NCBI RefSeq assembly: GCF_004346225.1
Contig: NZ_SMAJ01000003.1
Coordinates: 124,001-188,000, forward strand
Length of the DNA: 64,000 nucleotides
From: Paralcaligenes ureilyticus
Lineage (GTDB): Bacteria; Pseudomonadota; Gammaproteobacteria; Burkholderiales; Burkholderiaceae_B
Direction: 5' to 3'
Part shown: positions 1 through 64,000 of the stretch, piece after piece
Layout: each line of letters begins with the position of its first letter
Numbering within the stretch: the first letter of the stretch is position 1
Made by a program: the position numbers and the translations under genes
The notes under the pieces: generated by a model
The model's database searches: none
What the model was told of the DNA's origin: nothing
Seen by the model: only the letters and a program-made list of their open reading frames with translations

Positions 1-2
1 AA

Positions 3-1055
3 TTTGTGATGGCTTCGGGTGCCATTGCGGCAAGTCTGGCCGTAGGCCCAAAACTTGCCATGGCGGCGGCTGGATTACCGAAAATAAAGCTGGGTGTTGG
101 CTTAAAGGCCATGAGTCCGATCGTAATCAATCTCGTCATTGGCGAGGTGCTTGGCTATAACAAGGCAGAAGGCTTCTCGGTCACGACTCAGGTATTGGGA
201 TCGAATGCCAATGTCCAGGTAGCAGTCGATCGCGGCGAAGTTGATTTCGGCGTTGGCGTGCCCTCGTTCGGTTTGCCGGTTCTGGCCCAGGGCGAGTGGA
301 AAAAATCGATCAATTTTTATGAATATACGTATCCGTATAAGTGGGACATTGCGGTCTTGCCGAAGTCGTCCATTAACGGGTACGAAGATCTGAAGGGCAA
401 ACGGATCGGAGTCTCCGGTTTTGGAGCAACCGATTACCCTGTCACCAAGAATGTTCTGCAGTCGCTTGGCTTTGATCCCGACAAAGATTTCAAATGGGTT
501 GCGGTCGGCGGTGGGGTGCCGGCGGGTGTGGCCCTGGAGCGTGGTCAGATCGATGCATTGGCTTATTACGACGTCGGGTTCGGTTTGATCGAAGCGGCAG
601 GCCTGCCATTCAGACTGGTGCCTCGTCCGGCCAAGCTGCCGTTGATCGGAGGACAATTCCTGGAAACGCAGACGGATCGATTACAGAAGAACAAGGCTCA
701 GGTCATAGGTCTGGGGCGCGCTGTATGCAAGTCCTCGAATTTCATTCTCGCCAATCCTAAAGCGGGTGCGTTGGCGTTTCTTCGCATGTACCCCGAAGCG
801 GCTCCCCGAGGAAGTTCACAGGATCAGGCTGTAGAATCGATTTATCGAGCCATTAACCGGCGCATAAAACTGTATTCCCCGCCTTATCCCGGCGCCAAAA
901 TGGGCAGCATCAATGTCCGGGAGTTGCAAACCGAGGCGGCGATGAATCACTGGAATATTTCCGACTATGGCCTCTTCTATACCAACGATCTGATTGACGA
1001 GATCAACAATTTCGATCTTGACAAAATTCGCCGCCAGGCCAAGGAATACAGCTAG
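3..1055 (+). CDS. ABC transporter substrate-binding protein, NMT1/THI5-like (5' end cut by window)
   Basis: Periplasmic solute-binding protein for an ABC importer. The frame is open to the window edge, so the true start lies upstream; the first visible residues (MASGAIAASLAVGPKLAMAA) are the hydrophobic core and cleavage region of a signal peptide whose charged, possibly twin-arginine, start is missing. The mature part has the family layout: a LKGKRIGVSGFG segment opening the second lobe and a DFGVGVPSFG segment in the first lobe, as in NMT1/THI5/SsuA-like proteins. About 350 residues are visible, close to full length. It overlaps the next dehydrogenase by one base, with the tartrate dehydratase after it, so its ligand may be a hydroxy acid or related compound; this is inference. 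Its permease and ATPase are not in the window. Confidence 0.8.
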   Translation, partial: FVMASGAIAASLAVGPKLAMAAAGLPKIKLGVGLKAMSPIVINLVIGEVLGYNKAEGFSVTTQVLGSNANVQVAVDRGEVDFGVGVPSFGLPVLAQGEWKKSINFYEYTYPYKWDIAVLPKSSINGYEDLKGKRIGVSGFGATDYPVTKNVLQSLGFDPDKDFKWVAVGGGVPAGVALERGQIDALAYYDVGFGLIEAAGLPFRLVPRPAKLPLIGGQFLETQTDRLQKNKAQVIGLGRAVCKSSNFILANPKAGALAFLRMYPEAAPRGSSQDQAVESIYRAINRRIKLYSPPYPGAKMGSINVRELQTEAAMNHWNISDYGLFYTNDLIDEINNFDLDKIRRQAKEYS

Positions 1056-1774
1056 TGAGTGCAGGGCGCTTCGAAAAGGGTGGGAGGGCCATAGCTAGGC
1101 GCGCGATCGTCACCGGGGCCAGTTCGGGAATAGGCGCCGCGATAGCTCAGTGCCTCCTTGCGCATGGCTGGCGAGTTACGGGGCTTGATCGCCTGCCGGC
1201 CGCTGACAACCGGGAGATTGAAGGCTACGAATTTCGGCGCATTGATCTTGCTGATACTGACGCTATCTCTGTGTTGTTTTCGGGTTACCGGGATATTGAT
1301 GCGTTGGTCCACGCGGCCGGCTTCATGCGTGTCAATCCGGTCGGTGCGTTCAATGTGCAAGACAGTGTAGCCATGTGGCGCGTTCATGTTCTGGCTGCCG
1401 AGGCCATGATCAATGCAGCGGTCCCCATCATGCCCGATGGGGGACGAATTGTCTTGATAGGAAGCAGGACTGCAATGGGCGCAGCGGGGCGCAGCCAATA
1501 TGCCGCCACTAAAGCCGCCTTGCTCGGGCTTGCCAGATCGTGTGCCCTGGAGCTCGCGCATCGAGGCATCACGGTGAATATTATTGCTCCGGGAGCTACC
1601 GAAACGCCGATGTTGCATGACCCCGCTCGCCGGGGAAATCCGCCAAGATTGCCGCCAATCGGTCGATTCATTCAGCCTGGCGAGATTGCGGAACTTGCCG
1701 CTTATTTATTGGGCCCTTTCGCCGCCGCAATTACCGGTCAACAAATTACCTTATGTGGAGGAAGTTCTCTTTGA
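1055..1774 (+). CDS. SDR family NAD(P)-dependent oxidoreductase
   Basis: Classical short-chain dehydrogenase/reductase of 239 residues. Visible motifs are the Rossmann glycine motif TGASSGIG (residues 20-27), HAAG (87-90) and the catalytic set Ser137, Tyr149 and Lys153 (YAATK). The GTG start overlaps the last base of the preceding stop codon, so the two genes are probably translationally coupled. The substrate cannot be read from sequence. The setting between a binding protein and a D-tartrate dehydratase suggests oxidation of a hydroxyl group on an imported small acid or sugar derivative. The family call is firm and the role is open. Confidence 0.85.
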   Translation: MSAGRFEKGGRAIARRAIVTGASSGIGAAIAQCLLAHGWRVTGLDRLPAADNREIEGYEFRRIDLADTDAISVLFSGYRDIDALVHAAGFMRVNPVGAFNVQDSVAMWRVHVLAAEAMINAAVPIMPDGGRIVLIGSRTAMGAAGRSQYAATKAALLGLARSCALELAHRGITVNIIAPGATETPMLHDPARRGNPPRLPPIGRFIQPGEIAELAAYLLGPFAAAITGQQITLCGGSSL

Positions 1775-1827
1775 GTGGCCAGTGAGGGTTATTGAATTAT
1801 TGATTTCCCCAAGAGCAATTCAGAGAG

Positions 1828-3000
1828 ATGAGCGATATGAAAATACTTGAAATTCGTGAAGTAACCAAGCCGATTGCATCGCCGATTCGAAATGCCTACA
1901 TTGATTTTTCGAAAATGACGACCAGTCTTGTGGCTGTTGTCACCGACGTGGTGAGGGACGGCAAGCGGGTTGTGGGCTACGGGTTCAATTCGAATGGCCG
2001 CTACGGGCAGGGCGGGCTGATTCGTGAGCGCTTCATGCAGCGGATAGTCGACGCCGACCCGGTGTCGTTACTGAACGATCAACAAGACAATCTGGACCCT
2101 CACCGGGTATGGTCGACATTGATGACCAATGAGAAGCCGGGAGGGCATGGCGAGAGATCCGTGGCTGTCGGAACCATAGATATGGCAGTCTGGGACGCGG
2201 TCGCAAAAATAGCGAACAAGCCATTGTTCAGGCTATTGGCCGAGCGCTACAAGCACGAAGCCAACCCGAAGGTATTCGTCTATGCAGCCGGCGGATATTA
2301 TTATCCGGGCAAGGATCTATCGGCGTTGCGGGCAGAGATGCGCAGTTATCTCGACCGTGGCTATAACGTGGTCAAGATGAAAATCGGCGGAGCGTCCCTG
2401 TCCGACGACGCAAAACGGATTGAAGCGGTATTGGCCGAGATTGGCGGCCAGGCGCAATTGGCTGTAGATGCCAACGGACGGTTCGATCTGGATACGGCAA
2501 TCGATTATGCCAGGATGCTGAGAGCCTATCCTTTGTTCTGGTATGAAGAGGCAGGGGATCCCCTGGACTACCGGCTTCAGGCGGTGTTGGCTGATTATTA
2601 TCCCAACCCCATGGCAACCGGAGAAAACCTCTTCAGCCATCAGGATGCCCGTAATCTGTTGAGATATGGCGGGATGAGGCCGGACCGGGATTGGCTGCAG
2701 TTCGACTGCGCGCTTTCGTATGGTCTATGCGAGTACCTGCGAACCCTGGACGAGCTGAAAATTGCCGGATGGTCTTTCGATCGCTGCATTCCGCATGGAG
2801 GGCATCAGATGTCTTTGAATATTGCCGCGGGTCTGGGACTGGGAGGTAACGAAAGCTATCCGGACTTGTTCCAGCCCTATGGCGGCTTCCCCGATGGCGT
2901 TGCCGTTGAAAATGGTTATGTCACTATGCCGGAATTGCCGGGCATAGGGTTCGAAGGCAAGCAGGCGCTCTATCGGGAAATGCGTAATCTGGCGGAATAA
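1828..3000 (+). CDS. tarD: D(-)-tartrate dehydratase, enolase superfamily
   Basis: 390-residue member of the mandelate racemase/enolase superfamily. From memory of the family it matches the characterised Bradyrhizobium D(-)-tartrate dehydratase along nearly its whole length, including the segments NAYIDFSKMTTSLVAVVTDV and GGMRPDRDWLQFDCALSYGL. That enzyme dehydrates D-tartrate to oxaloacetate with Mg2+. Expected catalytic and metal residues are present: KMK (Lys183, Lys185), Asp214, Glu240, Glu266 and His323 (PHGGHQ), each one place later than in the Bradyrhizobium protein. The start chosen is ATG with GAGAG upstream (AGAGAGATG). A 53-base gap separates it from the SDR gene, so it may be co-transcribed with it. 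A related acid-sugar dehydratase cannot be fully excluded. Confidence 0.87.
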   Translation: MSDMKILEIREVTKPIASPIRNAYIDFSKMTTSLVAVVTDVVRDGKRVVGYGFNSNGRYGQGGLIRERFMQRIVDADPVSLLNDQQDNLDPHRVWSTLMTNEKPGGHGERSVAVGTIDMAVWDAVAKIANKPLFRLLAERYKHEANPKVFVYAAGGYYYPGKDLSALRAEMRSYLDRGYNVVKMKIGGASLSDDAKRIEAVLAEIGGQAQLAVDANGRFDLDTAIDYARMLRAYPLFWYEEAGDPLDYRLQAVLADYYPNPMATGENLFSHQDARNLLRYGGMRPDRDWLQFDCALSYGLCEYLRTLDELKIAGWSFDRCIPHGGHQMSLNIAAGLGLGGNESYPDLFQPYGGFPDGVAVENGYVTMPELPGIGFEGKQALYREMRNLAE

Positions 3001-3022
3001 AGCGGTTCGAACGTAGAGCCAT

Positions 3023-3049
3023 GGTGGCAGCCACAAGGGCTGCCACTAC
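3023..3049 (-). repeat. Short palindromic repeat, copy A (AG version)
   Basis: Nine-base stem arms GTGGCAGCC and GGCTGCCAC around the loop ACAAG, then TAC. On the minus strand it reads GTAGTGGCAGCCC, the family's leading sequence. First of three copies behind the tartrate dehydratase; it faces copy B, giving an inverted pair as in BIMEs. Confidence 0.85.
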
Positions 3050-3070
3050 AAATGCGGAACCGTCGTTAAT

Positions 3071-3095
3071 GTAGCGGCAGCCCTTGTGGCTGCCA
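3071..3095 (+). repeat. Short palindromic repeat, copy B (AG version)
   Basis: Starts GTAGCGGCAGCCC; arms GGCAGCC and GGCTGCC pair perfectly around a five-base loop. Lies 22 bases after copy A and in the opposite orientation. Confidence 0.85.
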
Positions 3096-3142
3096 AAATC
3101 GTCGGCAATCAAGAAGGTATCCACAACATACCCGTGAATTTT

Positions 3143-3174
3143 GTAGCGGCACCCCTCGTGGGTGCCGTTTTTTT
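3143..3174 (+). terminator. Short palindromic repeat copy C acting as likely terminator
   Basis: Palindromic repeat of the AC version (arms CGGCACCC and GGGTGCCG, loop CTCGT) followed at once by seven T residues. An 8-bp GC-rich stem plus T-tract is a Rho-independent terminator by structure. It would end transcription of the tartrate dehydratase operon about 140 bases after its last gene and insulate the RpiR promoter. It is the only copy of this repeat family in the window with a real T-tract. Confidence 0.7.
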
Positions 3175-3201
3175 ATCCATTGGCTAATGGTAAACCCCAT
3201 T

Positions 3202-3229
3202 TTGAAAATAATTTTTCTTAATATATTAT
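3202..3229 (+). promoter_or_regulatory. Candidate promoter and dyad for the rpiR-gsi operon
   Basis: A sigma70-like pair TTGAAA and TATTAT with a 16-base spacer lies 43 bases before the regulator's start. A short dyad, GAAAA-TAAT-TTTTC (3204-3217), overlaps the -35 box and its spacer, where an RpiR-type repressor would be expected to bind. Read by eye in AT-rich DNA, so chance is possible. Confidence 0.4.
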
Positions 3230-3272
3230 CCATGTAAATATTATTTCAAAACAAACAGGCTCCATTTTCATC

Positions 3273-4151
3273 ATGGCTATAAAGTCGCCGAGCATTGCCG
3301 AACGTGTTGAAAAGACCTCTGCAACCATGAGCCGCACGCAAAGGCGCATGGCCGATTACGTGTTGTCGCATCAGTTCAAGGTCGCCACCATGACGATTGA
3401 TGAGTTCGCCAAAGAGGTCAATGCGTCGATAGCCACCGCAAACCGGTTCGCCAGGCATTTGGATTTTGACGGTTATCCGCATTTTCGGTCGGCACTGGCC
3501 CGCGGGTTTCATGCGGCCCTGGCTCCTGTCGAGAAGCTGCGGTCCGAACTGGCCAACCCTACCAGTGTCGCCGAGGTATTTACGGCGTCGCTGCAGGAAG
3601 ACATCCACAACTTCCAGGAGACACAGGCGGGCCTTAATGGGAAAGCCTGCGAGCGCGCGGTGGACCTTATCTTGTCGGCCCACAGGATATTTACAGTGGG
3701 GTTTGGCGGCAGCGGCTTCCTGGCGGCTTTGCTGCAGCGCGGGTTGTGCACCTCTTGTGATTATGTTGAGTGCCTGGCCAGCGCGGGGGGGGCTTCTCAT
3801 GCCGCTCGCCGTATGTCCAGGCTGACGAAGAAAGATTTGGTCATTGCCATTATTTTTCCGCGCTATCTGGCCGATACCGTGGCCCTGGCGCGTGCGGCAA
3901 GGGCCGCGGGAGCCTCTTTGCTTTTGTTGACAGACAGGCCCACTTCCCCCTTGGCGCCAGACGCCACCGTGGCCTTGTATGCAAGTAGCGAGCGTCACTT
4001 TAGTGCCACTTCGGAAACCGCTGCCTTGGGGCTCATAGAAGCCTTGTGCGCGGCTACGGCCTATAAGGCGAAAGATTCGTTGCAATCGGCGGCCGGACTC
4101 GCTGTGTCGGTCATGCCTTGGCTAGTATTTGAAGGAGATTCTGATGATTAA
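3273..4151 (+). CDS. MurR/RpiR family transcriptional regulator
   Basis: 292-residue regulator with the two family domains: an N-terminal helix-turn-helix (about residues 5-80, with MTIDEFAKEVNASIATANRF as the recognition region) and a C-terminal SIS domain (about 120-270), which in this family binds phosphosugars or related ligands. Its last codons overlap the start of the asparaginase gene and both are on the same strand, so it probably controls the downstream gsi peptide-uptake operon and itself. The effector is unknown; given the context it might be a product of peptide or glutathione breakdown rather than a sugar phosphate. Confidence 0.88.
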   Translation: MAIKSPSIAERVEKTSATMSRTQRRMADYVLSHQFKVATMTIDEFAKEVNASIATANRFARHLDFDGYPHFRSALARGFHAALAPVEKLRSELANPTSVAEVFTASLQEDIHNFQETQAGLNGKACERAVDLILSAHRIFTVGFGGSGFLAALLQRGLCTSCDYVECLASAGGASHAARRMSRLTKKDLVIAIIFPRYLADTVALARAARAAGASLLLLTDRPTSPLAPDATVALYASSERHFSATSETAALGLIEALCAATAYKAKDSLQSAAGLAVSVMPWLVFEGDSDD

Positions 4152-5109
4152 ACCCGTAGTCGCCATACATGGCGGCGCAGGCGCGATGTCGCGTGCGGCC
4201 ATGTCCGCCGATGCGGAGCGGGGCTATCGCGATGCGTTGAGCCATGTTTTACTGGGTGCCCAGGCTGTTATGGCCAAGGGCGGCAGTGCGCTTGACTGTG
4301 TTGTACACGCCGTTAGCCTGCTCGAAGACTGCCCCCTGTTCAATGCAGGAAAAGGGGCTGTATTTACCAGCGCAGGAACACATGAGTTGGACGCGTCCAT
4401 TATGGACGGCGCCACGCTGAATAGTGGCGCGGTTGCCAATTTGGCTCATGTCAAGCACCCGGTGCTGGCTGCGCTGGCCGTCCTGAAACATAGCAAACAT
4501 GTGTTCTTTGTCGCAGAGGGCGCCGAAGAGTTTGCTCTGGCGCAAGGCCTGGAGATGGTTGCCAACGATTACTTCTCCACGCCTCATAGAAGAGAACAGT
4601 GGTTGCGTGTTGTCAACGATTTCCCGGGCCAGGCCATTCTGGATCACGATGCGGCGCTCGCGGTGGCCGAGCAGGCCCCCTTGGATCCCGACCGGAAATT
4701 TGGCACGGTAGGCGCCGTGGCTGTGGATGCGAACGGGAATCTTGCCGCCGCGACATCAACGGGTGGCGTTACGAACAAACAGATTGGGCGGGTTGGCGAT
4801 GCGCCGCTTATTGGTGCGGGTTGTTATGCAGCCAACCGGACCGCGGCCGTTTCAACGACGGGCACGGGCGAGATGTTTATTCGCATGGTCGCCGCCTACG
4901 ATGTGGCCGCCATGATGGAGTATGCCGGGCTAAGCCTTGAGCAGGCGGCTCATAAGGTCGTACATGAAAAGCTGCCCACTATCCAGGGGCAGGGAGGCTT
5001 GATCGCGGTGGATGCCATGGGCAATGTGACGATGCCTTTCAATACGGAAGGCATGTATCGCGGCTATGCCAAACAAGGTGAAGCACCGTTTGTCGCTATT
5101 TACCGCTAG
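4144..5109 (+). CDS. iaaA: Isoaspartyl peptidase / plant-type L-asparaginase
   Basis: 321-residue Ntn-hydrolase that cleaves isoaspartyl (beta-aspartyl) dipeptides and asparagine; the proenzyme cuts itself into alpha and beta subunits. The nucleophile is the threonine of FGTVGAVA (Thr188), which becomes the N-terminus of the beta subunit; IHGGAGAM near the start and STGGVTNK after the cut site are family hallmarks. I chose ATG 4144 because GAAGGAGA ends a few bases before it; an upstream in-frame TTG lies before this ribosome site. It overlaps the regulator by eight bases. E. coli has the same order, iaaA then gsiABCD, which supports a joint role in peptide use. Confidence 0.92.
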
Positions 5110-5126
5110 AGATCGGGCCAATAGCT

Positions 5127-7031
5127 ATGACTGACACTGTCGATCACGCGCAGCCCGGCAACATCTGTTTTCCCGAACAGAGGGTGCTGCAGGTCAAGGA
5201 TTTAAGCGTCGATTTTATTTCGCACGGGGAAACGGTTCAGGCAGTAAATAATCTGTCCTTTCATGTCGACTTGGGTGAGACGCTGGCTATTGTCGGCGAG
5301 TCGGGCTCAGGGAAATCGGTGACTTCTCTGGCGTTGATGCGCCTGGTCGAGTATGGCGGAGGAAGAATTGCCAGTGGCGAACTATGGCTGCGCAGGCGTA
5401 ACGGCACCCTTCTGGATGTGGCGCGCGCCAATGCCGCTACCTTAAGATCCGTGCGTGGCGCCGATGTCGCCATGATTTTTCAGGAGCCCATGACTTCCCT
5501 GAATCCTGTTTTCACGGTTGGAGAACAGATCGCGGAATCCATACGCCTGCATCAGGGCAAGTCGTCTGACGCCGCGCGCGCCGAAGCCTTGCGCATGCTT
5601 GAGCGGGTGCGGATTCCCGAGGCCCGTTCTGTGATAGAACGACACCCGCATCAACTGTCGGGCGGGATGCGCCAGCGTGTCATGATTGCGATGGCCCTGG
5701 CATGCAAGCCCGCGTTGCTGATCGCAGACGAGCCCACCACGGCGCTCGACGTCACCATCCAGGCGCAGATATTGCAATTGATACGTGAGCTTCAGCAAGA
5801 GATGCGCATGGGGGTGATATTCATCACTCATGACATGGGTGTGGTGGCTGAAGTGGCCGATCGTGTTTTGGTCATGTATCGAGGCGCGAAGGTGGAGGAG
5901 GGTACTTCGGAGCACATCTTTCATTCGCCCGGCCACTCTTATACCCAGGCCCTGTTGGCGGCGGTGCCGCGGTTGGGAGCGATGAACGGAACGGACGACC
6001 CAGCCGCATTCCCCTTGTTGATCGCAGCGCAGAAGGCGGCGCCGGCCGATATCGCGCAGCCGCCCGCAGATGAAGCGATTGCGAGGCCTGTTGCGTCTGA
6101 GCCCATCTTGTCGGTTCGAGGGTTGGTGACCCGGTTCGATGTGCGTGGCGGCATTTTCAGTCGCGTCAAGCGTCGCGTCCATGCCGTCGAACAGGTCAGC
6201 TTCGATTTATATCCAGCCCAAACGCTGGCCTTGGTGGGCGAATCGGGCTGCGGAAAATCGACCACCGGGCGGTCGTTGTTGCGTCTGGTCGAGACGCAGC
6301 GCGGTTCCATCACGTTTAACGGTCGCCAGATCAGTCATTTGGCCGGCCCTGAGCTGCAAGCCTTGCGGCGCAATATCCAGTTTATTTTCCAGGATCCGTT
6401 TGCGTCTCTGGATCCTCGCGTGACGGTGGGGTTCTCCATTATGGAGCCGCTGCTCATTCATAAGGTGGCCAGTCCCGCCCAGGCACAGGTTCGCGTCGAA
6501 CAATTATTGGAACGCGTCGGCCTGCCGCCGGAAATGGCGCATCGTTATCCGCACGAATTCTCGGGCGGGCAGCGTCAGCGCATTTGTATCGCGCGTGCCT
6601 TGGCGCTTAACCCAAAGGTGGTCATTGCCGATGAATCGGTTTCGGCCCTGGATGTATCCATACAGGCGCAGATCGTGAACCTGATGTTGGAGCTTCAGCA
6701 AGATTTGGGGGTGGCGTTCCTGTTCATTTCGCATGACATGGCGGTGGTAGAGCGCATCAGCCACCGCGTGGCCGTCATGTATATGGGGCAAATCGTCGAG
6801 ATAGGGCCGCGCCGGGCCATTTTCGAGAATCCTCAACATGCTTATACAAAAAAGCTTATGGCTGCGGTGCCGGTCGCAGACCCGCAGCGCCGCCACAGGG
6901 CGCATACGCTTTTATCGGGCGAAATTCCAAGCCCGATCAGACGGGTGGGCGACGAGCCCATAGTGATGCCGCTGGTGCAGTGCGGTCCCGACCATTTTGT
7001 GGCCCGTCATGCAGTGGGCGGGAGTAGTTGA
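5127..7031 (+). CDS. gsiA: Glutathione/dipeptide ABC transporter, double ATPase subunit
   Basis: 634-residue protein with two complete ABC ATPase modules in one chain, as in GsiA. The first has Walker A GESGSGKS (57-64), signature LSGGMRQR (near 177) and Walker B LLIADEP; the second has Walker A GESGCGKS (near 371), signature FSGGQRQR (near 478) and VVIADES. Each module carries the oligopeptide-type extension that ends in [11 protein letters not shown] or [11 protein letters not shown]. Followed by the binding protein and two permeases of the same system. E. coli GsiABCD imports glutathione; here the substrate could equally be other short peptides. Confidence 0.9.
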
Positions 7032-7069
7032 AAGTACGAGGAAGTATCTTTTTTGTTATTTATGGTTCC

Positions 7070-7077
7070 AGGAGGAG
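7070..7077 (+). promoter_or_regulatory. Strong ribosome site fixing the gsiB start
   Basis: AGGAGGAG ends five bases before ATG 7083. This near-perfect site selects that codon over an in-frame start 30 bases upstream that would add ten residues before the signal peptide. Confidence 0.7.
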
Positions 7078-7082
7078 TGACG

Positions 7083-8633
7083 ATGTTAAAAAAATTCAAG
7101 ACGACGAGTTTGATTTCTGCGGCGGTGCTGGCATTCGGCGTGTTCAATGCGCCGGCTGCGTTGGCGGCCAAGGACGTGACCGTGGCGGTGCCGATTGCGG
7201 TTGATTCCCTCGATCCCTACAACACCAACAGCACGTTGAGCATGGCGGTGGGAAAATCCTATTACGAAGGGCTGTTTGCTTTCGATAAGGATTTGAAGAT
7301 CGTCAATTTGCTGGCTACCGGCTATGACGTCAGCGCCGACGGGATGACCTACACGATCAAGTTAAAGCATGGCGTCAAGTTTCAGGATGGCACGGATTTC
7401 AATGCCGATGCCGTGAAAGCCAATCTGGACAGGGTCATGGACCGCGCTAATCATTTGGCTCGATTCAGCCAATTCAACCGTATCAAAACGGTTGAACCGC
7501 TCGACCCTTACACGGTCAAGATTACCCTGACCGCGCCATTTTCACCGTTCATCAATTCGCTGGCGCATCCATCGGCGATGATGATTTCCCCCACAGCGCT
7601 CAAAAAATACGGTAAGGATATTGCTTTTCATCCCGTCGGCACGGGTCCGTTCGAGTTCGTTGATTGGAAACCATCCGAATACCTGAAAGTAAAAAAATTC
7701 GCCGGCTATTGGGATAAGACCTTGCCGAAAATAGATACCCTGACCTTCCGCACCGTCACCGATAACAATACGCGTGCGGCAGTGGTGCAGACCGGTGAAG
7801 CGCAGTTTGTTTATCCCGTGCCGTACGAGCAGGCGGAAATCCTGAAGAAGAACCCAAAACTGGATGTGGTGGTCAGCCCGTCGATTTCGGTGAAGTACGT
7901 GACTTTCAATGTGTTGGAAAAGCCGTTCGACCAACTGAAGGTGCGTGAGGCCATTAATTACGCTATTAACAAGAAAGCGCTGATCAAGGTGGCATTTGGC
8001 GGTTACGGGGGCACCATGGACGGTGTGATTCCAACAAGCGTGGACTACGGCGTGAAAATGAAGCCATGGCCTTATGATCCCGCCAAGGCCAAAGCCCTGC
8101 TGAAAGAGGCCGGCTACCCCAACGGTTTTACGAGCACCCTGTGGTCGGCCTATAACGATGGGACGTCCGTAAAGGTCGTGCAGTTCTTGCAGCAGCAGCT
8201 GGCGCAGGTCGGAATCAAGGTGTCGCTACAGGTGCTGGAATCCGGCCAGCGCGTGCAACAGGTCCAGCAGGTGCAAAGTCCTAAAGAGGCTAAAGTGCGC
8301 ATGCTCTACCAGGGCTGGTCGTCTTCGACCGGCGAGGCCGATTGGGCCTTGCGGCCTTTGCTCGATTCCCACTCGTGGCCTCCGGTGTTGAACAACACGG
8401 CCTACTATAAAAGCGCCAAGGTCGATGACGATATTGCCAAGGCGTTGGTCATCACCGACAGGGCTCAAAAGGCGGCCATCTACAAGGATGCTCAAGAGCA
8501 GGTCTGGAAGGATGCGCCTTGGGCATTTCTGGCAGTGCCCAGCAATATTTCGGCCAAAAGCAAGAAGCTCAGCGGCATGTACACCATGCCTGACGGCAAC
8601 TTTTATTTTCGGGATATCGATCTGAAGCCGTAA
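7083..8633 (+). CDS. gsiB: Glutathione/peptide ABC transporter, periplasmic binding protein
   Basis: 516-residue SBP family 5 protein. The Sec signal peptide is clear: Lys-rich start (MLKKFK), a hydrophobic core, and cleavage after Ala28 (PAALA before AKDV). The mature part follows the DppA/GsiB pattern, with YEGLFAFDKDLKIVNLLATG near its start and TGPFEFVDWKPSEYLKVKKF in the middle. It binds the peptide in the periplasm and hands it to the two permeases encoded next. A perfect hairpin lies directly downstream and may favour high gsiB message, as binding proteins are usually needed in excess. Confidence 0.9.
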   Translation: MLKKFKTTSLISAAVLAFGVFNAPAALAAKDVTVAVPIAVDSLDPYNTNSTLSMAVGKSYYEGLFAFDKDLKIVNLLATGYDVSADGMTYTIKLKHGVKFQDGTDFNADAVKANLDRVMDRANHLARFSQFNRIKTVEPLDPYTVKITLTAPFSPFINSLAHPSAMMISPTALKKYGKDIAFHPVGTGPFEFVDWKPSEYLKVKKFAGYWDKTLPKIDTLTFRTVTDNNTRAAVVQTGEAQFVYPVPYEQAEILKKNPKLDVVVSPSISVKYVTFNVLEKPFDQLKVREAINYAINKKALIKVAFGGYGGTMDGVIPTSVDYGVKMKPWPYDPAKAKALLKEAGYPNGFTSTLWSAYNDGTSVKVVQFLQQQLAQVGIKVSLQVLESGQRVQQVQQVQSPKEAKVRMLYQGWSSSTGEADWALRPLLDSHSWPPVLNNTAYYKSAKVDDDIAKALVITDRAQKAAIYKDAQEQVWKDAPWAFLAVPSNISAKSKKLSGMYTMPDGNFYFRDIDLKP

Positions 8634-8647
8634 ATAAACCTTGTTGC

Positions 8648-8675
8648 ATGTACGGGAGAGCGTTCTCCCGTACAT
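8648..8675 (+). repeat. Perfect 12-bp hairpin between gsiB and gsiC
   Basis: Arms of 12 bases (ATGTACGGGAGA and its exact complement) enclose the four-base loop GCGT. No T-tract follows, so it is not a standard terminator. The gsiC ribosome site AGGA starts one base after the stem. Its place between a binding-protein gene and a permease gene matches known hairpins that protect the upstream message from 3' exonucleases. It is unrelated to the dispersed repeat family of this window. Confidence 0.75.
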
Positions 8676-8685
8676 AGGATCCAAG

Positions 8686-9606
8686 ATGTTCACTTATATT
8701 GTTAAACGAATTCTGGGCATGCTTCCAACGTTGTTGTTGGTGGTATTGGCCGTATTTTTATTCGTGCGTATGCTGCCGGGCGACCCTGCTCGACTGGCCG
8801 CGGGGCAAGACGCCGACCTGGAAACCGTTAATCTGGTGCGCCAGGAACTGGGGCTTGATAAGCCATTGCCGGTTCAACTGACCCGATACGTGGTGGATTT
8901 GCTGCACGGTAATCTGGGCACATCGCTACGCACGAAACGTCCGGTGGCGGTCGTGATTGCCGAGCGCTTCATGCCGACGATGTGGCTGACGCTCATCAGT
9001 ATGGTCTGGTCGGTTATTTTTGGCATGGTAATCGGGATCGTGTCTTCCGTATGGCGCAATCGCTGGCCGGATCGCTTATGCATGACCCTGGCCGTCTCGG
9101 GCATTTCGTTTCCAGCCTTTGCCTTGGGGATGGTGCTGATACAGATTTTTTCGGTGCAATTGGGGTGGTTGCCTACTGTGGGCGCCTCCAGTCCCAGCCA
9201 TTACATTCTGCCTTCCATCACGCTGGGGGCGGCCGTGGCTTCGGTGATGGCCCGATTCACCCGGGCTTCGTTTATTGAGGTCATGCAAGAAGACTACGTG
9301 CGTACGGCTCGCGCCAAAGGCGTATCCGAGTTGCTGGTCGTGGCCAAGCACACCTTGCGCAATGCCATGATCCCGGTGGTCACCATGATGGGCCTGCAAT
9401 TCGGGTTCCTGCTTGGCGGGTCGATTGTGGTCGAGGTCGTGTTTAGCTGGCCTGGCATGGGCAGCTTGCTGATCGACGCCGTCACCGCGCGGGACTACCC
9501 CGTCATACAGGGCCTGGTCTTGTTGTTTTCCTTCGAGTTCATTGCGATTAATCTGGTGGTCGATGTGCTGTACGGCGCGATTAATCCCGGCATCCGATAT
9601 AAATAA
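8686..9606 (+). CDS. gsiC: Glutathione/peptide ABC transporter permease
   Basis: 306-residue DppB/GsiC-type inner-membrane permease. The opening [20 protein letters not shown] is the first membrane helix of this family, then comes the periplasmic stretch with [14 protein letters not shown] and a C-terminal set of five helices. The cytoplasmic ATPase-coupling EAA loop is at [23 protein letters not shown] 8686 has AGGA seven bases upstream and matches the family's usual start; an in-frame upstream start would run through the intercistronic hairpin. It pairs with GsiD to form the channel. Confidence 0.9.
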
Positions 9607-9614
9607 GGATATTG

Positions 9615-10532
9615 ATGGATACCATCGCTCAGAATGAAATTACGGCGCATGTACAAACGGCGGGCGTGCGATTATCGAATACCGTCAGAACGCCGTGGTC
9701 CGAATTTTGGCGTAAGTTGCGCAAGCAGAAGCTCGCCGTCGCAGCGGGGCTGTTTTTGGTATTTCTGGTCGTTGTCGCCATTATTGCCCCCTGGATTGTT
9801 CCTTACGACGCCGAGAATTTTTTCGACTACGACTCTCTGAATGCCGGGCCGTCGTTGCTGCATTGGCTGGGCGTGGATTCGCTGGGGCGCGATATATATA
9901 GCCGGATATTGATGGGGTCTCGAATCTCTCTGGCCGCGGGCTTCCTGTCCGTTGCGCTAGGAGGGGTTGTCGGTACCTTCCTGGGTTTGATGGCGGGTTA
10001 CTACGAGGGCTGGTGGGAACGGATTACCATGCGGATATCCGATGTGCTGCTGGCCTTTCCAGGCATTCTTCTGGCGATTGGCGTGGTCGCTGCGATGGGA
10101 TCGGGCATGATCAATGTCATTGTGGCGGTGGCGGTATTCAGCGTGCCTGCATTTGCCCGCCTGGTTCGCGGCAATACCTTGTCGATAAAACACATGACCT
10201 ATGTAGAAGCGGTGCGCAGCGTGGGCGCATCCGATTGGACAATTATTTTCCGGCATATCTTGCCCGGCACGATTTCGCCCATTGTGGTGTACGGCACCAT
10301 GCGCGTGGGCACCTCGATTATTACGGCGGCGAGCCTGTCGTTTTTGGGTTTGGGCGCGCAGCCGCCTACGCCAGAGTGGGGCGCCATGCTTAACGAGGCC
10401 CGGTCCGATATGGTGCTGGCACCGCATGTGGCGATTTTTCCGGCCCTGGCCATATTCGTAACGGTGCTGGCGTTTAACCTGCTCGGAGATGGCTTGCGCG
10501 ATGCGCTCGATCCCAAGCTCGATACAAAATAA
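9615..10532 (+). CDS. gsiD: Glutathione/peptide ABC transporter permease
   Basis: 305-residue DppC/GsiD-type permease. It has the typical cytoplasmic N-terminus ending in [18 protein letters not shown], a first membrane helix, a periplasmic segment with [20 protein letters not shown] (the family's hallmark) and the coupling loop [23 protein letters not shown] 9615 lies a few bases after AAGGAT at the end of gsiC; a TTG directly before it is in frame but less likely. It is the last transporter gene of the operon and is followed after nine bases by a peptidase. Confidence 0.9.
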
Positions 10533-10541
10533 GCACTGGCA

Positions 10542-11606
10542 ATGACTCAACTAAAACAAAGCGCCCCTCGCATCGGGGTGTTGCAGGCCGGGCCTTTGAA
10601 CCTGATCTCGGATGTCCCGGGCATTACGGTGGGCCATGCGACGCACGCCGATGCGCAGATACAAACAGGTGTGACGGTACTGCGGCCTCATGCGGGAGAC
10701 TTATTTCAAGACAAGGTTCCGGCGGCCGCTACCGTACTGAACGGTTTTGCCAAAAGCATAGGGTTGTTGCAACTCGATGAACTGGGGGTGCTTGAAACCC
10801 CAATTGCATTGACCAACACGTTTAGCGTCGCGGCGGTGGCGCAGGGGCAGGTTCGCCAGGCGATTGCCGCCAATCCGGAAATCGGCCGTTTGCTGCCGAC
10901 GGTCAACCCGCTGGTGTTCGAGTGCAACGATGGCTACCTGAACGACATTCAGGCGATGGCGCTGACCGAGCATGATTACCTGATGGCGTTCGATTCTGCG
11001 CAGCAGCGCTTCGGGCAAGGCGCTATCGGGGCAGGGCGGGGCATGTCGTGCTTTCAACTGAAAGGGGGTATAGGCTCGGCTTCACGGCAAACGCCAGGTG
11101 CCGATCCTTATACGGTAGGCGCGTTGGTGCTTGCCAACTTCGGCAAATTACCCATGTTGACGGTTGGTGGCCATTTGGTCGGGCCGCGCTTGCAGGCGAA
11201 GATTGGCGGCCACGACGATTCCGTGGAAAAGGGCTCCATTATTATTCTGGTCGCCACCGACGCGCCGCTGGACTCGCGGCAGTTGCGGCGCTTGTCTTTG
11301 CGTGCTGGCGTTGGCTTGAGCCGGACGGGGTCGGTCTTCGGCCATGGCAGCGGCGATGTGGCTTTGGCCTTTTCAACGGCTTATACCATCCCGCATTTGC
11401 CTGTGCGCAAGATGCCGTGCGTGGCGTTATTGCATGATGTGCTTCTGGACCCTTTGTTTCAGGCGTGTGCCGAGGCGGTGGAGCAAGCCATCGTGAACGC
11501 ATTATGGAGTGCCGAATCGATCCAGGGACGAAATGGGCATTGGCGCACGAGTATTGCCGACCTGATACCGGATTGGCAGCAATGGTTGAACACGACAGGG
11601 GATTAG
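10542..11606 (+). CDS. P1 family aminopeptidase (DmpA type)
   Basis: 354-residue self-processing peptidase related to DmpA L-aminopeptidase/D-esterase and beta-peptidyl aminopeptidases. The family opening DVPGITVGHATH is present, and the likely self-cleavage site is Gly231-Ser232 in KGSIIILVATDA, the serine becoming the nucleophile at the new N-terminus. The later GSGDVALAFSTAY block is also typical. No signal peptide is seen, so it should act in the cytoplasm on imported peptides. Spaced nine bases from gsiD and two bases from the next peptidase, it is clearly part of the operon. Exact peptide preference (L, D or beta) cannot be told. Confidence 0.88.
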   Translation: MTQLKQSAPRIGVLQAGPLNLISDVPGITVGHATHADAQIQTGVTVLRPHAGDLFQDKVPAAATVLNGFAKSIGLLQLDELGVLETPIALTNTFSVAAVAQGQVRQAIAANPEIGRLLPTVNPLVFECNDGYLNDIQAMALTEHDYLMAFDSAQQRFGQGAIGAGRGMSCFQLKGGIGSASRQTPGADPYTVGALVLANFGKLPMLTVGGHLVGPRLQAKIGGHDDSVEKGSIIILVATDAPLDSRQLRRLSLRAGVGLSRTGSVFGHGSGDVALAFSTAYTIPHLPVRKMPCVALLHDVLLDPLFQACAEAVEQAIVNALWSAESIQGRNGHWRTSIADLIPDWQQWLNTTGD

Positions 11607-11607
11607 C

Positions 11608-12426
11608 GTGAGAATTTTGATTTCAGCGGATATCGAAGGCGTTGCGGGAGTTTTTCATGCCGAGCAGACCCGTCCCGGCAACCCGGAGTACGAGCGAGCC
11701 CGCCTGTGGATGACGCAAGAAGCGAATGCGGCCGTCGAGGGGGCGTTTGATGGCGGCGCCACCGAGGTTCTGGTCAATGATTCGCATGGAAACTTTCGCA
11801 ATCTTTTGCTTGATCATCTGGACCGGAGAGCGCGCTATATACAGGGCAAGCCACGGTATCTGGGCATGATGACCGGGCTCGAATATGATTGCGATGCTGT
11901 CTTTATGGTTGGCTTCCATTCCCGGGCGCAGGGCCGGGGCGTATTGGCGCACACAATCAGCAGTTTTGCGTTTTCTCGCGTCGTATTCAATGGTCTCGAA
12001 TTGGGCGAGCCGGGCTTATATGCGGCCTTGGCTGGCGAGCGTGGTGTTCCTGTCGTACTGGGTACGGGCGATAATGTTTTTATCGAAGAAAATGCAGACC
12101 TTTTATCCAGCGCTATGTGGGTGGAGACCAAACAGGCTTCAGGCCTGAATAGTGCCTGCACCCTGACGCCGCTTGCGTCCCAGGAAGCGATACGCAGTGC
12201 CGCTGAGCAGGCAATATCGCGAGTTGCCCAGTCAAGACCCTTTGTCATCGCCGCACCTATCGATTGTGTGCTGACTACGACAACCAGTGGCATGGCAGAT
12301 TTATTTTGCCAGTGGCCAACGCTGGAGCGTATTGACGGGGTAACGGTAAGGTTTCATGCCGATACGGTTGAGTCGGCGGTCCGGATCCTCAACTGTTTGT
12401 CGGCCATGTCGGCGATGCTGCGCTAG
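11608..12426 (+). CDS. M55 family D-aminopeptidase (DppA-like)
   Basis: 272-residue zinc peptidase of the Bacillus DppA family. The metal-site residues fall at the same numbers as in DppA: Asp8 and Glu10 (SADIEGVAG), His60 (NDSHG) and His104 (GFHS), with Glu134 nearby. The GTG start lies two bases after the P1 peptidase stop, so the genes are coupled. DppA-type enzymes remove D-amino acids such as D-Ala from small peptides. With an isoaspartyl peptidase and a P1 peptidase in the same operon, imported peptides with unusual bonds or D-residues, for example cell-wall fragments, are plausible targets; this is inference. Confidence 0.9.
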   Translation: MRILISADIEGVAGVFHAEQTRPGNPEYERARLWMTQEANAAVEGAFDGGATEVLVNDSHGNFRNLLLDHLDRRARYIQGKPRYLGMMTGLEYDCDAVFMVGFHSRAQGRGVLAHTISSFAFSRVVFNGLELGEPGLYAALAGERGVPVVLGTGDNVFIEENADLLSSAMWVETKQASGLNSACTLTPLASQEAIRSAAEQAISRVAQSRPFVIAAPIDCVLTTTTSGMADLFCQWPTLERIDGVTVRFHADTVESAVRILNCLSAMSAMLR

Positions 12427-12618
12427 GGGCGCAATAACACGGTGCAGCGCATCGTAACGCGACGAAATAACTGCTTTTCTTCAAGCTCTCGCGATTTAAA
12501 AACCTTAGGCATATTATCCATTGCATCGAGCTATGGCGCTTGCCTTCGCGATCATGAAAATGGTCTCGACAGGTTCGGCCGGCACCATGCTTCTAAGGAA
12601 TTTCCGGGAGTTTATATC

Positions 12619-12798
12619 GTGAAAAAAGTATTGACCATCGCCGCATTATTTTCGCTGCTGGGTGGATGCGCCGTCTATGTGCCGAGGCATCAGGCCGTCG
12701 TAGTTCGCCCAGGAGTCGTCGCCGTTCGCCCTTATGCGCCGCCTGTCGTGGTGGCTCGCCCCTATCGTCGCCCTTATTACTATGGGCCGTACTATTGA
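12619..12798 (+). CDS. Small Pro/Tyr/Arg-rich lipoprotein
   Basis: 59-residue protein starting at GTG 12619 behind GGGAG. It has a lipoprotein signal peptide (KKVLTIAALFSLLGGC) with lipobox LGGC, so the mature chain is only about 42 residues anchored by Cys18. The rest is low-complexity, rich in Pro, Val, Arg and Tyr (PRHQAVVVRPGVVAVRPYAP), ending in YYYGPYY. Similar tiny lipoproteins are common and uncharacterised in this family. A longer frame upstream (to 12442) has no sensible N-terminus. The roughly 190 bases before it, after the M55 peptidase, show nothing else. Confidence 0.6.
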   Translation: MKKVLTIAALFSLLGGCAVYVPRHQAVVVRPGVVAVRPYAPPVVVARPYRRPYYYGPYY

Positions 12799-12845
12799 AG
12801 CGATGGCCAACGTCTGGAGCGGCGCGCAGGGCGATCTGCCGGCGT

Positions 12846-13340
12846 TCAGGCTTTAGGCAAATTTACGTGTACGGGCTGCGCGGCAAGCAGGGCAACCAGG
12901 CTTGCCGACGGTACGCTGATCATATAGCCACGGCGTCCGCCATTGAGGTAAATGACTGGATAGTCCAGCAAGCTCGCTTCCACCCAGACGGGCATTTTCT
13001 TGCGTGTTCCAAAGGGTGAAGTGCCGCCTACTTGGTAGCCCGAATGCTTTTGTGCGATGTCAGGCGAACAGGGGGCGATTTTTTTGGCGCCGATCTGGCG
13101 GGCCAGATTTTTAGTGGATACTTCGCAATCGCCATGCATGAGTACGATCAGGGGGTGGGTGTGCTCATCTTCCATGATGAGTGTTTTGGCCACTACATGT
13201 GGGTCTACGCCCAGTTGCCGCGCCGCTTCGGCGGCGCCTCCGTGGTCCAGATACTCGTAGGGATACTCGTCAAAGGCAATTTTGTGCTGCTTTAAAAATT
13301 GCGTGGCGGGGGTTTCGGAAACGTGTCTGGATTTGTTCAT
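12846..13340 (-). CDS. ybaK: Cys-tRNA(Pro) deacylase, YbaK/EbsC family
   Basis: 164-residue cytosolic editing factor that hydrolyses Cys wrongly attached to tRNA-Pro. The conserved lysine region VVAKTLIM, the STKNLARQIGAKK helix and the GGTSPFGTRKKMPVWVE signature of the YbaK fold are all present, and length fits the family (about 155-165). It lies convergent to the small lipoprotein gene and 17 bases after the xerD stop, on the same strand, so it may be transcribed with xerD. Confidence 0.9.
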   Translation of the reverse strand: MNKSRHVSETPATQFLKQHKIAFDEYPYEYLDHGGAAEAARQLGVDPHVVAKTLIMEDEHTHPLIVLMHGDCEVSTKNLARQIGAKKIAPCSPDIAQKHSGYQVGGTSPFGTRKKMPVWVEASLLDYPVIYLNGGRRGYMISVPSASLVALLAAQPVHVNLPKA

Positions 13341-13357
13341 GAGAGGTCAGCGTGTTT

Positions 13358-14284
13358 TTACCCGCGCGGGTGGTGTTTGGCATGCAAGGACTTGAGTCGT
13401 TCGCGTGCAACATGAGTATAAATCTGCGTGGTCGAAATATCGGCATGCCCCAATAGCATTTGAACCACCCGCAAATCGGCGCCGTGATTAAGCAGATGCG
13501 TGGCGAACGCATGGCGTAAAACGTGAGGGGACAGGGGTGTGTGTATATCGGCCTGCAACGCGTATTTCTTGACGATCAGCCAGAATGACTGGCGTGTCAT
13601 GGCCGCCGCCCGGGCGGTCACGAAGAGGGCATCGCAGCGGCGGGATCTGAGCAGGGCGGGGCGGGCCTGCGCCAGATATTGTTCGATCCAGTAAGCCGCT
13701 TCGGCCCCCATGGGGACCAGGCGGTCTTTGCCGCCTTTGCCCATGATGACACGCACCACGCCTTCGTTCAGGCTGACATCAAGCAGGTTCAGATTGACCA
13801 GCTCTGATACGCGCAAGCCTGTGGCGTACAGGGTTTCCAGCATGGCCCGATCCCGCAGGCCCAGGTCGGTGCGTTCGTGAGGCGCTTGCAGCAACTGTTC
13901 GACCTGATCTTCGGACAAGGTTTTTGGAAAACGGGCAACACGCTTGGCCGCGCGCAGGGTCAGGCACGGATCGTCGATGACGTGGCCCTGCCGCATCGCC
14001 CATAGGTAATAACGCCTCAGCGCCGCCAGGCGCCGGTTCGAGGTGCTGGCCTTGGTCGTGGCGTGGCGGGCCGCAAACCATTCCTGGATGTCCGCTGCCT
14101 GTGCCGCGTCCAGCCCGGTGCTTCCGTGGCCAGCCAGCCATTGCGCAAAAGCGGTAAGGTCGCGGCGGTAGGCGGCCAGGGTGTTGTCGGCCAATCCGTC
14201 TTCGAGCCAGACGGCGTCTATGAACGAATCGATTGAGGCGGGCGGCGAGAATGTCAAAAGGGTTTCCGTAGGGGGTAAGAACAT
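13358..14284 (-). CDS. xerD: Site-specific tyrosine recombinase XerD
   Basis: 308-residue tyrosine recombinase that, with XerC, resolves chromosome dimers at dif. An N-terminal SAM-like core-binding domain (about 15-105) precedes the catalytic domain. All catalytic residues are visible: Arg158 (TGLRVSEL), Lys183 (GKGGKDR), His254 and Arg257 (SPHVLRH), His280 (LGHADIS) and Tyr289 (TQIYTHV). I chose ATG 14284 because it gives the normal XerD length; the frame stays open upstream into the mod promoter and a dispersed repeat. No integrase-type extension or flanking element suggests it is mobile, so the housekeeping role is most likely. Confidence 0.88.
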   Translation of the reverse strand: MFLPPTETLLTFSPPASIDSFIDAVWLEDGLADNTLAAYRRDLTAFAQWLAGHGSTGLDAAQAADIQEWFAARHATTKASTSNRRLAALRRYYLWAMRQGHVIDDPCLTLRAAKRVARFPKTLSEDQVEQLLQAPHERTDLGLRDRAMLETLYATGLRVSELVNLNLLDVSLNEGVVRVIMGKGGKDRLVPMGAEAAYWIEQYLAQARPALLRSRRCDALFVTARAAAMTRQSFWLIVKKYALQADIHTPLSPHVLRHAFATHLLNHGADLRVVQMLLGHADISTTQIYTHVARERLKSLHAKHHPRG

Positions 14285-14318
14285 CCCGGTATTGCGAGTC
14301 AATTCTAAACGGTTTGGA

Positions 14319-14350
14319 TTGACTACCGTTATATACCTGTATATATTTCG
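14319..14350 (+). promoter_or_regulatory. modA promoter overlapped by a ModE-like operator
   Basis: A promoter TTGACT and TATATT with a 17-base spacer lies 89 bases before the modA start. A TATA-rich dyad (TATATA, CCTG, TATATA at 14330-14345, flanked by CG on each side) sits in the spacer and -10 box. ModE sites in other bacteria are palindromes of this CG-TTATAT type that overlap modA promoters, so molybdate-bound ModE would block polymerase here. The site also lies 35-65 bases upstream of xerD on the other strand. Confidence 0.65.
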
Positions 14351-14385
14351 CTTCAGGCCGGATGATATTTTGTACGAAGGGTTTT

Positions 14386-14410
14386 GTAGCGGCACCCCTT
14401 GTGGGTGCCA
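14386..14410 (+). repeat. Short palindromic repeat, copy D (AC version)
   Basis: Starts GTAGCGGCACCCC; arms GGCACCC and GGGTGCC. It lies in the modA 5' leader between promoter and start codon, so it would form a hairpin about 14 bases before the ribosome site. Confidence 0.85.
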
Positions 14411-14435
14411 TCCAGCCAATAAAAAGGGGTAAGCG

Positions 14436-15191
14436 GTGAAAGGACGGCTATCGGCAGTGTTTATGGCTTTGACGGTTCTCGGGTACATGTCCACGGCATC
14501 TGCCGGCCAGGTGGTGGTGTCTGCGGCGGCGAGCCTGACCAACGCTTTCAAGGCGGCGGCCGTGGCGTTTGAGTCGGATCATCATGACGTTCAGATTCTG
14601 CTGACTTTTGGCGCTTCGGACGTTGTTCTGCAGCAGATCATCAACGGGGCGCCGGCCGATGTGTTTGCTTCGGCCGACCAGAAGGCGATGGACAAAGCGG
14701 TTGCAGCCAAAGTGATCGAGCCCGCCTCGCGTCAGGATTTTGCGCGCAATGAGGTGGTTCTGATTGTGCCGGCAGACAGCAAACTGGGTTTACGATCGGT
14801 GGACGATTTAAAGCGCGCTGACGTCAAGCGCGTCACCTATGGCAATCCGGCATCGGTGCCGGTGGGCCGCTACACCATGGCATCGCTGAAAAAGGCTGGC
14901 CTGTGGGAGTCCTTGCAGGCCAAATCGATACTGGCGCAAAATGTGCGCCAGGCGCTGGATTACGTTGCGCGCGATGAAGTGGATGCGGGCTTTGTGTTTG
15001 GCACGGATGCCGCCATCATGCCCACCACCGTAAAAGTCGTGCAGCACCTGGCGTCGCCGCAGCCGGTGCTGTATCCGATTGCCTTGACTTTGCGCGGGCA
15101 GCACAACCAGGATGCCCAGGCGTTTATAAAATTCGTGCTTTCGCCGCAAGGCCAGGCGGTTCTGGCGCGGTACGGGTTCAAGAAGCCTTGA
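14436..15191 (+). CDS. modA: Molybdate ABC transporter, periplasmic binding protein
   Basis: 251-residue molybdate-binding protein. The signal peptide ends near STASAG. The mature chain starts QVVVSAAASLTNAF, the ModA ligand loop (SAAASL), and has FGASDVVLQQIINGAPADVFASAD, typical of the family. GTG start behind AAGGGG. The first gene of modABC; its stop overlaps the modB start by three bases. Expression is probably repressed by ModE through the operator upstream and may be modulated by a repeat hairpin in the leader. Confidence 0.93.
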   Translation: MKGRLSAVFMALTVLGYMSTASAGQVVVSAAASLTNAFKAAAVAFESDHHDVQILLTFGASDVVLQQIINGAPADVFASADQKAMDKAVAAKVIEPASRQDFARNEVVLIVPADSKLGLRSVDDLKRADVKRVTYGNPASVPVGRYTMASLKKAGLWESLQAKSILAQNVRQALDYVARDEVDAGFVFGTDAAIMPTTVKVVQHLASPQPVLYPIALTLRGQHNQDAQAFIKFVLSPQGQAVLARYGFKKP

Positions 15192-15880
15192 TACACGAAC
15201 TTAGCATTCCCTTATTGTTGTCGCTGAAGGTTGCCGGTTGGGCAACCTTGTTTGCGATGGTGCTTGGCGTTGGCCTGGCGTTTGGTTTGTCGCGGTGGCG
15301 TTCCGTCTGGTGCGATTTGGTCGATTCGGTGCTGACGCTGCCCCTGGTATTGCCGCCTACCGTGATGGGCTATTACCTGCTGGTTCTGTTCGGTCGCCGT
15401 GGCTGGTTGGGGGAGTTTCTGGCCAGATGGGGAATTGACCTGGTGTTTACGTGGCAGGGCGCCGTGATGGCCGCGACGGTTGTTGCATTCCCTCTGGTTT
15501 TGAAGTCGGCCCGGGCCGCGTTCGAAGAGATCGATCCGCAGATGGAAAACGCAGCGCGTGTTCTGGGCGTTAGTGAAACGGCGTTGTTTTTCAGGGTGGT
15601 ACTGCCCCTGGCGTTGCGTGGAATATTTGCCGGCGTTCTGTTGGCCTTTGCGCGTGCCCTTGGCGAATTCGGCGCCACTCTGATGATCGCCGGCAGCATA
15701 CCCGGGCGAACGCAGACCTTGTCGATTGCCATCTACGAGGCGGTTCAGGCAGGCGACGATGGCCTGGCCACGTTGCTGGTGCTGATTGTTTCGCTGACGT
15801 GTGTTGTCGTGCTGTGGGCCGCCAGCCGGCTGGTGCCCCCGCATGCACGTAATGCCACGGGCGTGCGGGGGCTGCGATGA
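15188..15880 (+). CDS. modB: Molybdate ABC transporter permease
   Basis: 230-residue inner-membrane permease with about five helices. LTLPLVLPPTVMGYYLLVLFGRRG is a ModB signature, and the coupling loop is EEIDPQMENAARVLGVSETA, contacting ModC. The likely TTG start overlaps the modA stop and the end overlaps modC by four bases, so the three genes are tightly coupled. Length and topology are normal for the family. Confidence 0.92.
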   Translation: MIHELSIPLLLSLKVAGWATLFAMVLGVGLAFGLSRWRSVWCDLVDSVLTLPLVLPPTVMGYYLLVLFGRRGWLGEFLARWGIDLVFTWQGAVMAATVVAFPLVLKSARAAFEEIDPQMENAARVLGVSETALFFRVVLPLALRGIFAGVLLAFARALGEFGATLMIAGSIPGRTQTLSIAIYEAVQAGDDGLATLLVLIVSLTCVVVLWAASRLVPPHARNATGVRGLR

Positions 15881-16578
15881 AGATTGAACTATGCATTCGG
15901 CGCCGCCTCGTTTCGCGTGATCGCGAGTTTGCTCTTGATGTGACGCTTGATACCGATACGCGCCGAGTGGCGTTGTTCGGCCCATCGGGTGCGGGCAAGA
16001 CCTTGACCATTCAGGCGGTTGCAGGGCTGATGCGGCCCGATCAGGGGCGCATCGCCATCAATGGCCGGGTTTTGTTCGACTCTGAAAAGCAGATAGATGT
16101 GGCACCCGCCGCGCGCAAGGTCGCGTATCTGTTTCAGGACTATGGACTATTTCCGCATTTGACGGTGCTGCAGAATATCTGCTTTGGCCTGAAAAAAGGT
16201 TGGCGCAATCCGGGGCGGCGCGATATTCCCGAGGCGGCGCGGCGCTGGATAGACACGTTTGAGCTGGAGGCCATTATCCACAGCCTCCCTGCGGAAATAT
16301 CCGGCGGCCAGAAGCAGCGTGTTGCGCTGGCGCGCGCTCTGGCCGTCGAGCCCGATATATTGCTGCTCGACGAGCCGCTGGCCGCGCTGCATGCGGCGCT
16401 ACGTAAAAAATTACGTATGGAACTGGCCGCGCTTCAACAACGGCTGGAAATTCCCATGATCGTCATTACTCATGATCCCGCGGATGTGCTGGAGCTGGCC
16501 GATGAGGTTTACGAAATAGGCGACGGGGTGATTACGGGGTCGGCCAGTCCTCGCGAGCTATTCGCCCGTGGGGATTGA
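15877..16578 (+). CDS. modC: Molybdate ABC transporter ATPase, short form without TOBE domain
   Basis: 233-residue ATPase of the molybdate importer. Walker A GPSGAGKT (35-42), Q-loop Gln87, signature SGGQKQR (142-148), Walker B LLLDEP (162-167) and switch His199 are present. Two oddities: the usual C-terminal TOBE/Mop region (to about 350 residues) is absent, and the D-loop reads LAALH where LSALD is expected, so the D-loop aspartate is His172 (codon CAT, one base from GAT). The D-loop joins the two ATP sites in the dimer. The gene is otherwise intact and in phase with modB, so it is probably functional. Confidence 0.9.
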   Translation: MKIELCIRRRLVSRDREFALDVTLDTDTRRVALFGPSGAGKTLTIQAVAGLMRPDQGRIAINGRVLFDSEKQIDVAPAARKVAYLFQDYGLFPHLTVLQNICFGLKKGWRNPGRRDIPEAARRWIDTFELEAIIHSLPAEISGGQKQRVALARALAVEPDILLLDEPLAALHAALRKKLRMELAALQQRLEIPMIVITHDPADVLELADEVYEIGDGVITGSASPRELFARGD

Positions 16579-16632
16579 GTCAGGGCGTTATTGATTTGAT
16601 TGGCGGGGTTTTGGTGGCATGCCAAATGGTGA

Positions 16633-16657
16633 TGGCACCCACAAGGGGTGCCGCTCC
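16633..16657 (-). repeat. Short palindromic repeat, copy E (AC version)
   Basis: Arms GGCACCC and GGGTGCC around the loop ACAAG, reading on the minus strand. It forms an inverted pair with copy F in the gap between the converging modC and modE genes, where either could serve as a transcript-end hairpin. Confidence 0.85.
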
Positions 16658-16678
16658 ATGATCGACCGCCACGTCTTT

Positions 16679-16703
16679 GTAGCGGCACCCCTTGTGGGTG
16701 CCA
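16679..16703 (+). repeat. Short palindromic repeat, copy F (AC version)
   Basis: Starts GTAGCGGCACCCC and ends GGGTGCCA. Second member of the inverted pair between modC and modE; neither copy is followed by a T-tract. Confidence 0.85.
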
Positions 16704-16742
16704 CGCGCCGCGGGCCCCGATCCTCCGCGTCGATCAACAAGA

Positions 16743-17573
16743 TCAATCCGTCACGCCCAGCATCACGCTGGAGGCTTTGAAGATGGCGATGGCCGGATCG
16801 CCTTTTTTCAGGCCCAGCTTTGTGACGCCTTCGCGGCTGACCATGGCGGCGATGACGCGGCCGGCCCCTATCTCGATGCATACTTCGGAATTCACGGCGC
16901 CTACCGTGATGCGGCTGATGTGCCCCGGCAATTGGTTGCGCGCCGACAAGGCCAGTCCGGCACCGGGCCGGCCGACAATGACGGATGTGGCCTTGATGAA
17001 GGCCAGTGCGCGCCGGCCGGGTTTAAGTTTCAGGTTGCGCACGCTTTCGTGGGTGATCGATGCCACCAGCTCGCAACCATCGCCCATGTCCAGAATCACT
17101 TCATCGTTGACCGCTCCGGCCTTGATTTGCCTGACGGTGGCGGCCAGTTTGTTGCGGGCCGAAGTTTGAATCATCATGTGCCCAATCAGCTCCAGATTTG
17201 GTGTGGATTTATCGCCGGCGTTGGTCACTCTGGCAATAAAATGGCGGTGTTCGGCCTCTACCTTTTGGTAAATGTCGATCAGCTCGCGAGCGCGAGCAGT
17301 CAGCAGGGCGCCGCCGCCGCGCTGGCCGCCGGTGCTGCGCAACACCAATGGCTCGCCCGCCAGGTTGTTCATGGCATCCACCGCATCCCAGGCAGCCTTA
17401 TAGCTGATGCCGATTTTTTTTGCCGCGGCGGTGATGGAGCCCTCTTGCCCGATGGCGGCCAGGAGTGCCATGCGCCTTTGGCTTCCCCAGTTCTGGTCGC
17501 CCGAGCTGAGGAAGATCGAGCCGGTGAGGGTGATTGCAGCGGCGCCAGAGGGTTTGCTTGGACGAGTAGCCAT
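16743..17573 (-). CDS. modE: Molybdate-responsive transcriptional regulator ModE
   Basis: 276-residue repressor. The N-terminal winged helix (about 15-110) has QEGSITAAAKKIGISYKAAW and LVLRSTGGQRGGGALLT, both classic for ModE. Two tandem Mop/TOBE domains follow, each beginning TSARNKL or LSARNQL and ending FIKATSVIV or FKASSVML; they bind molybdate. I chose ATG 17573 (MATRPSK); the open frame upstream has no family similarity. It converges on modC, so regulator and transporter are adjacent but separately transcribed. It presumably binds the dyad before modA. Because ModC lacks its own TOBE part, ModE is the only Mop-bearing protein here. Confidence 0.92.
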   Translation of the reverse strand: MATRPSKPSGAAAITLTGSIFLSSGDQNWGSQRRMALLAAIGQEGSITAAAKKIGISYKAAWDAVDAMNNLAGEPLVLRSTGGQRGGGALLTARARELIDIYQKVEAEHRHFIARVTNAGDKSTPNLELIGHMMIQTSARNKLAATVRQIKAGAVNDEVILDMGDGCELVASITHESVRNLKLKPGRRALAFIKATSVIVGRPGAGLALSARNQLPGHISRITVGAVNSEVCIEIGAGRVIAAMVSREGVTKLGLKKGDPAIAIFKASSVMLGVTD

Positions 17574-17711
17574 GGCGTATAAGTGTAAGCCCTGTGGCAC
17601 GATAGCGGGGCTGCTTGCTTTACTATGCGGAAACAGCGCGGCACGGACGAGATGTGCGCGACGCTGTTGCGTGACCTTGTGGCGGTGTACGACCTGGGCG
17701 ATACAAAAACG

Positions 17712-20369
17712 ATGGACACCCAATTTGCTTCTATTTCACTGGCCGGCTTTACCGATCTGGACTGTGCGCAGACGGTGGTGCTGACTGTCAATAATCGCTA
17801 TGCACGTCGGATTGTGTCTGAATTGTCTGCAAGGATAAGCGGCACGCAGCAGGTTATGGCGTTACCTGAAATCCTGCCTTTGAGTGCCTGGCTGCAACAA
17901 ACAAGCGATCTGCTTGCCTTTCTGCCGCAGGCTACGCTGGCCGCGCATGCGCTGGATTCGTTTGGCGCACAGCAACTTTGGCAGCAAGTGATTGCGCAAG
18001 CGGAGTCCGATCGTATTTTGCTGGATATCGCACAGGCGGCGCGCCTGGCCAGCGATGCCGACCGCCTGCTGTCGGAATGGAAAATAACCATTGATGCCGA
18101 AGACGAAACGCGCGATTTTCGGCGCTTCAAAGCGTGGCGCAGCAGCTATCGAAGCCGTTTGGCGGCACTGGATGCCGAGGATGGCAATCTTGCCTATGAA
18201 CGCGTCTGCCAGGCCATTGGCGCCGGGCAATTGAGGGTGCCGTTTCAAACCTTGGTGCTGGCGGGTTTTAACGACTGGTCGCCCCGCTTCCTGGAGCTGC
18301 TGCAAGCCCTGCGGCAGCAAGGGGTCGAGATCAGTGAATTGCGAATTCACACGCATCAGGCCGAGAGTGTCCGGCGCATTATGGCCAGCGATCCGGATTC
18401 GGAGTGGCGCCTGGCGGCCCAGTGGGCAGCAGAACGTCTGAGCTGCGATCCGCAGGGGCGTTATGCCATCGTGGCGGCCAGGCTTGAAACCGACGTGGCG
18501 TTTGCACACCGGGTTGTGCGCGAGGCACTGGACGCGGCCGTGGCCGATACGCCTTTGCTTTATAACGTGGCCGTTGGGCGGCCGCTCGCCGATTGGCCCC
18601 TGGCGCATGCGGCGCTGGCATGGCTCGATGCGTTCTGTGCGCTGGCGCAGGGCAAGCGTTGTCTGCCTGAAATAATGGGCCAAGCCTTGTTGGCAGGGCA
18701 TTGCGTGGGCGAGGCGCCCGAGGCATCGGGGCGTGCGGCAATCGACGCCCGCTGGCGTAAAAAGGCGTGCATCGAGGTATCGGGGGCCGACTTCAACCAA
18801 GCCCTGGCCCAGTTTGCGCCGAACCTGGGACGAGCCTGGCAACGGCTCGTCGACGGTGTGCTCTGCGATACCGGGCCGGCCGCCATGGATTTCTGGGTAC
18901 AGCGGTTCAGGCGGATGTTGCAGGGCCTGGGCTTTCCCGGCGAATCGGTGCTGGATAGCCATGCCTATCAAGTGATGGAGGCGCTCGAAGACGTGTTGTC
19001 GCGCTTGAGCCGGCAGGCGGCTGTGCTGGGCGGGGTGGATTTTTACGCGGCCGTGAATCTGCTCAGGCAGTTGGCGGTTGAAACGCCGTTTCAACCGCAA
19101 CGCGACCCGGCAGCCCGCCTGGATGTGCTGGGTTTTCTGGAAGCGGAAGGGGGCGTTTGGGATGGGGTATGGGTTATGGAATTGACCGACGAGATTTTGC
19201 CGGCGGCTCCCAAGCCCAATCCCTTTATCGCGCCGGCCGCGTTACGCCGCGCCAATGCGCCCCGAGCCACCGCCGAGCGCGAATTGCAATGGGCGCACGA
19301 TATGTATGTGGCCTTGTGCTGCTGCGCGCCCCAGGTATGGGTAAGCCATGCTCAATTCGAAGGCGAGCGGCTGCTTCGTCCTAGCCCTTTCATCGCCGAT
19401 CTGGCGGCCGAGGAGTGCGCCCCGCAGTCGGCCCCATGCATCCCGGCGGTGTTGGACAGCCTGCTCGACGAGCAAGGCCCCGCGCTCGACGCGGGCAGCG
19501 CTACTAAAGGTGGCATCGGTGTTATCGACACGCAGGCGCGCAACCCCATGTGGGCATTTGTGAAATATCGTTTGGGAGCCAGTCAGCTCGAGGGCTATGC
19601 CGAGGCGGCCGATCAAAATGCGCGCGGGATATTCCTGCATCGTGCCGTTGAACTCGTCTGGAGCATGATCGGCGACCAGTCGCACTTGCATTCTTTGCAG
19701 ATCGACGCGCGTTTGCAGGAATTGGTGGAGCAGTCGGTGCAGCAGGCCGCGCAAGAGCACCTGGGTCATTATGGCGCCGTGCTCAAACGGCTGGAAACCG
19801 AGCGGGCATACAGCGTGGTGAATAGCTGGCTGCAGGTGGAAATGGCTCGAGAGCCGTTTCGGGTTCGTGAAATCGAGCACGGGTATCGTTGGTCGTACGG
19901 TGCGCTGGAGCTGAATTTACGCGTGGATCGTATTGATGAATTATCCGACGGACGCCTGGCCATCATCGACTACAAATCAGGTTCGGGGCGCATCGATCCC
20001 AAAGCCAACTGGATGCGCCGGCGTCCGATCGACGTACAACTGCCTTTGTATGCGGCCGTTTTGGCCGGGAACGAGGCGACGGTGGCGGCGCTGATATTGG
20101 CCAGGCTGCATGCCAGGCAGGTTGAGGTCAAGGGCTTGGCCGATGGCGGTTACGGCTTTGATGGCCTGGATTCTCCGTCCGATTGGCCGGAGTTTTCGGC
20201 GTACTCCTGGGCGCAGGTTCTGGAGCAATGGCGAGGCGCCATAGAGCTCCTGGCGCAGGAATACGCGGCGGGCGTGGCCAGCAACCGGATTGTGCAGCCT
20301 GCGGATATGGACTATTGCGATGTGTTGCCGTTCCTGCGCCTGAACGAAGAGGCCCGGCATGACAATTAA
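17712..20369 (+). CDS. AddB-like PD-(D/E)XK nuclease protein
   Basis: Large protein of about 885 residues that overlaps a UvrD-type helicase gene by 11 bases. The last third carries a RecB-type nuclease core: HRAVELVW, then LRVDRIDEL and IIDYKSGSG, the D...DYK metal motif. The N-terminal part resembles an inactivated helicase, as in AddB, and no Walker A is evident. Such pairs process double-strand breaks before recombination. The start is uncertain: ATG 17712 begins MDTQFASISLAGF, but the frame is open to ATG 17625 and no good ribosome site marks either. Known in betaproteobacteria only as a probable DNA repair protein. Confidence 0.78.
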   Translation: MDTQFASISLAGFTDLDCAQTVVLTVNNRYARRIVSELSARISGTQQVMALPEILPLSAWLQQTSDLLAFLPQATLAAHALDSFGAQQLWQQVIAQAESDRILLDIAQAARLASDADRLLSEWKITIDAEDETRDFRRFKAWRSSYRSRLAALDAEDGNLAYERVCQAIGAGQLRVPFQTLVLAGFNDWSPRFLELLQALRQQGVEISELRIHTHQAESVRRIMASDPDSEWRLAAQWAAERLSCDPQGRYAIVAARLETDVAFAHRVVREALDAAVADTPLLYNVAVGRPLADWPLAHAALAWLDAFCALAQGKRCLPEIMGQALLAGHCVGEAPEASGRAAIDARWRKKACIEVSGADFNQALAQFAPNLGRAWQRLVDGVLCDTGPAAMDFWVQRFRRMLQGLGFPGESVLDSHAYQVMEALEDVLSRLSRQAAVLGGVDFYAAVNLLRQLAVETPFQPQRDPAARLDVLGFLEAEGGVWDGVWVMELTDEILPAAPKPNPFIAPAALRRANAPRATAERELQWAHDMYVALCCCAPQVWVSHAQFEGERLLRPSPFIADLAAEECAPQSAPCIPAVLDSLLDEQGPALDAGSATKGGIGVIDTQARNPMWAFVKYRLGASQLEGYAEAADQNARGIFLHRAVELVWSMIGDQSHLHSLQIDARLQELVEQSVQQAAQEHLGHYGAVLKRLETERAYSVVNSWLQVEMAREPFRVREIEHGYRWSYGALELNLRVDRIDELSDGRLAIIDYKSGSGRIDPKANWMRRRPIDVQLPLYAAVLAGNEATVAALILARLHARQVEVKGLADGGYGFDGLDSPSDWPEFSAYSWAQVLEQWRGAIELLAQEYAAGVASNRIVQPADMDYCDVLPFLRLNEEARHDN

Positions 20370-23300
20370 GCAGCCAAGCGATAGCGCCCAACGCCTGGCG
20401 GCGGTCGACCCTGCGCGATCATTTATCGTTCAGGCGCCGGCCGGATCGGGTAAAACCGAGTTGCTGACCGATCGCATTCTGGCCTTGCTGGCCACCGTCA
20501 GGCGGCCTGAAGAGATTGTGGCGATCACCTTTACGCGCAAAGCCGCTTCGGAAATGCATGCGCGCGTCCTGGCCAAGCTGCAGGCGGGACAGGCGCCTGC
20601 GCCCGACGAGCCCCATAAGCAGCACAGCTGGCAGCTGGCCCGGCAAGCCATGCAGCGTGATGCCGATCTGGGCTGGAATCTGTTGCAGTACCCGGCTCGC
20701 CTGAGCATACGCACCATCGATTCCTTTTGTGCTCATCTGGCGCGCGCCATGCCGTGGCTAAGCGCCCTGGGCGGCTTGCCTGTCATTACCGACGATGCGC
20801 GCGAACACTATGAGGCGGCCGCCAGTGCAACCCTGGCGATGATTGACGATTCAGAGCCTGTCGCGCATTTCGTCGCCCATATGGACGTCGACACGCGGGC
20901 GGCGCAAAGCCTGCTGGCCGATATGCTGGCCAGTCGCGATCAATGGCTGCCTTTGCTGGGTCAAGGCGCCGACGCGCAACAATTGCTGGAGTTCCTGAAC
21001 GAAACCCTGGAAGAGGATTTGCAGCGTTTGGCGAAAACCATGCCGGCGGGCTGGGCCGAGCAACTGGCGTCCAGCGTTTCCCGCGCGGCAGAGAACCTGG
21101 CGGCGGGCAGTGGCTCTCTGGATTTGAGCGCCTTGCGAGGCTGGCAGGGTGAGTCCTTCGGCACCAGCCTGCCTGATCTTGAAAAATGGCAGGCGCTCTC
21201 CCGGGTTTTGCTGACCGCGGGCAATAGCATGCGCCGCAAGGTCGACAAGCGGCAGGGTTTTGAGGCGAAGTCCGATTACAAGGAAAATTTTTCGGCCTGG
21301 ATAAATGGGGTTGATGACGCGGCGGGCTGGATAGCCCCTCTGGCTGATGTGCGTTGTGCGCCTGCCGAAGGTTATAGCTCCGATCAGATCGAAACCCTGC
21401 AGGCGCTTATCCAGGTTCTGTGGCTGGCCTCGGCGCAATTGCGTGTGCGTTTTACGGAAACAGGCGAGGTCGATTTCATCGAAATTGCCCAGCGTGCGCT
21501 CCAGGCGCTGGGCGAGGTTGACGATCCCAGCGACTTGTTGCTGAAACTTGATGTGGCCATCAAGCATTTGCTGGTCGACGAGTTCCAGGACACCAGCCAG
21601 TCGCAGATCGATTTGCTGGATCGCCTGACCGCGGGCTGGACGCCCGATGATGGGCGAACGGTGTTTCTGGTGGGCGACCCCATGCAATCCATTTATCGTT
21701 TTCGCAAGGCTGAGGTCGGCCTGTTTCTGAAGGTACAGGCGCAGGGTTTGAGCAATGTGAGCCTGACGTCTTTGTCGTTGAAAGATAATTTTCGCTCGCA
21801 GGCCGGTGTCGTGAAATGGGTGAACCAGACCTTCAGACCACTGTTTCCCGCCGACGCCAATCCTGCCATGGGCGCGATCCCCTACTCGCCGTCCAGCGCA
21901 TTCAATGAAGCCTTGCCGGATTCTGCGATGATGTTGCATCCGGTATGGGGCGACGTCGGGGACGATATTGCCGAGGCGGACAGCGCTTCGTTCCAGGCTG
22001 AATCCATTGCGGTCGAGCTGGCCCGGGAGGCCTTGCAGCGTCATCCCGACAGCGAGCATCCCGTGGCCGTCCTGGTCCGGGCCCGCTCTCATCTTGGAGG
22101 CCTGGTGCATCGTTTTGCACAAGAGAATATTGCGTGTCGAGCGGTCGAGCTGGTGTCGCTCAGATCGCGACAGGTGGTCAGTGACCTGGTGCAGTTGGCC
22201 AGGGCTTTATCGCACCCGGCCGACCGGCTGGCATGGCTGTCGGTGTTGCGCTCGCCCGTTTGCGGCCTCACGCTGGACAGCCTGCACGCCCTGTTTGGCG
22301 CCGATCACTACGTGAGCGTGCCGTCCGTATTGTCGGCGTGGCTTGCGCGCGATGCGCAAGGCGAAGCTGGTCTTGCGCCTTCTGAAGCGTTGCGCCTGCG
22401 GCGCAGCGCGCCCATATTGCTGGATGCCCGCAACCAGGCGGGTACGGTGCCTTTTGCGGCCTGGCTGCAAAATTGCTGGACGCGGTTGGGGGGTCTTGCC
22501 GTCTATCCGGGGGCGGGCGATCGGGCCGACGCGGAGCAGATGTTTCGCCTGATTGAAAAGCTGGCGCCCTACGGATCACTGAATCCGGCCGATCTGGATG
22601 CCGGCCTGGACGGCCTGTATGCGGCGCCCAACAGTGGCAGCCATGCCGTGGAGGTCATGACCATACACAAGTCCAAGGGCCTGCAGTTCGATACGGTCAT
22701 TTTGATGGGCCTGGAGCGCCGTCCGCATTCCGACACGCCGCCATTGATACGTTTTGAGCAAAGCGAGGGCCGCTTGTTGCTGGGGCCGATCCGGCATCGT
22801 GCCTCGGAAGAGACCGAGCCTGTTTCGGTTTATCTTGCCGAGCGGGAAAAAAAGCGCGCCAGCTACGAAACGGATCGTCTGCTTTATGTGGCCGTCACTC
22901 GGGCGCGCGAGCGGCTGCATTTAATTGCCAGGCTAAGCCTGGATGACTCGGGCGCGATCAAAAAGCCTCCGGCGGGCAGCTTATTGGGGCGCTTGTGGGA
23001 CCACATCGAGCAGCCGTCTGCTCCGCGGGCAGGGCCGTCCGAAGGCATGACGCAAACGGTATCCGTGCAGGCGTCGACTCCTGCGGCAGGCCCGCGCCGA
23101 TTGATTCGTATCCATTCCGATCACCTGCCCGCGCCTGAATTGCTTGCGGTTGCGCCGGCGCGCGGCGCCGCCTGGGAGTGGCGCGCCGACGCGGGCGACG
23201 AGGCGATCATCGGCACAGTGGCGCACGCCTGGCTCGAGCGCATGGGCAAAGACGGCGTGGATCGGTGGCCGGCCGCCCGCATCAGTGCAAGTCTGGCGGT

Positions 23301-23706
23301 CATGAGAAAACAGCTTGGTCGAGCCGGTGTGGCCGAACCGGCGCTCGATGCCGCCGCCGGCACCCTCGCCCAAACGCTGCTGGCGACTGTGGCGAGCACG
23401 CGCGGGCAGTGGCTGCTGAGCGCCGCCCAGGCTTACCGCGAGTGGTCCTTGCTGGATATGACGGGGCGGGTATCGGTGATCGATCTGGCCATTTCGCGCG
23501 AAGACGGCTGGCTGGTGGTCGACTATAAAACCGGGATTCCCCGGCCTGACGAAAGCCGCGAGGCTTTTGCCTCGCGCATGCGCGAGCGCCATGGCCCGCA
23601 GATCCAGCGTTATTGCGCCCAGGTATCGGCCCTGGACGGCCGCGCTGCCCGCGGCGCGCTTTATTTTCCGCGGGCTGATATCTGGGTGGAGTATCAAAAG
23701 CCGTGA
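20359..23706 (+). CDS. UvrD/RecB-type helicase-nuclease (AddA-like)
   Basis: 1115-residue superfamily 1A helicase. Walker A is APAGSGKT (residues 26-33), motif Ia AITFTRKAASEMHAR, motif II LLVDEFQDTS, motif III FLVGDPMQSIYRFRKAEV, motif V/VI MTIHKSKGLQFD and LLYVAVTRARERLHL. The C-terminus has a nuclease-type block IDLAISREDG then VVDYKTGIP. Helicase plus nuclease in one chain, with an AddB-like partner directly upstream, is the AddAB arrangement. It should resect double-strand breaks for RecA. A recombination hotspot (Chi) sequence cannot be deduced. Overlap with the upstream gene implies coupled translation. Confidence 0.85.
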   Translation: MTIKQPSDSAQRLAAVDPARSFIVQAPAGSGKTELLTDRILALLATVRRPEEIVAITFTRKAASEMHARVLAKLQAGQAPAPDEPHKQHSWQLARQAMQRDADLGWNLLQYPARLSIRTIDSFCAHLARAMPWLSALGGLPVITDDAREHYEAAASATLAMIDDSEPVAHFVAHMDVDTRAAQSLLADMLASRDQWLPLLGQGADAQQLLEFLNETLEEDLQRLAKTMPAGWAEQLASSVSRAAENLAAGSGSLDLSALRGWQGESFGTSLPDLEKWQALSRVLLTAGNSMRRKVDKRQGFEAKSDYKENFSAWINGVDDAAGWIAPLADVRCAPAEGYSSDQIETLQALIQVLWLASAQLRVRFTETGEVDFIEIAQRALQALGEVDDPSDLLLKLDVAIKHLLVDEFQDTSQSQIDLLDRLTAGWTPDDGRTVFLVGDPMQSIYRFRKAEVGLFLKVQAQGLSNVSLTSLSLKDNFRSQAGVVKWVNQTFRPLFPADANPAMGAIPYSPSSAFNEALPDSAMMLHPVWGDVGDDIAEADSASFQAESIAVELAREALQRHPDSEHPVAVLVRARSHLGGLVHRFAQENIACRAVELVSLRSRQVVSDLVQLARALSHPADRLAWLSVLRSPVCGLTLDSLHALFGADHYVSVPSVLSAWLARDAQGEAGLAPSEALRLRRSAPILLDARNQAGTVPFAAWLQNCWTRLGGLAVYPGAGDRADAEQMFRLIEKLAPYGSLNPADLDAGLDGLYAAPNSGSHAVEVMTIHKSKGLQFDTVILMGLERRPHSDTPPLIRFEQSEGRLLLGPIRHRASEETEPVSVYLAEREKKRASYETDRLLYVAVTRARERLHLIARLSLDDSGAIKKPPAGSLLGRLWDHIEQPSAPRAGPSEGMTQTVSVQASTPAAGPRRLIRIHSDHLPAPELLAVAPARGAAWEWRADAGDEAIIGTVAHAWLERMGKDGVDRWPAARISASLAVMRKQLGRAGVAEPALDAAAGTLAQTLLATVASTRGQWLLSAAQAYREWSLLDMTGRVSVIDLAISREDGWLVVDYKTGIPRPDESREAFASRMRERHGPQIQRYCAQVSALDGRAARGALYFPRADIWVEYQKP

Positions 23707-23778
23707 CGAATCAGTGCTTTGCGTGGGGCCATTGGCATGCCGGCGTGGCGGCGCCCAACACCTGTTAAACTTCCAATC

Positions 23779-23873
23779 GGCGGGCCCCTTCGCATGGTTC
23801 GGCGGTGAACCTGGTCAGGTCGGGAACGAAGCAGCCATAGTCGCTTAGGATCAGTGCCGAAGTCAGGCTCGCC
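23779..23873 (+). ncRNA. ffs: 4.5S RNA of the signal recognition particle
   Basis: Small SRP RNA of about 95 nt. The 5' end GGCGGGCC pairs with the 3' end GGCTCGCC over eight bases (one G-U). The apical part has the conserved Ffh-binding sequence: GGTCAGGTCGGGAACGAAG with GCAGCC following. A T-rich tail (TTTTCTTGTTTT) right after the stem is the terminator. It guides membrane-protein targeting together with Ffh and FtsY. A position just before dnaX is common in betaproteobacteria. TTAAAC at 23764-23769 may be its -10 box. Confidence 0.93.
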
Positions 23874-23978
23874 TTTTCTTGTTTTAGCCATGTTTGGCTT
23901 TCAAATACCCCCCAAGTCCGCCCGAATCCGGTAAACTTTTCGTTTCACCCGCGGTAATTCTGGGGTTCATACTCTCGC

Positions 23979-26018
23979 ATGACGTATCTGGTACTGGCGC
24001 GTAAATGGCGGCCTCGTTCATTTGACACTCTAATCGGGCAGGACCATGTGGTTCGGGCGCTGACACACGCGCTGTCGACGCAACGCCTGCATCATGCGTG
24101 GCTCTTTACCGGAACCCGCGGCGTAGGCAAGACGACGCTATCGCGCATTCTGGCCAAATCCCTGAATTGTGAAACCGGCATTACCGCCACCCCCTGCGGC
24201 GTGTGCCGCGCCTGCACCGAAATCGACGCAGGCCGTTTTGTGGATTATCTTGAACTCGACGCCGCCTCCAATCGAGGTGTCGACGAAATGACGCAGCTGC
24301 TTGAAGCGGCGGTGTATGCGCCCAGCGTCGGCCGCTTCAAGGTCTACATGATCGACGAAGTGCATATGCTCTCGGGGCATGCGTTCAATGCGATGCTCAA
24401 AACGCTGGAAGAGCCGCCGCCTCATGTCAAATTCATTCTGGCCACGACCGACCCGCAAAAAATCCCCGTCACCATCTTGTCGCGCTGCCTTCAGTTCAAT
24501 CTGAAGCTGATGACCGCAGAGTCCATGGTGGCTTACCTGCAAAATGTGCTCGAGCACGAAAACATTCCGTGCGAGACGCCGGCTTTGCGTTTGCTTGCGC
24601 AGGCCGCGGCGGGTTCGATGCGCGATGCCTTGTCGCTCACCGATCAGGCTATTGCCTATAGCGCGGGTAATCTTACCGTCGAGGCCGTGCAAGGCATGCT
24701 GGGCACTATCGACCAGCGCCATTTGATACGCCTGCTGCAGGCCTTGTCGGCGGCGAGCGCGCAAGAGGTCTTGCTGGTGGCCGATGAACTCGCCACGCGC
24801 GGCCTGTCGTATTCAGGTGCGCTGGCCGATCTGGCGGTACTGTTGTCGCGTATCGCGATCGAGCAACGCGTGGGCGGCACCATTTCTCACGACGACCCCT
24901 TGGCCGACGACATGGTGGGGCTGGCGGGGCAGATGCATCCCGATCTGGTTCAGTTGTTTTATTCGGTGGCGGTGCATAGCCGCAACGAGCTGACGCTGGC
25001 TCCCGACGAGTACGCCGGATTTGTCATGGCGTGCCTGCGCATGCTGGCTCTGGCGCCTGCGCCCACCGGGGAAGGGGGCGGCGAAAGACGCTCGATACCA
25101 CCGGCCGCGCAGGCGGCGCCGGATCTTTCGCTGCGGGTCGCTGCCCCAGCGGAGCCGGTCGCTACCGCTGCGGCGCCGCAGCCTGTTCCATTACCTGAAA
25201 GGTCGCCTGTGTCGGCGCCTCTTCCGGCATCTGCGCTTCCTGTCGATGGCGCCCACAAGGGGCGCCGCTACACGAATCCACCCGAATTGTCTGGCCGCGA
25301 ACCCCTATCTGCCACCGAATCCATAATTGCGCCCGAAGCCATACCTGCCTCTAAATCTGTTTCTGCCTCTAAACCCGCGCCTGTTTCTGAATCTGTGCCC
25401 GAATCTGTTTCTGCGCCAGCCCTCGCGCCTGCGCCGCGGCCGGATACGGTTCCTGCCTGGGACGATGAGCCGGGCGTCGACGTGGCGCCGGTCGACGAAG
25501 CCGACATCATGGATGCGGCGGCTCCGGATGATTACGACCTGGGGGCACCCCTCGATCTGCAGGCCGACATGGCGCCTGCCTTTGCGGCTGAACGCAGCAG
25601 GGCCAAGACTCCCAAGTTGCGCAGCATGAATGCGAAGGCGTGGCCTGCGTTGGCCGCGCAGTTGCCCTTGACCGGCCTGGCGGCCGAACTGGCGCGCCAA
25701 AGCGAATGGCTGGGAGCCCAGGGAGATCAGGTCAACCTGCGCGTGGCCGTGCGGTCGCTGGCCGAAAGCCCCGGAAAATCTCGTCTTTGTACGGTGCTTT
25801 CCGAGTATTTCGGGAGCGTGATTTCGCTGCAGGTCGAATACGGCGAAACGGGGGACGAAACCGCCCACGCGGTCGAGCAGGCGCGTCGCGCTAGCCTGCA
25901 GCAGGAGGCCGAACGTGCCGTTCGCGACGACCCGGTGGTCCAGGCCCTGATCGGCGATTTCGGGGCTCAGGTAGTGCCTGGTTCGATTCGGGCTTCTGTT
26001 ATTTCCAAGGCGGCCTAG
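23979..26018 (+). CDS. dnaX: DNA polymerase III subunit gamma/tau
   Basis: 679-residue clamp-loader ATPase. Walker A GTRGVGKT (45-52), zinc cysteines 64, 73, 76 and 79 (CGVCRAC), DEVHMLSGHAFNAMLKTLEE and the arginine-finger segment TILSRCLQF are normal. After about residue 370 comes a low-complexity linker rich in Ala, Pro, Ser and Glu, then a tau-type C-terminal domain. Within the linker, codons near residue 423 (DGAHKGRRY) are encoded by a copy of the window's dispersed palindromic repeat; next to it lie tandem-like Ser-Val-Pro-Glu codon runs. No clear slippery site for gamma production was found. First gene before ybaB and recR. Confidence 0.93.
   Translation: MTYLVLARKWRPRSFDTLIGQDHVVRALTHALSTQRLHHAWLFTGTRGVGKTTLSRILAKSLNCETGITATPCGVCRACTEIDAGRFVDYLELDAASNRGVDEMTQLLEAAVYAPSVGRFKVYMIDEVHMLSGHAFNAMLKTLEEPPPHVKFILATTDPQKIPVTILSRCLQFNLKLMTAESMVAYLQNVLEHENIPCETPALRLLAQAAAGSMRDALSLTDQAIAYSAGNLTVEAVQGMLGTIDQRHLIRLLQALSAASAQEVLLVADELATRGLSYSGALADLAVLLSRIAIEQRVGGTISHDDPLADDMVGLAGQMHPDLVQLFYSVAVHSRNELTLAPDEYAGFVMACLRMLALAPAPTGEGGGERRSIPPAAQAAPDLSLRVAAPAEPVATAAAPQPVPLPERSPVSAPLPASALPVDGAHKGRRYTNPPELSGREPLSATESIIAPEAIPASKSVSASKPAPVSESVPESVSAPALAPAPRPDTVPAWDDEPGVDVAPVDEADIMDAAAPDDYDLGAPLDLQADMAPAFAAERSRAKTPKLRSMNAKAWPALAAQLPLTGLAAELARQSEWLGAQGDQVNLRVAVRSLAESPGKSRLCTVLSEYFGSVISLQVEYGETGDETAHAVEQARRASLQQEAERAVRDDPVVQALIGDFGAQVVPGSIRASVISKAA
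25247..25271 (-). repeat. Short palindromic repeat, copy G, inside dnaX (GC version)
   Basis: Arms GGCGCCC and GGGCGCC around the loop ACAAG, then GCTAC, the repeat's usual flank. It is the only copy inside a real gene and the only one with the GC stem version. It is read in phase in dnaX and adds a short basic segment (HKGRR) to an otherwise Ala/Pro-rich linker. Confidence 0.8.
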
Positions 26019-26057
26019 GCGGCGCGCATAAAATTTTTTATTCAGGAATGGATCATT

Positions 26058-26384
26058 ATGATGAAAGGCCAGATTGCAGGTTTGATGCGACAAGCCCAGC
26101 AGATGCAGGAAAACATGAAGAAGGCCCAGGACGCCTTGGCGGAGATCGTGGTCGAAGGCGCCTCGGGCGGGGGCCTGGTGAAGGTGTCCATGACGTGCCG
26201 CCATGATGTCAAGCGCGTCACGATCGATCCGGCGCTATTGGCCGACGATAAAGACATGCTCGAAGATCTGGTGGCCGCAGCCTTCAACGATGCACTGCGC
26301 AAGGCGGAAGCGACTTCACAAGAAAAAATGGCGTCGGTGACCGCCGGCATGCCCCTGCCTCCCGGGATGAAGCTGCCGTTTTGA
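26058..26384 (+). CDS. ybaB: Nucleoid-associated protein YbaB/EbfC
   Basis: 108-residue DNA-binding protein of the YbaB/EbfC family, a dimer that coats DNA and affects nucleoid structure. It has the typical Met/Gln-rich helical start ([20 protein letters not shown]), the [12 protein letters not shown] strand region and the ending [12 protein letters not shown] 26058 is followed by a second ATG, either of which could serve. The stop overlaps recR. The order dnaX-ybaB-recR is conserved over most proteobacteria. Confidence 0.93.
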
Positions 26385-26992
26385 TGGATGCTCCGCTACC
26401 CGAGCCCGAACCGCTCAAGGCATTGATCGAAGCCTTGCGTCGTTTGCCTGGCGTCGGCGTGCGTTCGGCGCGCCGCATGGCGTACTACATGCTGCAATAT
26501 GACTTGACCGGCGCGGATCTGCTTAGCCGCGCCTTGTCGGGCGCGGTGCAGGGCCTGCGGCATTGCGCGCGTTGCAATAGCTTTACCGAAGATGAAGTCT
26601 GCGTCACCTGCCTTAATCCCAAGCGCGACCCCTCGCTTCTCTGCGTGGTGGAGACCCCTGCCGACCAGAACATGATCGAGTCCAGCCATGGTTATCGGGG
26701 TTTGTATTACGTTTTGATGGGTCGCCTGGCGCCTCTTGAAGGAGTGGGGCCGCAAGAGCTGCAGTTCGACCGCTTGTTGCAGCGGTCAAGCGATGGGCTT
26801 GTGCGCGAAGTCATTCTGGCCACCAACTTTACGGCTGAAGGTGAAACGACAGCGCATTATTTGTCCGAGCTGTTTCGGGCCCAGGGCTTGTCGGTGACGC
26901 GTCTGGCCAGGGGCGTGCCGGCGGGCAGCGAACTGGAATATGTCGATGCGGGCACCATTGCCTGGGCAATTATGGAGCGGCGCATTACGTAG
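26384..26992 (+). CDS. recR: Recombination protein RecR
   Basis: 202-residue RecFOR-pathway protein that helps load RecA at gaps. An N-terminal helix-hairpin-helix ([18 protein letters not shown]), a four-cysteine zinc finger (Cys61, 64, 73, 76), a Toprim domain ([15 protein letters not shown] onward) and the C-terminal [19 protein letters not shown] segment are all present. ATG 26384 overlaps the ybaB TGA, so translation is coupled. Length is standard. Confidence 0.94.
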
Positions 26993-27124
26993 AGCTGAAT
27001 TGCGTAGCGGTAAAAAGTGATAAGAGTTAGTGCTTTACCCAATTAGATTGGGCGAAATTGTCTTGTAATATCGGAACAGGCGCGTGGCGCAGGCTTTACT
27101 CAATTAACGGCTCAGGAGGTCTCT

Positions 27125-28165
27125 ATGTCTATATCTCGTCGTGATTTACTTAAGTTGACTGGTGTAGCGGGCGCTGCGGCGGTCTTTCCCGCTTTGGTGC
27201 GCGCGCAGGGGATCGAGAAGAAAGAGGTGCAAATTGCAGTAGGCGGCCAAGCGCTTATTTATTACCTGCCGTTGACTATCGCCGAACTCAAGGGTTACTT
27301 CAAGGATGAAGGGCTCACCGCCAAAGTCATCGATTTTGCGGGTGGCTCCAAAGCCTTGCAAGCGGTGGTGGGGGGCAGCGCCGACGTGGTTTCGGGCGCC
27401 TTCGAACATACCATTATCTTGCAGTCCAAAGGGCAGTTCTATCGCACCTTTGTACAGCAGGGCCGTGCGCCCATGATTGTCTTGGGCGTATCGACCAAAA
27501 CCATGGCCCACTATAAAACGCCCGCCGACCTCAAGGGCAAGAAAATCGGCGTTACGGCGCCTGGTTCTTCCACGAATATGATGGCCAGCTTCTTCCTGGC
27601 CAAGCACGGCCTCAAGCCCGCCGATGTTTCCTTTATTGGAGTGGGAGCCGGCGCGGGCGCCATTACGGCTTTGCGTACCGGGCAGATCGATGCCATCGCC
27701 AACCTGGATCCGGTGATCAGCACGCTGGTGCACACTAAAGAACTCAAGGTCATCGCCGACACACGGACGCTTAAAGATACGCAGGAAATTTTTGGCGGGA
27801 ACATGCCGTCGGGCTGCCTTTATACCTCGCAGGCTTTCATCGATAAAAATCCCAATACGGTTCAGGCCATGGCCAATGCCATGGTGCGCGCCGACAAATG
27901 GATACAGGCGGCCAGCTTCGACGATATCGCCAAAACGGTGCCCAAAGGCTATTTGTTGGGCGATCCCGACTTGTATAAATTGGCCTTGCAAGGCAATAAA
28001 GAAGCGCTCTCGCCCGATGGCATGGTGCCGGCGGACGGCCCCGAAACGGCACTCAAGGCGCAGGCCGCGTATATTCCGAATTTCCCGATAAGCAAAATCG
28101 ATGTCTCCAAAATATGGACCAACGATTTCGTGATCAAAGCCAATAAGAAATACCCTCATGCCTGA
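27125..28165 (+). CDS. ABC transporter substrate-binding protein, NrtA/SsuA/TauA-type
   Basis: 346-residue binding protein with a twin-arginine signal (SRRDLLKLTGVAGAAAVFPA) likely cut after VRAQ. Features of the nitrate/sulfonate/taurine family are visible: YLPLTIAELKGYFKDEGL, LKGKKIGVTAPGSSTNMMAS and GQIDAIANLDPV. A clean AGGAGG precedes the ATG. It is the first gene of a three-gene importer (binding protein, ATPase, permease). The ligand cannot be predicted; this large family takes up sulfonates, nitrate, pyrimidine precursors and aromatics. A 6-bp hairpin (CCCAAT, TAG, ATTGGG; 27037-27051) lies between recR and this gene without a T-tract. Confidence 0.87.
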   Translation: MSISRRDLLKLTGVAGAAAVFPALVRAQGIEKKEVQIAVGGQALIYYLPLTIAELKGYFKDEGLTAKVIDFAGGSKALQAVVGGSADVVSGAFEHTIILQSKGQFYRTFVQQGRAPMIVLGVSTKTMAHYKTPADLKGKKIGVTAPGSSTNMMASFFLAKHGLKPADVSFIGVGAGAGAITALRTGQIDAIANLDPVISTLVHTKELKVIADTRTLKDTQEIFGGNMPSGCLYTSQAFIDKNPNTVQAMANAMVRADKWIQAASFDDIAKTVPKGYLLGDPDLYKLALQGNKEALSPDGMVPADGPETALKAQAAYIPNFPISKIDVSKIWTNDFVIKANKKYPHA

Positions 28166-28967
28166 TGCCGCGCTGACGCTCGACAACATTACCTGTACGT
28201 TCGTATCGCACGAGGGCGGTCAACAACGTTACACCGCGGTCAAAGATGCAACGCTGGCGATAGCGCCGGGCGAATTCGTCTCGGTCGTGGGCCCAACGGG
28301 TTGCGGCAAATCCACCCTGCTCAATGTCGGGGCGGGCCTTTTGGCCCCTTCGTCGGGGCAGGTCAAGGTTTTTGGCGAACCGCTGCTGGGCATCAATAGT
28401 CGCGCCGGCTACATGTTCCAGGGCGAGGCCTTGCTGCCCTGGCGCAATGCGCTCGATAACGTTACCACCGGCCTGGAGTTTGCGCATGTGCCGCGCGCCG
28501 ACGCCCAGCGCCTGGGCAACGAATGGCTAAAGCGGGTGGGCTTGGGAGGCTTTGAGAATCGTTATCCGCACCAGATGTCGGGCGGCATGCGCAAGCGCGC
28601 CATGCTGGCGCAAACACTGATACGCGACCCCGACATCATCCTGATGGACGAGCCCTTTTCAGCTCTTGACGTGCAGACCCGGCAATTGATGGAAAACGAG
28701 GTACTCGCATTGTGGATGGCCAAACGCCGCGCGGTTCTGTTCATAACGCATGACCTCGATGAAGCGATCGCCATGAGCGACCGGGTCGTGGTGCTTTCGG
28801 CGGGCCCCGCCACGCATCCTATCGGAGAATTCAACATCGACCTGGCTCGCCCGCGAGACGTAGCCGAAGTTCGCACCAACCCCCGGTTCGTGGAGTTGCA
28901 TCGGGCGATCTGGGACGTGTTGCGTGAGGAAGTGCTAAAGGGCTACGCCCAACAGAAGCGGGCCTGA
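28158..28967 (+). CDS. ABC transporter ATPase, SsuB/TauB type
   Basis: 269-residue ATPase partner of the preceding binding protein. Walker A GPTGCGKST, Q-loop FQGEALLPW, signature MSGGMRKRA and Walker B ILMDEPFSALD are present with the H-switch ITHDLDEA. The extended C-terminus with IDLARPRDVAEVRTNPRF is typical of this subfamily. The start overlaps the binding-protein stop by eight bases, so the operon is tightly coupled. Confidence 0.9.
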   Translation: MPDAALTLDNITCTFVSHEGGQQRYTAVKDATLAIAPGEFVSVVGPTGCGKSTLLNVGAGLLAPSSGQVKVFGEPLLGINSRAGYMFQGEALLPWRNALDNVTTGLEFAHVPRADAQRLGNEWLKRVGLGGFENRYPHQMSGGMRKRAMLAQTLIRDPDIILMDEPFSALDVQTRQLMENEVLALWMAKRRAVLFITHDLDEAIAMSDRVVVLSAGPATHPIGEFNIDLARPRDVAEVRTNPRFVELHRAIWDVLREEVLKGYAQQKRA

Positions 28968-28968
28968 G

Positions 28969-29763
28969 ATGTTCAAGTTCCTTAAACCCAATTCGGCCCC
29001 CATGCGCATTCTGCAAATTGCGCTGTTGGTGGCAATCCTGCTTGCCTGGCACATCGCGGCGCGGAATATCAATTTTGCGTTCTTCTTCGGCCAGCCCGTC
29101 GAGGTCGCCAAAGTTATCTGGGCCTGGTTCGTGACCAATGGGGATATCTATCAGCACCTGGGCGTTACGCTGACAGAAACCGTGCTGGCCTTCGTGATCG
29201 GGACGGTAACGGGTCTGGGCTTCGGGTTGTGGCTGGGGCTATCGCGCGGCGCAAGTGCGCTGCTCGATCCCTACATCACGGCGGCCAATTCCATGCCTCG
29301 CGTCATCCTCGCGCCGATTTTCGGCATGTGGTTCGGCCTGGGTATCTGGTCCAAAGTGGCGCTCGCGGTGACGCTGGTGTTCTTTATCGTATTTTTCAAT
29401 GTCTATCGGGGCGTGCGCGAAGTCAGCACCACCTTGCTGGACAACGCGCGCATGTTGGGCGCGAATCGCCAGCAATTGCTGCGTTATGTGTACATCCCCT
29501 CGGCCACCAGTTGGGTGTTTTCGAGCCTGCATACGTCGGTGGGGCTGGCTTTTGTAGGTGCGGTGGTGGGCGAATACCTGGGGTCGGCAAGCGGCGTGGG
29601 CTACCTTATTCTGCAAGCCGAAGGTACCCTGGATGTGAACACTGTCTTTGCCGGGATTGTGGTGCTCACCGTTTTTGCGCTGCTGCTCGACGCTGTCGTC
29701 AGTTGGGTCGAAAACCGCATGCTGGTCTGGAAGCCCAAGTCGGGGGAGACCGAGAAGCTTTAG
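28969..29763 (+). CDS. ABC transporter permease, SsuC/TauC type
   Basis: 264-residue permease with about six membrane helices. The coupling loop EVSTTLLDNARMLGANRQQL and the end VVSWVENRMLVWK fit the nitrate/sulfonate/taurine permeases. It starts one base after the ATPase stop and completes the three-gene importer. No catabolic or regulatory gene is linked; carA follows with its own promoter. Confidence 0.9.
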   Translation: MFKFLKPNSAPMRILQIALLVAILLAWHIAARNINFAFFFGQPVEVAKVIWAWFVTNGDIYQHLGVTLTETVLAFVIGTVTGLGFGLWLGLSRGASALLDPYITAANSMPRVILAPIFGMWFGLGIWSKVALAVTLVFFIVFFNVYRGVREVSTTLLDNARMLGANRQQLLRYVYIPSATSWVFSSLHTSVGLAFVGAVVGEYLGSASGVGYLILQAEGTLDVNTVFAGIVVLTVFALLLDAVVSWVENRMLVWKPKSGETEKL

Positions 29764-29772
29764 ATATCACGG

Positions 29773-29778
29773 TATAAT
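29773..29778 (+). promoter_or_regulatory. Consensus -10 box before carA
   Basis: A perfect TATAAT lies 39 bases before the carA start. No convincing -35 hexamer is seen at 16-18 bases upstream, where the importer permease gene ends. The short leader has no terminator-like hairpin, so control by attenuation is not evident. Confidence 0.5.
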
Positions 29779-29817
29779 CCCAAGGTTTACTTACTGACTT
29801 TATTACCGGGGTTTACT

Positions 29818-30972
29818 GTGCTGTCGTCACTTTTTCCCGAGGGATCCGACGCGTTTCCTCCTGCAATTCTCGCTTTGGCGGACGGCACGATCTTCAGGGG
29901 CGTCTCGATTGGCGCTGAAGGTTATTGCGTCGCCGAGATCGTTTTCAATACCGCCATGACGGGTTATCAGGAAATCCTGACCGACCCCAGCTACAGCGGC
30001 CAGATTGTTACCTTGACCTACCCACATATTGGCAATACCGGCATTAATGACGAAGACGTCGAGTCTTCGCGCATTCATGCAGCCGGGCTTGTGATTCGCG
30101 ATTGTTCGCTGCGGGTTTCCAACTTTCGGGCTACACGGTCATTGCCTGACTACCTCAAGGCTCAAGGTGTGGTGGCCATATCGGGCGTTGATACCCGTAA
30201 GTTGACACGCATTTTGCGCGATGGTGGCGCCCAGGGTGCCTGCATCCTGGTCGGCACTGATGATCAACAGGCCATCGATTTGGCTCGCGGCTTTCCGGGG
30301 ATGTCGGGGCAGGATCTGGCCCGTGTCGTGTCGACCCGGAGTTCGCAAGAATGGGTCAATGGCAGCTGGCAACTGGGCCAGGGCTATAGCCACCCCAGCG
30401 CCGGCAAATACCATGTAGTGGCCTACGACTTCGGCGTGAAAACGAACATTCTGCGGCTGCTGGTTGACCGGGGTTGTCGCGTTACGGTGGTGCCCGCCCA
30501 GACGCCGGTGGCCGATGTCCTGGCGCTCAATCCAGACGGCCTGTTCTTATCCAATGGCCCGGGTGATCCGGAACCCTGTGATTACGCCATAGAGGCCACC
30601 AAGGTTGCGTTTGCCAAAAAAATCCCCTTGTTTGGAATCTGCCTGGGCCAGCAAATCATGGGTTTGGCCCTGGGCGGCCAGACCGTCAAGATGAAGACGG
30701 GCCATCATGGCGCCAATCATCCCGTTCAGGAATTGGCCACCGGCCGAGTGTTCATCACCAGCCAGAATCATGGTTTTGCGGTGGACGCGGCAAGCTTGCC
30801 CGCCAACGCGCGACCCACGCATATATCGCTGTTCGATGGAACGCTGCAAGGGTTTGAGTTGACCGATGGCCCGGCTTTCTGCTTTCAGGGACACCCGGAA
30901 GCCAGCCCAGGCCCGCATGATATTGCGGTGTTATTCGATAAATTCATCAGCCTGATGGCCGCAAAGAACTAA
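29818..30972 (+). CDS. carA: Carbamoyl-phosphate synthase small subunit
   Basis: 384-residue glutaminase subunit that supplies ammonia to CarB for carbamoyl phosphate, used in arginine and pyrimidine synthesis. The N-terminal CarA domain begins [17 protein letters not shown]; the class I amidotransferase domain holds the nucleophile Cys275 in FGICLGQQ and the His/Glu pair in HPEASPG near the C-terminus. GTG start. CarB follows after 12 bases. Confidence 0.95.
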
Positions 30973-30984
30973 AAACAGAGCACT

Positions 30985-33900
30985 ATGCCAAAGCGTACAG
31001 ATCTAAAAAGCATTCTTATTATTGGCGCCGGCCCGATCGTGATCGGCCAGGCTTGCGAGTTTGATTACTCGGGAGCTCAGGCGTGCAAGGCGCTGATGGC
31101 CGAAGGCTATCGCACCATTCTGGTCAACAGCAATCCGGCCACCATCATGACCGACCCCGAGATGGCCGATGTGACCTACATCGAGCCGATCACCTGGCAG
31201 GTGGTCGAGAAAATCATCGAGATCGAAAAGCCCGATGCCTTGCTGCCTACGATGGGCGGGCAAACCGCTCTGAATTGCGCGCTGGATCTGGCACATCGCG
31301 GCGTGCTGGCCAAACATGGCGTCGAATTGATCGGAGCCAACGAACAGGCCATCGAAAAAGCCGAAGATCGCCAGAAGTTCAAAGTGGCCATGACCGCCAT
31401 CGGGCTTGAGTCGGCCAAATCGGGTGTGGCGCATTCTTTGGATGAGGCCTGGGAAGTACAGCGGCGCATTGCCATACAGGCAGATACCGCGGGCTTTCCG
31501 GTGGTGATCCGCCCCAGTTTCACGATGGGCGGCTCGGGCGGCGGTATTGCCTATAACCCCGAAGAATTTGAAGCCATCTGCCGTCGTGGGCTCGAGGCGT
31601 CGCCCACCAGCGAACTACTGATCGAAGAGTCGCTGTTGGGCTGGAAAGAGTTCGAGATGGAGGTGGTGCGCGACAAGGCGGATAACTGCATTATTGTGTG
31701 CTCCATCGAAAACCTGGACCCCATGGGAGTGCACACGGGCGACTCGATTACCGTAGCGCCGGCGCAAACCCTGACCGATAAAGAATATCAGATCATGCGC
31801 AACGCGTCGATCGCGGTGCTGCGTGAGATCGGCGTTGATACCGGGGGGTCGAACGTGCAGTTCGCAGTTCATCCCGACACGGGCCGCATGATCGTCATTG
31901 AAATGAATCCGCGGGTGTCCCGGTCTTCGGCGCTGGCCTCCAAGGCTACGGGTTTCCCCATAGCCAAGGTGGCGGCGCGTCTGGCGGTGGGCTATACGCT
32001 GGACGAACTCAAGAACGAAATTACAGGGGGAGCGACGCCCGCTTCGTTTGAGCCGTCGATTGATTACGTGGTCACGAAAGTGCCGCGTTTTGCTTTCGAG
32101 AAATTCCCTCAGGCCGATTCCCGCCTGACCACGCAGATGAAGTCGGTGGGTGAAGTCATGGCCATAGGCCGCACCTTCCAGGAGTCCTTTCAGAAGGCCT
32201 TGCGAGGGCTTGAAGTAGGGGTGGATGGCCTGAACCAGAAAACGACCGATCGCGAGAAGCTGCAGGTGGAGCTGGGCGAGCCCGGCCCCGAACGCATATG
32301 GTATGTGGGCGACGCGTTCGCCCAAGGGTTCAGCCTGGAAGAAGTCCATGGCCTGACCCGCATCGATCCCTGGTTTTTGGCCCAGATCAAGGAAATCGTC
32401 GATATCGAATTGGCGCTCGAGCAAAAAACCCTGGCCGACCTGGATCAGCAAACGCTCTGGCAGCTCAAGCGCCGCGGCTTTTCCGACCGTCGCCTGGCGT
32501 TCCTGCTCGATACGTCCGAAGCCGAGGTGCGCAAGCTGCGTCATCAGTTGGGCGTGCGGCCGGTATACAAACGGGTGGACACGTGCGCGGCTGAATTTGC
32601 CACGCGCACCGCTTATATGTACTCGACTTACGAACAAGAGTGTGAAGCGGCGCCTACCGATCGCAAGAAAATCATTGTGTTGGGCGGTGGCCCGAACCGC
32701 ATTGGCCAGGGCATCGAGTTCGATTACTGCTGCGTGCATGCCGCGCTTTCCCTGCGCGAAGATGGCTTTGAAACCATCATGGTCAATTGCAATCCCGAAA
32801 CCGTGTCTACCGATTACGACACGTCGGATCGTTTGTATTTCGAACCGGTGACTCTCGAAGACGTACTTGAAATCGTGCACAAGGAAAATCCGGTGGGCGT
32901 GATCGTGCAGTACGGCGGCCAAACGCCGCTCAAGCTGGCGCGCGCCCTGGAGGCCAACGGCGTGCCGATTATCGGCACCAGCCCGGAGTCCATCGATGTT
33001 GCCGAAGATCGCGAACGCTTCCAGAAATTGCTCAACAAGCTGGGCCTGCGCCAGCCGCCCAACCGCACCGCGCGCACCGAGGGTGAAGCCTTGTCGCATG
33101 CGCAGGAAATCGGCTATCCGCTGGTGGTGCGTCCCAGCTATGTGCTGGGCGGGCGCGCCATGGAGATTGTGCATGAACAGCAAGATCTCGAACGCTATAT
33201 GCGCGAGGCGGTCAAAGTCAGCAACGATTCGCCCGTATTGCTGGATCGCTTTTTAAGCAACGCCACTGAAGTGGATGTGGACTGTCTGGCCGATGATGAA
33301 GCGGTGTTTATCGGCGGGGTTATGGAGCACATCGAGCAGGCGGGCGTGCACTCGGGCGATTCGGCGGCCAGTCTGCCTCCGTATTCTTTGTCGCCGGAAG
33401 TGATCGACGAGATCAAGCGCCAGACTTCGCTGATGGCGCGCGCGCTTAAGGTCAAGGGCCTGATGAACGTGCAGTTTGCAATTCAGGATGGCGACGTTTA
33501 CGTACTTGAAGTCAATCCTCGCGCATCCCGGACCGTGCCTTACGTATCCAAGGCGACCGGGCTGCAACTGGCCAAGGTCGCCGCACGCGTCATGGCCGGC
33601 AAATCGCTTGCCGAACAAGGCATTTCGGCTGAGGTGAAGCTACCTTATTTCGCGGTGAAGGAAGCCGTATTTCCGTTCGTTAAATTCCCGGGCGTCGACA
33701 CCATACTCGGGCCGGAAATGAAATCCACTGGCGAAGTCATGGGGGTGGGCTATAGCTTTGGCGAAGCCTTTGTCAAATCGCAATTGGCGGCCGGCGTGCA
33801 GTTGCCGGTTTCGGGGGTGGCGTTCATCAGCGTCAGGGCGCAAGACAAGCCGCGAGCGGTTGAAGTGGCGCGCGGCCTGGTCGAGATGGGATTCAAGGTA

Positions 33901-34227
33901 GTGGCTACGCGCGGTACGGCGGCGGCCATCGAGGCGGCGGGCCTGCCGGTGCAGGTGGTCAACAAGGTGACGGAAGGACGCCCGCATATTGTCGATATGA
34001 TCAAGACTGGGGAGATTTCCCTGGTGGTCAATACCGTCGAGGAACGCCGCAACGCAATTGCCGATTCGCGCCAGATCCGCACGCATGCTTTGGCCTCGCG
34101 CGTCACGTTTTTTACCACTATCGCAGGCGCCAGCGCTGCGGTCGAGGGCATGCAATACCTGCGCCACGGCGGTGGCTTGAAGGTGTATTCCCTGCAAGGG
34201 TTGCACGCTTCTTTGCGTACGCATTGA
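30985..34227 (+). CDS. carB: Carbamoyl-phosphate synthase large subunit
   Basis: 1080-residue subunit with the two homologous ATP-grasp halves: the first opens [20 protein letters not shown], the second [20 protein letters not shown]. An oligomerisation domain lies between and a C-terminal MGS-like allosteric domain at about 940-1070. It joins bicarbonate, ammonia and two ATP into carbamoyl phosphate. Length is normal. In many relatives carB is followed closely by greA; here an SDR gene, repeats and a permease gene lie between. Confidence 0.96.
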
Positions 34228-34252
34228 CGCTTCGGGTCAGGGCGCCGCGGCT

Positions 34253-35020
34253 ATGAGTCCCGTGACCCGCGTTTTTATCACAGGGGCGAGCAGCGGCATC
34301 GGCGCTGCGCTGGCGGCGGTTTACGCGCAGCGCGGGGCGCAACTGGCCTTGTTGGGGCGCCGCCAGGACGCCTTGCAGGCGTTGGCGGATTCGTTGCCCG
34401 GCGAACACCGGATTTATGCGGTCGACGTGCGGGACCGCGCCGCCTTGCATGCGGCGGCAGCCGATTTCCTGGCTGCAGGCGCCGTTGATGTGGTGATCGC
34501 CAGCGCGGGCATCAGTGTAGGCACTTCGACGGAATATCCCGATGATTTCGAGGTGTTCGAGTCTATTATTGCGACCAATCTGAACGCGACCGTATCCACC
34601 TTTGAACCCTTTATCGCTCCCATGAAGAAACGCGGGCGTGGGTGTCTGGTGGGTATTGCCAGCGTGGCTGCGGTGCGAGGCTTGCCGGGGGCCGGCGCTT
34701 ATAGCGCATCCAAGGCGGCCGTGAAGAGCTATTGCGAAAGCTTGAGGGTCGAGTTGTGTTTATCGGGCGTCAAGGTCGTGACCCTGGCGCCGGGCTTTAT
34801 CCGTACGCCGATGACGGCAGGCAACCCGTACAAAATGCCTTTCCTGATGCCGGTCGAACGCTTCGCCCAGCAGGCGGTTCGGGCGATCGACGGCGGCGTT
34901 TCCTATATCGTGCTGCCTTGGCAGATGCGCTGGGTGGCGCGTTTGCTTGCGCTCGTGCCCAATCGTCTGTACGACTATCTGGCGGTGCGCCGGCAGCGTA
35001 AACCCAGACAAGTGCGCTGA
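34253..35020 (+). CDS. SDR family oxidoreductase
   Basis: 255-residue short-chain dehydrogenase. Glycine motif TGASSGIG (10-17), SAGI (84-87), Ser137, Tyr150 and Lys154 (YSASK) are present. The C-terminal part after 200 is hydrophobic and basic (YIVLPWQMRWVARLLALVP then RRQRKPRQ), resembling the membrane-associated SDRs (DltE/YqjQ-like) rather than soluble FabG. It lies 25 bases after carB and could be transcribed with it. Substrate unknown. Confidence 0.82.
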   Translation: MSPVTRVFITGASSGIGAALAAVYAQRGAQLALLGRRQDALQALADSLPGEHRIYAVDVRDRAALHAAAADFLAAGAVDVVIASAGISVGTSTEYPDDFEVFESIIATNLNATVSTFEPFIAPMKKRGRGCLVGIASVAAVRGLPGAGAYSASKAAVKSYCESLRVELCLSGVKVVTLAPGFIRTPMTAGNPYKMPFLMPVERFAQQAVRAIDGGVSYIVLPWQMRWVARLLALVPNRLYDYLAVRRQRKPRQVR

Positions 35021-35028
35021 TAGGTTTT

Positions 35029-35053
35029 GTAGCGGCAGCCCTTGTGGCTGCCA
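35029..35053 (+). repeat. Short palindromic repeat, copy H (AG version)
   Basis: Starts GTAGCGGCAGCCC, arms GGCAGCC and GGCTGCC. Eight bases after the SDR stop, so it would sit at the 3' end of the carAB-SDR message. Confidence 0.85.
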
Positions 35054-35087
35054 TCGTGGCGATTACGTAACCGTGGCTGGAACATAC

Positions 35088-35166
35088 GTTCAATCCCCGC
35101 GTCGTGGGTGCTTACCGCGTTCGACTATATGCCGCGTATCGTGCCGGTTCAATCCCCGCGTCGTGG
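35088..35166 (+). repeat. Direct repeat pair next to the nested palindrome
   Basis: A 20-base sequence beginning GTTCAATCCCCGCG occurs at 35088-35107 and 35147-35166. The first is followed by GTGCTTA, like the right end of the nearby palindrome read backwards; the second runs into the palindrome's left end. It could be a remnant of a second element end. Confidence 0.6.
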
Positions 35167-35387
35167 CCGCTTAAGGTAGTTCGGGCTCCGACGTGCCCGG
35201 TTCTGGCTGCGCCAGAACTTCCCGCGCGAATGAACTGCTTCGGGGCGGCGTGCGAACTCGTGGGGCGATCAGTCCACTGGACTGATCGCAAACGTCCCAC
35301 TCAAACAGCGCACGCCTTGCATCCCCGAAGCAATTCATTCGCGCGGCGTGCCCGAGTCGCCCGCCCTACCTTAAGCACCCACGCCGC
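35158..35387. mobile_element. MITE-like nested palindrome of about 230 bp
   Basis: The outer ends are imperfect inverted repeats of 22 bases (three mismatches) with an exact GCTTAAGGTAG core at 35169-35179 and its complement at 35366-35376. Inside are arms of 23 bases with one mismatch (35223-35245 and 35323-35345), a GCGTGCG-type pair, and a perfect central palindrome with 11-base arms (35266-35288). The left arm has an extra hairpin (GTTCTGGC, TGC, GCCAGAAC). It contains no credible gene. The structure fits a non-autonomous element; no transposase or clear target duplication was seen. Together with repeats H-K it fills the 730-base gap between the SDR and the permease gene. Confidence 0.65.
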
Positions 35388-35402
35388 TACCACTGTTGGA
35401 AA

Positions 35403-35427
35403 TGGCACCCACAAGGGGTGCCGCTAC
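35403..35427 (-). repeat. Short palindromic repeat, copy I (AC version)
   Basis: Arms GGCACCC and GGGTGCC, loop ACAAG, then GCTAC. It begins 16 bases after the nested palindrome ends and starts an alternating run I, J, K (minus, plus, minus). Confidence 0.85.
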
Positions 35428-35478
35428 AAAAGCCTTGACGTTCACGGCGGTATCGACAAAAACGTACCCGTCAATTAT

Positions 35479-35503
35479 GTAGCGGCAGCCCTTGTGGCTG
35501 CCA
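35479..35503 (+). repeat. Short palindromic repeat, copy J (AG version)
   Basis: Starts GTAGCGGCAGCCC. Middle member of the alternating run; it carries the AG stem version while both neighbours carry the AC version. Confidence 0.85.
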
Positions 35504-35549
35504 CCCTCCCATGGTTCAAATTGCCCGTCTGGATGATCGACGTTGCGAA

Positions 35550-35574
35550 TGGCACCCACAAGGGGTGCCGCTAC
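35550..35574 (-). repeat. Short palindromic repeat, copy K (AC version)
   Basis: Arms GGCACCC and GGGTGCC, then GCTACAAAAAC, the same flank as copy I. About 177 bases before the permease start; the stretch in between shows no gene. Confidence 0.85.
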
Positions 35575-35750
35575 AAAAACGGCATCTACAACAGCATCCA
35601 CAAAAACCTTGCCGCCCAGCCAGTGCAAAACGTACACTTTCGCCTTTGGCCAATCCATAAGCTTTCTTTAGTCGACCCGTAAACTCGCTGCGGGAGGACG
35701 ACCCATGGAATCCTTTTCGCCAACACATAAACTCTTTTAAAGGCTACAGC

Positions 35751-37082
35751 ATGTCGGATTCGTATTTTCCCCGTTGGGCGCCGGTGCAAAGCGGTGTTTC
35801 AGGGCTGGTGGTGCAGCCCGATGAACGTTTGTCCTGGCCGCAAAGCGTTGCCATGGGGGCGCAGCACGTCGTCGCCATGTTTGGCTCGACCATCCTGGCG
35901 CCATTGTTGATGGGTTTCGACACCAACGTCTGCATTTTGATGTCAGGTATAGGTACGCTGATATTTTTCCTGTTTGTAGGAGGGCGGGTTCCCAGCTATC
36001 TGGGTTCGAGCTTTGCCTTTATTGGCGGTGTCATCGCCGTGACGGGGTACGCCGGCGCGGGCGCCAATGGCAATATGGGTGTGGCGCTGGGGGCGATCAT
36101 CGCCTGTGGCTTTGTGTACACGTTGATAGGCTGCCTGGTCTGGTGGCTTAATGTCCGCTCCGGCGGGGCGGCTGACTGGATCGACGCCTGGATGCCGCCG
36201 GTGGTGACTGGGGCGATCGTGGCGGTCATTGGGTTGAATCTCGCGCCGATCGCGGCCAAGGGCGCTATGGGAGGCAGCACTTTCGAGGCATTGATGGCGC
36301 TTATGACCGTGGTATGCGTGGGCGGAGTCGCGGTATACACCCGTGGCACCGTGCAGCGTTTGCTGATCCTGGTGGGCTTGTTGCTGGCTTGCGTAGTGTA
36401 TGGGTTATTGACGAACGTGCTGGGTTTTGGGCATCCGATCGATTTCAATGGCGTGGCAGCCGCCCCGTGGCTGGGCCTGCCCCGATTCCAGACCCCTGTG
36501 TTCAACGTCCATGCCATGAGCGTCATCGTGCCGGTTGCGGTGATCCTGGTGGCGGAAAATCTGGGGCATATCAAGGCGGTGAGCGCCATGACCGGCCAGA
36601 ATCTGGATAAATACCTGGGCCGCGCCTTTGTGGGCGATGGAGTGTCCACGATGATTTCCGGCGCGGTGGGCGGCACCGGGGTGACCACTTATGCTGAAAA
36701 TATCGGCGTCATGACGGTAACGCGAATCTATTCCACCCTGGTGTTTGTCATTGCCGCGCTGATTGCGATTGTGCTGGGGTTTTCGCCCAAGTTCGGCGCC
36801 CTGATCCAGACCATACCCGGGCCGGTTCTGGGGGGCATGTCGATTGTGGTGTTTGGCCTGATTGCGGTGGCCGGCGCCCGGATATGGGTGGTGAATCAGG
36901 TCGATTTCAGCGATAACCGCAACTTGATCGTGGCGGCGATTACCTTGATTCTGGGGGCCGGCAATTTTTCGGTCCAATTTGGTGCGTTCAAGTTGGACGG
37001 CATAGGCACGGCCACCTTCGGCTCCATCATTTTGTATGCTTTATTGAAAATTGGCAGCCGGCCTGTTTCCAAAATTGAATAA
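35751..37082 (+). CDS. NCS2 family nucleobase permease (uracil/xanthine type)
   Basis: 443-residue membrane transporter with about 14 helices of the UraA/RutG/xanthine permease family, which moves a nucleobase with protons or sodium. Typical parts are WPQSVAMGAQHVVAMFGSTI in helix 1, SYLGSSFAFIGG in helix 3 and AENLGHIKAVSAMTG with TYAENIGVMTVTRI in the substrate site. Uracil seems the better guess because carAB (pyrimidine synthesis) is near, but xanthine or thymine cannot be excluded. It lies between carB and greA, an unusual insertion in this conserved block. Confidence 0.87.
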   Translation: MSDSYFPRWAPVQSGVSGLVVQPDERLSWPQSVAMGAQHVVAMFGSTILAPLLMGFDTNVCILMSGIGTLIFFLFVGGRVPSYLGSSFAFIGGVIAVTGYAGAGANGNMGVALGAIIACGFVYTLIGCLVWWLNVRSGGAADWIDAWMPPVVTGAIVAVIGLNLAPIAAKGAMGGSTFEALMALMTVVCVGGVAVYTRGTVQRLLILVGLLLACVVYGLLTNVLGFGHPIDFNGVAAAPWLGLPRFQTPVFNVHAMSVIVPVAVILVAENLGHIKAVSAMTGQNLDKYLGRAFVGDGVSTMISGAVGGTGVTTYAENIGVMTVTRIYSTLVFVIAALIAIVLGFSPKFGALIQTIPGPVLGGMSIVVFGLIAVAGARIWVVNQVDFSDNRNLIVAAITLILGAGNFSVQFGAFKLDGIGTATFGSIILYALLKIGSRPVSKIE

Positions 37083-37187
37083 AAAACCTGTGTTTTTTCA
37101 TAATATTAGACGTGTAACTAAGGGAAAACCCTAGAATTTGTGCTGCGGCTTGCAATTTGGCCTGACTTTGCCGACAATAGCGTCAAG

Positions 37188-37220
37188 TCCCCGGTTCTAG
37201 CGGAGCCGGGGATTCGTTTT
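37188..37220 (+). terminator. Candidate terminator after the NCS2 permease gene
   Basis: A 10-bp stem (TCCCCGGTTC with GGAGCCGGGGA, one G-T pair) is followed by TTCGTTTT. It would end the permease transcript about 105 bases after its stop. The T-tract is interrupted, so strength is uncertain. Confidence 0.5.
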
Positions 37221-37248
37221 GAATCAAGCTTGAGCTAAAACTTAGAAT
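37219..37248 (+). promoter_or_regulatory. Candidate promoter for the RNA before greA
   Basis: TTGAAT and TAGAAT with an 18-base spacer, predicting a start near 37255. The spacer opens with the palindrome TCAAGCTTGA (37224-37233), a possible operator. A weaker pair, TTGCAA and GACAAT with 17 bases between, lies at 37150-37178. Confidence 0.5.
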
Positions 37249-37254
37249 AGCCGG

Positions 37255-37449
37255 GTCTTGGTGCCAAAGACCTACCGCAGGGCATGCGGAAAGTCAGGCC
37301 CGTGGTACGAGAGCGCTGTCGCACACTCGGCCCGGGAACCCACCAGAGCGATAGACACAGGGCTTCCCCTTTTGTCGCGCCGCAGGAGCCTTCGCGTTAC
37401 GCGAAGGGGATGTCAAAAACTAGGCGCTTCTTTGTGAGGAGCGTCTTTT
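37255..37449 (+). ncRNA. Candidate structured RNA of about 195 nt before greA
   Basis: The segment lies between a good promoter and a terminator and is full of short stems: GGTCTT with AAGACC, CCGCA with TGCGG, and the perfect CCTTCGCG-TTA-CGCGAAGG. A competing pair, TCCCCTT with AAGGGGA, could replace the last one. I found no open frame with a ribosome site. Size would fit a 6S RNA or a long greA leader (E. coli greA also has a leader terminator, giving GraL), but I could not match it to a known family. Identity is open. Confidence 0.45.
37423..37449 (+). terminator. Rho-independent terminator just before greA
   Basis: Nine-base stem GGCGCTTCT with AGGAGCGTC (two G-T pairs), loop TTGTG, then TTTT. 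It ends only 19 bases before the greA start, so greA must be transcribed either by read-through or from a promoter inside or very near this hairpin. Confidence 0.65.
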
Positions 37450-37468
37450 ACTTTTAATCAGGAATACT

Positions 37469-37945
37469 ATGTCTGCGATCCCGTTGACTGCTCGCGGCGC
37501 TGAGCGCTTGCAAACCGAATTACATCGTCTGAAAACTATCGAGCGTCCCGACGTCATCGGCTCGATTGCCGAGGCCCGGGCACAGGGCGATTTGTCGGAA
37601 AACGCCGAATACGATGCCGCTCGCGAACGCCAAGCCTTTGTCGAAGGGCGCATCCAGGAGCTTGAAAGCACCCTATCCAATGCGCAAATCATCGATCCGT
37701 CGGCTCTCAACGTCGAGGGTAAGGCGGTATTTGGCGCGACCGTCGAAATCGAGGATCTGGAATCCGGTGAACGGGTTACTTATCAGATTGTGGGCGATGT
37801 GGAGGCCGATATCCGCGCCAACCTGATTTCGGTGTCCAGCCCGGTTGCTCGCGCCCTGATAGGCAAGGGCGAAGGCGATGTGGTCGAAGTCAAGGCCCCG
37901 GCGGGAATCCGCGAATACGAGGTTTTGGGGGTTAGCTATCTCTGA
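37469..37945 (+). CDS. greA: Transcription elongation factor GreA
   Basis: 158-residue factor that inserts a coiled coil into the RNA polymerase channel and stimulates cleavage of backtracked transcripts. The coiled-coil tip carries the acidic motif GDLSENAEYDAARERQ (Asp and Glu are catalytic); the C-terminal FKBP-like domain ends EYEVLGVSYL. AGGA lies eight bases before the ATG. Its expression may be controlled by the terminator directly upstream. Confidence 0.95.
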   Translation: MSAIPLTARGAERLQTELHRLKTIERPDVIGSIAEARAQGDLSENAEYDAARERQAFVEGRIQELESTLSNAQIIDPSALNVEGKAVFGATVEIEDLESGERVTYQIVGDVEADIRANLISVSSPVARALIGKGEGDVVEVKAPAGIREYEVLGVSYL

Positions 37946-37950
37946 TCGGG

Positions 37951-38529
37951 TTAGCGCTTGATGCCGCCACGGTCCGTACTGTTTCTGCGTGCGCCGGCGC
38001 GCAGCGACATGGCGCTGCCGCTGCGCCGTGGAATGCCGTGGGCCGGCTTTTCACTGGCTGCGGCGGCTGCTCGCCGTGCTTTGGGCGACGCTGTTTCGTT
38101 GCGTTCGGCGCGTTTGGCGGCGCGTTCGGCTTTTTCAACACGGCGCGTGCGTGTGATCCCCGTTGCCGCCTGTTTTTTGGGCGTATGCGGGTCAGAAGGC
38201 TTGCGCTGTGCGCGTGTGGCGTTGGCCGCTTCGGCCTGGGCGCGCAGGGCTTCGGTGTCTGGGCGGTAGATAATCAGGGTTTTGCCCAGATGATGCACCG
38301 GTGCGCACGATAGCGAGTCGCATATAGTATCGAGCATGGCTTCGCGGGCGGCGCGATCTTCACCCCCGGCGCGTACCTTGATCAGATGGTGCGCCGTCAG
38401 GCTGCGATCGATTTCTTTAAGCACCGATTCGGATAAGCCCCGGTCGCCGATCAGGACGACGGGGTGCAGAGGGTGGGCGGCGGCGCGTAGCGCGCTGCGC
38501 TCTTGGGATGTGATGTCGAGTTTGGGCAT
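37951..38529 (-). CDS. yhbY: YhbY-family CRM-domain RNA-binding protein
   Basis: 192-residue protein. The first 95 residues are a CRM (YhbY) domain with HPVVLIGDRGLSESVLKEID and the later GKTLIIYRP strand; the E. coli homologue binds pre-50S ribosomes. The remaining half is a long Ala/Arg/Lys-rich extension (KAERAAKRAERN) that E. coli YhbY lacks but that is common in related betaproteobacteria. I chose ATG 38529 (MPKLDITSQ), the family start. It diverges from rlmE with a 17-base gap, so the two promoters must overlap the genes. Confidence 0.88.
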   Translation of the reverse strand: MPKLDITSQERSALRAAAHPLHPVVLIGDRGLSESVLKEIDRSLTAHHLIKVRAGGEDRAAREAMLDTICDSLSCAPVHHLGKTLIIYRPDTEALRAQAEAANATRAQRKPSDPHTPKKQAATGITRTRRVEKAERAAKRAERNETASPKARRAAAAASEKPAHGIPRRSGSAMSLRAGARRNSTDRGGIKR

Positions 38530-38546
38530 AATGAGATTGTACGGGA

Positions 38547-39182
38547 ATGGCCAAAAATAAATTTTCAAAAGAGTGGATACAGCAACATATTAACGATCCA
38601 TACGTCAAAATGGCGCGGCAAAAAGGGTATCGGGCCCGCGGCGCCTTCAAGCTGATTGAAATCCTCGATACCGAAAAATTGATGCAGCGCGGCAATACGG
38701 TCGTGGATCTGGGCTCGTCTCCAGGAAGCTGGTCGCAAGTGGCGCGCGAACGCATGTTGGGCGCGGGCGGAGTGATCTTGGGGCGTGTGATTGCCCTGGA
38801 CGTGCTGCCGATGGAGCCCATTGCGGGGGTGGAGTTCATACAAGGCGATTTTCGCGAAGATGCGGTGCTGGCGCAATTGGAAAAACAGCTGGGCGACCAG
38901 CCGGTTGACCTTGTAATTTCGGACATGGCCCCCAATCTGTCAGGGGTAGGGTCGGCCGATTCGGCGCGTATCCAGCATGTATGCGATATTGCCCTCGATT
39001 TTGCCTGCCGGCATCTCACCGCGGACGGCGCACTTATTGTCAAGGCATTCCATGGCAGCGGATTTTCGCAAATTGTCGAATCGTTCAAGCGTCATTTCCA
39101 GCGGGTGGTCGAGCGCAAGCCCAAGGCGTCGCGCGATAAATCGTCGGAAACGTTCCTGGTTGGGCGCCGGCTAAAGTCTTAA
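38547..39182 (+). CDS. rlmE: 23S rRNA 2'-O-methyltransferase RlmE (FtsJ/RrmJ)
   Basis: 211-residue SAM-dependent methyltransferase that modifies U2552 of 23S rRNA. The SAM motif is [15 protein letters not shown]; the catalytic K-D-K-E residues are suggested by Lys in SRAYFKL-like [10 protein letters not shown], Asp in LVISDMAPN, Lys in LIVKAFHG and Glu in SSETFLVG. Precedes ftsH as in many proteobacteria. Length agrees with E. coli RlmE (209). Confidence 0.93.
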
Positions 39183-39288
39183 CGAGTACTGAACATGATT
39201 TTCCCCGTCAGGTTAGAATGACTTATTAATACGCTTGTTTTGCTGCCATAGGTGCCGGGGGGCGCTTGACAAGTATGAAAGTACACGT

Positions 39289-39293
39289 GGAGG
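39289..39293 (+). promoter_or_regulatory. Ribosome site that fixes the ftsH start
   Basis: GGAGG ends six bases before TTG 39300. The upstream in-frame TTG at 39294 directly touches this site and cannot use it, so the shorter protein (MNNSFSK) is preferred. Confidence 0.65.
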
Positions 39294-39299
39294 TTGGCT

Positions 39300-41204
39300 T
39301 TGAACAACTCGTTTTCCAAGGTGGCGATCTGGATGGTGATCGCGCTGGTGCTGTTTACGGTTTTTAAGCAGTTTGACGGCCGTACCGCAACCGCCGAAAC
39401 CGTCACCTATACCCAATTCATGACCGATGCGCAGGCCGGGCGCATCAGCAAAGTCGACATCCAGGGCGATACGCTCTATGTCACGCCTGACGCTGGCCGC
39501 GCTTATAGCCTGACCTCGCCGGGCGATCTCTGGATGGTGCCCGAACTGGTCAAGTATGGCGTGCAGGTCTCGGGCAAGGCGCGCGAAGAACCTTCATTTC
39601 TGACCAGCCTGTTTATTTCCTGGTTCCCGATGCTGCTGCTGATCGGCGTCTGGATATTCTTTATGCGTCAGATGCAGGGCGGCGGCAAAGGCGGAGCATT
39701 CAGCTTTGGCAAGTCGCGCGCGCGCATGCTCGATGAAAACACGAACAATATTACCTTTGCCGATGTCGCCGGCTGCGACGAAGCCAAAGAAGACGTGCAG
39801 GAGCTCGTTGATTTTCTGCGCGACCCGACCAAATTTCAACGCTTGGGTGGGCGTATCCCGCGTGGCGTTTTAATGGTGGGCTCGCCCGGTACCGGTAAAA
39901 CCTTGCTGGCCAAGGCCATTGCGGGCGAAGCCAAAGTGCCTTTCTTCAGTATTTCGGGTTCGGACTTCGTCGAAATGTTCGTCGGCGTCGGTGCGGCGCG
40001 TGTGCGCGACATGTTTGAAAATGCCAAGAAGCAGGCGCCGTGCATTATCTTTATCGATGAAATTGATGCCGTGGGCCGTCAGCGGGGCGCAGGGCTGGGC
40101 GGCGGCAATGATGAACGCGAACAGACGTTGAATCAGTTGTTGGTTGAAATGGATGGTTTCGAGACCGGCCAAGGCGTTTTGGTCGTTGCCGCCACCAACC
40201 GTCCCGACGTACTCGATCCCGCGTTGCTGCGCCCGGGGCGTTTCGATCGCCAGGTGGTTGTGTCCTTGCCCGATATTCGCGGCCGCGAACAAATCCTTAA
40301 AGTGCACATGCGCAAGGTGCCCTTGGCAACCAGCGTCGATGCCCTGATTCTGGCGCGTGGAACCCCCGGGTTCTCCGGCGCCGACCTGGCCAATCTGGTC
40401 AACGAAGCGGCTTTATTTGCTGCGCGCCGTAATGGCCGTGCAGTTGAAATGAGTGATTTCGAAAAGGCCAAAGACAAAATTATCATGGGTGCCGAACGCC
40501 GCACTCTGGTCATGCCTGAGGAAGAGCGCAGAAACACGGCCTACCATGAATCCGGCCACGCTCTGGTGGCGCGCATGCTGCCCAAGACCGATCCGGTGCA
40601 TAAGGTCACGATTATTCCGCGCGGGCGGGCTCTGGGGGTGACCATGCAGTTGCCCGAGGGCGACCGCTACAGCATGGATAAAGAACGTTTGCTCAATACG
40701 ATTGCGGTGCTGTTTGGCGGGCGTATCGCCGAGGAAGTGTTCATGCATCAAATGACTACGGGCGCCTCCAACGACTTCGAGCGGGCCACAGCGATTGCGC
40801 GCGACATCGTCACACGCTACGGCATGACCGATTCGCTCGGGCCGGTGGTATATGCCGAGAACGAAGGCGAGGTATTCCTCGGGCGCAGCGTCACCAAAAC
40901 CACGCATGTGTCCGAATCGACAATGCAAAAGGTCGACCAGGAAATCCGCTCGATCATCGATGAGCAATATGCGGTAGCCCGTAAAATCATTGAGGACAAT
41001 CGCGACAAGATGGAAGCCATGGCGGCCGCCTTGCTCGAATTGGAAACGATCGATGCCGACCAGATCCAGGACATTATGGAAGGCCGCCCGCCGCGTGCGC
41101 CCAAAATACCCCAGGTATCGTCGGATGCTTCCGACAGCACGCCGCCTCCTACCGGCCTCTCGCCGGCTGGCGGCAACAGCAGCACGGCTACTACACCCGT
41201 TTAA
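39300..41204 (+). CDS. ftsH: ATP-dependent zinc metalloprotease FtsH
   Basis: 634-residue membrane AAA+ protease that degrades damaged membrane proteins and regulators. A helix at residues 6-22, a periplasmic domain and a second helix ([20 protein letters not shown]) precede the AAA domain with Walker A GSPGTGKT (194-201), Walker [12 protein letters not shown] and the SRH arginines (RPGRFDRQ). The zinc motif HESGH is at 416-420. The tail after 600 is Pro/Ser-rich. The TTG start fits the strong ribosome site. Confidence 0.95.
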
Positions 41205-41220
41205 GCACGTTCGCCATTCA

Positions 41221-42063
41221 ATGGGCATGCCGAGCTTGCAGTGTGGGCGCTTCGAGTTGACACTCGAGCGCCCATTGATAATGGGGGTGGTCAATATCAC
41301 CCCCGACTCGTTTTCCGACGGCGCGCTGTACTTTGAGGCCGATGCCGCCATTGCCCATGCCAAAGACTTGATCGCCCAGGGCGCCGATATCGTGGATATT
41401 GGCGCCGAGTCAACGCGTCCGGGCGCTGATCCTGTTTCCGCGGTCGACGAGTTCAGGCGCTTGCAGCCGGTCATCGAGGCCTTGCGCGAGGCGGGCGTGC
41501 CCTTATCCATCGATACCTTCAAGCCCGCTGTCATGCGGCAGGCGCTCGATGCGGGTGCCGACATGATCAACGATATATACGGCTTTCGCCATCCCGGGGC
41601 GATTGAGGCCGTAGCGGCTTCGCCGTGTGGGTTGTGCGTCATGCATATGCAAGGCGAGCCGCGCACGATGCAGCAGGCGCCGCATTATGACGATGTGTTG
41701 GGCGAAGTCAAACAATTTTTACAAGAGCGTCTGGATGTATTGCTGCTGCAAGGCATTTCGCGGCGGCGTATTGTCCTGGATCCGGGGTTTGGTTTTGGCA
41801 AAACCCCGGCACAAAACTATTTACTGTTGCAACGCCTCGCGCAACTGCGGATTGCCGATATTCCATTGCTGTTGGGCGTGTCGCGCAAGTCGATGATAGG
41901 CCATGTTATCGGCCGCCCCGCCGATCAACGGGTGGCGGGCAGTATTGCCGCGGCGCTGGCCGGCATTGCCCGGGGGGCCAGCATTGTGCGGGTGCACGAC
42001 GTTGGCGCAACGGCCGATGCCATCAAGGTTTGGCAGGCCATCGAACACGGAGTTTCCTTATGA
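41221..42063 (+). CDS. folP: Dihydropteroate synthase
   Basis: 280-residue TIM-barrel enzyme joining p-aminobenzoate and the pterin pyrophosphate in folate synthesis; target of sulfonamides. Signature blocks are [44 protein letters not shown] and [10 protein letters not shown] chose ATG 41221; ATG 41227 is also possible and neither has a strong ribosome site. The gene starts 16 bases after ftsH, and its stop overlaps the glmM start by three bases, as in many proteobacteria. Confidence 0.93.
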
Positions 42064-43406
42064 GTCAACGCAAGTATTTTGGCACCGATGGTGTGCGCGG
42101 CGAGGTGGGTGGCGCGACGATCAACGCCGAATTCGCCCTGCGTCTGGGCTATGCAGCCGGTCGAGTTCTGGCTACCCAAAACCCCGGGCGGGGCCGTCCC
42201 ACGGTGATTATCGGCAAAGACACGCGGGTGTCGGGTTATATGCTCGAGTCCGCGCTCGAGGCGGGCCTATCGGCCGCCGGCATCGATGTCTTGCTGGCCG
42301 GGCCCATCCCCACGCCTGCCGTGGCCTATCTGACGCGGGCTTTGCGTTTGGTGGCAGGCATTGTCATCAGCGCCTCGCACAACCCGTATCAGGACAATGG
42401 TATCAAGTTTTTTTCCGCCCAGGGTATGAAACTGCCCGATGAAGTCGAGGCGCAGATTGAAGCCGCCATCGAAGAGCCGCTGGGCTGCGTGGGGTCCGAA
42501 GCACTGGGCCGTGCGCGGCGCATCGACGACGCCGCCGGCCGTTATATCGAGTTTTGCAAAAGCACATTTCCCAACGAACTGGATCTGTCGGGCCTGAAGA
42601 TCGTGGTGGATGCCGCCCACGGCGCCGCCTATCACGTGGCGCCTCACGTGTTTCGCGAGTTGGGCGCCGAAGTGTATGCCATAGGGTGCGCGCCCGACGG
42701 ATTCAACATCAATGAGGGCGTCGGAGCCCTGCACCCCGAGGGCTTGATCGCCGAGGTCCAAAACCGCGGAGCCGACATCGGAATTGCCCTGGACGGCGAC
42801 GCTGATCGCCTGCAAATGGTGGACGGCTCCGGGCGCTTGTATAACGGTGATGAACTGCTCTATGTGATTGTGCGGGGGCGCATGGCCCAGCGCAAGGTAG
42901 ATGGGGTGGTGGGCACCCTGATGACAAACTTCGGTTTTGAGAAGCAGATGCAGGCCTTGGGCGTGGGTTTCGACCGCGCTCGCGTGGGCGATCGCTATGT
43001 GCTTGAACGCATGTTGCAGCGTGGCTGGCTTTATGGCGGCGAGAGTTCGGGGCACCTTTTGTGTCTCGACTGCCACACGACCGGCGACGGCATTATCGCG
43101 GCCTTGCAGGTATTGACGGGCATGCGGCGCGCCGGCGAGACGCTGGCCAGCCAGGTGGCCGGATTAAGAATGTATCCGCAGAAAATGGTGAATGTGCCTC
43201 TTGCCGCAGGCGTTCAGTGGGAATCCCATCCGGGCCTGATCCAGGCCAAGGCCCAGGTCGAGGCGCAATTGAACGGCCGTGGCCGCGTGTTGATTCGCGC
43301 CTCGGGGACGGAACCCAAATTACGTCTGATGGTCGAGGCTGAAGATGCGGCCTTGGCTGAGCAAGGGGTGCGGCAATTGGTTGCGGTAAATTTAATGAAA
43401 AGGTAA
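42060..43406 (+). CDS. glmM: Phosphoglucosamine mutase
   Basis: 448-residue enzyme converting glucosamine-6-phosphate to glucosamine-1-phosphate for peptidoglycan and lipopolysaccharide. The N-terminus [14 protein letters not shown] is the family hallmark. The phosphorylated serine is Ser106 in SASHNP, the metal loop is DGDADR, and the C-terminal phosphate-binding loop is [15 protein letters not shown] 42060 overlaps the folP stop; the frame upstream belongs to folP. Confidence 0.95.
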
Positions 43407-43475
43407 TGTGTCGTTCAAACATCTGTAGCATCTAACGCACATAATCAGTCGTGAAATGTTCTCGGAGCGATCCTT

Positions 43476-44279
43476 ATGTTGGAGCTAGCGCGTATACAGT
43501 CTGATGTGGTGGCCGGGGGGGGCTGGCCGTGCTCATCAGCCGGTGGCCTTGTTATGGGCGTTGCCCGCAACAATGAAGAACTGGAGGCGATTCAGCGTTT
43601 GCGCTACAACATTTTCACCGACGAGTTGAATGCGGTCTTTCCCGATGCCGTCGATGGCCTGGATTGCGACCACTACGATACGTGGTGCGAGCATCTGATG
43701 GTGAAAGAAATCGATACAGGCCGGGTGGTGGGCACCTACCGTTTGCTGACTCCGGCCAATGCCGTCAAGGCGGGCGGCTATTATTCCGAATCGGAATTCG
43801 ATATCAGCAGCCTGGCGCCGGTGCGCAACAGTCTGGTGGAAGTTGGACGTTCCTGCATTCATGCCGATTATCGCAGCGGTTCGGTAATCATGCTGTTGTG
43901 GTCGGGCGTCGCCAGGCGGGTGCATGATTACGGTGCGCGCTATGTTCTGGGCTGCGCCAGCGTCAGCCTGCGCGACGACGGGGTGACGGCCGCCGAGGTT
44001 TGGCGCGCGGCGAGCAAAGCCCTGCAAAAGACTCCTGAACTGCCGGTGGTGGTGCCGCGTCATCGGTATCCGGTTGAACGGCTGGACCATACCTTGCCTG
44101 CGCGTGTGCCGCCCCTGATCAAAGGTTATTTGAAGCTGGGCGCCACCATTTGCGGCGAGCCCGCCTGGGATCCTGATTTCAATACGGCCGATTTTCCCGT
44201 ACTGTTGGATATGGCGCGCATGGACACCCGTTATCGCCGCCACTTCGGTCTTGATCGGACGCCGGCGATGGTGTCGTAG
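43476..44279 (+). CDS. L-ornithine N-alpha-acyltransferase (OlsB-like)
   Basis: 267-residue member of the GNAT-like hemolysin/OlsB family, which transfers a 3-hydroxyacyl chain from ACP to ornithine in the first step of ornithine lipid synthesis. Family traits are RLRYNIFTDELNA near the start, VGTYRLLTP, EVGRSCIHADYRSG and PLIKGYLKLGATICGEPAWD. OlsA, which adds the second acyl chain, is not in the window, so the exact product is not proven; some related genes act alone or in other acylation pathways. It stands alone between glmM and ppx, flanked by repeats. Confidence 0.8.
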   Translation: MLELARIQSDVVAGGGWPCSSAGGLVMGVARNNEELEAIQRLRYNIFTDELNAVFPDAVDGLDCDHYDTWCEHLMVKEIDTGRVVGTYRLLTPANAVKAGGYYSESEFDISSLAPVRNSLVEVGRSCIHADYRSGSVIMLLWSGVARRVHDYGARYVLGCASVSLRDDGVTAAEVWRAASKALQKTPELPVVVPRHRYPVERLDHTLPARVPPLIKGYLKLGATICGEPAWDPDFNTADFPVLLDMARMDTRYRRHFGLDRTPAMVS

Positions 44280-44295
44280 TTTTTGTTTGTTTAGA

Positions 44296-44320
44296 TGGCA
44301 GCCACAAGGGGTGCCGCTAC
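44296..44320 (-). repeat. Short palindromic repeat, copy L (hybrid of AG and AC versions)
   Basis: The left arm is GGCAGCC (AG version) and the right arm GGGTGCC (AC version), so the stem has one mismatch. Flank GCTACAAAAAC as in copies I and K. It forms an inverted pair with copy M. The only full-length copy with unmatched arms. Confidence 0.85.
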
Positions 44321-44341
44321 AAAAACCTACCGGTCGCTCAT

Positions 44342-44366
44342 GTGGCGGCAGCCCTTGTGGCTGCCA
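44342..44366 (+). repeat. Short palindromic repeat, copy M (AG version)
   Basis: Starts GTGGCGGCAGCCC (one change from the usual GTAGC), arms GGCAGCC and GGCTGCC. It lies between the converging olsB-like and ppx genes. Confidence 0.85.
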
Positions 44367-44399
44367 TCTTCCCACTGCACAAATCGCTACAAAAATCCT

Positions 44400-45890
44400 C
44401 TACGCCGCTTCGACCAGCTCGAATTTAAAATCGCTCTTGCCCCACTCGGTCATTTCGCCGCGCAGGGTATAGGCAGACAAGGGGTGGTTGGTGAGCCACG
44501 AGGTTTGAGCCCGGACGGAAATGGTGTCGTGGTTGGCGCTGACCTTTAACGGCAGCGTATCCATATCTTCTCGCCGCCGTGATAGCAGCACGGCCAGGCG
44601 CAGGCAAAGAAGCGTCAGCCATTGCGCCCGGGTTGATTCCTGCGCCCGCAATTTGTTGATCTTGCCGTGATGCCCCAGGACCAGCCAGGCGAGCAGGGCT
44701 TGCGCGTCGTTGGAAAAGCCCGGCATATCGGCGTGAGCGAGAATGTAGGCGCTGTGCTTGTGATAGTCGGCATGCGCGATTGAAATGCCTGCCTCGTGCA
44801 GATCGGCGGCCCAGGACAGGCTGCGCATGAGCTCCTGCTTTTCGTCGCCGGCCAGGTCCAATTGATCAAAGAGCGCCAGCGCAAGCTTTTTGACCCGTAA
44901 AGACTGGTGCGTATCGACCTGATAGCGTTTGATGAATTGACGCACGGTCTCGTCGCGTTTGTCGTGCGGCGAGTCCCGGCCCAGCAAATCGTACAGTACG
45001 CCCATGCGCAGAGCGCCTTCTCCGGGCATCATGAGCTTGATCTTCAGCTCGTGGAACGCCGCCAGCATAATGGCCAGCCCGCCCGCCAGCACCATGGCCC
45101 TGTCGGGCTTTAGCCCCGGCAGGGAGCTTGCAACCACTTTGCCGTCGTGTATCAGCTTGGCCTTGATTCCTTCCAGGCCGGCCAGTGTAATGCCTTTTTT
45201 CGACAAGCCGCTCTCGGTCAGAATGGCATATAGGCCTTTGGCCGTTCCTGACGAGCCGTAGGCTTCCTGCCAGCCCGTTTGACGGTATTGCCTGGAGATC
45301 GCCTCGATCTCGCGCCGCGCGGCCAGTTGCGCTTGTTCCATGCGCGCCTCGGTAATGCGTCCATCGGGGAAAAACAGCTGCTCATAGCTGACGCAGCCCA
45401 TGTAGAGCGAGGCCATGCGTATGGGCTCGTAGCCCCGGCCGATGATCAGTTCGGTCGAACCCCCGCCGATGTCGATCACCAGCCGTCTGTTGGCCGAGGG
45501 CGCAAGTTCGTTGGCGACGCCCGAGAAAATCAGGCGCGCCTCCTCTTGGCCGGCGATGACCTCGATGGGAAAGCCCAAAGCGGCTTCGGCTCGGGGCAGG
45601 AACTCGGCCACGTTGCGCGCAACCCGGAAGGTGTTGGTGGCGACGGCCCGTACGCGATCCGGGTGAAAACCTGAGATACGCTCACCGAACCGCTTCAATA
45701 CCGTAATGGCGCGCTCGATCGCTTCCTGGTTGAGCCGTTTGTCGGGGCCAAGCCCCGCCGCCAGGCGTACAGACTCCTTGAGCCGGTCGATGGCGTAAAT
45801 CTGCGCGATACCCTCGTTTTGCACGACTCGGCCTATAGAGAGCCGAAAGCTATTGGAGCCGAGGTCGACCGCAGCAAGTAGTTGATCCAT
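44400..45890 (-). CDS. ppx: Exopolyphosphatase
   Basis: 496-residue Ppx/GppA phosphatase that removes terminal phosphate from polyphosphate or pppGpp. The ASKHA domain opens LAAVDLGSNSFRLSIGRV and has VIDIGGGSTELIIG and YGSSGTAKGL. The C-terminal half is the HD-like region (SWAADLHEAGISIAHADYHK). Length fits Ppx rather than a short GppA. It is divergent from ppk, in contrast to the ppk-ppx operon of E. coli, with 187 bases between them. Confidence 0.92.
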   Translation of the reverse strand: MDQLLAAVDLGSNSFRLSIGRVVQNEGIAQIYAIDRLKESVRLAAGLGPDKRLNQEAIERAITVLKRFGERISGFHPDRVRAVATNTFRVARNVAEFLPRAEAALGFPIEVIAGQEEARLIFSGVANELAPSANRRLVIDIGGGSTELIIGRGYEPIRMASLYMGCVSYEQLFFPDGRITEARMEQAQLAARREIEAISRQYRQTGWQEAYGSSGTAKGLYAILTESGLSKKGITLAGLEGIKAKLIHDGKVVASSLPGLKPDRAMVLAGGLAIMLAAFHELKIKLMMPGEGALRMGVLYDLLGRDSPHDKRDETVRQFIKRYQVDTHQSLRVKKLALALFDQLDLAGDEKQELMRSLSWAADLHEAGISIAHADYHKHSAYILAHADMPGFSNDAQALLAWLVLGHHGKINKLRAQESTRAQWLTLLCLRLAVLLSRRREDMDTLPLKVSANHDTISVRAQTSWLTNHPLSAYTLRGEMTEWGKSDFKFELVEAA

Positions 45891-46025
45891 TCCTGGGAAG
45901 CGTCCGTGATAAATACTTCCGGATTATAAAGACCGAAACCCTCTGTGCCAGGTCGCGGGCGCTCAGGGGGCCAAAAAAAAATCGATCATGTCCCGATTTG
46001 GCCCGATTTCCCACAATCTCGTAGA

Positions 46026-46059
46026 CTGTCATATAACTGTAAAAAAAATGCAGTAAAAG
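46026..46059 (+). promoter_or_regulatory. Pho box and -10 for ppk
   Basis: CTGTCAT, ATAA, CTGTAAA: two seven-base half-sites with a four-base spacer, the first perfect. TAAAAG follows ten bases later as a -10 box, the normal PhoB-dependent layout, 19 bases before the ppk start. Confidence 0.7.
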
Positions 46060-46077
46060 TTTGCGCACTGTGCCATC

Positions 46078-48162
46078 ATGGGTTTACGTATGCCTCTTCT
46101 TCCTCCCAAATCGACGCTCCTGAATCGCGAACTCTCCTTGCTCAAGTTCAACGAACGGGTGTTGGCGATGGCCGAAAGCCGCAGCACTCCTTTGCTGGAG
46201 CGTTTGCGCTATTTATGCATTGTCAGCTCGAATCTCGACGAATTCTTTGAAATTCGTATCTCGAGCCTGAAAGAACAGCAGCGCCAGAACTCCTCGCTGG
46301 TGGGCGACGATGGTTTCACGCCCGCCGAAGCGTTTGAGCGGGTTCAGTTGGCCGCGCATAGCCTGGTCGAGCGTCAAAATTTCCTGTTGACGGCCCAGAT
46401 ATTGCCCAAACTGATGGCCGAAGGCATCGGCTTGCTGGAACCTCCGGCCTGGACCGAGGCGCTGCGCGAGTGGGCGCACGCCACGTTCCTTCGCGATGTC
46501 ATGCCCATGCTGACTCCGATCGGCCTGGATCCGGCGCATCCGTTTCCGCGCGTCTACAACAAGAGCCTGAACTTTATCGTTTCCCTGGCTGGGCAGGATG
46601 CCTTTGGCCGCCGGGCCTCGATTGCGATTGTTCAGGCACCGCGCGCCTTGCCGCGGGTAATCAAAGTGCCACCCGAGATCGCCGGTATTGCCGACGGCTA
46701 TATGCTGTTGACCGCGCTGATCAGCGAATATGTGGGCGAATTGTTCCCGGGGCTTGAAGTCAAAGGTTGCCATCAGTGGCGTGTTACTCGCAACAGCGAC
46801 CTGTTTGTCGACGAAGAAGAAATCACCAATTTGCGCCAGGCTTTGCAAGGCGAGTTGTCGCAACGCAATTTTGGCGCGGCCGTCAGGCTGGAAATTGATC
46901 ATCTGATGCCGGTTGATCTGGCGTCGTTTCTGCAGGGCGAGTTTTCTCTGGAACCGCGCGATACCTATCGGGTCAGCGGGCCGGTCAATTTGTCGCGATT
47001 GATGCAGCTTTGCAACGCTGTCGAGCGTCCCGATCTGATATTTCCCGACTATCGTCCCAGGGTCCCGGCCCCCTTTGATGAAGTGTCGGACAGGCCCGAT
47101 GAGCTGTTTGCAGCGATTGCCCAGCGTGACCGTTTGTTGCATCATCCCTATCAGTCCTTCCAGCCGGTCATCAGTTTCCTTACGGCGGCGGCCTCCGACC
47201 CGTCTGTCGTGGCAATCAAGCAAACCATCTATCGCACCGGGGAAGACTCGGAATTGATGCGTTTGCTGTTGGCGGCGGCCAAGGCGGGTAAAGAGGTGAC
47301 CGTGGTGGTCGAACTGATGGCGCGGTTCGACGAGCAAACCAATATCAATTGGGCAGCCAAGCTGGAAGCGGTAGGCGCACATGTCAGCTATGGCGTTGTG
47401 GCGCACAAAACGCACGCCAAGATGGTGCTGGTGTTAAGGCGTGAAGAAGGGCGGATCAGGCGTTATGGCCATCTGGGCACCGGCAACTACCACCTTCGAA
47501 CCAGCAAGCTTTACACCGATTTCGGTCTGCTGACGGCCGATCAGAAATTGTGCGAAGACATGGACAAGGTGTTTTCGCTGCTGACCGGCCTGGGGGCGCG
47601 GCGCCCCTTGAAAATGCTGCTGCAATCGCCTTTTACACTGCATGAAACCATGGTGGCAATGATTCGGGCCGAAGCGGTCAATGCCCGTGCGGGGAAAAAG
47701 GCACGCGTCATGGCGAAAATGAATTCCCTGCTCGAACCTATTGTGATCGACGAGCTCTACAAAGCTAGCCAAGCGGGCGTCAAGATAGATCTGATCGTGC
47801 GTGGCGCGTGCGCTTTGCGAGCGGGCGTGGCGGGCTTGTCGGAAAATATCCGGGTGCGCTCGATAATAGGGCGCTTTCTGGAGCACTCCAGAGTGTTCTA
47901 TTTTTACAACGATGGCCAGGAAGACGTTTATCTGGCCTCGGCCGACTGGATGGACAGGAATTTTTTCCGTCGCGTCGAAGTGGGCTTTCCCGTTTTGGAT
48001 AAATCGCTTAAAAAGCGGGTCATCGCCGAAGCCTTTACCTATGCGTTACGTGATAATCAGCTGGCGTGGCGCGCGCAACCCGACGGCAGCTATGTAAAGG
48101 TCAAGAGCCGGGGCGCTCCTTTTAATATGCACCATTATTTGATGCAATTACTAGGAAAATGA
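46078..48162 (+). CDS. ppk1: Polyphosphate kinase
   Basis: 694-residue PPK1, which makes polyphosphate from ATP. N-terminal NRELSLLKFNERVL domain, middle head domain, and two phospholipase-D-like catalytic domains. The autophosphorylated histidine is His446 in KTHAKMVLVLR; the conserved RYGHLGTGNYH block and SSRVFYFYNDG-like segment HSRVFYFYNDGQEDVYLASA follow. ATG 46078 or ATG 46090 could be the start. The Pho box upstream suggests induction on phosphate starvation, together with pstSCAB. Confidence 0.93.
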   Translation: MGLRMPLLPPKSTLLNRELSLLKFNERVLAMAESRSTPLLERLRYLCIVSSNLDEFFEIRISSLKEQQRQNSSLVGDDGFTPAEAFERVQLAAHSLVERQNFLLTAQILPKLMAEGIGLLEPPAWTEALREWAHATFLRDVMPMLTPIGLDPAHPFPRVYNKSLNFIVSLAGQDAFGRRASIAIVQAPRALPRVIKVPPEIAGIADGYMLLTALISEYVGELFPGLEVKGCHQWRVTRNSDLFVDEEEITNLRQALQGELSQRNFGAAVRLEIDHLMPVDLASFLQGEFSLEPRDTYRVSGPVNLSRLMQLCNAVERPDLIFPDYRPRVPAPFDEVSDRPDELFAAIAQRDRLLHHPYQSFQPVISFLTAAASDPSVVAIKQTIYRTGEDSELMRLLLAAAKAGKEVTVVVELMARFDEQTNINWAAKLEAVGAHVSYGVVAHKTHAKMVLVLRREEGRIRRYGHLGTGNYHLRTSKLYTDFGLLTADQKLCEDMDKVFSLLTGLGARRPLKMLLQSPFTLHETMVAMIRAEAVNARAGKKARVMAKMNSLLEPIVIDELYKASQAGVKIDLIVRGACALRAGVAGLSENIRVRSIIGRFLEHSRVFYFYNDGQEDVYLASADWMDRNFFRRVEVGFPVLDKSLKKRVIAEAFTYALRDNQLAWRAQPDGSYVKVKSRGAPFNMHHYLMQLLGK

Positions 48163-48174
48163 CAGGATGTTGAA

Positions 48175-48208
48175 TCGTCACGAACATGTCATATTTGGAG
48201 TTTAGGAT
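48175..48208 (+). promoter_or_regulatory. Pho box and -10 for pstS
   Basis: Half-sites TCGTCAC and ATGTCAT separated by four bases (GAAC), then ten bases and TAGGAT as a -10 box. The leader that follows has a small hairpin (GCAGG, TTTTT, CCTGC). The layout equals the ppk site, supporting joint control by PhoB. Confidence 0.7.
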
Positions 48209-48264
48209 GACGTCTGTGCAGGTTTTTCCTGCCTTAGTTTTCATCAGACCTAAAGGATCCCTTG

Positions 48265-49308
48265 ATGTTTAAACATCTCGTCTTGAAAATTTCCACCGGC
48301 GTCGTGATCGGTGCCGCGGCGTTGACGGTTCATGCGGCCAACATTACCGGCGCGGGTGCTTCGTTTCCCTATCCCGTCTATGCCAAATGGGCCGATCAGT
48401 ACAAGCAGGCCACAGGCAATCAGGTCAATTACCAGTCTATCGGATCGGGCGGCGGCCAACAGCAGATTATTGCCAAAACTGTCGATTTCGGCGCATCCGA
48501 TGACCCCATGAAGGGCGATGCACTTGAAAAAAATGGCCTGTTCCAGTTTCCAGCGGTTATCGGCGGTACTGTGGCGGTGGTCAATGTCGACGGTATCAAG
48601 GCTGGTCAGTTGAAGTTGTCCGGTGCGGTCCTGGCCGATATTTTCCTGGGTAAGGTCACCAAGTGGGACGATGCCGCGATCAAGGCTTTGAATCCCGGTG
48701 TGGCCTTGCCTGGAAAAGCCATTATCGTGGTGCATCGCGCCGATGGTTCGGGCACCACGTTCGGCTGGACCAACTATTTGTCCAAGGTTTCGCCTGCATG
48801 GAAATCGCAAGTCGGCGAAGGCAAAGCGGTCAAATGGCCCACAGGCCAGGGCGGCAAGGGCAACGAAGGGGTGGCGGCCTATGTGCGTCAGTTGAAAAAC
48901 TCGATCGGCTACGTTGAGTACGCCTACGCCAAGCAGAACAATCTGTCCTGGACGCAATTGGAAAACAAAGACGGCAAGTTTGTTCAGCCCACGCAAGCGG
49001 CTTTTGCCGCCGCGGCAGCCAATGCCGACTGGAAGAGCGCACCGGGAATGGGTGTAGTGCTGACCGACGAACCGGGCGCGCAATCCTGGCCTGTAACTTC
49101 GGCCACGTTCATCCTGGTTCACAAAGTGCAGGACAAGCCGGCAGCGGCCAAGGAAGTGCTGGCGTTCTTTGACTGGGCCTTTAAAAATGGCGGTAAATCG
49201 GCAGCGGCGCTAGACTACGTGCCTTTGCCCGAGGCGGTCACCAGCCAGATTACCGCGCTGTGGAAAACCCAGATCAAGGGCGCTGACGGCTCTGCAATCT
49301 GGAAATAA
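48265..49308 (+). CDS. pstS: Phosphate ABC transporter, periplasmic binding protein
   Basis: 347-residue phosphate-binding protein. Signal peptide MFKHLVLKISTGVVIGAAAL ends at VHAA. The mature part begins NITGAGASFPYPVYAKW and has SIGSGGGQQQI, DFGASDDPM and HRADGSGTTFGWT, which build the phosphate pocket. AAAGGA precedes ATG 48265. The gap of about 300 bases to pstC holds three repeats, which probably lower transcription or stability of the downstream genes relative to pstS. Confidence 0.95.
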   Translation: MFKHLVLKISTGVVIGAAALTVHAANITGAGASFPYPVYAKWADQYKQATGNQVNYQSIGSGGGQQQIIAKTVDFGASDDPMKGDALEKNGLFQFPAVIGGTVAVVNVDGIKAGQLKLSGAVLADIFLGKVTKWDDAAIKALNPGVALPGKAIIVVHRADGSGTTFGWTNYLSKVSPAWKSQVGEGKAVKWPTGQGGKGNEGVAAYVRQLKNSIGYVEYAYAKQNNLSWTQLENKDGKFVQPTQAAFAAAAANADWKSAPGMGVVLTDEPGAQSWPVTSATFILVHKVQDKPAAAKEVLAFFDWAFKNGGKSAAALDYVPLPEAVTSQITALWKTQIKGADGSAIWK

Positions 49309-49319
49309 GCCACATTTAC

Positions 49320-49344
49320 GTAGTGGCAGCCCTTGTGGCTGCCA
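49320..49344 (+). repeat. Short palindromic repeat, copy N (AG version)
   Basis: Starts GTAGTGGCAGCCC, 12 bases after the pstS stop. First of three alternating copies (plus, minus, plus) in the pstS-pstC gap. Confidence 0.85.
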
Positions 49345-49383
49345 TAATCGTTAGTAATCAAACGGCATCACCAGGTTTACGGA

Positions 49384-49408
49384 TGGCAGCCACAAGGGCT
49401 GCCACTAC
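49384..49408 (-). repeat. Short palindromic repeat, copy O (AG version)
   Basis: Arms GGCAGCC and GGCTGCC, then ACTAC. N and O are inverted complements of each other and could form one large hairpin after pstS. Confidence 0.85.
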
Positions 49409-49429
49409 ATAACGTCCCGGTAGATACAT

Positions 49430-49454
49430 GTAGCGGCACCCCTTGTGGGTGCCA
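49430..49454 (+). repeat. Short palindromic repeat, copy P (AC version)
   Basis: Starts GTAGCGGCACCCC. The following 158 bases up to pstC show no gene and no evident promoter. Confidence 0.85.
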
Positions 49455-49612
49455 TTCCACCTCCTTAACACGGCATTTGTAACAACATACCAGTACCTGT
49501 TGCAGATGGCACCGCCTTTGTTATGCAAAAATATAGGTAGTTTGTCCCAATATAAGCAGGAATTCAGCGTGCCTACATTACAGGTCTTGAGCGCGGTAAA
49601 CAACGAGCGGCC

Positions 49613-50551
49613 ATGAAAAAAAATCAAAACGCCTTAATGGACGTCTTGTTCAAGAATCTGACGCGCTCTTTTGCTTTCCTGGTGTTTGCGCTCCTGGCCG
49701 CCATTATGGTGTCGCTGCTTTACGGCAGCCGCCAGTCCATTGCCGCCCACGGACTTGCGTTTCTGTGGACCAATGACTGGGATCCTGTCCAGAATGTTTA
49801 TGGCGCGCTGGTGCCGGTCGTGGGCACGGTACTGACCTCGCTGATCGCGCTGGCTATTGCCGTACCCATTTCCTTTGGCATTGCCATGTTCCTGACCGAG
49901 CTCTCGCCTACATGGCTGCGCCGGCCTTTGGGCACCGCCATCGAAATGCTCGCCGCCATTCCGTCCATTATTTACGGCATGTGGGGGCTATTCGTTTTTG
50001 TGCCGATTTTTCAGGAATATGTTCAGCCCTACCTGATTGCCTTCTTTGAGCCTGTACCGGTGCTCAACCAGATATTTGCCGGCCCTCCGTTTGGCATCGG
50101 CATCTTCACGGCGGGCCTGATCCTGTCGATTATGGTGATCCCGTTTATCACTGCGGTGATGCGCGATGTATTTGAAGTTGTGCCGCCCATGCTTAAAGAA
50201 TCGGCCTATGCGTTGGGCGGAACCACCTGGGAGGTGGTCTGGAAAGTGGTGTTGCCTTTCACCAAGAATGGAGTGATAGGCGGCATTATGCTGGGTCTGG
50301 GGCGAGCGTTGGGTGAAACCATGGCTGTTACCTTTGTGATCGGCAATGCCTTCAACCTGCCCAATTCGATTTTCTCTCCATCGAACTCGATTGCGTCGGC
50401 GTTGGCCAATGAGTTCAACGAAGCGGGCGGCATGCAAAAATCCGCCTTGCTCGAGCTCGGTTTGATCCTGTTTCTCATCACCACGATTGTTCTGGCGATA
50501 TCTAAAATACTTTTGCTGCGTCTGGCCAAAAACGAAGGCAGTTCGCGTTAA
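49613..50551 (+). CDS. pstC: Phosphate ABC transporter permease
   Basis: 312-residue inner-membrane permease with about six helices. [16 protein letters not shown] is a PstC signature, and [20 protein letters not shown] is the loop that couples to PstB. It forms the channel with PstA. Reading starts at ATG 49613 in a run of A residues without a strong ribosome site. Confidence 0.94.
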
Positions 50552-50563
50552 CCGGATAAATTC

Positions 50564-51424
50564 ATGTTCAACCCTGAAGCGACCATAAGCATAGGCAACC
50601 CGGTGTACCGGCGACGGCAGCGTTTCAACAAACTGATGCTGACCCTGTCTTTGGCCGCTGTGCTGTTTGGCCTGTTCTGGCTGTTCTGGATTATCCTGAC
50701 CCTGATCTACAAAGGCGGCCCGGCGCTGACCCTCTCGTTGTTTGTTCACGATACGCCGCCTCCGGGCGCCGATGGCGGTTTGTTGAATGCCATTGTGGGC
50801 AGTGTCATGATGTCGGCGGTGGGAACCCTGATCGGCACCCCCATAGGCGTGCTGGCAGGCACCTATCTGGCCGAATATGGCCAGCGAGGCTGGCTCGCGC
50901 CCGCCACTCGTTTTCTGAATGACGTGCTGCTTTCCGCCCCGTCGATCGTCATCGGCTTGTTTATCTATGCCGTGTTTGTGGCTCAGGTGGGGCATTACTC
51001 GGGGTGGGCAGGGGCCTTTGCCCTGGCCATTCTGGTGATTCCGGTTGTGGTGCGTTCCACCGACAATATGTTGATGCTGGTGCCCAATAGCCTGCGTGAA
51101 GCCGCCGCCGCCCTGGGTTGCCCGCAGTGGCGGATTGTCACGCTCATCAGCTATCGCGCCGCGCGCTCGGGCATTATGACAGGTGTGCTTCTGGCTATTG
51201 CCCGCATCGCCGGCGAAACGGCGCCGCTGCTGTTTACCGCGCTGAACAATCAGTTCATGTCGCTCGACATGAATACTCCCATGGCCAATTTGCCGGTGGT
51301 GATTTATCAGTACGCGGCCAGCCCCTTTGCCGACTGGAACCGGTTGGCCTGGGCGGGTGCCGTTTTGATTACCTTGCTGGTGTTGGGCATCAATATCGCC
51401 GCACGTTCATTTTTCCGCAAATAA
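50564..51424 (+). CDS. pstA: Phosphate ABC transporter permease
   Basis: 286-residue partner permease. LSAPSIVIGLFIYAVFV and the coupling loop PNSLREAAAALGCPQWRIVT are typical PstA motifs; near the C-terminus it carries ETAPLLFTALNNQF, conserved in PstA. Twelve bases after pstC. Confidence 0.94.
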   Translation: MFNPEATISIGNPVYRRRQRFNKLMLTLSLAAVLFGLFWLFWIILTLIYKGGPALTLSLFVHDTPPPGADGGLLNAIVGSVMMSAVGTLIGTPIGVLAGTYLAEYGQRGWLAPATRFLNDVLLSAPSIVIGLFIYAVFVAQVGHYSGWAGAFALAILVIPVVVRSTDNMLMLVPNSLREAAAALGCPQWRIVTLISYRAARSGIMTGVLLAIARIAGETAPLLFTALNNQFMSLDMNTPMANLPVVIYQYAASPFADWNRLAWAGAVLITLLVLGINIAARSFFRK

Positions 51425-51464
51425 ATAAAGCGCCAGGGTTTGCCCCCTGCATCTGGAACCGACA

Positions 51465-52241
51465 ATGCAAACTTCCACACCCGATCAACAAGTAAAAATC
51501 GAGGTCAAGAATCTTAATTTTTACTATGGCAAGTTTCATGCCATACGTAACGTCAACATGGCCATCCGGGAAAACAAAGTCACGGCGTTCATTGGCCCGT
51601 CGGGCTGCGGCAAGTCGACCTTGCTACGTACTTTCAACCGCATGTTCGAACTCTATCCCGGGCAACGTGCCGAGGGTGAAATCAATTTCGACGGCGAGAA
51701 TCTGCTTACCTCGAAAATGGATATCTCCTTGATTCGCGCCAGGGTCGGGATGGTGTTCCAAAAGCCCACGCCTTTTCCCATGAGCATATACGACAACGTG
51801 GCCTTCGGAGTGCGATTGTTTGAAAAACTCAGCAAGGGCGAAATGGATGAACGCGTCGAGTGGGCATTGAGCAAAGCGGCTTTGTGGAATGAGGTCAAGG
51901 ATAAGCTCCATCAAAGCGGCAATGGCTTATCGGGCGGCCAGCAGCAGCGCCTGTGCATTGCGCGCGGCGTGGGCATCAAACCGGAAGTCTTGCTGCTCGA
52001 CGAGCCTTGTTCGGCCCTGGACCCCATTTCCACCGCCAAGATCGAAGAGCTGATCGCCGAGCTCAAGTCCGACTACACCGTGGTTATTGTGACGCACAAT
52101 ATGCAGCAGGCCGCACGGTGCTCGGACTACACCGCTTATATGTACCTGGGCGAACTAATGGAGTTCGGCGAGACCGATCAGATCTTCGTCAAGCCCGCGC
52201 GCAAGGAAACCGAAGACTATATTACCGGGCGGTTTGGTTAG
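51465..52241 (+). CDS. pstB: Phosphate ABC transporter ATPase
   Basis: 258-residue ATPase driving phosphate uptake. Walker [11 protein letters not shown]-loop [15 protein letters not shown] (hallmark of PstB), signature LSGGQQQRL and Walker [13 protein letters not shown] are present, with switch THNMQQA. Normal length, ends TGRFG. In relatives phoU normally follows; here the next gene is an unrelated LysR regulator on the other strand. Confidence 0.95.
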
Positions 52242-52266
52242 GTTACGACTTGGCCGTCAGCGTTTT

Positions 52267-52279
52267 GTAGCGGCACCCC
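52267..52279 (+). repeat. Half copy of the short palindromic repeat (copy Q)
   Basis: Only the left half GTAGCGGCACCCC is present; the right arm is replaced by ATGGATTAAAACTC, which runs into the end of the LysR gene. It lies 25 bases after the pstB stop and may mark an old recombination joint. Confidence 0.7.
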
Positions 52280-52284
52280 ATGGA

Positions 52285-53208
52285 TTAAAACTCGTTGGTC
52301 GCCTCGACGATATGGGTGCATAGCAATTGCGCCAGTATCTGTGCGGCCGGGGTCAGCTCCTTGGATTTTATCGTGACCAATCCCCATGTGCCGAACTTAT
52401 TGTTCGCCATGGGGACGTTCAAATGCACGATTTCTTCTTGTATTGAGGGAAAGGCCATCATCGCTTTGGCGCACAATAAAACAATATCCGTACCAGGTAA
52501 TAAATTTTTCAACAGCAACAGATCATCGCACTGTATATCGATTTTTAAATCAGCGGACTCGGCCAGATTCAATTCGTGTTTGATCTCTTGTTTCACGACA
52601 GGCGGTATGCCTACCGAAGCCATGGGAAATTCGAGCAATTCTTGGGCATTGATGGGGGCATCACTGTTCTGTTTATGCAGGGGATGCCCACGGCGGCAAT
52701 AAAAACCTATGGATGGGTTGCCCAGCAGCGTGATGTTTAAGTTCTGGTCGTCGGGGATTTGCCGGATATCTGCGATAAAAAACTCTATCTCCTCGTTCTC
52801 CAGCAGATTTCTCAGATAATCCCATCGATTGATGTTCATATTCAGGGATATGCCTGGATGCGCTAGGTGGTATTTTTTTAGCGCCGATGGGATGACGGTG
52901 GCGGCCAGAAAAGGCCCCATTCCAAAACTCACCAGGCCTGAAATCCCTTCTTTCAGATGCCTTACGTCTTGCAGGAAATTGTGCGAATCGGCCAATAGTT
53001 TGCGTGCCCGATGCAACACTTGCTGCCCTACGCTTGTAACGGCGACTTGCCCGTTGCTTCGATCAAAAATAACCAGCCCTATATCGCTCTCGAAATTGGC
53101 GATGCTGCGACTAAGCGCCGATTGAGTCAGAAAAACGCGTTCGGCGGCTCGGTGGAAATTCAAGGTATCCGACAGGGCGACGACGTGTTTGAGCTGTTTC
53201 AGATTCAT
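52285..53208 (-). CDS. LysR family transcriptional regulator
   Basis: 307-residue LysR-type regulator. The N-terminal winged helix holds LNFHRAAERVFLTQSALSRS, and a linker helix precedes the effector-binding domain (about 90-300). It is divergent from the cupin-oxidase genes, with about 177 bases between, so it probably controls them. A TGAT-N8-ATCA dyad at 53280-53295 in that gap is a possible binding site. Effector unknown. Confidence 0.88.
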   Translation of the reverse strand: MNLKQLKHVVALSDTLNFHRAAERVFLTQSALSRSIANFESDIGLVIFDRSNGQVAVTSVGQQVLHRARKLLADSHNFLQDVRHLKEGISGLVSFGMGPFLAATVIPSALKKYHLAHPGISLNMNINRWDYLRNLLENEEIEFFIADIRQIPDDQNLNITLLGNPSIGFYCRRGHPLHKQNSDAPINAQELLEFPMASVGIPPVVKQEIKHELNLAESADLKIDIQCDDLLLLKNLLPGTDIVLLCAKAMMAFPSIQEEIVHLNVPMANNKFGTWGLVTIKSKELTPAAQILAQLLCTHIVEATNEF

Positions 53209-53385
53209 GTGTGTTGCCGAGTCCTGATTTTCACTTGCCGTGACGCAATGGAATACGACCCAATCTGGTGTGGTACTTGTGATGCATAAAAATCATCAAT
53301 AACAACATAACAATTCATTATACACATTGATTGGATGCCGAGATAATGCTCTTCATTGATTATGCACAGCGGGGAGAGGGGTTTG

Positions 53386-53766
53386 ATGAAGAGCCGATTT
53401 ATTTTGATCAAAAGGGCAAAAGGCGAGTCGTCCTTGTTTGAGAGTCTGGCTGCAAAGAATATTGTTGCCGGAAATCCCGAGCAAAAACTGTGGCCGCTAT
53501 ACGAGGACGCGCCCACAGGGCAAAGAGCAGGTGTTTGGGAAAGCGAGGCCGGCAGTTGGCAGGTAGAGATTTCCGGATATACCGAATTTTGCGTGTTGAC
53601 CGAAGGGAGCGTTGCGGTGGTCGATGAAAACCAAACAGAGCATCTCCTGGAAGCCGGTGACAGTTTGGTGATGCAGGATGGATTCCGTGGCGTGTGGAAG
53701 GTGGCAGATCGGGTCAAAAAATATTATTTCATCGTCAATCAGACCTCATCGAATCATGATGCCTGA
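53386..53766 (+). CDS. Small cupin-domain protein
   Basis: 126-residue single cupin of the DUF861 type: GVWESEAGSWQVEISGYTEFCVLTEGSVAVVDEN is the first cupin block, and LEAGDSLVMQDGFRGVWKV the second (each shortened here by reader to these visible parts). Such proteins often bind a metal or act with ureidoglycine-like substrates, but the classical metal histidines are poorly kept, so catalysis is uncertain. ATG 53386 has GGGGAGAGGGG upstream. It overlaps the following oxidase by 11 bases, so the two act together; cupin-DAO pairs recur in amine catabolism. Confidence 0.75.
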   Translation: MKSRFILIKRAKGESSLFESLAAKNIVAGNPEQKLWPLYEDAPTGQRAGVWESEAGSWQVEISGYTEFCVLTEGSVAVVDENQTEHLLEAGDSLVMQDGFRGVWKVADRVKKYYFIVNQTSSNHDA

Positions 53767-55048
53767 TAGCAATATGTCCTCCCCTGGCATGCCTGATTCC
53801 CTGTGGCGTCACACAGCCATTGCTGCTCGCGACACCGTTGCATACAAGGGTGATTCCAAAGTCGATGTTGTGATTGTTGGGGGAGGTTTTACCGGCCTGA
53901 GGGCTGCGCTGGAGCTTTCTGGAAGAGGTCTTTCCATTATCGTGCTCGAGTCTGGAGATATAGGTTGGGGCGCATCGGGACGTAGCGGCGGCCAGGTCAA
54001 TCCGATTATTCGCCTGACTTCCGCGAAAATCGCGAGCCTCATTGGCGAGGGGCCTGCCGAACGGTTCATACGCAGCACCATTAATTCGGCCGATGAGGTT
54101 TTCAATTTAATTAGACAGCATCGCATCGCTTGCGACCCGGTGCAAAACGGCTGGCTTCAGGTTGCGCATTGCCTGTCGGCGGCACAAAGCCTGGAGGAGT
54201 TGGCGCTGGATTGGCGCCGTCATGGCTCCTCTATAGGGTTTAAAAGTGGCCAGGATCTCTATACGGAATCAGGCACGGCTTCGTATCAGATGGGGTTGTT
54301 TCACCCCAAGGCGGGGCATTTGCAGCCTATGTCCTATGTGCGAGGCCTGGCAAACGCCGCCATGAAGGCCAATGTGCGGGTTCATACACACAGTCGTGTG
54401 GAAAAAATCGAGCCCACGAATAAGGGGTGGAAGGTAGCTGTCAACGGGAGCTCGATTCAGGCTGAATGGGTGTTGTTATGCACCAATGGTTACACCAAGG
54501 GTTTGCATCAGGCAGTTGATAAATCCTATTTGCCATTTACGCCTATTCAATTGGCAACTGCGCCACTGCCCCGGGCGGTGAGTCAGCAAATTCTGCCTGG
54601 CAATCAATCCATTGCCGATACGCGCCGCTTGATTTTTTATGGAAGAAAAACAGCCGATCGTCGGCTGATTTTTGGAGGGCTTGGGAAGGGAATCAATAAT
54701 CTTGCGGATTACGAACGCATAAAAAAAGAGGCGGTCCGGATTTATCCGATCTTGAAGGGAATTGCTTGGGATTATCAATGGGGAGGAAATATAGCGATGA
54801 CGATGGATGCTTTGCCTCATGTTCATCGGCTCGCGCCAGGCCTGCTGGCTGGCCTGGGCTGCAATGGGCGAGGCGTCGCCATGTCGACGGTCATGGGGCG
54901 GGTGCTGTCTGAGTGTGTGCTGGGGTCGGAAACGAGTTTGGATCTGCCCTTGTTGGAAGTACGGAAAATAGGGTTTCGCAACCTTAAATCATTCACTATT
55001 CCTTACGGGTTGCCAGTCTTGGGATGGCTCGACGGTAGGGACAAATAA
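53756..55048 (+). CDS. FAD-dependent oxidoreductase, DAO/PuuB-like
   Basis: 430-residue flavoprotein of the D-amino acid oxidase family. The dinucleotide motif is VDVVIVGGGFTGLRAALEL, then ESGDIGWGASGRSGGQVNP, close to gamma-glutamylputrescine oxidase (PuuB) and related amine oxidases that yield an aldehyde plus ammonia or amine. ATG 53756 or 53759 overlaps the cupin gene end. An aldehyde dehydrogenase lies 2 kb downstream, which fits oxidation of an amine to aldehyde then acid. The substrate is unknown. Confidence 0.83.
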   Translation: MMPDSNMSSPGMPDSLWRHTAIAARDTVAYKGDSKVDVVIVGGGFTGLRAALELSGRGLSIIVLESGDIGWGASGRSGGQVNPIIRLTSAKIASLIGEGPAERFIRSTINSADEVFNLIRQHRIACDPVQNGWLQVAHCLSAAQSLEELALDWRRHGSSIGFKSGQDLYTESGTASYQMGLFHPKAGHLQPMSYVRGLANAAMKANVRVHTHSRVEKIEPTNKGWKVAVNGSSIQAEWVLLCTNGYTKGLHQAVDKSYLPFTPIQLATAPLPRAVSQQILPGNQSIADTRRLIFYGRKTADRRLIFGGLGKGINNLADYERIKKEAVRIYPILKGIAWDYQWGGNIAMTMDALPHVHRLAPGLLAGLGCNGRGVAMSTVMGRVLSECVLGSETSLDLPLLEVRKIGFRNLKSFTIPYGLPVLGWLDGRDK

Positions 55049-55071
55049 GCAATCTTTGGAGGAGTAAAGTC

Positions 55072-56082
55072 ATGAGCAAGTTTTATAAGCTTTTATTGTC
55101 GGTGTCGTTAGCTTTATTTGCGGTGGGAAGTACTCACGCAGAAAGCAAAGAGGTCACGATTGGTTATTTGCCTGTGCTAAACCCATGGGTCATTCCAATG
55201 GTCGATAAAACTTTTGAAAAAGAGACGGGTTATAAGATCAACTGGAAGCAGTTCGATTCGGGGGCGAGTGTCATACTTGGAATGTCCTCGGGTGCGGTCC
55301 AGATCGGCTATGCAGGTTCCAGCCCCAGCGCGGCGGCCATCAGTCGCGGAGTGGATGCATCCGTGGTTTGGATCATGACGACATCGCAGGAGTCTTTAGC
55401 AGTACGGAACGGGTCGGGGATCCTGGCGCCACAGGATCTGATCGGCAAGAAAATAGCGGTGCCGTTTGTATCGACTGCGCATTTTTCGACCATGTTCGCC
55501 CTGCAGCAATTCAGTATCAAACCGACACAGGTGACCTTATTGAATATGCAGCCGCAACAAATTGCGGCTGCCTGGGAGCGGGGCGATATCGATGCCGCGT
55601 TCGTATGGGATCCGGCCTTGACGAAAATATTGGAAAGCGGCAAGGTGTTGATTACGTCTGAAGTGGTCAGTTCCTGGGGCAAGCCCACTTTCGATGGTTT
55701 GTTGGCCAATCAGGGGTTTCTGAAGAATCATCCAGATTTCATGCCCAAGTTTCTTAACGCGATCAGCCAGTCTTACGCTGACTACGAGAAGAATAAAGAT
55801 AAATGGACGGTCAATTCAGAGCCCGTCAAGAAGGTTGCCCACTTTCTTGGCATGAATGCCAAGGATGTGCCGACAGCCATGGCTGGTATGACGTTCCCGA
55901 GCATCGAACAACAAATCAGTTGTCAATGGCTTGGTTGCGGCGAGAAGGGCGGGGTGGCCCGGGCGTTGAAATTCACGTCGGAATTTCTGAAAGAACAGAA
56001 AAACGTCGACAAGGTTTTGCCTGAGTACACCAAGTATGTGGATAGCCAGGATGCCACTCTGGCCGCAGCCAAGGGTAAGTGA
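55072..56082 (+). CDS. TauA-like substrate-binding protein without its transporter
   Basis: 336-residue periplasmic protein similar to taurine-binding TauA. The signal peptide ends GSTHAES. Shared segments are FDSGASVILGMSSGAVQIGYAGSSP, LIGKKIAVPFVSTAHFSTMFAL and IAAAWERGDIDAAFVWDPAL. GGAGG precedes the ATG. No TauB or TauC gene is adjacent: upstream is the flavin oxidase, downstream an SDR seven bases away. It must use a permease/ATPase encoded elsewhere. The ligand could be taurine or another sulfonate or amine. Confidence 0.85.
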   Translation: MSKFYKLLLSVSLALFAVGSTHAESKEVTIGYLPVLNPWVIPMVDKTFEKETGYKINWKQFDSGASVILGMSSGAVQIGYAGSSPSAAAISRGVDASVVWIMTTSQESLAVRNGSGILAPQDLIGKKIAVPFVSTAHFSTMFALQQFSIKPTQVTLLNMQPQQIAAAWERGDIDAAFVWDPALTKILESGKVLITSEVVSSWGKPTFDGLLANQGFLKNHPDFMPKFLNAISQSYADYEKNKDKWTVNSEPVKKVAHFLGMNAKDVPTAMAGMTFPSIEQQISCQWLGCGEKGGVARALKFTSEFLKEQKNVDKVLPEYTKYVDSQDATLAAAKGK

Positions 56083-56088
56083 GGTCTT

Positions 56089-56901
56089 ATGGATACGGGT
56101 ATGCGGGGAGCTGTTGCATTGATAACAGGGGCATCCGGTGATATAGGTGCGGAAATTGCGCGCTTCCTTGCGGCGGAGGGGGTACATCTGGCCCTGCATT
56201 GCCACCGCAATATCGATGCCGCTTTGGCCCTGCAAGCAGAACCCGTTGTGGCGCAAGTCAGGTCTGTTGTGGTGCAGGCGGATCTGACTGAGGAAGGTCA
56301 GGTAGAGCGCATGTGGAATAAAGCCCAGAGCGAACTGGGGCCCATAAAGATATTGATCGCCAATGCAGGTATTTATCGGGCCGAGCGCATACCCATAAAA
56401 AACATGTCCCTGGCCCAATGGAATGACACACTGCAAACGAATCTGACGGCCTTTTTTCTGTGCTTTCGCGAGTTTTTCAAATCCATTGAGCAACACAAGC
56501 TAATCGACCCGTCAGCCGTCATGGTCGGCTCTATGTCGGGTGTTTGGGGTGACATGGGTCATTGTGACTACGCCGCCTCCAAGGCGGCCATCACGAGCGG
56601 CCTGCTGCCAACGCTCAAGGATGAGTTGGTCAAGATTGCGCCGCAAGGCAGGATCAATGCCGTAGCGCCAGGTTTTATCGACACCCAAATGATTGCCGGG
56701 GTAAAACAGGACAAGGCCCAAATGCGGCGCGTGTTGCAAACGGCGTCTTTGCGACGTGTCGGCACGGTGCAAGATGTGGCCGGGCTAGTGACTTTTTTGG
56801 CGTCCAACAGGCTTTCAGCGCATATGACCGGCGAAATCGTCAGGCTCAAAGGCGGCAAAGAAGGCCGCATCCTGTTTGATGAGGATGAAATCGAACTTTA
56901 G
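56089..56901 (+). CDS. SDR family oxidoreductase (FabG-like)
   Basis: 270-residue short-chain dehydrogenase. TGASGDIG (13-20), NAG (92-94), Ser148, Tyr161 and Lys165 (YAASK) are all present. It starts seven bases after the TauA-like gene, so they share a transcript. The C-terminus ends LKGGKEGRILFDEDEIEL, not the usual DGG form, which may indicate a special substrate. Role probably in the same degradation pathway. Confidence 0.84.
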   Translation: MDTGMRGAVALITGASGDIGAEIARFLAAEGVHLALHCHRNIDAALALQAEPVVAQVRSVVVQADLTEEGQVERMWNKAQSELGPIKILIANAGIYRAERIPIKNMSLAQWNDTLQTNLTAFFLCFREFFKSIEQHKLIDPSAVMVGSMSGVWGDMGHCDYAASKAAITSGLLPTLKDELVKIAPQGRINAVAPGFIDTQMIAGVKQDKAQMRRVLQTASLRRVGTVQDVAGLVTFLASNRLSAHMTGEIVRLKGGKEGRILFDEDEIEL

Positions 56902-57014
56902 GCAGGAACTGAATTCCGGCTCGACTCGAGCTGTGTTCATGACGGTTAGTCATTATTAAACGCGATTATTTCTATCGCTGTACCTGATTCGAATTATTTT
57001 TAACGGAGGCATCT

Positions 57015-58454
57015 ATGTCATCGAATTACCAGAACTATATCAATGGCGAGTTTGTGGCCCAGTCGGCCGATTCCTCGATCAAGGTGTATAACCCCGCCAA
57101 CGGGGAGTTGCTGGCGACCGTTCCAGAAACAGATTCTTCGGTTGTGGACGTTGCCGTTCAGGCTGCCAAGAAAGCACAGCCTTTGTGGGCAAAAAAAACG
57201 GCTATTCAACGAGCGTCGTATTTGCGGAAAATATCGGCCAAGGTTCGGGAGCATCGTGAACGGCTTGCTCATATCATTACATCCGAACAAGGCAAAACCC
57301 TGGGCCTGGCTCAAGTCGAAGTTGACTTCACAGCGGACTATATCGATTATATGGCCGAGTGGGCGCGCCGGATCGAGGGCGAAGTCATTACCAGCGATCG
57401 GGAAGGCGAGAGCATATTTCTGTTGCGTAAGCCCATCGGCGTGGTGGCTGGCATTTTGCCGTGGAATTTTCCTTTCTTCCTGATAGCAAGAAAACTCGCG
57501 CCTGCCCTGGTGGCTGGCAACACCATCGTCATCAAGCCCAGCGAAGAAACGCCTATTAACGCCTTCGAATTCGCCAAGCTTGTTGCCCAGACTGACTTGC
57601 CCGCGGGAGTGTTCAATCTGGTGAGCGGCAAAGGTGCTACGACGGGAGCCAGCTTGTCCGGGCACCCAGCCGTAAATCTGATCAGCTTTACCGGCAGCGT
57701 GAAAACCGGCAGTGCCATCATGCAGGCCGCCGCCAAGAACCTGACCCGGGTCAATCTGGAGCTGGGCGGCAAGGCGCCGGCGATCGTCCTGGCCGATGCC
57801 GACCTGGACCTGGCCGCAAAGGCGATCGTTGATTCGCGCATCATCAACAGTGGACAGGTATGCAATTGCGCAGAGCGGGTGTATGTGGAGCGCCCGGTGG
57901 CCGAAGTTTTTTCGGCCAAGGTTATTGCCTTGATGCAAGCCGTCAAGATCGGTGATCCCCTGGAAGATAGCAGCAACGAGCTTGGGCCTTTGATCAATCA
58001 GGCCGGTTTGATCAAGGTGAAAGGCATGGTCGAAAACGCGCGAAATGCGGGCGCTCGCGTGGCTCTGGGCGGCAGTGTGGTCGATACCAAGGCAGGCTGC
58101 TATTTTGAGCCCACCGTTCTGACCGAGTGCCGGCATGATATGGAAATCATGCAAAAGGAAATTTTTGGCCCTGTTTTGCCGATTCAGGTCGTGGACAGCC
58201 TGGATGAAGCAATCGGCTATGCGAACGATTCCGAATATGGCCTCACTTCGTCGATTTATACGGCCAGTCTGAGTAGTGCGATGCGCGCCTGCCACGCTCT
58301 GGAGTTTGGCGAAACCTATGTGAACCGCGAAAATTTCGAGGCCATGCAGGGGTTTCATGCTGGCCGGCGCAAGTCAGGTATCGGCGGCGCGGATGGCAAG
58401 CATGGTCTCTATGAGTATATGGAGACGCATGTGGTGTACATGCAGCACGGGTAA
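57015..58454 (+). CDS. aldA: NAD-dependent aldehyde dehydrogenase, AldA type
   Basis: 479 residues, exactly the length of E. coli AldA (lactaldehyde/glycolaldehyde dehydrogenase), and alike along the chain: VDFTADYIDYMAEWARR, LPWNFPFFLIARK, INSGQVCNCAERVYV and YVNRENFEAMQGFHAG. The nucleophile is Cys283 in GQVC and the base Glu249 (LELGG). It oxidises small hydroxy- or other aldehydes to acids with NAD+. AACGGAGG precedes the ATG. In this cluster it would handle the aldehyde made by a flavin oxidase. Confidence 0.9.
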   Translation: MSSNYQNYINGEFVAQSADSSIKVYNPANGELLATVPETDSSVVDVAVQAAKKAQPLWAKKTAIQRASYLRKISAKVREHRERLAHIITSEQGKTLGLAQVEVDFTADYIDYMAEWARRIEGEVITSDREGESIFLLRKPIGVVAGILPWNFPFFLIARKLAPALVAGNTIVIKPSEETPINAFEFAKLVAQTDLPAGVFNLVSGKGATTGASLSGHPAVNLISFTGSVKTGSAIMQAAAKNLTRVNLELGGKAPAIVLADADLDLAAKAIVDSRIINSGQVCNCAERVYVERPVAEVFSAKVIALMQAVKIGDPLEDSSNELGPLINQAGLIKVKGMVENARNAGARVALGGSVVDTKAGCYFEPTVLTECRHDMEIMQKEIFGPVLPIQVVDSLDEAIGYANDSEYGLTSSIYTASLSSAMRACHALEFGETYVNRENFEAMQGFHAGRRKSGIGGADGKHGLYEYMETHVVYMQHG

Positions 58455-58596
58455 GGGTCGGTTTGAGGAGGTGGCGAGGGGGGCAAAGCCCTTGCCCCCG
58501 CTTCTCGATGGCGGCGCGGCGCAACCATGAATAGCTTAGCGGGAATAGACATAGGTCGCGCCGCAATGAGGCTTGCGCAGACCCAGGTTGATGCCT

Positions 58597-59892
58597 TCAC
58601 GCTTCCTCGCGCATCTTCCTTTTTAATTTCGAAAAATTATAATTGACGGCCAGGCTGCGTATGGGTTCGGGCGGTATCCATAGGGGTTTGGAGTATCGCT
58701 CGGTGTCGGCCAGCAGACGGCTGCCTACACCGGCTATTTCTTCAGCCAACAGCTTGCCCAGAGCCGTCATTTTCAGGATGCCGGAGGCGTTGCAGGCAGA
58801 CAAGGCATAAATGTTCTCGGACATCTTGCCGAAAATCGGCACCCCGTTACGCGTCATGCTAAGCGCGCCGCCCCAGGTATATTCAAACTGGTGGCTTTTC
58901 ATTTGGGGATATTTTTTTGCGTACTGATCGCGCAAAGCAGCATTGATGTCGCCGGGAACCAGCTCCTTCTTATAGGAGAACCCGGCTCTGAACAGGAAGC
59001 GCCGCGAGTTCAGTTTCCGAGTTGTGGCCCCTAGTCTTTCAGCGGGCGTCGCTCCCCAGTCTGAGGCTTGCCCCAATTTGTCCAATTCTTCGGCGGGAAG
59101 CTCCGGTGTCATGCCGGCATAGGTGTAGACGGTAATTTGCCGGTACTTGCCATAGCCGAAAAAAGGCAGCGTGACGTTGTTGCAGAAGATGACGGTGTCG
59201 GCCTGGATTTGATTTTGCCCGACGCTCAATGTGTGCGGAGCCCCCCGGTCAAGCCGGTCGACGGGGGAGCCGGTGTAAAGCTTGACTTGCGCGGGGAGGG
59301 TGGCCAGCAGGCCGTGTATGAGTTCGGCGGGCTGGATAAGCACACAGTTGGGAAACCACACGGCATTGGTGCACTGCGCAGCGCCCAGCTCGGTGCGAAT
59401 ATCGTCGCTGGAAAGCTGGCGATAGGGCATGCCCTTTGCATCCAGCTTGGCCAGCAAGGCATCGAGCTCTTTGGCGCCCAGTGCCGTCGTGGACGTTTTA
59501 TAGTGTCCGATGTCGCGCCAGTCGCAGCGAATGTGGTGGCTCGACACGATATGTTCCAGCCACTCCCGGCCTGCTTGCAGAATATCGGTGTGCCAGTCGC
59601 TTTCCGGCCCGGCGCCCCTGACATCTATTTTGGCATCGGCCCGATCCAGCATGAACCCCGAGCTTCTGCCCGCTGAGCCTTCTGCCGCGGAGAGGGCGTC
59701 CAGCAAGACGATTTCGTCGTCCGGGTAGAGTTCGCATAGCCGTCTTGCGACGGCAGCTCCTGCAAAGCCGGCTCCGACTATGGCGAATTTAATGCGCAGG
59801 TTGCCGCTTAATTTCTTTTCGTGGCAGCGGCCGCTGGCTTTCGCTATTTGATTCCATCCACTGGCCGTGGCGTATGGTGTGTAGGCTTGCAT
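58597..59892 (-). CDS. FAD-dependent oxidoreductase, DAO family (second copy)
   Basis: 431-residue flavoprotein with the motif IKFAIVGAGFAGAAVARRLC at about residues 34-53, followed by SAAEGSAGRSSGFMLDR, and a C-terminal GGALSMTRNGVPIFGKMSEN block. It belongs to the same broad family as the oxidase at 53756 but is clearly a different branch. The first 33 residues look unstructured; the true start may be later. It is convergent with aldA and 26 bases after the dehydrogenase gene on the same strand. Substrate unknown. Confidence 0.8.
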   Translation of the reverse strand: MQAYTPYATASGWNQIAKASGRCHEKKLSGNLRIKFAIVGAGFAGAAVARRLCELYPDDEIVLLDALSAAEGSAGRSSGFMLDRADAKIDVRGAGPESDWHTDILQAGREWLEHIVSSHHIRCDWRDIGHYKTSTTALGAKELDALLAKLDAKGMPYRQLSSDDIRTELGAAQCTNAVWFPNCVLIQPAELIHGLLATLPAQVKLYTGSPVDRLDRGAPHTLSVGQNQIQADTVIFCNNVTLPFFGYGKYRQITVYTYAGMTPELPAEELDKLGQASDWGATPAERLGATTRKLNSRRFLFRAGFSYKKELVPGDINAALRDQYAKKYPQMKSHQFEYTWGGALSMTRNGVPIFGKMSENIYALSACNASGILKMTALGKLLAEEIAGVGSRLLADTERYSKPLWIPPEPIRSLAVNYNFSKLKRKMREEA

Positions 59893-59917
59893 CGAGGCTT
59901 TCCCATGGAGTGGGCAA

Positions 59918-60835
59918 TTAATGTTTGTTTATTGCCTGGGCCAAGGTGTCGAATCCTTGAGACAACAGGCGCGCCATGGCTTCGTGGCTGTTAAAAGCGG
60001 CATGGGCAGTGAGGGTTACGTTGTCAAGCCTGGTCAATTCATGGTTGGGCGGCAAGGGTTCTTGTGTGAAAACGTCCAGCGCTGCATGCCGGATTTTTTT
60101 GTTTTTCAAAACCTCGATGAGTGCCGGCTCGTCAATGAGCGCACCGCGCCCGACGTTGACCAAAATGGCCTCTTTTTTCAGCATGGCCAATTGTTTCTTT
60201 CCGATTATGCCGCGAGTGGCGTCGTTGAGAGTCAGATGCAGCGAGACGACATCTGAAGAAATCAAAAGCTCATCGAACGCCACTTGTTTGCAGGGCAGGC
60301 CTTCGGCGATAGGGCTGCGGTTCCAGGCGACAACGTCCATGCCGAACGCGTGGGCGATTTTAATGAGCTCGGCTCCCACGCCGCCCGCACCGACAACGCC
60401 CAGGCGTTTTCCCGACAGTTCCATGCCTACCGGGGTGGCCCATTTGCCCTGTCGTATTTCGCGATCCATGCTGGCAATATTGCGCGATGCGCTCAGGATT
60501 AGCGCAAGCGCGTGTTCCGCATTGGTCCGGTTACCGTATCCACGCACAGTCAGAACGTTGATGCCGCATTTTTCGGCGGCAGCCAGGTCGATATAGCTCG
60601 ATGCGCCGGTGCCTAGAAAGACGATGGTTTTGAGCGCACTGCACCGGCCCAGCAGGCCGGCATCCATGACGGTATGCCCATTGACGATGGCGGTGGCCCC
60701 GTCTAATAGAGAATGTAGGGCGTTCTCGTCGGGGTCGCCCACGTTCAATACCAACCCGGGTATCCTGTCGAGCAGGGAATGTTCTTTGATGATGGAATGC
60801 CCATATTCCGTGCAGTCGATGTACACCGTTTTCAT
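59918..60835 (-). CDS. D-2-hydroxyacid dehydrogenase (NAD-binding)
   Basis: 305-residue dehydrogenase of the D-isomer 2-hydroxyacid family, interconverting 2-hydroxy acids and 2-keto acids. The cofactor motif is LGVVGAGGVGAELIKIAHAF; catalytic Arg is in LVNVGRGALIDE (and VRGYGNRTNAEHALAL), catalytic His in LTAHAAFNS with Glu in TQEPLP. Slightly shorter than usual (310-330) but complete. Probably co-transcribed with the second flavin oxidase and the GntR regulator. Confidence 0.87.
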   Translation of the reverse strand: MKTVYIDCTEYGHSIIKEHSLLDRIPGLVLNVGDPDENALHSLLDGATAIVNGHTVMDAGLLGRCSALKTIVFLGTGASSYIDLAAAEKCGINVLTVRGYGNRTNAEHALALILSASRNIASMDREIRQGKWATPVGMELSGKRLGVVGAGGVGAELIKIAHAFGMDVVAWNRSPIAEGLPCKQVAFDELLISSDVVSLHLTLNDATRGIIGKKQLAMLKKEAILVNVGRGALIDEPALIEVLKNKKIRHAALDVFTQEPLPPNHELTRLDNVTLTAHAAFNSHEAMARLLSQGFDTLAQAINKH

Positions 60836-60859
60836 GTGCTGCCTTTTATACGATGGTTT

Positions 60860-61570
60860 TTAGATGGCTGAAGCGGAAGGCCCCCGAGGCTCTTGTTTGA
60901 GCCCCCGGTGCAGCCTTACGACGCTGTTGAGGTGGTAGCGCATTTCGGCATCCGCCACGGCTATGTCGCGGCGGCCTAGCGCATTCAATATGCGTTCGTG
61001 TTCGGCAATGACCCCGTTAAACCAATTTGGCGTTGTTTTTGCGTCGCGCCTGCGTACCAGCTTGGCCTTGTCGTGTACCGCAGAAAGCTGCTCAAGCAGC
61101 AGGGGGTTGTTGGTGGTCGCGGCAATCGTTAGATGAAATTCGGTATCGAAATTCGCGAAAGCCGTCAGATCTTTGGCTGACAAGGCTTGAGATTGATTTT
61201 CAATGATTGCGTAAAGCTTCTCTATGGACGCATCGCCTGCCCGTTCTATAAATAGACGCACGGCCATTCGCTCGAGTGCTTCTCGCACTTCGTACAGGTC
61301 TTGAATTTCTTTGGTCGACATTTCTATGACTTGATAGAAACGGCCGCTGCGCCTGATCAGGCTTTCGTTCAGCAAATGCCGCAGCGCCTCCCTGACCGGC
61401 GTGCGGCTGACATTGAATTGCTCTCCAAGCTCGGACTCTTGCAAGAGAGTGGCGGGCAGTATCTTTTGCGCAAGAATGTCGGCCTTAAGGTGCTCGTAGA
61501 CCCGGTTGCCTAACGGAACCGTTTCCGGATGCTGGAACTCAGTGCTCAGGGTTTGGTTCTCGTTCAGCAT
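60860..61570 (-). CDS. GntR family regulator, FCD subgroup
   Basis: 236-residue repressor: a winged helix (LGEQFNVSRTPVREALRHLLNESLIRRSG) followed by an all-helical FCD domain with metal/ligand residues (DTEFHLTI, EHERILNALGRRD, HLNSV). The FCD group senses small acids. It is divergent from the binding-protein gene at 61795 and lies upstream of the dehydrogenase and oxidase, so it may control both sides through the GTATAC-rich gap. Confidence 0.9.
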   Translation of the reverse strand: MLNENQTLSTEFQHPETVPLGNRVYEHLKADILAQKILPATLLQESELGEQFNVSRTPVREALRHLLNESLIRRSGRFYQVIEMSTKEIQDLYEVREALERMAVRLFIERAGDASIEKLYAIIENQSQALSAKDLTAFANFDTEFHLTIAATTNNPLLLEQLSAVHDKAKLVRRRDAKTTPNWFNGVIAEHERILNALGRRDIAVADAEMRYHLNSVVRLHRGLKQEPRGPSASAI

Positions 61571-61631
61571 AAGGCTTCCTTTGTCGTGGCCATGTTTGGC
61601 CGTTTAACGGTAACCTTGTTGGTGAGGTTCC

Positions 61632-61740
61632 GTATACGTAATTCTTTTTGGGTATACTCAAATTATAAAATAAGCCAAATAAATTACAATATTAGGGGAT
61701 AACCCTATTGAATTAATCTTTATTGGATAATAAAGTATAC
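61632..61740. promoter_or_regulatory. Cluster of GTATAC sites, probable GntR operators
   Basis: The palindrome GTATAC occurs at 61632-61637, 61652-61657 and 61735-61740 in a 224-base AT-rich gap between the divergent GntR gene and the importer gene. The first two are 20 bases apart, two helical turns. FCD-type GntR proteins often bind TNGTATACNA-like sites. A further dyad, TAGGG and CCCTA (61693-61707), lies between. Confidence 0.55.
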
Positions 61741-61794
61741 CGAACGTAAGGTGTAGAAGTGGTTATCAAAGCCCATCATGTCAAAGGAGGCGCT

Positions 61795-63411
61795 ATGGCG
61801 TCCGAAAAAGATAGCAAGCGGGATAAGGAAAATATTGACCTCGTGCCGGCAGCAGGCAGGCCGATAAACCGGCGTCAATTCGGCGGGTTGCTGCTGGGCG
61901 CTGGCGCATCCTTGGCTGGGTGGGGCGTTTTTCAAACGGCTTATGCCGCGACGACAGCCGCGGGCGGTCCGAAAAAAGGGGGCCGGGTACGCATAGCCCT
62001 GAATTCCCAAGGGGCGAACGATACCTTTGACGGCGCACGCGCGCTCAACCCCGGCGACTTTATCCGATGTGCCAGCATATTTAGTTATTTGACTCGCATG
62101 GATGTCGACGGCAAGGCCCTGCCAGAGGTGGCCGAGTCATTTGAAAGTAGTGCCAACGGCAAGGAATGGATATTCAAGATTGCCAAAGGAATCGTTTATT
62201 CCGATGGCTCACCGTTGAAAATGGAAGATATCGTGTTCTCCATTTTGCGCCATCAGGACAAACAGGTCGTGTCCAGCGCCAAGCAACTGGTGGCGAATAT
62301 CAAGGCAGTCAGGATAGACGGGCCGCAGACAGTTGTGGTTGAGCTGCAGGAGCCCGACGCCGATATTCCCGTAACGCTAAGCACCAGTCCTTTTACGATT
62401 GTCAAAAGCGGTACCTATGATTTTTCAAAGCCCATCGGCACGGGGCCTTTCGTCGTCAAGGAATTCACTGCGGGTGTGCGAACCATTTGTGTGCGCAATG
62501 ACAAATACTGGAAGTCCGGCCAGCCCTATATCGACGAATTCGAAATGTTCCCTATCGTCGATCAGGTGGCTCGAGCCAATGCCCTGTTGTCGGGCGATGT
62601 GCAGATGGCCATTGATATTCGAGGCCCCAGCATTGCCCAGTTGAAGGGCTCGGCGACCGCCCAGCCGTTTATCACCAAGGCCCCGCGTTATACCGCCATA
62701 CAGGGCGCAGTCAATATGGCTCCGGCGAATAATCCCAATTTAGGCCTTGCCCTGAGTTATTTGATAGACCGTGAGCGCGTGTTGCGCACCTCGTTGCTGG
62801 GCAACGGTGTGATTGCCAACGACTTCCCGATTATCAGCGGCTCCCCCTATTGCAATACGGCGCTGGAACAACGCAAGGCGGATCCGGATAAAGCCAAATT
62901 CTATTTGGCAAAAAGCGGGGTGGGAAACAACCGGGTGCCACTGCATGTCAGCGATGCGTCGGCCTTCAGTGTGGATATTGGGCAGATCTTGCAGCGCGAG
63001 GCGACCAATATAGGCTTGAACCTGGATTTGAAAAAAGAGCCGGCCGATAGTTACTGGTCTGCCATCGTCGGGAAACGGCCATTTTTTGCCACTACGTTCA
63101 ATCCGCGCCCCACGTACAACATATTGTTGAATTTGACCTGGAAGACCGGCGCTCCATGGAATTTTTCCCATTACAGTAATCCGGCGCTCGATTCGCTGAT
63201 CGATCAGGCTCGCGCCACGGTCGACGAGCCCAAGCGTATCGCGATATATCACGAAATCGACGCGATTTTGCATAATTCGGGCGCTTTGGTATTGCCGGCA
63301 TTCATTAATTTTGTCGATGGCCTTTCGAATCGCGTCAAGGGCTTGAAGCCCATTCCGATTGCGCCCATGGGAGGGTGTTTCTTTACCGATCAAATCTGGC
63401 TGGATAGCTAA
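61795..63411 (+). CDS. Peptide/nickel-type ABC binding protein (SBP family 5)
   Basis: 538-residue binding protein of the DppA/OppA type. The N-terminus is long and charged, then a twin-arginine signal (NRRQFGGLLLGAGASLAGWG) with cleavage near AYAA. Typical parts are LPEVAESFES, GTGPFVVKEF and NPALDSLIDQA. AAAGGAGG four bases before ATG 61795 decides the start over an upstream ATG. Next comes the matching permease. In this setting the ligand may be an opine, amino-acid derivative or similar compound rather than a plain dipeptide; this is inference. Confidence 0.88.
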   Translation: MASEKDSKRDKENIDLVPAAGRPINRRQFGGLLLGAGASLAGWGVFQTAYAATTAAGGPKKGGRVRIALNSQGANDTFDGARALNPGDFIRCASIFSYLTRMDVDGKALPEVAESFESSANGKEWIFKIAKGIVYSDGSPLKMEDIVFSILRHQDKQVVSSAKQLVANIKAVRIDGPQTVVVELQEPDADIPVTLSTSPFTIVKSGTYDFSKPIGTGPFVVKEFTAGVRTICVRNDKYWKSGQPYIDEFEMFPIVDQVARANALLSGDVQMAIDIRGPSIAQLKGSATAQPFITKAPRYTAIQGAVNMAPANNPNLGLALSYLIDRERVLRTSLLGNGVIANDFPIISGSPYCNTALEQRKADPDKAKFYLAKSGVGNNRVPLHVSDASAFSVDIGQILQREATNIGLNLDLKKEPADSYWSAIVGKRPFFATTFNPRPTYNILLNLTWKTGAPWNFSHYSNPALDSLIDQARATVDEPKRIAIYHEIDAILHNSGALVLPAFINFVDGLSNRVKGLKPIPIAPMGGCFFTDQIWLDS

Positions 63412-63498
63412 GAGTAGCGGGCAGGCGGCCAGCCAGGTGGGCATCGCCCGCCCCGCGTGGCCTGGCTGCCGGCAGCGTATACGAATTAGGAATCGTGG

Positions 63499-64000
63499 AT
63501 GACGAAATTCTGGGTAGGCCGCCTTTTCTTGGCCTTGTTTGTGCTTTGGCTTGTCTCCATGCTGGTTTTTGTGGGCTGCCAGATATTGCCGGGCGATGTG
63601 GCCCAGCTTTCTTTGGGTCAATATGCAACCCCTGAGGCTGTAGCCACTTTGCGCGCTCAAATGGGATTGGACCATCCCGCCGTGTATCGCTATTTTGAGT
63701 GGCTGGCGGGTATGTTGCGGGGCGATTGGGGCGTTTCCATGGTCAGCAGAACCCCGGTTGCTTCCATGTTGTCCGAACGCGCGGCCAATACAGGGCTGCT
63801 GGCCGGTGTTACCGCGCTGATTGCGGTGCCCCTTTCAATAGGCCTGGGATTGTTGATGAGCCTGGGCACCGGTAAATGGATGGATCGTGTCGGGTCTGTT
63901 GTGGTGCTTGGTTTATCGGCCACGCCGGAATTCCTGATCGCGACGATTGCCGTATTGTTTCTGGCCGTCAAGTGGCATTGGTTTCCGGCAATTTCTTATT
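63499..64000 (+). CDS. ABC transporter permease, DppB type (3' end cut by window)
   Basis: The first 167 residues of a dipeptide-type permease. It opens MTKFWVGRLFLALFVLWLVS (first helix), has QILPGDVAQLSLGQYATPEA, then LRAQMGLDHP and WLAGMLRGDWGVS, the standard order for DppB/OppB. TTAGGA lies seven bases before the ATG. The coupling loop and last helices lie beyond the window. It follows the binding protein by 87 bases and should belong to the same operon. Confidence 0.85.
   Translation, partial: MTKFWVGRLFLALFVLWLVSMLVFVGCQILPGDVAQLSLGQYATPEAVATLRAQMGLDHPAVYRYFEWLAGMLRGDWGVSMVSRTPVASMLSERAANTGLLAGVTALIAVPLSIGLGLLMSLGTGKWMDRVGSVVVLGLSATPEFLIATIAVLFLAVKWHWFPAISY

Follow-up and report, generated by a model that had tools for sequence, protein, structure and literature searches.

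The hairpin described here can be set beside several known kinds of bacterial repeat. Elements of the Correia type and those related to IS630 are bacterial MITEs with a TA target, and the ends of IS200/IS605 elements carry subterminal hairpins that are recognised as single strands. As described in the passages cited, the REP, BIME and REPIN sequences associated with RAYT are intergenic palindromes that bear a GTAG tag and alternate in orientation (PMC2817692, PMC3116915, PMC8266576, PMC3733652), REPs being 20-40 bp (PMC3733652); integron attC sites are long hairpins of which one strand is active and in which some bases stay asymmetrically unpaired (PMC2727003, PMC3053210, PMC6393395); and BoxC, the intrastrand triplex motif TM-ECO, is a repeated, intergenic, structured DNA in unstable surroundings (PMC4666352).

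We examined a hairpin of about 230 nt in a 64,000-nucleotide stretch of the Paralcaligenes ureilyticus genome (the window), and it shares properties with each of these systems while differing from all of them. Like the TA-target MITEs it is a dispersed non-coding repeat, and a sister family has terminal inverted repeats (TIRs) and TA, but the window family itself shows neither a TIR nor a duplication. The GTAG tag and alternating orientations of REP systems belong here to adjoining REPs, whereas the intergenic palindrome itself is ~230 nt long, with a side hairpin, a cross-genus apical module and no RAYT found in the genome. It resembles attC in its long hairpin with asymmetric unpaired bases, and a related tip caps one member of an attC-like array in another genome (G557); however, its ends, read by eye against the consensus, show no R' or R'' boxes, and its copies are dispersed rather than in cassette arrays. 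It differs from IS200/IS605 ends in that no Y1 enzyme was found in the genome and no insertion sequence accompanies it, and the BoxC/TM-ECO pattern given in PMC4666352, CCCTCNCCC..GGGNGAGGG, is not the core of the window family. The element occurs as dispersed intergenic copies, its structure covaries, its apical module is shared between genera, and its presence differs between relatives. On this evidence the window hairpin may well be a copy of a non-autonomous, non-coding mosaic repeat amplified in its lineage, made up of a ~230-nt hairpin among GTAG-type REPs and usually placed at the 3' ends of genes, that is recognised as folded single-stranded DNA by an unlinked factor.

The window hairpin and its copies

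The window holds a near-complete inverted repeat in which nested arms lead up to a perfect terminal palindrome and the left arm bears a side hairpin; its features are as follows.

35158-35387, minus strand: giant hairpin, ~230 nt, basal arms 35158-35186 and 35359-35387; within the own genome, folding of the minus strand has the better support
35265-35289, no strand assigned: terminal hairpin, a perfect 12+12 palindrome whose sequence changes block-wise between copies with pairing kept
35200-35218, no strand assigned: side hairpin of the left arm, in which two adjacent pairs switch together between copies (24 versus 13 of 37)
35236-35331, minus strand: apical core common to Alcaligenaceae (model R1, 112 bits)
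35254-35260, minus strand: conserved loop side GAACTCG (CGAGTTC on the minus strand)
35300-35307, minus strand: conserved loop side CTCAAACA (TGTTTGAG on the minus strand)
35317-35322, minus strand: asymmetric bulge TTGCAT, partly conserved (2 of 6 positions vary between copies)
35088-35114, plus strand: partial second end, a direct repeat of 35147-35173, absent from the family consensus
35025-35054, plus strand: left REP-like hairpin with GTAG tag
35402-35431, minus strand: right REP-like hairpin, opposite in orientation to the left one
35475-35503, plus strand: REP-like hairpin
35549-35578, minus strand: REP-like hairpin

The basal arms are 83% complementary over 29 nt and include an exact 11-base stretch (GCTTAAGGTAG/CTACCTTAAGC), and the inner arms (35222-35245 and 35323-35346, 24 nt) are 96% complementary. 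The outer ends, inner arms, perfect central palindrome and extra left-arm hairpin reported in an earlier, sequence-only reading are thereby confirmed, and the four short repeats it placed in the same gap are the REP-like hairpins listed above. Its description of a near-complete inverted repeat holds for the nested arms but not for the region near the tip, which is asymmetrical and contains three asymmetric internal loops. The second partial end that it proposed is a genuine direct repeat (27 nt, 93% identical, at 35088 and 35147), but the copy at 35088 lies outside the family consensus, and similarity to other copies begins at or near 35148, not 35088. At L128, L131, L161 and L051, as at 35088/35147 in the window, the outer ends of the hairpin look partly duplicated in direct orientation, adjoining the element. 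As DNA, the minus strand of 35148-35387 has a folding energy of -98.4 kcal/mol (z -13.6), and as RNA one of -156.1 kcal/mol (z -11.4); none of 200 shuffles was as stable in either case. The hairpin is flanked by genes for a short-chain dehydrogenase (34253-35020, plus strand) and a xanthine/uracil-type permease (35751-37082, plus strand); elsewhere in the window there is a bacterial small SRP RNA (23779-23876, plus strand, 79.5 bits).

The own genome (4.37 Mb in 37 contigs, 99.28% complete) holds this non-coding repeat in at least 40 places including the window (40 scored of 89 candidates), 37 of them nearly full-length and 3 partial, with two of the partial copies at contig ends. A search for further copies thus returned 39 other places among the 40 scored, 80-92% identical to the window query. 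The core model matched at least 59 places at E ≤0.001 (150 of 1819 candidates scored), a count that includes at least one sister copy and several partial copies. Since core-model matches reach the first or last base of seven contigs (C4, C6, C8, C13, C18, C20 and C24), the true copy number may be higher. Forty loci were fetched, 38 were laid out on both sides, and 37 entered alignment A1, which omits L064 and L066 (cut by contig ends) and L065 (whose right half diverges). No two of the 37 aligned copies are identical, and the median identity is 90% (range 68-97%).

All 40 copies lie outside genes called by our simple codon-usage gene caller. Among the 37 copies with both neighbours called, 22 lie between convergent genes, 14 between co-directional genes and 1 between divergent genes, and the co-directional neighbours read either strand of the element (9 +E+, 5 -E-). 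For comparison, nearly the same caller gave 6 convergent, 6 divergent and 33 co-directional pairs among the 45 adjacent gene pairs of the window, or 4, 3 and 10 among the 17 with gaps of at least 100 bp. A linked mobiliser gene was sought by clustering the open reading frames within 2.5 kb of copies, at up to 129 loci with a motif match, and none was seen: the recurring clusters listed comprised reading frames that cross the element and, by our reading, transporters, binding proteins and dehydrogenases.

Covariation, loops and the probable folded strand

When A1 was analysed with RNAalifold, 78 pairs were obtained, 32 of which showed changes on both sides in at least one copy. Mispairs on the plus strand were A.C in 48 cells (22 pairs) versus G.T in 7 cells (6 pairs), and this A.C excess corresponds to wobble on the minus strand, favouring minus-strand folding; 28 of the 48 A.C cells lie in the outer arms. 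The core model R1 was built from 19 sequences of several genera, and the core keeps four helices across genera. In A2, a cross-genus MAFFT alignment of 19 sequences from several genera for which we drew the structure, 22 of 31 pairs were doubly changed, a value reached by none of 500 shuffles. In A3, which contains 94 matches (80 distinct), 29 of 31 pairs were doubly changed and 97.1% of cells were paired, again with 0/500 shuffles reaching the observed values, although the A3 counts lean towards structure because that alignment was fitted to the model. The strand bias is weak in the A3 core (21 versus 14). The copies are related, and copy counts are therefore not independent. Arm-to-arm copying during replication could yield covariation without selection, but it would not by itself keep asymmetric loops.

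Loops account for 15 of the 24 invariant columns in A2, and on the minus strand the invariant loop bases comprise an ATGCAA-like bulge, TGTTTGA opposite GAGTT, and ACGNTT. This conservation is partly selected for, since a motif holding loop bases served to find 14 of the 19 rows of A2 and the strict pattern used on the collection likewise holds them; the five other rows retain CAAGG, CTGTNNGAG and CGAGTT. Within the own genome the loops of the core are no more invariant than the stems (17 of 32 loop columns versus 27 of 54 stem columns). The TGAG and CGAG flanks would allow tandem sheared G.A pairs.

These properties could also belong to a structured RNA read from the minus strand, such as a 3'-UTR stabiliser, a terminator-like element or a small RNA, that has been multiplied for its function. 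Covarying stems with conserved internal loops across genera, the one-strand wobble bias in the own genome, and the convergent placement of 22/37 copies compared with 6/45 window pairs (4/17 with gaps of at least 100 bp) are all consistent with such an RNA. However, G.U pairs make up only 21 of 2217 standard pairs on the folded strand in A3 (~0.9%) and 48 of 2866 in A1 (1.7%), compared with 21 of 211 (10%) in a set of ten tRNAs from Alcaligenes segments that was not de-duplicated. Neither the element nor 17 wider-group loci gave an Rfam match at gathering score, and the sub-threshold matches fall on REPs or on the terminal palindrome. In addition, co-directional neighbours read the element on either strand, and the inverted pairs of cores found in other genomes (see below) are hard to explain by a single transcript. 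We therefore regard an RNA as the less likely possibility, and continue with the reading of the repeat as folded DNA.

Relatives, comparable sites and the sister family

The strict core pattern was found in 62 stretches of a collection of 84,980 species, 57 of which had a model match at E ≤0.01; the other five (L144, L148, L165, L172 and L181) lacked an R1 match and were discarded as chance hits. Carriers named to genus are Pigmentiphaga, Parapusillimonas, Alcaligenes, Verticiella, Pollutimonas, Pusillimonas and Candidimonas, and the remainder are Alcaligenaceae bacteria or MAGs with less precise names. Apart from the own genome, 12 of 60 relatives have the unit or core by DNA similarity, and the single match outside the family sits at the E limit. 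In a sample of the order, R1 matched 6 of 250 genomes, namely the own genome and five weak ones (30-43 bits), in a search that was insensitive, with 16 candidates scored per genome. With an earlier core pattern, matches were obtained in 16 of 300 order genomes (6 for the reversed control) and in 8 of 398 phylum genomes (8 for the control); its matches outside the own genome were taken as chance, those printed showing no paired stem by eye. Viral contigs gave no match to the core pattern, and plasmids gave none to the window element, a sister copy or a relative from genome G594. A literature search by tip-motif sequence and on Alcaligenaceae repeats found no paper on the element; PMC2267715 mentions new families in bordetellae in general terms.

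Many cores in other genomes are single. Where two lie within 1 kb of each other, their starts are 272-718 bp apart; of 24 distinct pairs, 23 have the same inverted arrangement and one is direct. No close pair occurs among the 59 core-model places of the own genome. The two-hairpin units of Pigmentiphaga kullae (L152) and a related MAG, 67-32 (L142), are alike over 684 bp (86%), linker included, while their flanks do not align. Among the Pigmentiphaga and related-MAG units, a GGCTGAATCG-like end motif adjoins TA in four copies, as judged by eye.

Comparison of sites in relatives showed that presence of the element differs between them. In 11 relatives, homologues of the dehydrogenase and permease lie within ~1.4 kb of each other, several with an intervening gene by eye, and none has the core between them, which is weak evidence in that these relatives are of other genera. 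The only genome of the same genus in the 60-relative sample (G001; Candidimonas MAG FW021_bin.53, Alcaligenaceae, 82% complete) is without the window hairpin, and its flank retains a degenerate REP at that point by eye. Instead, the site holds a different hairpin, AAACTCGC..GCTCAAACA, inside a ~520-bp sister element with the ends TAGAGCATTTTTGG and CCGAAAATGCCTTA. These ends lie on two contigs overlapping by 120 bases inside the repeated hairpin, and we joined the contigs on the basis of this overlap and of synteny with the own genome. At the corresponding point the sequence of the own genome is continuous (CCGTGGCTGGAACAT, with TG where G001 has TA), and its window site is thus the other state of this site. 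At one gene boundary Alcaligenes faecalis AU14 has a copy that is missing from the corresponding boundary in two relatives; in one of these, other sequence is found instead. The apparent empty site of the SORT26 pair in A. pakistanensis was rejected, being a deletion remnant with one arm lost, and absences can accordingly be deletions. The outcome that would have refuted the sequence-only reading, namely no further copies and no empty sites, was thus not observed; presence differs between relatives, but no clean insertion of the window family was seen among the sites compared.

The sister family has the TIR TAGNGCATTTTYGG, TA on both sides and a hairpin with a related tip. It occupies nine places in the own genome, and at three of these (L322, L323 and L324) both ends are seen, each next to TA. 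Short direct repeats (GGTATTTGGCTGGACG-like) lie near one end of sister elements (C97/C47 of G001, that is L285 and L262; L322-L330 of the own genome). With a TIR and TA at both ends and its other state known, this sister family has the properties of a TA-target MITE.

Could the window hairpin then be an ordinary MITE, moved by a DDE transposase acting on short terminal repeats, with the hairpin passive or protective? The window family does have many dispersed non-coding copies, a sister family with a related tip has the TIRs and flanking TA, a sister element occupies the window site in G001 opposite the other state in the own genome, and the TA beside the GGCTGAATCG-like motif of the Pigmentiphaga-type units would fit as well. 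Because the sister family is MITE-like, the hairpin could be a passive MITE passenger. However, no separate TIR was seen in the window family, the arm inverted repeats running on into spacers and REPs, and no target-site duplication was found by eye in the flanks of 38 copies or between the window and G001, for a unit whose outer ends are indistinct. Moreover, a passive hairpin need not keep its loop bases across genera, even allowing that loop conservation was partly selected for. A DDE-moved MITE is therefore unlikely, and since ends and duplication were not found we do not class the element as a MITE. The label MITE applied in the sequence-only reading survives as regards dispersed non-coding copies, but no TIR with target-site duplication was found that would support its strict sense, while its broader wording, a non-autonomous transposon or an undescribed structured element, stands in that the sequence is repeated (39 further places), structured and, given the presence differences, possibly mobile.

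Adjoining REPs, the hairpin tip and a proposed factor for folded DNA

The copies are closely associated with REPs. A REP core lies within 150 bp to the left of 36 of 38 copies, in a single orientation and 51-69 bp away in 29 of them, and within 170 bp to the right of 35 of 38, in either orientation; away from the copies, the same loci contain 19 REP cores in 106 kb. The window hairpin has its left REP core 110 bp away, a distance that the second partial end, with its offset of 59 bp, would explain. The GTAG tag is visible in the consensus, and the adjoining REPs are GTAG-tagged short palindromes, but no such tag was seen by eye at the ends of the giant hairpin itself. This proximity raises the idea that REP/BIME units spread by a RAYT (Y1) transposase carry the giant hairpin as a hitch-hiker. 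Against it, Y1_Tnp had no match in the own genome (99.28% complete), and was found in 6 of 39 other genomes and in only 2 of the 20 core carriers among these, some of which are incomplete MAGs. Spread by RAYT is thus very unlikely, and with 18 of the 20 other core carriers also lacking Y1_Tnp, RAYT is disfavoured as current mobiliser and Y1/RAYT proteins are unlikely to be the recognising enzyme today. A chance palindrome or decayed sequence, which could claim nothing beyond the irregular left end, is refuted by the fold scores (z -13.6 and -11.4) and the 40 places in the genome.

The tip of the hairpin has a wider distribution than the element. Among the genomes examined, 11 have hairpins capped by a related tip, TGTTTGAG-stem-CGAGTT, and 10 of the 11 do not belong to the family. 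A search of 299 genomes of the phylum gave the motif TGTTTGAGCG-N(0-30)-GCGAGTT in 20, compared with 2 for the reversed control; G594 has 25 occurrences and the own genome 9. Of the 12 flanking bases, 8 or more are complementary in 18 of the 30 tip loci fetched; these 18 come from 11 genomes, and 0 to 11 of 200 random placements per locus do as well. The other 12 loci fall short of this level, and several are probably coding chance. Folding was carried out on 21 of the 30 loci, chosen by us. In G557 (L297, 878-972 and 1462-1554) the tip motif sits on one of two or three repeats ~580 bp apart with ends TTAACA..GGCGTTA, which we take to be an integron attC array, and a neighbouring member of this attC-like array has a different tip. 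A hairpin in G560 also has attC-like ends by eye, and it is not among the repeat copies listed in its locus. In several of L295, L296, L301, L304, L310 and L313 a pyrimidine-rich hairpin follows the capped one (e.g., TTTTCTTT..GGTTACTTTCTTTT..AAAGAAA), and such hairpins could form an intrastrand triplex. The short form of the tip, GCGNAGC, resembles by our comparison of sequences the stable DNA mini-hairpin GCGAAGC. One speculative possibility is that single-stranded DNA hairpins of unrelated elements share a transferable cap, namely the tip TGTTTGAG-[stem, often GCGNAGC]-CGAGTT, which would be recognised by a common factor or would nucleate folding; this cap would then span REP mosaics, TA-target MITEs and an attC-like site, within the own family, in further families of the order and in further orders of the class.

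Returning to the mosaic repeat recognised as folded DNA, we propose that the minus strand would act as a folded single strand, more likely of DNA than of RNA. By analogy with REPs, IS200/IS605 ends and attC sites, its apical module and loops may be recognised by an unlinked trans-acting enzyme or host factor, and this recognition would let the element spread. The likeness to REP and attC hairpins would lie in a foldable strand with unpaired marks; we class the element as neither, because a RAYT in the genome and R boxes were looked for and not found. Together, the data suggest a large structured intergenic repeat that was not described before.

Recognised hairpins of this kind may explain spurious conserved 'hypothetical proteins' read across them, as well as breaks in short-read assemblies, with core matches standing at the ends of seven contigs here. 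If the apical module is indeed a recognised single-strand hairpin, this would point to the existence in many Proteobacteria of an enzyme or host factor, outside the RAYT and integron systems, that acts on folded DNA.
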